Shown here: in pieces, positions 1 through 29,045 of the stretch
Numbering within the stretch: position 1 is the first letter of the stretch
How the letters are laid out: each line of letters opens with the position of its first letter
Translations under genes and position numbers: made by a program
The notes under the pieces: model-generated
What the model was told of the DNA's origin: nothing
Databases searched by the model: none
The model's input: the letters and a program-made list of their open reading frames with translations, nothing else
Virus record (IMG/VR): IMGVR_UViG_3300007516_000095
Location: 1 to 29,045 of that record
Reading direction: 5' to 3' (one strand)
DNA length: 29,045 nucleotides
Origin: a virus

Positions 1-22
1 ATAAGAATATAAAACTCTATTT

Positions 23-64
23 GAAAAGACTAGGTCCCATTGGCGCGCCGACGGGACTCAGTCT
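23..64 (-). terminator. Candidate terminator downstream of the terminase gene
   Basis: An imperfect inverted repeat (arms 27-38 and 53-64, one internal two-base mismatch) has a loop containing the palindrome GGCGCGCC. Read on the minus strand, the hairpin is followed by TTTTC and an AT-rich stretch, as expected of an intrinsic terminator for the leftward terminase transcript. The T-run is short, so this is a moderate call. The remaining bases of 1-149 hold no gene I can support. Confidence 0.4.
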
Positions 65-149
65 TTCATAGCGAGCTTTTTTTTCCGTTTGAAATGTAAA
101 AAGTCCATCTGTCAAGAATTTCGCCTTTTCGGACCCCCGCGCGCGCGAG

Positions 150-1949
150 CTACGCCAGACACGCCTCGCTGTTCACGAGTGCGTCTTGCAGATCCTTAAA
201 ACTAACCCGTCGCCTGTATCCCTTAGCCCCAACCTCTTCTGGTGGGTCTACTGCCACTAAGCCTAAACGTTGTCGCGCGCAGTCTAGCGCGAGAAACGCT
301 GCGTCTGCTAAGTCTGGTGACTTGCCGAAGCGGCTCTTGAACTCTGCTTTAGATTCGAGTTTCACTTTGAGCGTGCCGGTTTTGATCAAATCGTAATCTC
401 TCGAAGTGATCTCTTGAGCTAAGTCTGACGTAACGCCGAATAGCTGTTTTGTTCGCATTAGCTCTTTGCCGACAAACCACAGCTCGCCAACTCTGTTCGT
501 GTAAAGCTCTTCGCCAGTAAGCTTGCTGTTCGCGCTCACACGCTTGTCAGTGGGCTTGCCGCCGAACTGGACGCGCAGTATCTGGTTGCTCCACTCGCCA
601 GCTAGCACGTCGCAGAACGGCGAGCCAGCACCAGTAGCGTCTACTGCTAAGTGGTCTGGCGCGATGTTCAGCTTAGTGCAAATCGCTATCACTTTATGCG
701 TGATCTGGTAAGTCCGTGGCACCGCTTTGTTCGTCGCGTCGTCGTTGATATTAAAAGACTCGCCCAACTCACACACGTAGTGGCCAGCACTGTTGTAGCC
801 AACGCGCGCAGTATAAAGAATTGTCCGGTCGCCGCCAGACGTAAACGCCGGATCTAAGCCAGCAACCATTGTCGGCTGGCCGGCCCATTCAACTTTTCCC
901 ATTGCCCCACTATTTGTAAGCTCAGCTTCTGAGTAAACACTTGTCGTTTCGTCGCTGTCGAAAAACACCGCTCTGACCATTCGCATGTAGCCTCTGCTGT
1001 TTTCGCCCAGCAGTAGCCTGTCTTCTGCGAGCTTCTCTTCAGTCGGCATCCAGCCGTAAAGCTTCTTGCCAGCCATTACGTTCGGTGAGCGTTCGCCGTC
1101 TAAGCGCATATACCGCCCACCCCACTTCGTTTGCCATTCGTATGCGAGCATAGTGTCGATGCTGTCCCAGCCATCTTTCGGCTCTGACCACACGCCGAAA
1201 GCGTCAAAGCGTGAATTCGGATTTGCCATTCCGATTAGCTGGAAATACGGATTGTTACTCAAGTTGGAGATGCCAGCTTGAATGATGGCTTCACTAAGCT
1301 CGCTCAGCTCGTCGCCAATCAGAATGACTCGCTTCTGCTTCAAGCCGATGAACTTGCCAATTGCTTCTCGCGTCTTGCTCTTTTCCGCTGCAATGAGCGA
1401 CAAGCCAGCACGCTCGATGAGCAAGCCGTTTTCATCGACGTATGCTGCGTTGCCGATTGAATCCCTAATCTTGATCGGTGCACCGTCGATCACAGACAGC
1501 AACGAAATAACGCTGCCCCAAATACGCTTGCGTGCTTCTCGTAGCGTCGTGCTTGTCATGAGCACGAGCGTATCACGCGGCTGCGACAGCCAGTTCACGA
1601 TGCCCCATGCGGCCATTGTGTGCGACTTGCCGGAACTAGATGAGCCGCCGATTGCTAAATACTTGTTTTCAATTGCCGCGAAGATCATCTCTTCGGCCCA
1701 CTGGTGTCTTACCATCATGTGTTCTGGCAGATCGTCTCTGTTCCACAACTCGTCGCAAATGCGCCAGAAGTAAAACTCTTTTGCGATTGCGCGCTTGTGG
1801 TGTGCAAAGCCATACAGCAGCGCAGTAAGTAAGCTAGTGGGCCTAATCAGCAGGCCGCCGACATCCATTTGTTTTGTTTTCGGATCGATGCGCGGCTCCA
1901 AAATCTTTTTTCTGCTTTTAGCGTTGCGTTTCTCGTTGGCTGTGCTCAT
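150..1949 (-). CDS. terL: Terminase large subunit (packaging ATPase-nuclease)
   Basis: This is the motor protein that pumps phage DNA into the prohead and cuts it. The 599-residue product has a Walker A motif at about residues 101-109 (GGSSSSGKS) and a Walker B at about 207-214 (RVILIGDEL). The C-terminal RNase H-like nuclease has spaced acidic residues: D366 in AGLDPAF, D437 in LAVDATG, and D546/D549 in PDLADAA. The reading frame stays open upstream to 2141, but I chose the ATG at 1947-1949 (MSTANEK) because a longer version would run through the divergent HTH gene and adds nothing family-like. The length is usual for the family. The gene is transcribed away from the early operon; in a circular or permuted genome it would lie upstream of the portal operon at the right edge. 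Confidence 0.93.
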   Translation of the reverse strand: MSTANEKRNAKSRKKILEPRIDPKTKQMDVGGLLIRPTSLLTALLYGFAHHKRAIAKEFYFWRICDELWNRDDLPEHMMVRHQWAEEMIFAAIENKYLAIGGSSSSGKSHTMAAWGIVNWLSQPRDTLVLMTSTTLREARKRIWGSVISLLSVIDGAPIKIRDSIGNAAYVDENGLLIERAGLSLIAAEKSKTREAIGKFIGLKQKRVILIGDELSELSEAIIQAGISNLSNNPYFQLIGMANPNSRFDAFGVWSEPKDGWDSIDTMLAYEWQTKWGGRYMRLDGERSPNVMAGKKLYGWMPTEEKLAEDRLLLGENSRGYMRMVRAVFFDSDETTSVYSEAELTNSGAMGKVEWAGQPTMVAGLDPAFTSGGDRTILYTARVGYNSAGHYVCELGESFNINDDATNKAVPRTYQITHKVIAICTKLNIAPDHLAVDATGAGSPFCDVLAGEWSNQILRVQFGGKPTDKRVSANSKLTGEELYTNRVGELWFVGKELMRTKQLFGVTSDLAQEITSRDYDLIKTGTLKVKLESKAEFKSRFGKSPDLADAAFLALDCARQRLGLVAVDPPEEVGAKGYRRRVSFKDLQDALVNSEACLA

Positions 1950-1985
1950 TGTGTTTGCTATACAAGATAATTCAATGGCAAACAA
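1936..1985. promoter_or_regulatory. Overlapping divergent promoters between terL and the early operon
   Basis: On the plus strand, TTGGCT (1936-1941) and an extended -10 TGCTATACA (-10 at 1959-1964) are separated by 17 bp, predicting a start near 1971, about four bases before the ATG at 1975. On the minus strand, TTGTTT (complement of 1980-1985) and TATAGC (complement of 1957-1962) are also 17 bp apart, predicting a start next to the terminase ATG at 1949. The two -10 boxes share the same TATA. Both transcripts would be almost leaderless. These are consensus matches by eye only. Confidence 0.4.
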
Positions 1986-2610
1986 GAGTAAGAAAAACCG
2001 GCCAATCGTAGAAAAAGCGCTAGAGTTAGACGCAACCGGCATGTCCAACGCTGAGATTTCGCGCCAGTTAGGCGTGCACTGTAATACTGTTCGCGGTTGG
2101 TTTAAAGCTTTAGGCATGCCGCCGAAGAAAATGGGCAGCAACTATTTACATGTTGCGCGCAGTGCTGCGAAGACAGAAGAGCGTGCCGACAAATTAGAAG
2201 AACTGGCGGAAGGGCTAGAAGACAATCTGGAAAAATTGGCGAGTGGCATATCCACTGAAATCAGACTCGCCGCTAGCGAAGAAGAAGACTATGCAATTGC
2301 TGATCTAGCAGAATGCCAATCGTCGCCAGCCGATAAGTATCAATCGTATGTTGCAGCAGCTGCAATCAAGATCATGCGCGATTCGATCAAGTCGCTCAGA
2401 GGCCCGAAGTCCATTCGAGAACTCAGCGAACTAGATCAACTTATCCGTAGAAATTTGGGCTTGAACTCTAAGACTTCTGGCGGCTCTGGCAAGATGCAAA
2501 TTGATATTAGTATCTTGAACAACACGCTAGCGGACAGAGGCAAAGGAACAGTGAAAGAAATGCGCAAGACAATCGACGCAGAAATTCTACCGGCCAAACC
2601 AAATGATTAG
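1975..2610 (+). CDS. Helix-turn-helix protein, possible small terminase subunit or regulator
   Basis: This is a 211-residue protein. Residues about 10-45 form a clear helix-turn-helix: a helix, then MSNAEISRQLG, then a recognition helix around CNTVRGWFKALG. The rest is charged and helical (EERADKLEELAEGLEDNLEKL), with an ISELxELDQLIRRNLGLN-type helix near the C-terminus, as seen in some small terminase subunits. Small terminases bind DNA through such an N-terminal domain and bring the large subunit to the packaging site. The gene is divergent from terL across only 25 bp, so a transcription regulator acting on the shared promoter is the main alternative. I chose the ATG at 1975 because the upstream part of the open frame is antisense to terL. 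The 3' end overlaps the next gene by 8 bp. Confidence 0.55.
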   Translation: MANKSKKNRPIVEKALELDATGMSNAEISRQLGVHCNTVRGWFKALGMPPKKMGSNYLHVARSAAKTEERADKLEELAEGLEDNLEKLASGISTEIRLAASEEEDYAIADLAECQSSPADKYQSYVAAAAIKIMRDSIKSLRGPKSIRELSELDQLIRRNLGLNSKTSGGSGKMQIDISILNNTLADRGKGTVKEMRKTIDAEILPAKPND

Positions 2611-2863
2611 CCGACTTGATTTCGACGGCAGCGCGCAAAAAGAAATTGTGCCAGTTTTGCTAGCTGGCATGAGCAGAGCGCTAATCGGCACAGTTGAGTC
2701 TTCTGACAGCACTTTGAAACTGTGCTACAGCTACGTGCTGCTGATCGAAGAGTTAGTCAAAGAAGGCTACAGCAAAGAAAAAGCAAAAAAAGCTGTTGAC
2801 GAGTTGTCGTTAATCAAGTTTGATGGGTCTTCACCAGCGATATTGAAGTCGCTAGAATTATGA
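2603..2863 (+). CDS. Hypothetical protein, 86 residues
   Basis: I do not recognise this protein. It is soluble and mostly helical, with a central hydrophobic helix (LCYSYVLLIEELV) followed by GYSKEKAKKAVDEL, which has the look of a small helical-bundle (UBA-like) segment; this is only an impression. It overlaps the HTH gene by 8 bp upstream, and its stop codon overlaps the methyltransferase start in an ATGA arrangement, so it is almost certainly translated with its neighbours. There are no cysteines arranged for metal binding and no signal peptide. Confidence 0.7.
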   Translation: MISRLDFDGSAQKEIVPVLLAGMSRALIGTVESSDSTLKLCYSYVLLIEELVKEGYSKEKAKKAVDELSLIKFDGSSPAILKSLEL

Positions 2864-3570
2864 CTGCTAAAGTAAATAGACTTCGCCACTTAGACTTGTT
2901 CAGTGGAATCGGTGGATTCGCACTAGCTGCAAAATGGGTAGGCGGCATAGACACGGTGGGGTTCTGCGAAATAGATCCGTGGGCGCAGAAAGTTCTAGCC
3001 AAAAATTTTCCGGATGTTCCAATATGTTCGGACATTAAAAATCTCTCAACAACACAGTATGGAAAAATTGATCTCATCACCGGAGGAATACCGTGCCAAC
3101 CATTCTCAAAGAGTGGTAAGCACGGCGGACTCAGCGACGAAAGGTATCTCTGGAGCGAAATGCTCAGAATTATTACACACACGCGACCCGCTAAAGTGTT
3201 GGTTGAAAATGTTCCTCCAATATTGGTAAAAGCGAGCGACCAAATTCAAACCGACTTGGAAGATCAGGGCTACGCCGTCCAGACGTTTCTGCTTCCAGCT
3301 AGTGCTGTCGGAGCGAATCACGAGCGAAACAGATGGTTTGCCGTGGCTATGCACACCAACACTTTGCGATGCAGTGGGGAACAAAGGAAGATCAAAGAGG
3401 TTCCAAAGCAAGACGCCAACACCTTCGGAATTCATTGGCGGGAAGCCCCATCCGGAGTGGCTAGAATATTTAATGGGCTACCCAAAACAGTGGACCGAAA
3501 CAGAGGACTAGCAAACGCTGTCGTGCCACAAGTTGCTGCTGAGATACTGCGCTGCATGCTAACAATATAA
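2860..3570 (+). CDS. dcm: DNA (cytosine-5) methyltransferase
   Basis: It transfers a methyl group from S-adenosylmethionine to cytosine C5, probably to shield phage DNA from restriction. The canonical motifs appear in order: motif I LFSGIGGFALAA (about residues 13-24), motif II CEIDPWAQ, motif III CSDI, motif IV GGIPCQPFS with the catalytic Cys, motif VI ENVPP, motif VIII VGANHERNRWF, and a motif X-like GLANAVVPQVAAEIL (Ala where Gly is usual). At 236 residues it is short, so its target-recognition region is small. Oddly, the +1 frame across 3344-3511 also reads like a methyltransferase C-terminus (PEWLEYLMGYPKQWT), reported as a finding. The start overlaps the previous stop by 4 bp. No restriction endonuclease partner is adjacent. 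Confidence 0.9.
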   Translation: MTAKVNRLRHLDLFSGIGGFALAAKWVGGIDTVGFCEIDPWAQKVLAKNFPDVPICSDIKNLSTTQYGKIDLITGGIPCQPFSKSGKHGGLSDERYLWSEMLRIITHTRPAKVLVENVPPILVKASDQIQTDLEDQGYAVQTFLLPASAVGANHERNRWFAVAMHTNTLRCSGEQRKIKEVPKQDANTFGIHWREAPSGVARIFNGLPKTVDRNRGLANAVVPQVAAEILRCMLTI

Positions 3571-3575
3571 CTCTA

Positions 3576-3743
3576 ATGAACAAAACACTACTAATACTAA
3601 AACGGCTCATCGAGCTGCCTTTCGTGCTTGCGATCACGCTGACGATTGCCGCTGCGGTCTTTCTCGTTTCCACTGCAATAGCAGTATTTAGGCCAAAAGA
3701 CGTGCGCTTTTCTGAATGGATCAACGCGACGCTCGAAGATTAA
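3576..3743 (+). CDS. Small single-span membrane protein, 55 residues
   Basis: A short basic N-terminus (MNKTLLILKRLIE) is followed by one long hydrophobic helix at about residues 14-38 (PFVLAITLTIAAAVFLVS onward), then a short charged tail ending in ATLED. It lies 5 bp after the methyltransferase stop and before the lipoprotein gene, in the same direction, so it is probably real despite its size. I do not recognise the family. A role at the host inner membrane is inferred only from the helix. Confidence 0.55.
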   Translation: MNKTLLILKRLIELPFVLAITLTIAAAVFLVSTAIAVFRPKDVRFSEWINATLED

Positions 3744-3753
3744 AAATTGAATT

Positions 3754-3787
3754 TTTTACTTGCGCTGCTCAGCAAGAACAAGTAAAA
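3754..3787. repeat. 9-bp perfect inverted repeat upstream of the lipoprotein gene
   Basis: TTTTACTTG (3754-3762) and CAAGTAAAA (3779-3787) are perfect complements separated by 16 bases. They sit between the small membrane protein stop (3743) and the ATG at 3800. It could be an operator or an mRNA hairpin shielding the start region. There is no T-run after it on the plus strand, so it is not a good plus-strand terminator. Confidence 0.45.
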
Positions 3788-3799
3788 CTACCACACGTT

Positions 3800-4441
3800 A
3801 TGAAAAAACTATTCACACTCACCAGCTGCTTGCTACTAACAAGCTGCTCGCTCAAGCAAATTGTAGTTACCAGCACCGCCGGTGCGGTTGCTATTGGGGC
3901 CGAAGTTGTTGGCAAGAGCAAGCTAGATAATCCAGAAACAACCAAAGTAATTGAGAACATCGACACTACTGGCACGATCCGATCTTTAGGCGGCATGCTC
4001 GTAGACGACCGACATTTTCTGCACGTGAGCCATTGGCCCCATAAGATTGGCCAAACCATTACGCTTACTGGCAAAGACGGCAAGATTGTCACGCGAAACA
4101 TTGTCTCTAAGACATTGATTCACGACGATCTCTCAATCATCGAAATCACACCAGTAGACTTGAACAACCACACGCTGCTGCCAATTGCAGCAGCAAAGTT
4201 GCGCGTGCCGACGACAGTGTTGCGTATTGTCAAAGAGCCATTTGGCACGATTGTAAAAGCAAAGAGCGACAAATATCTTTCGCTTAATCCTGCAAGATGG
4301 CAAATCAACTACGGTGATTCTGGCAAAGCATGGATTCAAGAACAGAACGGCAAGCACGTAGTAGTCGGCCTAACGTCAACGCAAAGGGGCACCGGACCAA
4401 ACTTGCACAAGCTCTACACTGAGTTTAAGCAAAGCAAGTAG
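3800..4441 (+). CDS. Trypsin-like serine protease lipoprotein
   Basis: The N-terminus is a short lipoprotein signal (MKKLFTLTSCLLLTSC, lipid-modified Cys16 in an LTSC lipobox), so the product should be exported and membrane-anchored. The mature part fits a chymotrypsin-fold protease: His78 in HVSHWP at the place of the usual AAHC, Asp109/110 in HDDLSIIEI at the place of DLALL, and Ser174 in NYGDSGKAWI, the classic GDSG. A strand typical of the fold (HVVVGLTS) follows. The total is 213 residues. I chose the ATG at 3800 because the upstream extension in this frame has no signal features. What it cleaves is unknown; superinfection exclusion or envelope modification are possibilities without direct support. 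Confidence 0.68.
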   Translation: MKKLFTLTSCLLLTSCSLKQIVVTSTAGAVAIGAEVVGKSKLDNPETTKVIENIDTTGTIRSLGGMLVDDRHFLHVSHWPHKIGQTITLTGKDGKIVTRNIVSKTLIHDDLSIIEITPVDLNNHTLLPIAAAKLRVPTTVLRIVKEPFGTIVKAKSDKYLSLNPARWQINYGDSGKAWIQEQNGKHVVVGLTSTQRGTGPNLHKLYTEFKQSK

Positions 4442-4449
4442 AAAATACT

Positions 4450-4683
4450 ATGTTTAATAAACAGACACCAGAGATGAATCCAACTACTCTGATTAGAGTA
4501 GAGTTACCACATAGCGATTTCAGATATGACAGTAAGCAACTAACTGGACTATACTACAGAGTCATACCGGATAGCGCACGCGACGTTTTTTATATGCAAA
4601 CTATACAATCCTTTATACCTGAATCCGGCGACGGCTTACTGGTGCGCGCAGACTTGATGCCGACTTATTATCGTAGAGACTAA
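4450..4683 (+). CDS. Hypothetical protein, 77 residues
   Basis: No family is recognised. The product is a small soluble protein rich in Tyr, Arg and Asp, without signal peptide or membrane segment. It starts 8 bp after the protease lipoprotein, preceded by the A-rich GTAGAAAATACT rather than a Shine-Dalgarno sequence. Its TAA stop shares one base with the next ATG (TAATG), so the two are probably coupled. Confidence 0.6.
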   Translation: MFNKQTPEMNPTTLIRVELPHSDFRYDSKQLTGLYYRVIPDSARDVFYMQTIQSFIPESGDGLLVRADLMPTYYRRD

Positions 4684-4868
4684 TGAGAATTTACCTAAAG
4701 CCATCGATCGAAGAAGAGCCGGACATCAATAACATTAACTCTTCTGTATGGAGGCTTTACGTTAACGATCAGCTATTTCCTGATTCAATTAACAGTCTAA
4801 TGTCACTTTCAGATGCACACAAAGTATTGTGCAAACTATCAGAAATAGAAGACTTACTAGAATACTAG
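4683..4868 (+). CDS. Hypothetical protein, 61 residues
   Basis: No family is recognised. This small acidic protein has a helical C-terminus (AHKVLCKLSEIEDLLEY). It is coupled to the preceding gene through TAATG and ends 4 bp before the DUF1599-type gene. Operon position and tight spacing are the main support that it is coding. Confidence 0.6.
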   Translation: MRIYLKPSIEEEPDINNINSSVWRLYVNDQLFPDSINSLMSLSDAHKVLCKLSEIEDLLEY

Positions 4869-4872
4869 CTCA

Positions 4873-5256
4873 ATGAAGCCAGAAAAACTAATACAAATAC
4901 ACGAGCAGACTTGCGCTTCTGCACTTAACGTTATGCGCAAAAAGAACAGCGACTACACCGGCGGCGAGAACGCGCCAGATGCGCTGTTGAACTTCAAAGC
5001 AGCAAGCTCGTTCGGCCTGCATCCGGTTACTGGCTTGCTGTTGCGCATGCAAGACAAGCTGATGCGCTTACACTCGTTTGCTTCAGACGGCCAGCTTAAA
5101 GTGTCTGATGAAACAGTGCTAGACGCTTGCGAAGATTTAGTAAACTACTCTATTCTATGCAAAGCGCTCTTCGTCGATGATAAAAAAAGTGAGCCAACAG
5201 CTAAAGAAGAAGTGCCAATGGGCTGGCTTAAATCATTTAACGAAGGCGACAAATGA
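4873..5256 (+). CDS. DUF1599-type (nucleotide modification associated) protein
   Basis: This 127-residue protein matches the pattern of the DUF1599 family, also called nucleotide modification associated domain 1. The matching parts are KKNSDYTGGENA near residues 24-35, a helix with NFKAASSFGLHPVTGLLLRMQDKLMR, and a late SDETVLDACEDLVNYSILC. The family looks like an all-alpha, MazG-like nucleotide-handling protein and is frequent beside phage DNA-metabolism genes; its chemistry is not settled. The C-terminus ends in a charged tail, and the last 4 bp overlap the resolvase start. I see no base-modifying enzyme next to it other than the cytosine methyltransferase 1.3 kb upstream. Confidence 0.65.
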   Translation: MKPEKLIQIHEQTCASALNVMRKKNSDYTGGENAPDALLNFKAASSFGLHPVTGLLLRMQDKLMRLHSFASDGQLKVSDETVLDACEDLVNYSILCKALFVDDKKSEPTAKEEVPMGWLKSFNEGDK

Positions 5257-5738
5257 TCGTTGGCGTAGACAATGGACTAAACGGTGGCTTGTGTGCAATA
5301 AGTGCGCACGCTGGCGATGTCATACTCTACGCTGCGATGCCCACTTGTTTAGTGGGCAAGAAAACCGAAACAGACGTTCGTGCTGTGAAAGAATGGCTGC
5401 TTGAATTAAATACTGATTTTGTTCTTGCAATCGAAGAGCCGTTGCACTTTGCTAGAACAAGTCAAGCGATGCGCTCAATGGCGCTGTCGTTTGGCAAGCT
5501 GATTGGCATGAGTGAATCGTGTGGCTACGAAGTCGAACGCATTCAAGTTGCAGAGTGGCAGAAAAAAATGTTAGTGAAATGGGGTAAAGGACAAACGAAA
5601 CAAGCTGCGCTGCGCGTAGCAAACAAGCTTAAGCCAGACGAAAGCTGGCTGGCAACTGCGAGAAGTCGCGTCGCACATGACGGCATAGTGGACGCTTACT
5701 TACTTGCTGAATTTTACAGAACAAACAAAACAAAATGA
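5253..5738 (+). CDS. RuvC-like Holliday junction resolvase
   Basis: This is a junction-cutting endonuclease that would clear branched DNA before packaging. The RNase H-fold acidic residues are in the expected places: Asp6 in GVDNGLNGGLCAI, Glu61/Glu62 in LAIEEP, and His142/Asp143 with Asp147 in AHDGIVDAYLLAEF. Its 161 residues are usual for phage RuvC-type enzymes. A basic central region (KKMLVKWGKGQTKQ) suits DNA binding. It overlaps by 4 bp at both ends with its neighbours, so it is translationally coupled to the DUF1599-type gene and the RNA ligase gene. Confidence 0.83.
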   Translation: MIVGVDNGLNGGLCAISAHAGDVILYAAMPTCLVGKKTETDVRAVKEWLLELNTDFVLAIEEPLHFARTSQAMRSMALSFGKLIGMSESCGYEVERIQVAEWQKKMLVKWGKGQTKQAALRVANKLKPDESWLATARSRVAHDGIVDAYLLAEFYRTNKTK

Positions 5739-6289
5739 CAAACGAACAATTCAAACCATTCGGCAAGATAGCGCGCCTATCGCGAGAAATGGTAATCAGT
5801 GAAAAAATCGACGGCACTAATGCTCAGCTAACTATCACTGAAGATGGCCAGCTACTAGCGGGCAGCAGAAATCGCTGGCTAACACCGGCCAGCGACAACG
5901 CTGGCTTTGCCGGATGGGCAGAAGATAATAAGAGCGAGCTACTAAAATTAGGAGTTGGCACTCATTTCGGAGAGTGGTGGGGCGCGGGCATCCAGCGTAA
6001 ATATGGGCTCGCTGAAAAGCGGTTCAGCCTATTTAACACGAGTAGGTGGTGCGACAATTCAGAGAGACCTGAATGCTGCGGCGTAGTCCCAGTGCTATAC
6101 AAAGGTATATTTGAAAGTGGCATAATCGAAGAAATGGTTGACCACTTGAGAATAAATGGTAGCGTAGCAGCGCCGGAGTTCATGGACCCAGAAGGCGTAG
6201 TGATTTTTCACGTAGCCGCGAACATGTTCTTCAAGAAGACGTGCAAAAAAGATTACGCGCACAAAAACGAAAGAAATGACAAACGATAA
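5735..6289 (+). CDS. RNA ligase family protein (nucleotidyltransferase core)
   Basis: It has the marks of the covalent nucleotidyltransferase superfamily: motif I KIDGTN with the adenylated Lys24, GSRNRW after it, GEWWGAGIQRKYGL (Glu80) in the motif III region, DPEGVVIFH (Glu153) as motif IV, and FKKTCKKDY as motif V. At 184 residues it is only the core domain, with no clear C-terminal add-on, as in small Rnl2/DRB0094-like phage RNA ligases. Such enzymes typically reseal RNAs cut by host defences such as anticodon nucleases. No polynucleotide kinase gene is visible in the window. It overlaps the resolvase gene by 4 bp and the next gene by 14 bp. Confidence 0.82.
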   Translation: MTNEQFKPFGKIARLSREMVISEKIDGTNAQLTITEDGQLLAGSRNRWLTPASDNAGFAGWAEDNKSELLKLGVGTHFGEWWGAGIQRKYGLAEKRFSLFNTSRWCDNSERPECCGVVPVLYKGIFESGIIEEMVDHLRINGSVAAPEFMDPEGVVIFHVAANMFFKKTCKKDYAHKNERNDKR

Positions 6290-6518
6290 TTATAGCGCTG
6301 GCTATAACGCGGCTACGTCAACCAAGCTTGAGAATGAAAATTGGATCTACAAATACGGCTACACGCTAACCAACGATTACCTAACGACGGGACTCTTTTA
6401 CAGCATCCTGTTTGAAAAGCCAAGCATGGAAGAACACAGCGGACCAGACGACCTACTGTTAGCCATCTACAATGGAAGAAAAACACTCAACGACCTTTAC
6501 CCAGAAACAACACAATGA
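6276..6518 (+). CDS. Hypothetical protein, 80 residues
   Basis: No family is recognised. The protein is Tyr- and Asn-rich in its first half (NDNYSAGYNAATSTKLEN) and acidic toward the end. There are no membrane segments. It overlaps the RNA ligase 3' end by 14 bp and its TGA overlaps the next ATG (ATGA), supporting it as part of the translated chain. Confidence 0.65.
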   Translation: MTNDNYSAGYNAATSTKLENENWIYKYGYTLTNDYLTTGLFYSILFEKPSMEEHSGPDDLLLAIYNGRKTLNDLYPETTQ

Positions 6519-6643
6519 AAACAGATAACGGACAATTCGACCCCAACAAACCCTTCACGACTCGTGACGGTGGAGAGGCTCATCTACTTGCCTCAGATAT
6601 GAGTGGCATCTGGCATCCCGCAACGATGGAGGCGAAGCCATGA
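6515..6643 (+). CDS. Short ORF ending in the cassette tail TMEAKP, 42 residues
   Basis: A 42-residue frame starts at the ATGA overlap with the previous gene. Its last residues, HPATMEAKP, repeat almost exactly at the ends of the two Cys-triplet proteins downstream. The reason is visible in the DNA: ATGGAGGCGAAGCCATGA encodes MEAKP-stop and at the same time supplies a GGAGG ribosome-binding site and the next ATG. It could be a true small protein, or the worn remnant of another cassette that lost its Cys block. No function can be assigned. Confidence 0.5.
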   Translation: MKTDNGQFDPNKPFTTRDGGEAHLLASDMSGIWHPATMEAKP

Positions 6644-7152
6644 GCGAAACAAAAATATACAACTCACGCGCTGAGTTCGCAAAGCGGTCGAACAAGTCCA
6701 CCAACGGAGTATCACGTGCGTTCGCAACAGCGAACACAAATTGGGTGTCAGACAACTCCTCAAACAGCGGGTGCTGGTGCTGCACAGGCTGCAAAGGCTG
6801 CACCGACTGCGACGACTGCACAGACTGCACCAACTGCATCGACTGCGACTACTGCAGATACTGCACCGACTTCATATCCTGCACCGACTGCGACGACTGC
6901 ACCGGCTGCACCGACTGCGACGAATGCACCTGCTGCGCCAACTGCAAATACTGCGCCGACTGCAGATACTGCAAAGGTTGCACAGACTGCACAGGCTGCG
7001 ACGACTGCACCTGCTGCGCCAACTGCAAATACTGCATCTACTGCTCAGACTGCTCAGACTGCAAAGGCTGCACAGAATGCAAAGGCTGCACAGACTGCAA
7101 AGGCTGCCACAACGGAGTCCGGCACGATGCAACAATGGAGGCGAAGCCATGA
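6640..7152 (+). CDS. Cys-x-x triplet repeat protein A, 170 residues
   Basis: A conserved 44-residue head (starting MSETKIYNSRAEF) is followed by 37 consecutive three-residue units, 36 beginning with Cys (CKG, CTD, CDD, CAN, CKY and similar; the exception is FIS), then the tail NGVRHDATMEAKP. The x positions are mainly Thr/Lys/Asp/Ser then Gly/Asp/Tyr/Asn. I know of no assigned function. Regular Cys every third residue could give a narrow solenoid or dense metal or disulfide binding; both are inference. No signal peptide is visible, so the cysteines would be in the reducing cytoplasm. Translation is probably coupled through the GGAGG site inside the upstream gene's tail. Long open frames in other phases here are artefacts of the 9-bp periodicity. 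Confidence 0.8.
   Translation: MSETKIYNSRAEFAKRSNKSTNGVSRAFATANTNWVSDNSSNSGCWCCTGCKGCTDCDDCTDCTNCIDCDYCRYCTDFISCTDCDDCTGCTDCDECTCCANCKYCADCRYCKGCTDCTGCDDCTCCANCKYCIYCSDCSDCKGCTECKGCTDCKGCHNGVRHDATMEAKP
6772..7107 (+). repeat. 9-bp periodic repeat tract, Cys-triplet block A
   Basis: The DNA is a run of imperfect 9-base units of the form TGC-NNN-NNC (for example TGCAAAGGC, TGCACAGAC, TGCACCGAC), 37 units plus a final TGC. Period 9 in frame produces Cys-x-x units and keeps several other frames free of stops. Confidence 0.9.
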
Positions 7153-7553
7153 GCGAAACAAAAATATACAACTCACGCGCTGAGTTCGCAAAGCGGTCGA
7201 ACAAGTCCACCAACGGAGTGTCACGTGCGTTCGCAACAGCGAACCCAAATTGGGTGAAGTCTAACTCCTCAAACAGCGGGTGCTGGGACTGCTCAGACTG
7301 CAAAGGCTGCAAATACTGCGTCGACTGCTCAGACTGCAAAGGCTGCACATACTGCACAGACTGCAAAGGCTGCAAAGGCTGCTGGGGCTGCACAGGCTGC
7401 AAAGGTTGCACAGACTGCACAGGCTGCAAAGGCTGCAAAGGCTGCACAGACTGCTGGAGCTGCAAAGGCTGCACAGACTGCACCGACTGCTCCTACTGCA
7501 CAGACTGCCGCAACGGAGTCCGGCACGATGCAACAATGGAGGCGAAGTCATGA
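7149..7553 (+). CDS. Cys-x-x triplet repeat protein B, 134 residues
   Basis: This paralogue of the preceding gene has the same 44-residue head (differences such as NTNWV versus NPNWV), a shorter block of 25 Cys-x-x triplets without interruption plus a final Cys (7281-7508), and the tail NGVRHDATMEAKS. Its composition leans more to CKG, CTD and CTG than the first copy, so the blocks have diverged more than their heads and tails. It starts at the ATGA overlap with copy A and its own TGA overlaps the next ATG. Function is unknown; an RNA-, metal- or redox-related role is conceivable from the cysteines alone. Confidence 0.8.
   Translation: MSETKIYNSRAEFAKRSNKSTNGVSRAFATANPNWVKSNSSNSGCWDCSDCKGCKYCVDCSDCKGCTYCTDCKGCKGCWGCTGCKGCTDCTGCKGCKGCTDCWSCKGCTDCTDCSYCTDCRNGVRHDATMEAKS
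7281..7508 (+). repeat. 9-bp periodic repeat tract, Cys-triplet block B
   Basis: Twenty-five units of the TGC-NNN-NNC type plus a final TGC, dominated by TGCAAAGGC and TGCACAGAC. It is homologous to the tract at 6772-7107 but 12 units shorter, as expected from slippage or unequal recombination. Confidence 0.9.
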
Positions 7554-7855
7554 ACAAACAAGAACAAAACACAGCAATAGCACGAGCTTGCGGTTGGTTG
7601 TTAATCCAGCGGTGCCCAACTGCGATAGGTCACGACACAAATGACGTTCTCCTTATGGGCGTAAAGGGTGATACATACGAACTACTGCCGGACTATACCA
7701 ACGACCTAAACGCAATGCACGAAGCGGAAAGCACGCTTGATGCGAAGCAACTACAGCAGATGGCTGCGATGCTGTTTGCTGATGTTGACGGGCCGAGATT
7801 CCACGCGACTGCGTCACAGCGAGCTGAAGCGTTTCTTAATACAATCAGCAGCTAA
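7550..7855 (+). CDS. Hypothetical protein, possible phage ABA-sandwich type, 101 residues
   Basis: The frame is open further upstream, but the start is the ATG at 7550, which overlaps the previous stop and has the GGAGG of the cassette tail seven bases before it. The pattern ARACGWLL near the start, LLPDYTNDLNAMHEAEST in the middle and FHATASQRAEAFLNTIS at the end resembles small phage proteins grouped as phage ABA sandwich domain proteins. I recall this similarity rather than being able to test it. The role of that family is unknown. Confidence 0.65.
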   Translation: MNKQEQNTAIARACGWLLIQRCPTAIGHDTNDVLLMGVKGDTYELLPDYTNDLNAMHEAESTLDAKQLQQMAAMLFADVDGPRFHATASQRAEAFLNTISS

Positions 7856-7863
7856 GACCGACC

Positions 7864-9159
7864 ATGAAAACACTTTACGCTAAGCAACAAGAAGCGCACG
7901 ACTTCTTCTTACAACACCAGCTCGCCGGCAAAGCCACGCTTGACACGAGCGATGTCGGAACCGGCAAGACGATTGTCGGCTGCACGCTTGCCCAAAGCCT
8001 AAACCGGCCAGTAGCAGTAATGTGCCCCAAAGCCGTTATACCAGTCTGGCAGCGTGAGTTTGCGGAAATGGGCATTGAGCCATTGTTCGTGTTGAACTAC
8101 GAGAAGCTCAAGACCGGCGGCACAAAGTGGGTAGATAAGATTGGCAAGAACATATACAAGTGGCAGCTGCCAGAAGATACGCTTGTGTTAATAGATGAAA
8201 GCCATAAATGTGCTGGCGCATATACTCAGAACGCGCAGCTTATGATATCGCTTAAGCAGCAGAACTACGCATTGCACATGATGAGCGCTACTGCTGCCGA
8301 AGACCCAACAGAGATGCGGGCTTTGGGCTACGTGCTTGAATTGCACTCGCTCAACAAGCCAGCTAATGGCCTGCGAAGCTGGTATAGCTGGATGATGTCC
8401 AACGGCTGCCACAGAGACGATTGGGGAAAGTGGCAGCTTACGCGGCGCGATGCGCTGGTGAGATTGCGCGTTGAGCTATACGAGCACAACGGTGCAAAGC
8501 GCTTAACAGTTGCCGACTTTCCAGATAGCTTCAAGCTCAACCGAATCTTCATCGAGCCAATTCAGTTCACGCACGCAGCTAAGATCAAAGCAGCTTACAA
8601 AGATGCGGGCCTTACGCCGGAGATCGTCGAGCGCTACATTGAAACCGGCACCGTTGAAGATGACAAGCACATGATCGTTAACATGCTGCGCGCAAGACAG
8701 CTGGCTGAAGCCCTTAAAGTTCCGGACTTAGTCGACATGGCCCGAGACTTAATGCAAGCGGGCCAGAGCGTAGTGCTGTTTGTAAACTTTACTGATACGC
8801 TAGAACTGCTTTGTGGCGCTTTAGCGTGCAAGAGGATAAACGGCAAGCAGAGCATTGCTGAGCGACAAGACGCAATCGACACGTTTCAAGCAGACGAAGA
8901 GCATTGCATCGTCGTGAACTCCGCAGCTGGCGGAACTGGAATCTCACTGCACGACATAAACGGCAACAGGCCGCGTGTGTCGTTGATTAGCCCGACGTTC
9001 AACGCTAAAGAATTTGCGCAGCTGTTAGGCCGCATACACCGCAACGGTGCAAAAAGTGACGCTTTGCAAAAGATTTTAGTTGCAAACGACTCCATTGAAA
9101 CTATTGTGATGAAGTCGGTGCAAGAACGCATCACCAATTTGAAGACCCTACACCAATAA
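7864..9159 (+). CDS. SF2 (SNF2-like) DNA helicase
   Basis: This is an ATP-driven DNA translocase of helicase superfamily 2, 431 residues. Visible motifs are: Q-like KQQEAHDFFL at the start, Walker A SDVGTGKT (residues 29-36), DESH (111-114) in place of the commoner DEAH, motif III MSATA (140-144), and near the C-terminus the motif VI pattern QLLGRIHRNGAKS, preceded by GGTGISLHD. SNF2-type phage helicases of this length are usually part of replication or recombination modules. It starts 8 bp after the previous gene and ends 4 bp before the next, in the replication half of the early operon. Confidence 0.85.
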   Translation: MKTLYAKQQEAHDFFLQHQLAGKATLDTSDVGTGKTIVGCTLAQSLNRPVAVMCPKAVIPVWQREFAEMGIEPLFVLNYEKLKTGGTKWVDKIGKNIYKWQLPEDTLVLIDESHKCAGAYTQNAQLMISLKQQNYALHMMSATAAEDPTEMRALGYVLELHSLNKPANGLRSWYSWMMSNGCHRDDWGKWQLTRRDALVRLRVELYEHNGAKRLTVADFPDSFKLNRIFIEPIQFTHAAKIKAAYKDAGLTPEIVERYIETGTVEDDKHMIVNMLRARQLAEALKVPDLVDMARDLMQAGQSVVLFVNFTDTLELLCGALACKRINGKQSIAERQDAIDTFQADEEHCIVVNSAAGGTGISLHDINGNRPRVSLISPTFNAKEFAQLLGRIHRNGAKSDALQKILVANDSIETIVMKSVQERITNLKTLHQ

Positions 9160-9163
9160 AACT

Positions 9164-9346
9164 ATGAGAATTACACTAGAACCAACGCTCGAACACGTCG
9201 GAGAGCCGGAAACGCAGCACCCAAAAGTCAGTATTGAGATACCATCAGATGGCCTGTGCATCCAACAAATGTGGGCGCTCTTGATAGAACCAGCACTACT
9301 CGCAGCAGGCTATAGCGAAAGAACCATCAAAGAACCTAACGAATAA
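9164..9346 (+). CDS. Hypothetical protein, 60 residues
   Basis: A small soluble acidic protein of unknown function. It has an N-terminal strand-like part (MRITLEPTLEHV) and a hydrophobic segment (LCIQQMWALLIEPALLAAGY) that is more likely an amphipathic helix than a membrane span. Spacing of 4 bp to the helicase gene and co-direction support it. Confidence 0.55.
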   Translation: MRITLEPTLEHVGEPETQHPKVSIEIPSDGLCIQQMWALLIEPALLAAGYSERTIKEPNE

Positions 9347-9350
9347 ACAA

Positions 9351-9657
9351 ATGACTACAGAACAACTAGACCAGATGATTGTGCTTCTTGCCGCCCTTAA
9401 AGCGGGCAAGGAGCTGCAATGGAAGGACAAGCTCTTACAATCTTGGAACGACACATACGATTTGTCGGATTACGAGATGAGCGACTTTGTCGCTAGACGA
9501 CGAAGACTGGCGCGTTAAGCCAGAATTACCAGAAAGTATTTACGTTGTGTATACGGGCTCAATCTGGCGCAGCACTCACAAGTGCAGAGACGAAGCACAC
9601 CATTACGCCTCAACGCTAGACGGCGCTAAGATCGTGGAATACGTAGCTAACGACTAA
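9351..9657 (+). pseudogene. Frameshifted paralogue of the next gene
   Basis: An ATG at 9351 opens 55 codons (MTTEQLDQMIVLLAALKAGK onward) that end at TAA 9516-9518. In the +1 frame, open from 9481, translation continues as TLSLDDEDWRVKPELPES, a YVVYTGS strand, and on to TAA at 9655-9657. Joined by skipping one base between 9481 and 9515, the product would be about 101 residues and would parallel the intact 115-residue gene that follows: the latter has MKKEHIDKIIELLLAAKDGK at the start and LAIEDWRV then VVYIIF at the same places. So this is a duplicate with a +1 frameshift. Decay, a sequencing error or a programmed shift are all possible; no classic slippery site is obvious. Confidence 0.7.
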
Positions 9658-9662
9658 CTACT

Positions 9663-10010
9663 ATGAAAAAAGAACACATTGATAAAATAATCGAGCTTTT
9701 GCTTGCCGCAAAAGATGGAAAGAATCTGGAGTGGAAGCAAAAGGAATCCACTCAGTGGCTGCGCTACATTACTAAAGTTAAAGAAAATGATACCTGCATT
9801 GATTTGGAGTTGGATTATATTAACTTAGCAATCGAAGACTGGCGCGTAGCAGAAGAAAAGAAGGTCGTGTATATCATTTTCAATACTGCAGCTGGCGTGA
9901 GGGTGCTGTGGAACGTGTCAGAAACATTGATAGAAGCTGAGGAGATTGCAAGATTTCTAGTGCATCACGAGATCAAGAAATTCATTGAACTAACTGATGA
10001 CGAAGCCTAA
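9663..10010 (+). CDS. Hypothetical protein, intact paralogue, 115 residues
   Basis: A soluble acidic protein with an N-terminal helix (HIDKIIELLLAAKDGKNLEW), a central EDWRVAEEK and a beta-strand KVVYIIFN, then a helical C-terminus. It is the intact relative of the broken gene just upstream. The layout resembles small phage proteins of unknown role that read as an N-terminal substrate or nucleic-acid contact followed by an alpha/beta core, but I cannot assign a family. It overlaps the nuclease gene by 14 bp. Confidence 0.7.
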   Translation: MKKEHIDKIIELLLAAKDGKNLEWKQKESTQWLRYITKVKENDTCIDLELDYINLAIEDWRVAEEKKVVYIIFNTAAGVRVLWNVSETLIEAEEIARFLVHHEIKKFIELTDDEA

Positions 10011-11121
10011 CCACAGCACACGCGGCCACGCTGAATTCTCACCGTCTAGCCTTAAGTATGTAGCTGGCTGCGCTGGCTACGTCGGCAAGAACACGACGAG
10101 CGAAGCAGCTGAAAAAGGCACGCGCATTCACGAAGCTCTTGAAGTTCGAGATCCATCTGCGCTGCACAACGAAGAAGAGCTTGATCTATACGAGCAGATC
10201 GTAGTAATGGAAGCGGAGTTCATGAATAACTTCGGAGCCGTTCGCGACGAGCACAACGAGATTCAAGTAGACGTTGCACTTACCGGCACTGAAACCTACG
10301 GCACTTGTGACCGTTTCCTGATTCTTGAATCCGGCAAGCGAGCGGTGATGGCTGATTACAAGACTGGTGTCAGCCTCATTGACCCGCCAGAAAATAACTA
10401 TCAAGCCAAAGCTTATGTGACTGGTGCGTTCCAGCAGTTTCCAGAACTCGACGAGATCGTCTTTGTCTTCTACGTGCCAGTCTACCACTCAGCACTGCAC
10501 CACACGTTCAAGCGCAGCGACTTGCCAGCGCTCATTGCTGATCTCTCACACGTAATCAAAGAAGGCGAACGTGTTAGGCCAAAGTGGCTTAACGACAGTA
10601 AGCCAGATCTTGACGACCTGACCGCTACGCAATACTGCCGCTTCTGCGACAACGAAGACAAGTGTCCGGCATTGGGCGCAATCGTGCTAGAAGTAGCGCG
10701 TAAGATTGACAGCTCGCTGCCAGATGTTGACTTCGAAACCACTGACGATGCTGCTGTGTTGTGTCAGCTATTTGACATTGCGTGCATTGTTGAGAAGTGG
10801 GCAGAGCGGGTTAAAGCGCGCGCGAAAGCAAAAGCACTGGCGGGCGACGAACTGCCAACGCTGCAGCTACGCTCTATGGGGCGCAGCAAAAGCATTACCG
10901 ATAACGTGATGCTCGTAAAAGTTGCAAAATCTTTCGGCTTAACGCTTGACGAGATTCTCGATTCGGTTACTCTCCCGCTCGCGAAACTAAGCAAGCTGGC
11001 TTCGTCCAGTGCCAGCAGAAAAGAAAAGAAAAGAATTGAAGAAGATTTTATTGACTCCTGCGAAGACGCGGGCATCGTAACAACCTCCGACGAACGATTC
11101 ACACTCGTAAGTCGAAACTAA
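9997..11121 (+). CDS. RecB/Cas4-like PD-(D/E)XK nuclease (DUF2800 type)
   Basis: A 374-residue exonuclease-like protein. The start region EFSPSSLKYVAGCAGYV and EKGTRIHEALE (about 39-49) match the DUF2800/Cas4 pattern. The nuclease core follows with GTCDRF (Asp105) and MADYKTG (Asp120, Lys122), then NYQAKAYVTGAF, the usual helix with Q and Y. Cys25 plus Cys214, Cys217 and Cys223 (YCRFCDNEDKC) have the spacing expected of a 4Fe-4S cluster site. Such enzymes process DNA ends during recombination or replication. It overlaps its upstream neighbour by 14 bp and is followed by the probable ssDNA-binding protein, a common pairing in phages. Confidence 0.82.
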   Translation: MTKPNHSTRGHAEFSPSSLKYVAGCAGYVGKNTTSEAAEKGTRIHEALEVRDPSALHNEEELDLYEQIVVMEAEFMNNFGAVRDEHNEIQVDVALTGTETYGTCDRFLILESGKRAVMADYKTGVSLIDPPENNYQAKAYVTGAFQQFPELDEIVFVFYVPVYHSALHHTFKRSDLPALIADLSHVIKEGERVRPKWLNDSKPDLDDLTATQYCRFCDNEDKCPALGAIVLEVARKIDSSLPDVDFETTDDAAVLCQLFDIACIVEKWAERVKARAKAKALAGDELPTLQLRSMGRSKSITDNVMLVKVAKSFGLTLDEILDSVTLPLAKLSKLASSSASRKEKKRIEEDFIDSCEDAGIVTTSDERFTLVSRN

Positions 11122-11150
11122 CAAGAAACAAGAAACAGAAAAATACTACT

Positions 11151-11795
11151 ATGAGCAAAACAGCTATTATGGAAAAACCAAAGCAAGACACGCAGCTTGC
11201 TAATGCGTCCGGACTCGTGATCACGAGTTCTGACATCGACATCCCGCGCCTGAATTTGGTGCAGAAAACTTCTGCCATCGACGGCGAAGTTGGCAGTCTA
11301 GTTCTGGACAAGCAATACATTCTTGCGGGTCCGGAAGAAAAGATCGACGCAGTAGTCATGAGTGCTACTAAGATGTGGCGCGAAGACATCCCGTTCGATG
11401 AAGGCAAACAGGGCCGTATTGCATACACTGAAGAAGAGGCCCGTGCAATGGGTGCAGACTCAGAGTATGAGATGATTGAGTTTGCTGACATCTGTCTGGT
11501 CTTCAAGCAGCCGGAAGGTGGCGACGACAGTGAAGCGTATCCGTTTCCTATTGGCGACCACCAGTATGCCTTTGGCCGCTTGAACGTAGCCAAAGATGCG
11601 TTTAGGCAAACCTACAAGCGTATCACTACGTTTGCTGCGTTTAATCCTTCGCTCTCGCTTCAAGCGCGAGTGTGGAAGTTCCACAGCGGAATGCTTACAC
11701 GCGGTCGAAACAGCTGGTATGCGCCTTCTCTTGCAGTCGTAGCCAAAGGTGAGCCAGACCAAGCGCTCATCGAGTTCGTAGCACAATTCAAGTAA
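11151..11795 (+). CDS. Probable single-stranded DNA-binding protein
   Basis: A 214-residue soluble protein without motifs I can assign firmly. It begins with a low-complexity head, then IDIPRLNLVQKTS, GEVGSLVLDKQYIL, an acidic stretch (EEEARAMGADSEYEMIEF), and a beta-rich, aromatic C-terminal half (RVWKFHSGMLTRG, NSWYAPSLAVVAKG). Position right after a DUF2800-type nuclease and before the DNA polymerase, plus the strand-rich composition, suggests a phage ssDNA-binding or recombination accessory protein. This is inference from context. The 29-bp gap upstream is A-rich and has no Shine-Dalgarno sequence. Confidence 0.6.
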   Translation: MSKTAIMEKPKQDTQLANASGLVITSSDIDIPRLNLVQKTSAIDGEVGSLVLDKQYILAGPEEKIDAVVMSATKMWREDIPFDEGKQGRIAYTEEEARAMGADSEYEMIEFADICLVFKQPEGGDDSEAYPFPIGDHQYAFGRLNVAKDAFRQTYKRITTFAAFNPSLSLQARVWKFHSGMLTRGRNSWYAPSLAVVAKGEPDQALIEFVAQFK

Positions 11796-11803
11796 GCACT
11801 ATT

Positions 11804-12031
11804 ATGGAAAACGTAATTGACATTACTGAAGTGGACGACCAGCAGACGCTGCTCGAAGAAGTCCAGACTCTTACTGCTGCGATTGACCACGCGCAACAAG
11901 AACTGGACGGCAACCTCGTCGACGCCAGAACCGCTATTAAGCGCTTGACGCTTATCCGCAACACACTCGCCGATGCCTGCGACGCCGAAGCGACTCCGCT
12001 CGACGGCCAGATGGAGCTAGACCTGAACTAA
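11804..12031 (+). CDS. Small coiled-coil protein, 75 residues
   Basis: The product is almost entirely helical and acidic. It runs from a head MENVIDITEVDDQQTLLEEV through heptad-like QTLTAAIDHAQQELDG to a second helix TAIKRLTLIRNTLADACD. I do not recognise a family. It lies 8 bp after the probable ssDNA-binding protein and is the last gene before the terminator at 12046, so it may act with the recombination proteins. It is well supported as coding by its composition and position. Confidence 0.65.
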   Translation: MENVIDITEVDDQQTLLEEVQTLTAAIDHAQQELDGNLVDARTAIKRLTLIRNTLADACDAEATPLDGQMELDLN

Positions 12032-12045
12032 CAACAAAACCAATG

Positions 12046-12082
12046 GCCCGCACCAGCTCATAAAAGTTGGTGCGGGCTTTTT
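12046..12082 (+). terminator. Intrinsic terminator upstream of the polymerase gene
   Basis: A perfect 10-bp stem (GCCCGCACCA at 12046-12055 with TGGTGCGGGC at 12068-12077) closes a 12-base loop and is followed by TTTTT. It stands 15 bp before the DNA polymerase ATG (12097), so the polymerase would be expressed by read-through or antitermination, or from a promoter I cannot see. Confidence 0.85.
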
Positions 12083-12096
12083 ACTTTACACATATT

Positions 12097-14820
12097 ATGA
12101 AAGATGCGGTATTAGACTTAGAGTCTTACTACGACAAAGAATGCAGCGTGATCACATTAGGCACGCGCGGCTACATGAACCATCCCGACTTCGAAGCTTA
12201 CATGCTCTCAGTCGCGATTGACGACGGATTCGAGTGGGTAGGCAAACCAGAAGACTTCGATTGGTCGAAGCTCAACGGCTGCCACATTTGGGCAGCAAAC
12301 GCAAGCTTCGACGAGACCATCGTTTTGGAAATGGTCCGCCAAAAGAAATGGCCAGCAATCGTTGGTGCGCAGTGGGACTGCGTGCTTGATGCTGCTCGCT
12401 ACTGCGGTCTTGCTGGCAATCTTGCTGGCGCGCTCGAACAAGAGCTAGACATCAAGATGGACAAAAGCGTGCGCGACAAGATGAAGGGCAAGCGCTGGTC
12501 GACGATGACGCCAGAATTCCAGCAAGAAGTCACAGCCTACGCGCTTAAAGATAGTATCTACGCGCTCAAGCTCGTGCAAGCAATCAAAGATAAGTGGCCC
12601 GAAACAGAGCGCCGCATCTCACGCATGAACCGCTTAGCGTTGCAGCGCGGCCTGCCTATTGACGTAGCAAAGCTCAAGACGCAACACGAAGTCATTACGC
12701 GGCAGCTCTTCGAAGCTGAATCTGCGATACCGTGGGGCGGCGAAAGGCCATTGCTTAGTAGACCTGCTTTCGACGACGAGTGTCGCAAGTGTGGCATCGA
12801 GCCACCGGCATCACTAGCGAAAGACAATGTAGAAGCAATCGAATGGATTAAGAAGCACGGCCACACGCACAAGTGGGTTGGCTCCGTTTCGAACTGGCGG
12901 CGTATCAACGCGCTTAAGAAGAAGCTGGAATCGCTCGATGCGGCAACGCTTGCCGATGGTCGCTACTACGGTGGCATCAGATACTTCGGCGCTCACACTG
13001 GACGCTTTTCCGGCAGCGGTGGCAATCTGAACATGCAGAATTTGCCACGACAAGAAACGTTCGGAGTTGATTTACGCAAGTTGATTAGCGCAAAAAAAGG
13101 TCATAAGTTGATCGTAGCAGATTTGTCACAGATCGAAGTCCGCACACTGTGCTGGCTGGCAGAAGACAAAGTCACGCTCGCAGAGATTGCAAATACTGCA
13201 GACATATACGAAGCGTTCGCGATCCGGTTCGGCTTGTGGTCGAAAGACAAAGGCGCGCTAAAAGACGAAGACGAAGCATTGCGGCGTTTGGTAAAGGCGA
13301 TTGTATTGGGTGCGGGCTACGGCGCGGGCGCGCCACGCTTTGCTGAAATGGCTTCGCTGCCGTTAGTAGAAGCTCAGAAAGCAATTAAGCTATATCGTAC
13401 GCGCTTAAAGAAGGTGCCAGAGTTTTGGCGTAATCTAGACGAATCGGTATCAGCAGCTAGAAGTTTAGGAATTCCTTTCAAACTTGACTTACCCTCGGGC
13501 CGCGTAATGGATTACGGGCTCATCAAAACGGTCAAGCAAAATGGCAAATTCAGCAATGTTGCGCTCTTGAACCGAAACGGCAAGCGTTTGCCGATGAAGC
13601 TTTGGGGTGGCCAGCTCGCTGAAAACTGCCTGATTTTTAACACGCCAGTCCTAACCGAACACAGGGGGTGGGTGGAAATGGCTTCAGTCCGCGTTGAAGA
13701 TCGCGTCTTTGATGGTGACTCCTTTGTTAGCCATGGTGGTTACGTCGCAAAAGGAAAGCAGTCGGTTATAGACATGCACGGAATTACATGCACAGCAAAC
13801 CACGCGTTCCTTACGGAGTCAGGCAATTGGCTAGCCGCCGAAAAGGCTTGCAATCTTGAACTCAGTAAGGTAGCCTACCCACATGTCCAAAATAAAAGAC
13901 AAAACAGGAATTGTGTTCGGAAGCTGCGTCGTTGTTGGTTTTCACGAAATGCACCGCAGGCCATCGGGGCACACCATATCGCGGTGGATCGTGAAATGCC
14001 AATGTGGTATGCACTCGATAAAGGAGCTGCCCGACTTGAAGACCACGAAGTTTTGCAGCAAGCAATGCGCGTTGTTCAAAGAGTATGTAGCAAAGAGGAA
14101 ACGAACACACGGCCTAACAGCGCACCCACTATATGCAGTGTGGCGCTCTATGAACGACCGCTGCAGGCTGCCTTCTCATCAGGCTTGGAAAAACTACGGC
14201 GGTCGTGGAATAAGCGTGTGCGCCCGTTGGCAAGCGGCCTTCCAAAACTTCTGGGACGATATGCAGCCAACCTACGAAGCGGGATTGACTTTGGACCGGA
14301 CCGACAACGGTGGGGATTACTCACCAGAAAATTGCAAGTGGGCTACGTGGTCGGAGCAGGCCAACAATACTCGCAAGAGACGCTTTTCGCGAAAGCTGGT
14401 GGAACGAGCATCTTCCAACGGAATCAAATACAGCACTATGGCGGGACGGATAAACCGTGGATGGACCGAAGAGGAAGCGGTAACACTGAAGCCTTCGTTC
14501 TCGAGGAAGTCGGCGACCTAATGAACTGTGGACCTAATTCACGGTTCATGGTAAGAAACAAAACGGGGGATACTTTCGTAGCCCATAACTGCTCGCAAGC
14601 ACTTGCAAGAGACATCTTCTGCGACATGATGCTGCGGATCGAAGAAGCTGGCCTTACCATCCTCTTTCACGTTCACGACGAAGTCATTGTGGAATGCAGA
14701 GAAGAAGGCGCGGCTGAAGCACTTGCCACCATTGTCCGGATCATGTCTACTCCTCCTGAATGGATAAAAGACATTCCTGTTTCTTCTGAAGCTAAAATTC
14801 TAGCTCAATACACTAAATGA
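12097..14820 (+). CDS. Family A DNA polymerase precursor, interrupted by an intein
   Basis: This is the replicative polymerase, 907 residues as translated and 586 after intein removal. The N-terminal 3'-5' exonuclease is complete: D7-L-E9, N68 with F71-D72, and Y148-A-L-K-D152. Polymerase motif A is VADLSQIEVR (Asp342), motif B is RRLVKAIVLGAGYG (Lys400, Tyr408) and motif C is HVHDEVIVE in the C-extein. The intein sits at GGQLAEN/CSQALARD, between motifs B and C, in a conserved part of the active site, so unspliced protein should be inactive. N-extein is 12097-13626 and C-extein 14590-14817. I start at ATG 12097 (MKDAVLDLES) because the few codons upstream fall inside the terminator. The stop overlaps the primase-helicase start by 4 bp. 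Confidence 0.93.
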   Translation: MKDAVLDLESYYDKECSVITLGTRGYMNHPDFEAYMLSVAIDDGFEWVGKPEDFDWSKLNGCHIWAANASFDETIVLEMVRQKKWPAIVGAQWDCVLDAARYCGLAGNLAGALEQELDIKMDKSVRDKMKGKRWSTMTPEFQQEVTAYALKDSIYALKLVQAIKDKWPETERRISRMNRLALQRGLPIDVAKLKTQHEVITRQLFEAESAIPWGGERPLLSRPAFDDECRKCGIEPPASLAKDNVEAIEWIKKHGHTHKWVGSVSNWRRINALKKKLESLDAATLADGRYYGGIRYFGAHTGRFSGSGGNLNMQNLPRQETFGVDLRKLISAKKGHKLIVADLSQIEVRTLCWLAEDKVTLAEIANTADIYEAFAIRFGLWSKDKGALKDEDEALRRLVKAIVLGAGYGAGAPRFAEMASLPLVEAQKAIKLYRTRLKKVPEFWRNLDESVSAARSLGIPFKLDLPSGRVMDYGLIKTVKQNGKFSNVALLNRNGKRLPMKLWGGQLAENCLIFNTPVLTEHRGWVEMASVRVEDRVFDGDSFVSHGGYVAKGKQSVIDMHGITCTANHAFLTESGNWLAAEKACNLELSKVAYPHVQNKRQNRNCVRKLRRCWFSRNAPQAIGAHHIAVDREMPMWYALDKGAARLEDHEVLQQAMRVVQRVCSKEETNTRPNSAPTICSVALYERPLQAAFSSGLEKLRRSWNKRVRPLASGLPKLLGRYAANLRSGIDFGPDRQRWGLLTRKLQVGYVVGAGQQYSQETLFAKAGGTSIFQRNQIQHYGGTDKPWMDRRGSGNTEAFVLEEVGDLMNCGPNSRFMVRNKTGDTFVAHNCSQALARDIFCDMMLRIEEAGLTILFHVHDEVIVECREEGAAEALATIVRIMSTPPEWIKDIPVSSEAKILAQYTK
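13627..14589 (+). mobile_element. Intein in the DNA polymerase, 321 residues
   Basis: Splicing signals are clear at both ends. Block A begins with Cys1 in CLIFNTPVLTEHRGW. Block B is GITCTANHAFLT with Thr56 and His59 of TxxH. The C-terminal part has EVGDLMNCGPNSRFMV as block F and ends DTFVAHN with His320-Asn321, followed by extein Cys. The recognisable splicing segments are only about 85 residues at the N side and about 30-35 at the C side. The roughly 200 residues between them match no intein endonuclease in this frame; instead an HNH endonuclease gene occupies that stretch in the +1 frame. Known inteins usually carry the endonuclease fused in frame. Confidence 0.88.
13883..14521 (+). CDS. 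HNH homing endonuclease nested out of frame in the intein
   Basis: A 212-residue homing endonuclease in the +1 frame relative to the polymerase. Its head resembles phage HNH proteins with a Cys cluster (VKCQCG, KFCSKQC). The core is typical: HGLTAHPLYAVWRSMNDRC, WKNYGGRGISVC, LTLDRTDNGGDYSPENCKWAT and EQANNTRKRR. A C-terminal DNA-contact segment reads MAGRINRGWTEEEAVTL. In this frame a TAG lies at 13871-13873, the ATG is at 13883 with TAAGG 12 bases before it, and TAA is at 14519-14521. It is therefore a separate cistron, not a fused domain. Presumably it cuts intein-less polymerase alleles to spread the element. The frame-0 alternative has a stop within the first four codons of this stretch. 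Confidence 0.9.
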   Translation: MSKIKDKTGIVFGSCVVVGFHEMHRRPSGHTISRWIVKCQCGMHSIKELPDLKTTKFCSKQCALFKEYVAKRKRTHGLTAHPLYAVWRSMNDRCRLPSHQAWKNYGGRGISVCARWQAAFQNFWDDMQPTYEAGLTLDRTDNGGDYSPENCKWATWSEQANNTRKRRFSRKLVERASSNGIKYSTMAGRINRGWTEEEAVTLKPSFSRKSAT

Positions 14821-16955
14821 CCTACCGCTATATCAAGAACCTGCGTTCCACAGCAGCGATCAAATCAGCTGATCTCAGCACAATTAAAAGCACTACACCG
14901 ACATTCGCAAGCAAAGCAGAGTATCGTGACTGGTGCAGCAACGCTAAGACCAACAGCGTATTCTACAGCACACTCGAAGGCAGCGCGCCATCTAAGCGAA
15001 TCAGCAACGACAATCCAGTCAACAAGATCTATGGTCTCGTAGCAGACTACGACGCACCAGTAAACTGGCCCACTATCAATGCGGATCTGACTACTAAGTG
15101 CAGCAACTTGCCAACATGGTATTCCGAAACACAGTCCGGTTATTTGCGGCTCGTATGGGAGTTCGAAGAACCAGTGCCAATTGCTCCGGAAATGTTCGAA
15201 GGGTTCATGAAGCACCTTTCCAAAGCATTGGGTCTGGAGCGTTTGTTTGCTGGCTTTGACGACAGCTCGTTACGCGCAAGCCAGTATTTTGCATTAGGCA
15301 CAAAGTGGACCAAAGTCAACGGTGCCTTAGATGCTGCTGTTGTGCAGGCTACGCTTGTCAAAGCAGCGTGCGAAAGGCCGCCGCAGACAAACGACACGTC
15401 GATTCCGATTGCTGTAGTGGCGAAAGAAGTGGCGGACCGTTGGCCAACTCGTTGGGTCGGTGACTTCGAAGTTGGCTCACGCGGACCATTGTTTTGGATC
15501 GATGACGGCATTGATCGCGAAGGCTGCCAAGTAATCGAAGACGGCGTAGTGTGCTATAGCGAGCGAGCTGGAAAGGGCTTCATGAGCTGGCGAGACATAT
15601 TCGGCGGTTCATTTGTTAAAGCCTTCGAGCAGCAGAAGCTTTCAAGCTTAATGGATGAATACTGGTTCAATGGCCGTAGCTATTTCAAGCTGCTTTACGG
15701 TGCTGCTGTGACGCTGCCGAAAGAACAGCTGGTGCTAGAGCTTCGTCAAGCGGGCTTTGCAGTGCGTGCGAAGAAAGGTCAGCCACTTTCAGAAGTGGAA
15801 TCTGCGCTGCTTACTATTAGCAACCACAATCGAATCGATGAGATCGCACCAGTCGTCTTTAGTGCAGAGCGCATTGTCACATACAATGGCCAGCGTATTC
15901 TGAACTGTGCTAGCATAGATCCAGTAGCAGCAGACAGCGACGGTTCAGAAAGCAAGTGGCCGTTTTTGCATAAATGGCTGGAGCAGCTCTTCGTGGACAG
16001 TGGTAATACGAAGACACTGGATTACTTGTATGCGTGGCTCAAGCGCTTTTATTGCGCGGTAGTGGATCGGGAATTTGTACAGGGCCAAGCGTTGGTGCTC
16101 GTCGGCCCGACTAACAAAGGCAAGTCGTTGTTGTCGAACAAAGTGATCAGCGCGCTGGTCGGCGGTTATGCTGACGCTTCAGACTACTTGTCAGGTCAGA
16201 CTCAGTTCAACAAAGACTTAGGCCGCGTAGCAGCTTGGGTCATTGATGACACGACATCAGCTGCTTCTTTTCAAGACCAGAGAAAAGCGACTGAGCTGAT
16301 TAAGCGGAGCGTAGCAAATCCGCGTGTAGCTTATATGGCCAAGTATTCTGATGCACTTAGCATACCGTGGACCGGTAGAGTGATCCTATCATTGAACGAA
16401 GACAGCAGTAGCTTGTCAGTAATACCTTCTTTGGACTCATCGAATCGCGACAAGATAATCGCATTGCGCATACGTTACGGCGCAACGAGCGACTTTCCGC
16501 GCAACAGTGAACTCGAAGCAATCATCGAAAACGAGCTGCCACATTTTGCTAAGTTCTTGCTCGACTGGCAGCCGCCAAAAGAAGTCGAAGGAACCGGCAG
16601 ATTCGGCGTTGTGTCCTATATCGACGAGACCATTGCTGAAGCGGCTTACGACAACAGTAGTCGCAGCGGAACTGCAGAACTCGTGGAGTTCTTTTGTAAA
16701 AAGCACCGCGAGCTCGATTCGTCGCAGACCATGTGGGTGGGCACTCTTACTGAATTCCAAGTATTGCTGCACGACCTGAACGGTGGGCGAAGTGTTGGTG
16801 ATTCTAATAAGCTTGAGTTTGTGAGGCGCGGCATGGGTGCGCTTGAAGAAGCAGGCCGAAATAATCCCAAAGTTAGGCCAGTGGTCTCGAAAGGCAGCGG
16901 CGGCGGAAAAGTCTGGCGCATCGATCTGTCCGAAAAATACGACATCAAGTTCTAA
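14817..16955 (+). CDS. Primase/SF3 helicase
   Basis: A 712-residue replication protein. The N-terminal third looks like a primase-polymerase domain: GLVADYDAP gives the DxD metal site (Asp77, Asp79), followed by WYSETQSGYLRLVWEF and an SSLRASQYFALGTKW segment. The C-terminal half is a superfamily 3 helicase with Walker A GPTNKGKS (430-437), Walker B AWVIDD (about 473-478) and the sensor-like GRVILSLNED. A D5-like arrangement of primase then helicase is common in phages that encode their own polymerase. It overlaps the polymerase stop by 4 bp and is the last gene of the rightward operon. Confidence 0.87.
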   Translation: MTYRYIKNLRSTAAIKSADLSTIKSTTPTFASKAEYRDWCSNAKTNSVFYSTLEGSAPSKRISNDNPVNKIYGLVADYDAPVNWPTINADLTTKCSNLPTWYSETQSGYLRLVWEFEEPVPIAPEMFEGFMKHLSKALGLERLFAGFDDSSLRASQYFALGTKWTKVNGALDAAVVQATLVKAACERPPQTNDTSIPIAVVAKEVADRWPTRWVGDFEVGSRGPLFWIDDGIDREGCQVIEDGVVCYSERAGKGFMSWRDIFGGSFVKAFEQQKLSSLMDEYWFNGRSYFKLLYGAAVTLPKEQLVLELRQAGFAVRAKKGQPLSEVESALLTISNHNRIDEIAPVVFSAERIVTYNGQRILNCASIDPVAADSDGSESKWPFLHKWLEQLFVDSGNTKTLDYLYAWLKRFYCAVVDREFVQGQALVLVGPTNKGKSLLSNKVISALVGGYADASDYLSGQTQFNKDLGRVAAWVIDDTTSAASFQDQRKATELIKRSVANPRVAYMAKYSDALSIPWTGRVILSLNEDSSSLSVIPSLDSSNRDKIIALRIRYGATSDFPRNSELEAIIENELPHFAKFLLDWQPPKEVEGTGRFGVVSYIDETIAEAAYDNSSRSGTAELVEFFCKKHRELDSSQTMWVGTLTEFQVLLHDLNGGRSVGDSNKLEFVRRGMGALEEAGRNNPKVRPVVSKGSGGGKVWRIDLSEKYDIKF

Positions 16956-16976
16956 ACACGCACGTTGAAACGCAAA

Positions 16977-17006
16977 GCGGCGGCCTTAATTGGCCGCCGC
17001 TTTTTT
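16977..17006 (+). terminator. Strong terminator between the convergent operons
   Basis: A perfect 9-bp GC-only stem (GCGGCGGCC at 16977-16985, GGCCGCCGC at 16992-17000) with a 6-base loop is followed by TTTTTT. It ends the early operon. On the other strand the same hairpin is followed by only TTT, so it may also stop leftward transcripts less efficiently, just after the last late gene. Confidence 0.92.
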
Positions 17007-17010
17007 ATCC

Positions 17011-17550
17011 TTATGAAACGGACAAACAGTCGCGCAGCGAATCTGGCCTGCGCAAGCGTCTTATAGGCAAGTGATAGCCGTCGCTGAGATACTTGAAACC
17101 ATCTGCTTCTGTGGTGCCTTTCTTTTTGAAGTGTTCTTCTTTTTCTACATGGTAACGAGTAGTCCAACCCAACAACCAAACCTTCGACAGCGAACTGTGA
17201 ACGCGCGTAAAGAAGTAGATGTCGGCTGCTAGTGGCTTGTTTGGCCTGCTGTTCACGCTTGCAGCGTAATCTAGTTTTGGCTGCCCGCCGCACGACTTAG
17301 ATTTGATGTCTATGTTCTTGCCGGCAAGTTCGTAATCATGCGTGTAAGACTGGCCCCCGACGTATGCGGCTTCGGTTAGATACTTGCCGAAAGCCACTTC
17401 ACCCAAAAAGCCAGTCATTCTGCCGTTTCCTCTAGTGAAAGAGCCAGCCGTAACACCCAACGCTTGTGACCGTCCGAACGCTTCCGCAACGTCATCTGGT
17501 TCTGGTGTAAACAAAACAAACCGGTCGTTGAGTTGCTTGAATTGTGTCAT
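17011..17550 (-). CDS. PD-(D/E)XK nuclease-like protein, 179 residues
   Basis: The fold signature is E51 in GFLGEVAF, D72 in HDYEL and D81-I-K83 in GKNIDIKSK, the D-x-K pattern of restriction-endonuclease-like nucleases. It is followed by LDYAASVNS and a beta-strand ADIYFFTRV typical of this fold. I start at ATG 17548-17550, two bp past the amidase stop, rather than 17574, which would overlap the amidase gene. Its position at the very end of the late transcript, next to the lysis genes, does not suggest a function. It may be a resolvase-type or host-DNA nuclease; I am fairly sure of the fold and not of the substrate. Confidence 0.65.
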   Translation of the reverse strand: MTQFKQLNDRFVLFTPEPDDVAEAFGRSQALGVTAGSFTRGNGRMTGFLGEVAFGKYLTEAAYVGGQSYTHDYELAGKNIDIKSKSCGGQPKLDYAASVNSRPNKPLAADIYFFTRVHSSLSKVWLLGWTTRYHVEKEEHFKKKGTTEADGFKYLSDGYHLPIRRLRRPDSLRDCLSVS

Positions 17551-17552
17551 AG

Positions 17553-18200
17553 TTACTTTAAATAACTCATGCACGCATCAGCGTAGACTTGCGCTAGCTC
17601 GTGCTTAGCCCCGCTATACGTGGCCCAATCGTCTATGTTGGAACCAAAGAATGGTTCACATATAATCGCAGGACACGGCGTCTTGCGCAAGTAGAGTGAA
17701 CCCCTGCCACTGCGATCTACCGCTTTGATTCCTCTGCTTTTTGATTTCGGAAAGATCTTTGTATGCGCGCGACTGAAACACTGCGCTAGATCACGGCCTT
17801 TTAGTGAAGTGTAATAGTAAATGTATTCGTGACCATTGGCTTCTTTAGCTGCTGAGTTGAAATGCAACTCAAAGCAAAGCGCTGCCCCCAGACCACGTAG
17901 CCGTTGCCCTAACCACACGACACTGTTCATGTAGCCGTTTCCTTTGTAGTGGTCTATCAACACGACGTTGTAGCCAGCACCGCGCAAGATGGTATATGCG
18001 CGGCCAGCAACTTCCCGATTAAAGGACCACTCGTCTTCGCCGACGATACTTTCTGCGCCGTTGTCACCGGCTCTGCTGTGGCCTACAAGAATAGCAATCA
18101 GGTCTTGTGGTATAAGCTTAGCTGGCGCTGCTAGCAGCGCCACTGCTGGTGGGTAATCGTAGCTAAATAGTCGCTTTAGAAATTGTAGTAAACGCTGCAT
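17553..18200 (-). CDS. N-acetylmuramoyl-L-alanine amidase endolysin (Amidase_3)
   Basis: It cuts the amide bond between muramic acid and the peptide stem, opening the cell wall for release. The Amidase_3 residues are in place: His41 in LVGHSRAGDNGAE, Glu63 in NREVAGRAY, His113 in FELHFNSA and Glu182 in PAIICEPFFGS as the catalytic acid. The N-terminus (MQRLLQFLKRLFSYDYPPAVALLAAP) has a hydrophobic stretch that could be a weak signal-anchor. I chose ATG 18198-18200; a TTG at 18218 in frame is an alternative that would overlap the lipoprotein stop. The domain is catalytic only, with no cell-wall binding repeat. Confidence 0.87.
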   Translation of the reverse strand: MQRLLQFLKRLFSYDYPPAVALLAAPAKLIPQDLIAILVGHSRAGDNGAESIVGEDEWSFNREVAGRAYTILRGAGYNVVLIDHYKGNGYMNSVVWLGQRLRGLGAALCFELHFNSAAKEANGHEYIYYYTSLKGRDLAQCFSRAHTKIFPKSKSRGIKAVDRSGRGSLYLRKTPCPAIICEPFFGSNIDDWATYSGAKHELAQVYADACMSYLK

Positions 18201-18204
18201 AATT

Positions 18205-18438
18205 TTACTTAGTGCCAATGATAATCGCTCGTCTGTAGCTGTATTCGCTGTGCCACTTCTGGCCTCTGCCGGTAATTACGCCTTCTACAAACGTATAACG
18301 CATACCATTTACCATTGTCAATGTAGGTGGATCATAAAGCGCGCTCTCGTTTAAGTCGCGCTGCGATTCGTTCGATGCGCAGCTTTGCAGCAGGACTGCC
18401 ATCAGCAGCGAGCTTGTCAATTTCGTCTTCCAGTCCAT
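18205..18438 (-). CDS. Small lipoprotein of the lysis region, possible o-spanin-like
   Basis: A 77-residue product. MDWKTKLTSSLLMAVLLQSC is a lipoprotein signal with a lipobox ending LLQSC; a longer start at 18468 would place extra polar residues before the signal, so I use 18438. After the Cys come a polar linker (ASNESQRDLNE) and a compact strand-rich part ending GRGQKWHSEYSYRRAIIIG. Outer-membrane lipoproteins overlapping another lysis gene are typical of Rz1-type spanins, but the Pro-rich body of Rz1 is absent. It overlaps the next gene upstream by 107 bp in another frame. Confidence 0.6.
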   Translation of the reverse strand: MDWKTKLTSSLLMAVLLQSCASNESQRDLNESALYDPPTLTMVNGMRYTFVEGVITGRGQKWHSEYSYRRAIIIGTK

Positions 18439-18514
18439 AAGTGTATGTTCTATGTCTCCAGCTGGCATAAGCGATGTAAGCCTCTAGCGCAGCTTTAAGT
18501 GTTGGCAGCATCAC
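18332..18514 (-). CDS. Small helical lysis-region protein, 60 residues
   Basis: A basic helical protein: MMLPTLKAALEAYIAYASW, then LEDEIDKLAADGSPAAKLRI, then a basic tail IAARLKRERAL. The LEDEIDxLAxxGSPAAKLRIE pattern recurs, in my recollection, in small proteins near phage holin and lysis genes of unknown role. It lacks a clear membrane helix, so it is a poor match for an i-spanin despite its overlap with the lipoprotein gene. The 5' end overlaps the stop of the holin-like gene (ATGA). Confidence 0.6.
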   Translation of the reverse strand: MMLPTLKAALEAYIAYASWRHRTYTYGLEDEIDKLAADGSPAAKLRIERIAARLKRERAL

Positions 18515-18696
18515 TTCTTAGCTTTGCCAACATTAAGTGCTAGCCAGTTTACCACTGGATAAATATACTTGCCGATGAAGGAGTCATCAGCTGGAGTCGG
18601 CGTAAGAGCAGCAATTGCACTAGCGGCAGTAACGATTGCGGTAAGAACCGAAATGATGTCGATCAGATTGTCTGAGATGTAGTTGAAGATAGTCAT
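18511..18696 (-). CDS. Holin-like membrane protein, 61 residues
   Basis: A short N-terminus (MTIFNYISDNLIDI) leads to one transmembrane helix at about residues 11-31 (ISVLTAIVTAASAIAAL), then TPTPADDSFIGK, a second weaker hydrophobic segment (YIYPVVNWLALNVG) and a KAKK tail. Placement in the lysis cassette immediately before the lipoprotein and amidase supports a role in membrane permeabilisation or endolysin release. I use ATG 18694-18696 and not the longer 18777 frame, because the latter covers the next holin-like gene. The start overlaps that gene's stop by 4 bp. Confidence 0.6.
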   Translation of the reverse strand: MTIFNYISDNLIDIISVLTAIVTAASAIAALTPTPADDSFIGKYIYPVVNWLALNVGKAKK

Positions 18697-18863
18697 TGTT
18701 TTTTTCGAATTAGTCGGATTAGAGAAATAATAGCGATTGTTAGAAAGACAGCAGAAGACGTAAATCTTACGCCCCACTCTAGCTGCTCTTGAAAAGTGGT
18801 TACGACACTAGCTATTGAGAAGCTAATGCCGGAAGCTGTGTGTGCGATATCAGTAGAAGTCAT
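18693..18863 (-). CDS. Holin-like single-span membrane protein, 56 residues
   Basis: The polar N-terminus (MTSTDIAHTASGISFSIASV) precedes a transmembrane helix at about residues 32-49 (FTSSAVFLTIAIISLIRL) and a strongly basic tail IRKKQ, a layout common in small holins or antiholins. I start at ATG 18861-18863; the longer frame to 18917 overlaps the upstream structural gene. It is coupled to the second holin-like gene by an ATGA overlap. Confidence 0.6.
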   Translation of the reverse strand: MTSTDIAHTASGISFSIASVVTTFQEQLEWGVRFTSSAVFLTIAIISLIRLIRKKQ

Positions 18864-18873
18864 AGTAGTAAAT

Positions 18874-19812
18874 TTAGAGCATATTTTGCATGCGACTGGC
18901 TCCGGCAAAAGGGTCAATGGTTAGCTTTGGCTTAGCAGGCCCAGTCGATGTGTCGATTTCTTCTTCGAGTAGCTGCTTGCAAATTGACCAGTGGTATTGT
19001 GCGCGTTCGAGATCGGCGTTATCTTCAGCGGTCATAGCCAGCAAAGCGTGTTTGATTGCGTTGAGATTTGCCAAATACACTACGTCTGCATTAGTAAGGA
19101 CTGGTTCATACGCTCGTTTAAGTAGGCAAGATACGACGACAGTGTTGCTGTCATTCGAAACGCGGTAGCGCCGATAGCGGACAGTCGTGTCGCCTCTTGC
19201 GATTGCGAGTAGTGCGCTTATAGATTGAACGGCTGTAATTCGGATATAAGAAGGCACATCAGTAAGCACGATCTGCTCTACGCTTTTAATGCTATATTCA
19301 CCTGCAAGATTTACTGAAGACTGCCCGTTTAGTGTGACCACACCCACACCAGTAGTGCCGTTGGTGCGCGTGAAAGAAATAGTTACTGTGCCAGTAGTGG
19401 GCAAGTTTGTCACTGGCACTGTGGTGGCTTGTGGCAGTATCCATATTGCGCTGTAGTCCTCAGTAGCCGGCAGAGTTGGCACGGTATTTAAAGTCGGCCT
19501 GTAGCCGTCGTCGACGATGCCGAAGCTAGCTGGCACACTGCCAGTAATGCCAACAGTGCTATAGTCTTGCCAGCGCGCAGAGATGTTTACCGGATAGCCG
19601 TTGACAGCAGCTTTGATTAGCGAGTCTGCCCAATGGGGCAAAGTAAAGTAGCCAGAACTCGTTTCTACTTGGTATTCTTCTTTCAGGTCTCGCCAGTAAC
19701 CCATCGAATACAGGCGCGGCATTACAAGATTCAGGGTCGCGATGAAGTTCGCATCGGGCCGAATATACGACGATAATGATTTAGAAATAGAAGACACTGT
19801 CAGCGCTGACAT
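18874..19812 (-). CDS. Virion protein, possible head-tail connector, 312 residues
   Basis: The start is MSALTVSSISKSLSSYIRPD at 19812; the frame remains open to 19932, but the extension would overlap the preceding gene by 83 bp and has no matching composition. Features include ANFIATLNLVMPRLYSMGYW, a strand-rich middle with repeated Thr/Val (TTVPVTNLPTTGTVTISFTR), RGDTTVRYRRYRVS and a helical end with LNAIKHALLAMTAEDNADLE. The end ENADLERAQYHW resembles adaptor-like phage proteins that contact the portal. I cannot name the family with confidence. It sits between the other structural genes and the lysis cassette. Confidence 0.55.
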   Translation of the reverse strand: MSALTVSSISKSLSSYIRPDANFIATLNLVMPRLYSMGYWRDLKEEYQVETSSGYFTLPHWADSLIKAAVNGYPVNISARWQDYSTVGITGSVPASFGIVDDGYRPTLNTVPTLPATEDYSAIWILPQATTVPVTNLPTTGTVTISFTRTNGTTGVGVVTLNGQSSVNLAGEYSIKSVEQIVLTDVPSYIRITAVQSISALLAIARGDTTVRYRRYRVSNDSNTVVVSCLLKRAYEPVLTNADVVYLANLNAIKHALLAMTAEDNADLERAQYHWSICKQLLEEEIDTSTGPAKPKLTIDPFAGASRMQNML

Positions 19813-19849
19813 GCAAGAACCATACGCCGGCCATTGCTTTAAGTCAATG

Positions 19850-20293
19850 CTACGGCAAGACGTTAATTGTGATGATTGAGCCTGAGCCTGAGCTCGTTCT
19901 AGCGGGTGATTGTAGCCAGATATGGGCTCCACAAGCGTCGATATCTAATGGCACTAACACGTTAATTACACCACTATCTGCAATGGCTGGAGAAGAGCTG
20001 GTCCACACAACATTGGTGCCAGTGGCATCTTTTAAATAAAGCGTATAATGAGCTGTTATTGGGGCACCCGAATTTAGCGTAACATCCAACGCTACTGTTA
20101 CTGATTTTCGGCAGCATACTCCGAATGATACGCGACCACCAGTTCCTTCTAGCACGATAGAAGGGAATGGATGGTAGCTTCCAAAGGTCCCCCCGATTGA
20201 GAAGTCTTCGGCATCAGTCCAACCGGTTGGCGCAACAACGCATCGAGCGCCGTTGAATAGCTCAATAGGAGATATTAAGTGGGCGAATATCAT
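19850..20293 (-). CDS. Hypothetical virion-region protein, 147 residues
   Basis: The product is beta-rich (LDVTLNSGAPITAHYTLYL, SGVINVLVPLDID) with Gly- and Ser-rich loops and no signal, consistent with a small structural or decoration protein. No family is recognised. I take ATG 20291-20293 as start because it overlaps the previous gene's stop (ATGA). Thirty-seven bp separate it from the next gene. Confidence 0.55.
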   Translation of the reverse strand: MIFAHLISPIELFNGARCVVAPTGWTDAEDFSIGGTFGSYHPFPSIVLEGTGGRVSFGVCCRKSVTVALDVTLNSGAPITAHYTLYLKDATGTNVVWTSSSPAIADSGVINVLVPLDIDACGAHIWLQSPARTSSGSGSIITINVLP

Positions 20294-21534
20294 ACTAACG
20301 GGCTGACCCATTTAAAGATTTTAATACGCTCCGTAATCGGCGCGCCACCCGATGTTAGCGGCGGGAGGCAGATGTCTACTGTTATTGCTACAAACTCTCC
20401 CCACGATGACCACGGCGCTATTTCAAAGTTTGCAGTCTGGTAGATGTCCGTAACCACTGGTGGGCTGTTGGGCGGAATAGAAACTTTAAAGAGCTTGCGG
20501 ATTTCAAATTTCAATCTAGTGGGATCTTTCACTAGCGGCTTGGCAGCATCATATTCCGGATCAAGTGTGTCGTAGGGCCAGTAGTCGTTAACTACGTTTG
20601 CTGCCCCTTCCGACATAGCCAAAATACGCACGCCGTTGGTTGTGATCGCGCGGTTGGCCCCGCGATCTATCTGGCACACCGCAACTTGACCATCCGTAAT
20701 AAACAACTTATTAGGAACTGCTGCGTTTAGTGGTGTGCCGTCTAGCTTTGGCATGTGCATCGAAAGCGATGCCACAGCCGACGACGCTGTCGGCGCGGCA
20801 ATGTCGGGCTCCCAATGGGAAATAGCGTAGCCTGCGTTTATAGTAGCTTCCCAATTTCCGTTGGTCTCAGTGAAAGAGGAAGGCTGAAAAGGGTTAACAT
20901 CGCCACCGCCGCCCAAAGGCCAGTGGACATCAGTTGAAACAAACTGCTTTACTGGCGAATCTGTCGTGTTGCCCAACAGAATAGAGTAGCTGCCAGTAGC
21001 CGCTTCATATTTAGTAGCTGTGAGCGCGAGTTCGCAAGTGTCAGCAGTGACTACGCCATCGGCATCGGTCTTCCATTGTAAGAAGATGTCGCCAATACCA
21101 TTAAGAAAAACCATGCGCTCTTGCGATCCGTTGTCCAGCGCGCCAGCAAAGTTGGTTGGCGTGGTAGTTATTGGCAGGCCAGCAGCATCTAGCGAGATCA
21201 AGCAGCCGTAATTCACGAGCGTCTTTCCGTCAGCTTTCTGCAAAAAGAAAGGGAAATGCTTAATGACTTCGGCATCGCCCGCTATAGTAGGCTGCACGAA
21301 GCGCGATGGCATTGCGATGTAGCCACCGAAAAGGCCATCTGCTGTAGCAATCGAAGAGCCTCCGCCCAATGCCGCGCTTCTCTTTAACGCAGCGTCGTCG
21401 GCAGCGTCGTCGGCAGCATCGTTAACCGGCAGCTTGATTAAGCCTTCTTTTGCGCGCCTGTTGCTAGTGGCTGGCGTAATACTAGAGGTCCCACCATCTA
21501 AGCGGCCCTCTTTTGCGCGTCGGTTCTTGGCCAT
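20290..21534 (-). CDS. Hypothetical structural protein, 414 residues
   Basis: The protein begins with two copies of NRRAKEG, then a small Ala/Asp repeat (DAADDAADDAA), and continues as a beta-rich, Gly- and Thr-rich body (YIAMPSRFVQ, LGGGGDVNPFQPSSF, WEPDIAAPTASSAVASLSMH). No enzyme motif is visible. It belongs to the block of virion genes between capsid and lysis genes and may be a tail or spike-base component, but I cannot show this. It is coupled to both neighbours: its ATG overlaps the upstream stop by one base, and its stop overlaps the next start. Confidence 0.55.
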   Translation of the reverse strand: MAKNRRAKEGRLDGGTSSITPATSNRRAKEGLIKLPVNDAADDAADDAALKRSAALGGGSSIATADGLFGGYIAMPSRFVQPTIAGDAEVIKHFPFFLQKADGKTLVNYGCLISLDAAGLPITTTPTNFAGALDNGSQERMVFLNGIGDIFLQWKTDADGVVTADTCELALTATKYEAATGSYSILLGNTTDSPVKQFVSTDVHWPLGGGGDVNPFQPSSFTETNGNWEATINAGYAISHWEPDIAAPTASSAVASLSMHMPKLDGTPLNAAVPNKLFITDGQVAVCQIDRGANRAITTNGVRILAMSEGAANVVNDYWPYDTLDPEYDAAKPLVKDPTRLKFEIRKLFKVSIPPNSPPVVTDIYQTANFEIAPWSSWGEFVAITVDICLPPLTSGGAPITERIKIFKWVSPLV

Positions 21535-22829
21535 TAGATTGCGGGCGGGCTAACAGTAGTTGTTTGCAGGATAAAACCGCCTCTTGCTGGCCGGATCTCT
21601 GAAGCAGCCACATGAGATATCCACGATTGCTCAGCAGTAGCTGCAAAGGTTCTCTCAGAGCCAGTAGCAAACTGGTAAGTCGGGTCGTTCGTGCCTACAT
21701 TCGCGGTCAATTTGATCTCAGCGTGTAAGCAAGCAGGGATGTTTAAGCTGAAAAAGGGACAAGAGTAAGAGATGCCAGTGGCTTTAAGGCGAAATGGTAT
21801 GACGTTTCCAAATGTGGACTGCGACCATGAGGTAGATACTGTGGCCGCAGTTGGCCCAGAATACTCTTCGGGCTTGAACTCGTAAGATGGTGCGACGAAG
21901 ATTTGCGAATTGTGCTTAGTCCAGCTGGCTAAGTGGAAGTTAAGCAATACGGGCGGCCACGAGTAGTTGATCGTAGTGGGATAAGTGGGCATGCTAAGCG
22001 AGCCAAAATTAGAGCCGATGCCAGCGGTGTAAAGGCCAGCGACCACTTGCTTTGTGGTGATCGCAAACCAATTAGAAGTAAGCTGCGTGCCCTCTTTAAC
22101 GTGCGCGTAGCCAACGGTCTGAGTAGTAATCGGAGAGCCAGTCGAGCTAAGCACTGCAATTTGCCAGTGGGCATTTGCCGGATCATTGAACAGCAGCTCC
22201 ACAGCGGTAAGTGTGGTTAAGCCACTTTTTTCAGTGTATGCGCTAATCTCTTCGCCCCTGTAGTGCAGCGTTGTTACTTCTTTCAAGAGGCGCTGTGACA
22301 GTTCGTCGAAAGAAAGCGAAGTGCTCTTTGTCTTCTTGACGTAAGTTCTCAGCTCAAGAATGTAAAGTCCGTCGATGATAGGATCGCCGGTCTGCCGCTG
22401 TTGTCGTTCTGCTAAGACATACGGCGTGTTTGTGAACTTGCCAACGGGAACGTCGGCCATCAGCGCACCCATTAGCACTGAGTCCGGCACGAACTCCGAA
22501 CGGCGGGTGATGTAGTTGCGCGACACTGAATCGAACTTAGTGCCGCCGATGTCGGCTTGTGCGTAGTTCCAGTTGTCGTCGTCTTGATTGAGCTGGTCTG
22601 CTGCGTAATAGTAGCGGTAAAACAGATTCTGGTCGTCTGCTGCTGCGACATGCACTAAGCGGTGCAGCGGCCACTTGATGTTATCAGGGTGAGAAGTGCC
22701 GTATGCAGCTACTGCGGTGCCGCTGCCAGCGAGCTGCTCTGAGTCCACAGTTTCGTAGAAAATAAAATCGCCTACAGTGGGAACCGGAAACGTGATATTC
22801 CTTTGTCTCTGTGGTGCAGGATTAGGCAT
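21534..22829 (-). CDS. Hypothetical structural protein, 431 residues
   Basis: A long beta-rich protein (ITFPVPTVGDFIFYETV, WPPVLLNFHLASWTKHN, FGNVIPFRLKATGISYSCPF), poor in charged patches, with no signal or enzyme motif. Its size and location after the acidic repeat gene suggest a virion or tail component. I do not recognise the family. The upstream gene's stop is 9 bp before this ATG; downstream its TAA shares a base with the next ATG. Confidence 0.55.
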   Translation of the reverse strand: MPNPAPQRQRNITFPVPTVGDFIFYETVDSEQLAGSGTAVAAYGTSHPDNIKWPLHRLVHVAAADDQNLFYRYYYAADQLNQDDDNWNYAQADIGGTKFDSVSRNYITRRSEFVPDSVLMGALMADVPVGKFTNTPYVLAERQQRQTGDPIIDGLYILELRTYVKKTKSTSLSFDELSQRLLKEVTTLHYRGEEISAYTEKSGLTTLTAVELLFNDPANAHWQIAVLSSTGSPITTQTVGYAHVKEGTQLTSNWFAITTKQVVAGLYTAGIGSNFGSLSMPTYPTTINYSWPPVLLNFHLASWTKHNSQIFVAPSYEFKPEEYSGPTAATVSTSWSQSTFGNVIPFRLKATGISYSCPFFSLNIPACLHAEIKLTANVGTNDPTYQFATGSERTFAATAEQSWISHVAASEIRPARGGFILQTTTVSPPAI

Positions 22830-22838
22830 AGCCGCCGG

Positions 22839-23330
22839 TTAAACGTATTTAAATTTACGGTAGACTTTAAGCGCGAACTGGTTTGGCGTAGTGTTTTCTA
22901 GCTCGCCAGCGTCGATAAGCTCTTGAATCTCTGCGAGCCTCTTCTTGTCGGTGCTTGATTCGGGATCGAACTCGCTGCCGTGGACAGTGCTGAACAAGTC
23001 TTCGGCTGCTGCGGCTGCTGCGGCTGGCTCTTCGGCTGCGGCTGCTGGCTCTTCGGCTGGATCTTCGGCTGCTGCTGGCTCTTCGGCTGGCTCTTCGGCT
23101 GCTGCTGGCTCTTCGGCTGGCTCTTCGGCTGGCTCTTCGGCTGCCACTACTTCGTTGCTGGCACTTAGTCCGGCTTCGATTGTTTCTTCAAAAGATTTTT
23201 CGTGCTCGTCTTCGTTGTCCGGTGTTGCTTCCATCATTAGCTTGTGTAGGACGTCCGGCGTCTGGGCCAGCCGAGAAAACTTCGCCATGAAGTCTTCATC
23301 GTCTAGTAGGCTGGAGTCGTTGTCTTGCAT
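22839..23330 (-). CDS. Acidic Ala/Glu/Pro repeat protein, 163 residues
   Basis: A soluble, very acidic protein. After a helical head (DDEDFMAKFSRLAQTPD) comes a low-complexity block of AEEPAEEPAAA-type units (about residues 65-112), then a short structured tail (TDKKRLAEIQELIDAGEL and NQFALKVYRKFKYV). Repeat DNA at 22999-23145 is built from CTTCGGCTG units. Such acidic, repeat-rich proteins next to capsid genes can be scaffold- or internal-head-like, but I cannot assign a function. The gene lies just after the capsid terminator and may use a promoter at 23337-23365. Confidence 0.6.
   Translation of the reverse strand: MQDNDSSLLDDEDFMAKFSRLAQTPDVLHKLMMEATPDNEDEHEKSFEETIEAGLSASNEVVAAEEPAEEPAEEPAAAEEPAEEPAAAEDPAEEPAAAAEEPAAAAAAAEDLFSTVHGSEFDPESSTDKKRLAEIQELIDAGELENTTPNQFALKVYRKFKYV
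22999..23145. repeat. GGCTCTTCGGCTG-type microsatellite-like repeat
   Basis: Plus-strand units of GGCTCTTC, GGCTGCTG and CTTCGGCTG alternate across this tract and encode the AEEP/AAA units of the minus-strand protein. Units of 9 to 12 bases vary in number and order, so length polymorphism by slippage is likely. It also creates a Cys/Gly-rich plus-strand open frame that I reject as coding. Confidence 0.85.
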
Positions 23331-23336
23331 GGCAGA

Positions 23337-23365
23337 AGACTAATGCTGTGTGCTAGCGAAGTCAA
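23337..23365 (-). promoter_or_regulatory. Possible promoter for the acidic repeat gene and downstream structural operon
   Basis: On the minus strand TTGACT (complement of 23360-23365) and TAGTCT (complement of 23337-23342) are separated by 17 bp. The -35 is close to consensus, the -10 is weak. The predicted start is at or next to the ATG at 23328-23330. It would explain expression after the capsid terminator. Confidence 0.35.
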
Positions 23366-23370
23366 GCGCG

Positions 23371-23412
23371 CAAAAAGAAACGGCCAGCTTGCTCGTTAAA
23401 GCAGCTGGCCGT
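23371..23412 (-). terminator. Intrinsic terminator after the major capsid gene
   Basis: CGGCCAGCT (23381-23389) pairs with AGCTGGCCG (23403-23411), with an extra A-T pair at the base. On the minus strand the hairpin is followed by TTTCTTTTTG. It lies 20 bp after the capsid stop and would end the high-level capsid transcript. Confidence 0.82.
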
Positions 23413-23431
23413 AGTGTGCTATCGGTTAAGC

Positions 23432-24736
23432 TTACGCAGTAGTTGCCGCATAAGCAGGCGAATCGCGCTTGAAGAGAATCACGAACCCGAAGTCAGTCTT
23501 GATTGGCTTAGTGGCGCTGGACAGAATGCCCCTGAAGAAACCAACAGTTCCGTCTGGATTAGTTGCTTCGTTCAAGATGTTAGACCACTTGAAGTCGCCA
23601 CGATAGCTTACTGGATTGAACACAACCCCATTAGATCCACTAAGAGGATTAGGGATCTGGGATTCGCAAACGTCCGGATGGATAATGAATGCGGCTTCAA
23701 TCGGCGCAGACTCATAATCAACATTGTCGCTAGTGACACCAGAATTAACTTTGTAAGGCTGAATTCTGGTCAATACTGTGGTGCTACCCGTACCAGCAAC
23801 AGTGAACCGTGGAGCAAGATCGTCGATCATGTGGTAGAAACCCCTGAAGGCTTTCTCAACGCCCAATGGGGCAATGAGTTCACTGACTCTCGAGTTGTTG
23901 TAACGGATGTCATCGCGTTGACCGGCTTCGGACGTGAGCTTGTAGCTCATCTCAGAAGAGCCGCAGATCGCAAACACTGGTCGGCCATTCTCGCGGCCAT
24001 AAGCGTTAGTGCCTGCTCCCTTACGAATAAGGTTGTAGTAGCACTTGTCGAGCACAGCGTTGGAGATGTTGGCAGTAGGTGCGGTATAGCCCAATGCGCC
24101 GAGACAGCCACTGCCAATTCCAGTTAGAAGTTTGCCCTCAAAGCCAGTTTGGATTGCAGTGCCGGCGATAACACAGCCGACATAAGTATCCGCCACAAGC
24201 GAGTATTCGTCGCGATAACGGTTTTCCCACGTGTTGCGGGTTGACTCAGTCATCGAAGTCATGATGGCTTTAAGCTGGTCTTGGCGATGAGCGGCAAAAC
24301 GAAGGTCTTCCAGACTGATGCGCGGAGACTCAATGAATGCAGTTAGCAGCTTGTAAGACTTAAGCTTCTTGCTGAACTGAATGTATGAGCGTTTGCCAGC
24401 TACGCTGGAACCACTAACGCTGTCAAGCGAATCCTTAAGTGCTTGGTCGCTTAGCGACGTGTTAAAGTTGTTAGCCGATGCGTTGGCGGTGCCAACGTCG
24501 GTCCAATTAACACCAATAGTATGGCCTGCTGTATCAGTAGTAGGTAGCGCTCGGTCGTAGACTAGCGTGGATTGCTGGTAGCCCATGCCATCGGCAAAAG
24601 CAGTTTGCTTGATCATATCAAGCCACGGCGAAACGTGAAGCGTGCGGGAGTAGATGTCCCCACCAATGCGGTTGGCTTCTTCGGTTAGAAGGGTGTTGAT
24701 GGCAGTAGTGCCGGTTTGTAGACTAAAAGTAGACAT
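23432..24736 (-). CDS. Major capsid protein
   Basis: The product is a 434-residue soluble protein with a mixed alpha/beta composition, an N-terminal arm (MSTFSLQTGTTAINTLLTEE), a long helix (RFAAHRQDQLKAIMTSMTES), and the pattern HVSPWLDMIKQTAF early on and FKWSNILNEAT near the end. This fits HK97-fold capsid proteins of podo-like phages by length, order and context. The gene follows the portal and scaffold-like genes, has its own predicted promoter and leader, and is followed by a strong terminator, as expected for the most abundant virion protein. Sequence motifs alone would not prove it. Confidence 0.8.
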   Translation of the reverse strand: MSTFSLQTGTTAINTLLTEEANRIGGDIYSRTLHVSPWLDMIKQTAFADGMGYQQSTLVYDRALPTTDTAGHTIGVNWTDVGTANASANNFNTSLSDQALKDSLDSVSGSSVAGKRSYIQFSKKLKSYKLLTAFIESPRISLEDLRFAAHRQDQLKAIMTSMTESTRNTWENRYRDEYSLVADTYVGCVIAGTAIQTGFEGKLLTGIGSGCLGALGYTAPTANISNAVLDKCYYNLIRKGAGTNAYGRENGRPVFAICGSSEMSYKLTSEAGQRDDIRYNNSRVSELIAPLGVEKAFRGFYHMIDDLAPRFTVAGTGSTTVLTRIQPYKVNSGVTSDNVDYESAPIEAAFIIHPDVCESQIPNPLSGSNGVVFNPVSYRGDFKWSNILNEATNPDGTVGFFRGILSSATKPIKTDFGFVILFKRDSPAYAATTA

Positions 24737-24918
24737 AGTTTAAAAAAGTAAGGGTTGGTATTGCGGGTTTTAAGGGCGATACGGGTTCTAGAACTGATTT
24801 AAATGGTCAGAGCAACCAGCCGGATCTATGTGAGTAAATGGAACAAAGCCCATACAGACTTGACCTGTAGAACTATTTAATGGCTAGAGCAACCGGTCAA
24901 AACTGTTGTATGGGCTAA
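24737..24918 (-). promoter_or_regulatory. Structured leader of the capsid gene with two direct repeats
   Basis: This region has no gene. On the plus strand 24847-24865 and 24895-24916 form a long hairpin (AGCCCATAC with GTATGGGCT, and TTGACC with GGTCAA). Within and beside it, 24789-24817 and 24868-24894 are near-identical direct repeats (TAGAACT, ATTTAA, AGAGCAACC with two single-base gaps). GTTCTAGAAC at 24785-24794 is a perfect palindrome. The predicted transcription start falls at the hairpin's 5' edge, so the capsid mRNA could begin base-paired. Possible roles: mRNA stabiliser, attenuator or tandem binding sites. Confidence 0.65.
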
Positions 24919-24947
24919 GTAATATACTACAATTTGAATTATGTCAA
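24919..24947 (-). promoter_or_regulatory. Sigma70-type promoter for the major capsid gene
   Basis: On the minus strand a perfect -35 TTGACA (complement of 24942-24947) and a -10 TATTAC (complement of 24919-24924) are 17 bp apart. TATATT overlapping it is an alternative -10. The start would be near 24912, giving a leader of about 175 bases before the capsid ATG (24736). Confidence 0.62.
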
Positions 24948-24956
24948 GCAGCTACT

Positions 24957-26099
24957 TTAGCGGCCCGCAAATGCGGACTCAATAGCTTCGCCAAATGATA
25001 GGCCCTCTCTTGCAGTAGCGGTGCGAGCAGCAGTAGAATCATGGCCGCCGGCTTTGGGCTCTGCATCTTCGTAAGCAGCGAGCCGCTCAGTAAGCGCTTC
25101 TGCTTCTTTGCGCATAGCCGCATATTCTTTCACAATAGCTGGAAGAATCTTAGCTGATACGGCATTGAATGCGTAGTCAACGGGATGAATAACTGCTGGA
25201 TCAGAGTTCGCAGCTGCTTCTTGAATTGCTTGTAGGTCGAGTCCATCGATTGTTTTGATAAAGGGCAGCTTCTGTTGCACACGCTCAATGACGTTTCGGG
25301 TCACGTTCGCACGAGTGGCCGCTCTTTCGGCAGCATCGGCTTGTGTTTTCTTCTCCTCAGAGAGCTTAGCTTCAGCTAAAGCTTCGTCTGCGTTTTCATA
25401 AAGTGATTTGCGGCGCTCTACAATAGGCGTAAGGTCTTCCATTAGGCGGAAGACTTTGGCTTTGTCTCTGTCAGAAGCATTTGGCAGCAACTCATTGAGC
25501 TGTTCCTCTTGCGCATCTGCGTCGCTGAGCGAAAGAATCTCCGTAAGCGCGTCTTTGTCGACGTCGTATTTGTCCGCGATTGCGTCTGCTTGCGCGATCA
25601 GCGCAGCAAGTGGCTTCGAAACGGCTTCTTTATAAGCATCAGTGGTCTCCAACGACGTAAACATCTGCTTCTTTTCATACTCTGCAACACGTGTGCGTAG
25701 CGATTCTGAGTCGTTGCTCTCCGCTTTGCCAGTAAGCTCTTCGATCTTAGCATCATATTCTAGCTGCTTCTGGCGCAATGACTCAAGTTCGCCGGAGCTG
25801 GACTTGAGTTCGGCTTTGAGCTTCTGGAAACGGGCGGCTGCTTTTGGCGTCCAGTCGTCGCCGATGTCGTCAGTTAGGTCTTCAATCGGATCGGCGTCTG
25901 CTGCTGCTGCTTCTGGTTCTGCTGCTGCTGCCGCTGCTTCTGGTTCCGCTGCTGCTTCTGGTGCTACTGCTGCTGCTGCTGCTGCTGCTGGCGCGTCGAG
26001 ACTAGCGAAGGCTTGGTCTAGCGCTGACTCGAAGGACAGGTTGTCGTCGAGCGAGAGATCAGGAATTACATCTGCGGGTTGTTCTGTATGTGGGTCCAT
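24957..26099 (-). CDS. Scaffold-like acidic coiled-coil protein, 380 residues
   Basis: An acidic N-terminus is followed by a low-complexity Ala/Glu/Pro block at about residues 36-70. The body is mostly helix and coiled coil (RFQKLKAELKSSSGELESLR, ELTGKAESNDSESLRTRV, AEAKLSEEKKTQADAAERAA). Position directly upstream of the capsid gene and this composition fit a scaffolding protein, which organises capsid subunits and leaves or is cleaved during assembly. I see no protease motif fused to it. Its promoter is not visible; it is separated from the capsid gene by 220 bp holding the capsid promoter and leader, and its first 34 bp overlap the end of the preceding gene. Confidence 0.75.
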   Translation of the reverse strand: MDPHTEQPADVIPDLSLDDNLSFESALDQAFASLDAPAAAAAAAVAPEAAAEPEAAAAAAEPEAAAADADPIEDLTDDIGDDWTPKAAARFQKLKAELKSSSGELESLRQKQLEYDAKIEELTGKAESNDSESLRTRVAEYEKKQMFTSLETTDAYKEAVSKPLAALIAQADAIADKYDVDKDALTEILSLSDADAQEEQLNELLPNASDRDKAKVFRLMEDLTPIVERRKSLYENADEALAEAKLSEEKKTQADAAERAATRANVTRNVIERVQQKLPFIKTIDGLDLQAIQEAAANSDPAVIHPVDYAFNAVSAKILPAIVKEYAAMRKEAEALTERLAAYEDAEPKAGGHDSTAARTATAREGLSFGEAIESAFAGR

Positions 26100-26377
26100 T
26101 CGTTTAGATTAGCTTGTGTTTTTGTATCGGTAAGTTTCGTCAATCTTTCAATGTCTCTAAAAGCGTCGTAGTAGCCAGCAAGCCAGTTGGCCCTGTTTAC
26201 TGTAAGCTTGTCTGCTTGCATGATGGTTTCGCCGGTCAACAGCGAAGTTTCTTTGAGCGTTGCAATAGCCACGCGATAAGTTTCCGAAGAAACAATCTCT
26301 CGCAGCTCGTCGATGGCTGTAAGGTCTTTTTGCCAGCGCGCAAGCGGAACCGGCAAAGTCGGTCTTTTGTTAAACAT
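26066..26377 (-). CDS. Hypothetical protein between portal and scaffold, 103 residues
   Basis: A soluble helical protein (LARWQKDLTAIDELREIV, TYRVAIATLKETSLLTGE, YYDAFRDIERLTKLTD). No family is recognised. It lies 6 bp downstream of the portal gene's stop and overlaps the scaffold-like gene by 34 bp. A role in head assembly is only inferred from context. A different minus-strand frame reading to 26436 is open across its start but is a shadow. Confidence 0.6.
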   Translation of the reverse strand: MFNKRPTLPVPLARWQKDLTAIDELREIVSSETYRVAIATLKETSLLTGETIMQADKLTVNRANWLAGYYDAFRDIERLTKLTDTKTQANLNEWTHIQNNPQM

Positions 26378-26383
26378 AAATCA

Positions 26384-28579
26384 TTAAAGCGCGTTAGCGC
26401 CTTCTTCTCTGAATGATAGGGCAGCTTTAGCGTCACGTAAAGACCGGTCTTGCTCGAACTGCTTAGCTTTGATGGCCATGTCCATGTCGGCTTTCTCTTG
26501 CGCGATCTTAAGCTGCAACAAGTGCTTCTCGTATGCCGGATCGACTTGCTGTTGCTGCTGTTGTTCTGGCGCGTCTTCGCGATTTGCCGCTTCAGAAGCT
26601 TTCGTCAAGTTGTTAATGATCTCTTCTGCGTATTGCAACTGCTGCTTCGCTTGTGCAGTAACAGTGGCAAGTGCGGGATCAGCAGCAGTAAACGCAATGG
26701 TCTGCGCGATGTGCTCGTAGAGCGCCGCTACGATTGGCAAGAGCTGCTGCGGTTCCATTGTGCCAGCATTGTAAGCTTCAATGAGCTGCTGCATCGCGGG
26801 CATGTGGACGGCTAAGTGCTTGCTGTGCAACTCGTTGCTAATAACTGGCACTGGCTGGCCGTTGAACAGCTGCTGGTTTTCGAAGAAGGCAATCTTGTCG
26901 TCTACAGTAGGCCGCTCTTGATCAAGAACTGGCGCGTAGCGATCTGCTAAGTCGTGGCCAACGCGGGTGCTTACGATGTCGCGCGTCAAGTTGCGGCGGC
27001 CTACGTCGTCGAACTGTCCGCTGATCTGCTGCAATTCGCGCAAAGCAACAAGCCGGTTTGCCATTGACCCGTTGCCAATAGACCGAACCGCTTTCGTGCG
27101 AGTAACGTCCATACGCTTGATGAAATCTTCTTCGACTCCTCTTGCAGCACAGCGCTTGAAGAAGTCAGTGACACGCAAATCGCGCTTCTTCGTAGTTACT
27201 ACACGCCGCACCATCTCGCGCATTAAGCGGTTCCAGCTGGCGTAGAAGAGATTCAGCGAAGCGCCGGACAAGCGCGTAGATACGTCGATGTCGGAAACGA
27301 CTTGCATCTCATTGCGATATGGTGACGACTTATCCGGCCCATAAGACGAAACAGTGTCGGTGTTCTGCTGCAGCTGGTGCGTGATGTCTTGCAGTGCTGG
27401 TATGACAGAACGGGTCAAGTCCGGCAGCGCTTTCTCAATGATCTTGATATTAGGCGACAGAACTGAATACGGGCCGTATGTCGTAAAGCTAAGTTCTTCG
27501 AGCGCCCTGTTGTTTTCTGGCTGCAACAGCACTGACGACGCAAGCATAGCTCCGTCGATCTGCTGGCAACGCAGCCGGTTGCTGGTCTGAATGTGATTAA
27601 AAATGCGCTGGCCTAAGCCTCTGACAGAATGGTAAGTGCCGTTTGAGCCGACGCCGAATGAAAAGATAATGTAGGCTTGCTCTGGCGAAGAGTAACGTGA
27701 GACCTTCTTATACAAGAAGTCTTTCGGATCGTCTTTTGCTGAAATGAAGTGGCTCACAGTGCCATCTAGCTCGCGAACCCAGAAGTGCAACACTTCAACG
27801 GTAGGATTCTGGATGCCGGCATGAATGTCGTTGTTCTTAAACTCCGCTTGAAGTGACTCGTAGTCGTCAACACGTCCTGCAGTGCGCACGTTTTCGCTCA
27901 TGACGCGCTTAACTTCGTCAACATTCCAGCCGACTTTCGTAGCCGCGTCTTCATTTCGGATGAAATTGTAGAGTTCGTGCAAGTGGTATTGGCGGCGGCC
28001 CACTGCAATGTCGATTTCTTCTTCAGTTGCTGGCGTTTGACGCGGAATAAGCAAGTCCGAAAAGCCAGTAACACGAAACTTCCACTCTTCTGGCGAATCA
28101 AAATACGTGATTCCGACGCCGTGTTTAAGGAAAGTGGTGCACAACCGCAAGTAAGAGCTGTGGAATTCGGGCCAGCTTCGAAAGAGATTGGTCAATTCTT
28201 CGCCGACAACGTCTTCTTTTACTACTGCTTCGTTCTGTTCGCCGCTTGCGGCTCTGACTTCGACTAAGCGTTCAAGCGAACTGTAAAGGTCTACGTATGC
28301 AGAAAGGCTCACGTCGAGCAGGCGTTGTGCTTCGCCGAAGTTAAGATTGGTCTTCATCGACTGGCCAGATGCTGCGAGCTGAGCAGCGTCATAAGGCGCT
28401 GCGCCGTCGAACATAGCGTCGATTCGAGACTGGTTGATTGCGCTCTTCTCGTTGGCTTTCCAAAGCGTAAGAAAGATCGCGTTCGCTGACTTAACGTCTC
28501 GCAAACGTGATACAGTTGGCTTGCCCTTTTTGTCCAGCGAAGATAGATCCAGACCGTCAAGTTCAGATAAGTCGTTCAT
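26384..28579 (-). CDS. Portal protein (head-tail connector)
   Basis: At 731 residues this is the size of podovirus-type portals. The N-terminal part contains INQSRIDAMFDGAAPYD, QSMKTNLNFGEAQRLLDVSL and LERLVEVRAASGEQNE, as typically seen in this family. It is followed by a long alpha/beta body with GVGSNGTYHSVRGLGQRIFN and TSNRLRCQQIDGAMLAS. The C-terminus is helical and Gln-rich (EQQQQQQVDP) with a barrel-like charged end (AKQFEQDRSLRDAKAALSF). It forms the dodecameric ring through which terminase pumps DNA. The gene lies just upstream of the scaffold and capsid genes. Confidence 0.83.
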   Translation of the reverse strand: MNDLSELDGLDLSSLDKKGKPTVSRLRDVKSANAIFLTLWKANEKSAINQSRIDAMFDGAAPYDAAQLAASGQSMKTNLNFGEAQRLLDVSLSAYVDLYSSLERLVEVRAASGEQNEAVVKEDVVGEELTNLFRSWPEFHSSYLRLCTTFLKHGVGITYFDSPEEWKFRVTGFSDLLIPRQTPATEEEIDIAVGRRQYHLHELYNFIRNEDAATKVGWNVDEVKRVMSENVRTAGRVDDYESLQAEFKNNDIHAGIQNPTVEVLHFWVRELDGTVSHFISAKDDPKDFLYKKVSRYSSPEQAYIIFSFGVGSNGTYHSVRGLGQRIFNHIQTSNRLRCQQIDGAMLASSVLLQPENNRALEELSFTTYGPYSVLSPNIKIIEKALPDLTRSVIPALQDITHQLQQNTDTVSSYGPDKSSPYRNEMQVVSDIDVSTRLSGASLNLFYASWNRLMREMVRRVVTTKKRDLRVTDFFKRCAARGVEEDFIKRMDVTRTKAVRSIGNGSMANRLVALRELQQISGQFDDVGRRNLTRDIVSTRVGHDLADRYAPVLDQERPTVDDKIAFFENQQLFNGQPVPVISNELHSKHLAVHMPAMQQLIEAYNAGTMEPQQLLPIVAALYEHIAQTIAFTAADPALATVTAQAKQQLQYAEEIINNLTKASEAANREDAPEQQQQQQVDPAYEKHLLQLKIAQEKADMDMAIKAKQFEQDRSLRDAKAALSFREEGANAL

Positions 28580-28608
28580 GTGTTGCTGGTTAGAGTAACG
28601 GGCAATGC

Positions 28609-28941
28609 TTAGATGTCAATGGTTTGGGGCTTGCGCAAAAGTGCAAACGCCGCTTGAGTGATTTGCTGGATCGCGTTGCCAGCGATAGCTGGAGCGAGCA
28701 ATGCACCGTATGGCAGCGTTTTGTATTCTTGGATCTGCAAAATCGCTTTGCCATTGGTGCCAACCTCAATTACCGATGGTTCGGGCAGAGCTCGAATGGT
28801 GAGCATTTGCGGGTATCCGCCAGCGTCGTTGATCGCGTTATAAATGTTTGTGTATTGCGCGATTGAGGCGGAGAAGAATAAAAATCCACCGGAATCAATA
28901 ACGTCTTGTTCTAGTGGTGTCAGTGGTGGTGTTTCAGGCAT
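28609..28941 (-). CDS. Hypothetical protein upstream of the portal, 110 residues
   Basis: No family is recognised. The sequence begins with a Pro-rich head (MPETPPLTPLEQDV) and has an alternating hydrophobic middle and a helical end (AGNAIQQITQAAFALL). It may be a small virion or packaging protein. It is followed 29 bp later by the portal gene. No Shine-Dalgarno sequence is visible. Confidence 0.55.
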   Translation of the reverse strand: MPETPPLTPLEQDVIDSGGFLFFSASIAQYTNIYNAINDAGGYPQMLTIRALPEPSVIEVGTNGKAILQIQEYKTLPYGALLAPAIAGNAIQQITQAAFALLRKPQTIDI

Positions 28942-28945
28942 GGTT

Positions 28946-29045
28946 TTAGTCAGTTGCGATTAGAGCGGCGTATGCGTCAGCTTGCTCAGCGAGGGAGAAC
29001 GCGCGGTTGACGACGGTGGCGACTTCGTAGTCCGCCTTCATCGGA
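28946..29045 (-). CDS. Partial gene at the right edge
   Basis: A minus-strand frame stops at TAA (complement of 28946-28948) and is open to the window edge. The visible end reads MKADYEVATVVNRAFSLA then EQADAYAALIATD. ATG 29039-29041 could be a start, but a longer protein continuing outside the window is more likely. It is in line with the late genes and ends 4 bp before the next gene. Function is unknown. Confidence 0.55.
   Translation of the reverse strand, partial: PMKADYEVATVVNRAFSLAEQADAYAALIATD

What the first reader, a model, noticed from the sequence alone, without database searches (positions are those of the whole stretch)
13627..14589. Homing endonuclease gene nested out of frame inside an intein
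Seen directly: the polymerase frame carries intein blocks A (CLIFNTPVLTEHRGW), B (TANH) and the terminal VAHN/C. Between them, 13883-14521 encodes a full HNH endonuclease in the +1 frame, with a TAG just upstream in its frame, its own ATG and its own TAA. The intein frame remains open over all 213 codons. With uniform codons the chance of no stop is (61/64)^212, about 4e-5, and the third frame hits a stop in its first four codons. Inteins known to me carry their endonuclease fused in frame and in one polypeptide. Here the intein and its endonuclease would be two separate proteins from overlapping frames: the intein stays spliceable and the endonuclease is translated independently. This looks like a new architecture for a mobile protein-splicing element.
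Basis: partly seen in the sequence, partly recalled or inferred. Interest (0 to 1): 0.95.

Follow-up and report, generated by a model that had tools for sequence, protein, structure and literature searches.

The report
Endonuclease gene hidden inside an intein
This phage DNA polymerase carries a self-splicing protein insert (an intein) whose DNA also encodes, in a different reading frame, a complete gene for the DNA-cutting enzyme that probably spreads it. More than 120 related phage elements share this layout, which shows how a selfish gene can ride inside another selfish gene without breaking it.

Summary
A 321-aa intein (13627-14589) interrupts a family-A DNA polymerase. A complete HNH gene (13883-14521) lies in the +1 frame between the intein's two splicing halves, and the intein frame stays open across it. 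Shuffling the HNH gene's synonymous codons gives 7.6 stops on average (P of none 1e-4).

It is not a sequencing artefact. Scans found 123 distinct elements with this HNH family between intein halves: 116 in +1, 7 in +2, none in frame. In 122 the host frame has no stop. In 75 diverged representatives 0 stops were seen against 454 expected. Isolated phages (Caulobacter GB2A, Hamiltonella APSE-1, Shewanella SFCi1) have it.

In the overlap, selection acts on the HNH protein and, in the intein frame, essentially only against stops. AlphaFold gives a confident intein core and mostly low confidence over the overlap. Some mini-intein relatives retain HNH remnants, so they arose by deletion. Relatives L169, L011, L054 and L138 look like split inteins with the HNH gene between the halves.

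Best reading: a cis-splicing intein whose homing endonuclease is a separate, overlapping gene. APSE-1 P45/P46 and the ShiLan element are precedents; I found no published description of the class. Splicing, translation and cleavage remain untested.

The parts
12097..14820 (+). Family-A DNA polymerase gene interrupted by the intein; one open frame
   Evidence: Pfam DNA_pol_A 2.4e-32; phrog_17 6.1e-66; frame open
13627..14589 (+). Intein, 321 aa, between AEN and C-SQALARDIF of the polymerase
   Evidence: Blocks A, B, F, G and C+1; AlphaFold2 intein core; VIA-align Z 14.7 to the NpuDnaE intein
13627..13882 (+). N-terminal half of the Hint (splicing) domain, with Cys1 and block B TANH
   Evidence: Profile matches PDB inteins, NEQ068 7.6e-6; pLDDT 91-97 over residues 1-80
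14509..14589 (+). C-terminal half of the Hint domain: block F (VGDLMNCGPNSRFMV) and block G (VAHN)
   Evidence: Aligns with VYDxxNCGPRxRFVV...HN in relatives and mini-inteins; block means 88-96 pLDDT over residues 291-321
13883..14521 (+). Nested HNH endonuclease gene, +1 frame, 212 aa
   Evidence: phrog_374 2.9e-49; 36 invariant columns among 24 homologues; AlphaFold2 mean pLDDT 88
13867..13870 (+). AAGG, weak Shine-Dalgarno-like site upstream of the HNH ATG (long spacing, 12 nt)
   Evidence: Duplex -4.0 kcal/mol; stronger sites in most relatives
13871..13873 (+). TAG closing the HNH frame upstream, so entry into that frame must occur after it
   Evidence: Sequence
13883..14508 (+). Host-frame translation of the HNH gene: a passive spacer in the intein, open but not conserved as protein
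   Evidence: Mostly pLDDT below 50; shadow-frame aa change 0.37 against 0.16 for HNH in 19 close pairs of relatives

Best explanation
This is a cis-splicing intein whose homing endonuclease is a separate gene overprinted on it. Ribosomes reading the polymerase frame make polymerase-intein-polymerase; the two Hint halves fold together, the roughly 210 residues read from the HNH gene in the wrong frame loop out, and the intein splices itself out (inferred). Ribosomes starting inside the intein just after block B make the free HNH endonuclease (inferred). The HNH protein would cut intein-less polymerase alleles at the insertion site, and repair would copy in the whole composite (inferred by analogy with homing). 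Selection keeps the HNH protein, and in the host frame keeps the Hint halves and the absence of stops (shown).
For: All 123 distinct elements have the HNH out of frame between Hint halves (116 in +1, 7 in +2), in polymerase and SNF2-helicase genes. No stops in the host frame in 122 of 123; 0 against 454 expected in 75 representatives, while unlinked or decayed HNH homologues carry 6-35. HNH-frame differences at codon positions 1/2/3 are 453/369/1191. Cys1 and TxxH are kept in 121 of 123. AlphaFold2: Hint halves near 95 pLDDT, overlap mostly below 50, Z 14.7 to NpuDnaE; HNH 88. A start codon with an SD-like site is favoured beyond host-frame synonymous resampling (78 of 116, Wilcoxon 1.6e-7). 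An intein-less site exists in Bordetella phage BPP-1. Mini-inteins L132 and L190, and the shortened L146, retain HNH remnants.
Against: No protein, RNA or cleavage data. The window's own SD-like site is weak and far from its ATG. HNH fold matches are weak: I-HmuI E 0.017, PacI Z 5.7. Homing is inferred from patchy distribution and several sites per gene, not from a matched intein-plus/minus pair of close phages.
Confidence: 0.87

Rival explanations
1. The HNH protein is made by a programmed +1 ribosomal frameshift as an IntN-HNH fusion, not by internal initiation.
For: Every HNH frame is entered just after block B, and the +1 offset dominates. The HNH-frame stop precedes the HNH by a median of only 30 nt, so a shift site could lie there.
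Against: 122 of 123 elements have a start codon near the HNH start, and SD-like sites are favoured. I saw no shared slippery sequence by eye. Seven elements have the opposite offset. A frameshift product would lose splicing.
Confidence: 0.07
2. The HNH region is removed from the mRNA as a self-splicing intron.
For: HNH genes often sit in group I introns (established knowledge).
Against: No Rfam match at E up to 1 over 13000-15200. Selection against stops in the host frame would be unnecessary.
Confidence: 0.02
3. The intein no longer splices; the insertion is a ShiLan-like passenger tolerated in the protein.
For: Published for an out-of-frame HNH in a phage methylase (PMC11855218). Splicing was not tested here.
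Against: Hint catalytic residues and fold are conserved across diverged elements, and the site lies beside the polymerase active site, where a retained 321-aa insert should be harmful (inference).
Confidence: 0.05
4. Assembly or sequencing indels made an in-frame HNH look out of frame.
Against: The same layout occurs in more than 120 distinct elements including isolated phages.
Confidence: 0.005

Closest known systems
Large inteins with an in-frame homing endonuclease domain (e.g. PI-SceI, TliVMA)
   Same: Hint splicing domain interrupted at the same place, between blocks B and F, by a homing endonuclease
   Different: Here the endonuclease is in another frame and would be a separate polypeptide; none of the 123 elements has it in frame
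APSE-1 phage DNA polymerase intein (P45) with P46
   Same: The same layout: P46 HNH is annotated inside the P45 polymerase gene; HNH about 40% identical to the window's
   Different: Annotated as overlapping genes; I found no paper in the held library that describes it as an intein with an out-of-frame endonuclease
[quoted passage not shown]
   Same: HNH gene nested out of frame in a host gene whose frame stays open
   Different: No intein splicing domain there; here the HNH sits inside a Hint domain
Fractured genes: split inteins with a free-standing endonuclease gene between the halves (Dassa et al. 2009, known to me; not held)
   Same: Separate endonuclease gene between intein halves, in phages
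   Different: The window's intein is unsplit; relatives L169, L011, L054 and L138 do look fractured

Membership tests
Intein (Hint domain, cis-splicing) | Nucleophile at residue 1, block B TxxH, terminal HN, C/S/T at +1 | tested here: met
   C1, TANH, HN, C+1 in the window; C1 and TxxH in 121 of 123 elements
Intein (Hint domain, cis-splicing) | Hint fold | tested here: met
   AlphaFold2 core; Z 14.7, rmsd 2.4, 117 aligned to 4kl5
Intein (Hint domain, cis-splicing) | One open frame with both exteins | tested here: met
   12097-14820 open
Intein (Hint domain, cis-splicing) | Autocatalytic splicing | not testable with these tools
   Needs expression
Large intein with in-frame homing endonuclease | Endonuclease domain in the intein's own frame | tested here: not met
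   HNH is in +1; 0 of 123 in frame
Phage HNH endonuclease (phrog_374) | Family profile match and conserved residues | tested here: met
   2.9e-49; 36 invariant columns in 24 sequences
HNH homing endonuclease | HNH fold of a solved homing endonuclease | tested here: inconclusive
   I-HmuI E 0.017; PacI Z 5.7, rmsd 4.9, 89 aligned
HNH homing endonuclease | Cleavage of the intein-less site | not testable with these tools
   Needs purified protein
Split intein / fractured gene | Intein halves on separate polypeptides | tested here: not met
   Host frame uninterrupted in the window
ShiLan-type insertion | Out-of-frame HNH with no splicing domain | tested here: not met
   Hint domain present on both sides
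Group I intron | Intron RNA core | tested here: not met
   No Rfam match at E up to 1

The most novel reading that the evidence does not exclude
Out-of-frame nesting is the normal state of a large phage intein family. A free-standing HNH gene entered the loop of a mini-intein while leaving the host frame open. From that state inteins either lose the HNH by in-frame deletion to become mini-inteins, or acquire host-frame stops plus a start codon for the C-half and become split inteins, which would explain the origin of fractured genes.
Probability: 0.5. Interest if true: 0.88.

Novelty: new variant of a known kind. Interest (0 to 1): 0.8.

Why it matters
Inteins are described as one polypeptide with the endonuclease in frame. 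Here a whole family separates splicing and homing into two overlapping genes, and every detected HNH is out of frame. It makes testable how endonuclease genes invade inteins, how mini-inteins arise, and how split inteins with free endonuclease genes originate. It also means genome annotation misses these endonucleases: in Caulobacter phage GB2A and Shewanella phage SFCi1 only the polymerase is annotated there. Several carriers are culturable, so tests are practical.

Tried and rejected
Sequencing artefact: rejected by independent genomes. RNA intron: no Rfam match. Chance open frame: rejected by synonymous-codon shuffling. In-frame HNH variants: looked for in all Hint hits, none found. The first Hint alignment was too diverse to scan with; narrower queries worked. 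Pfam found no domain in the HNH protein and only weak helix-turn-helix hits in relatives. Foldseek gave no significant HNH match. Hint, HNH and extein distances correlate only moderately (Spearman Hint-HNH 0.40, HNH-extein 0.57, Hint-extein 0.15), so strict co-inheritance of Hint and HNH is not shown, and the short Hint tree is poorly resolved. Literature searches found no description of nested out-of-frame endonucleases inside inteins; the library is open-access only and lacks Dassa 2009. InBase was not available.

Full report
OBSERVATION. The polymerase frame 12097-14820 is open and matches family-A DNA polymerase on both sides of an insert. The insert, 13627-14589, has Cys1, TANH, a block F (VGDLMNCGPNSRFMV), a terminal HN and Cys+1. 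Inside it, 13883-14521 is a complete ATG-to-TAA ORF in the +1 frame matching phage HNH endonucleases (phrog_374, 2.9e-49). A TAG sits 9 nt before its ATG.

CHANCE. Keeping the HNH protein and its codon usage but permuting synonymous codons gives on average 7.56 stops in the intein frame; none occurs (P = 1e-4). The third frame has 12, as expected.

RELATIVES. A scan of viral contigs with the HNH protein returned loci whose HNH lies out of frame in a polymerase intein. L001/L002 (54% HNH identity) and L003 (47%) have one 911-913 aa polymerase ORF with the HNH nested in +1. Wider scans and classification by Hint and HNH profiles give 123 distinct elements with an HNH of at least 100 bits: 116 in +1, 7 in +2, none in frame. 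Named phages include Caulobacter GB2A, APSE-1 and Shewanella SFCi1. In APSE-1 the HNH is annotated as P46 inside P45; in GB2A and SFCi1 only the polymerase is annotated. Bacterial contigs include Alicyclobacillus tolerans BL-1 and Paenibacillus alkaliterrae DSM 17040.

HOST GENES AND SITES. Most elements sit at closely spaced positions before the QA-ARD helix of the polymerase (GGK|, GGKL|, xEN|, ENV|). Others sit at motif B, where the +2 elements group together in the Hint tree, though that fork is weakly supported. A third set sits in SNF2-type DNA helicases. L038, L099, L116 and L120 carry two such inteins in one polymerase gene, with opposite offsets. BPP-1 has the intact, intein-less site.

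SELECTION. Over 75 diverged representatives 454 stops were expected in the host frame and 0 seen; HNH homologues outside an intact intein frame carry 6-35 stops, close to expectation. In 19 close pairs that share no locus, HNH-frame differences at positions 1/2/3 are 453/369/1191; amino-acid change is 0.16 for HNH, 0.37 for the host-frame shadow and 0.18 for the Hint N-half. So the HNH is selected as a protein; in the host frame the overlap is kept open but is otherwise free.

STRUCTURE. The AlphaFold2 intein model has block means of 88-97 pLDDT over residues 1-80 and 291-321 and mostly below 50 between. VIA-align places it with inteins: NpuDnaE Z 14.7, rmsd 2.4 over 117 residues. The HNH model has mean pLDDT 88; its best solved match is the HNH enzyme PacI, Z 5.7, which is weak. 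The HNH profile's only PDB hit is I-HmuI, E 0.017.

EXPRESSION. Nearly all elements have a start codon near the HNH start (122 of 123), and the best SD-like site has at most -4 kcal/mol in 86%, against 22% of single control codons; that comparison favours the elements because several candidates are allowed. A fairer control, resampling host-frame synonymous codons, still favours SD-like sites (mean -6.63 against -5.43; 78 of 116). In many relatives the SD-like GAGGT lies within the codons for the block B sequence DHEV. The window's own site (AAGG) is weak.

FATES. Mini-inteins L132 and L190, and the shortened L146, keep readable HNH remnants in the +1 frame (for L132, MHHRAIDIT... and the C-terminal ...VSRSTAYYRHKRG) with the core deleted and the host frame open, so they descend from nested elements by deletion. 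L023 is a mini-intein at the window's site without a recognisable remnant. In L169 the host frame has a stop after the Hint N-half and four more within the HNH, and the C-half has its own ATG overlapping the HNH stop. L011, L054 and L138 show a related split intein at another polymerase site, with the HNH gene between the halves and the C-half in a third frame. These look like fractured genes. The direction nested-to-split is my inference.

LITERATURE. The ShiLan element (PMC11855218) is an out-of-frame HNH insertion without splicing domains. A 2005 paper lists inteins in bacteriophage DNA polymerase I and cites APSE-1 for phage inteins (PMC549080). A 2021 APSE genomics paper does not mention an intein (PMC8579659). 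I found no account of an endonuclease nested out of frame within an intein, in an open-access library only.

VERDICT. The layout is real, recurrent and selected. Splicing, independent translation and homing are inferred.

Noticed in passing
L169:3501-4685: Same polymerase site, but the host frame has stops and the intein C-half starts with an ATG overlapping the HNH stop (ATGA): looks like a split intein derived from the nested layout.
   Followed up: partly
L011:1823-2900, L054:136-1200, L138:1287-2360: Split intein at a third polymerase site (GRWSG| or GRFGG|), with an HNH gene between the halves and the C-half in another frame.
   Followed up: partly
L132:2210-2614, L190:3501-3869, L146:3501-3971: Shortened inteins with remnants of a deleted out-of-frame HNH gene.
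   Followed up: yes
L170:586-3888: Helicase ORF that appears to hold two inteins, the first matching Pfam Intein_splicing.
   Followed up: no
L191:945-4979: Uracil-DNA-glycosylase domain fused to a family-A polymerase carrying an intein-like Hint hit.
   Followed up: no
window 6640-7553: Two tandem ORFs beginning MSETKIYNSRAEFAKRSNKS followed by a long cysteine-rich CTDCxxC repeat; several frames stay open because of the repeat.
   Followed up: no
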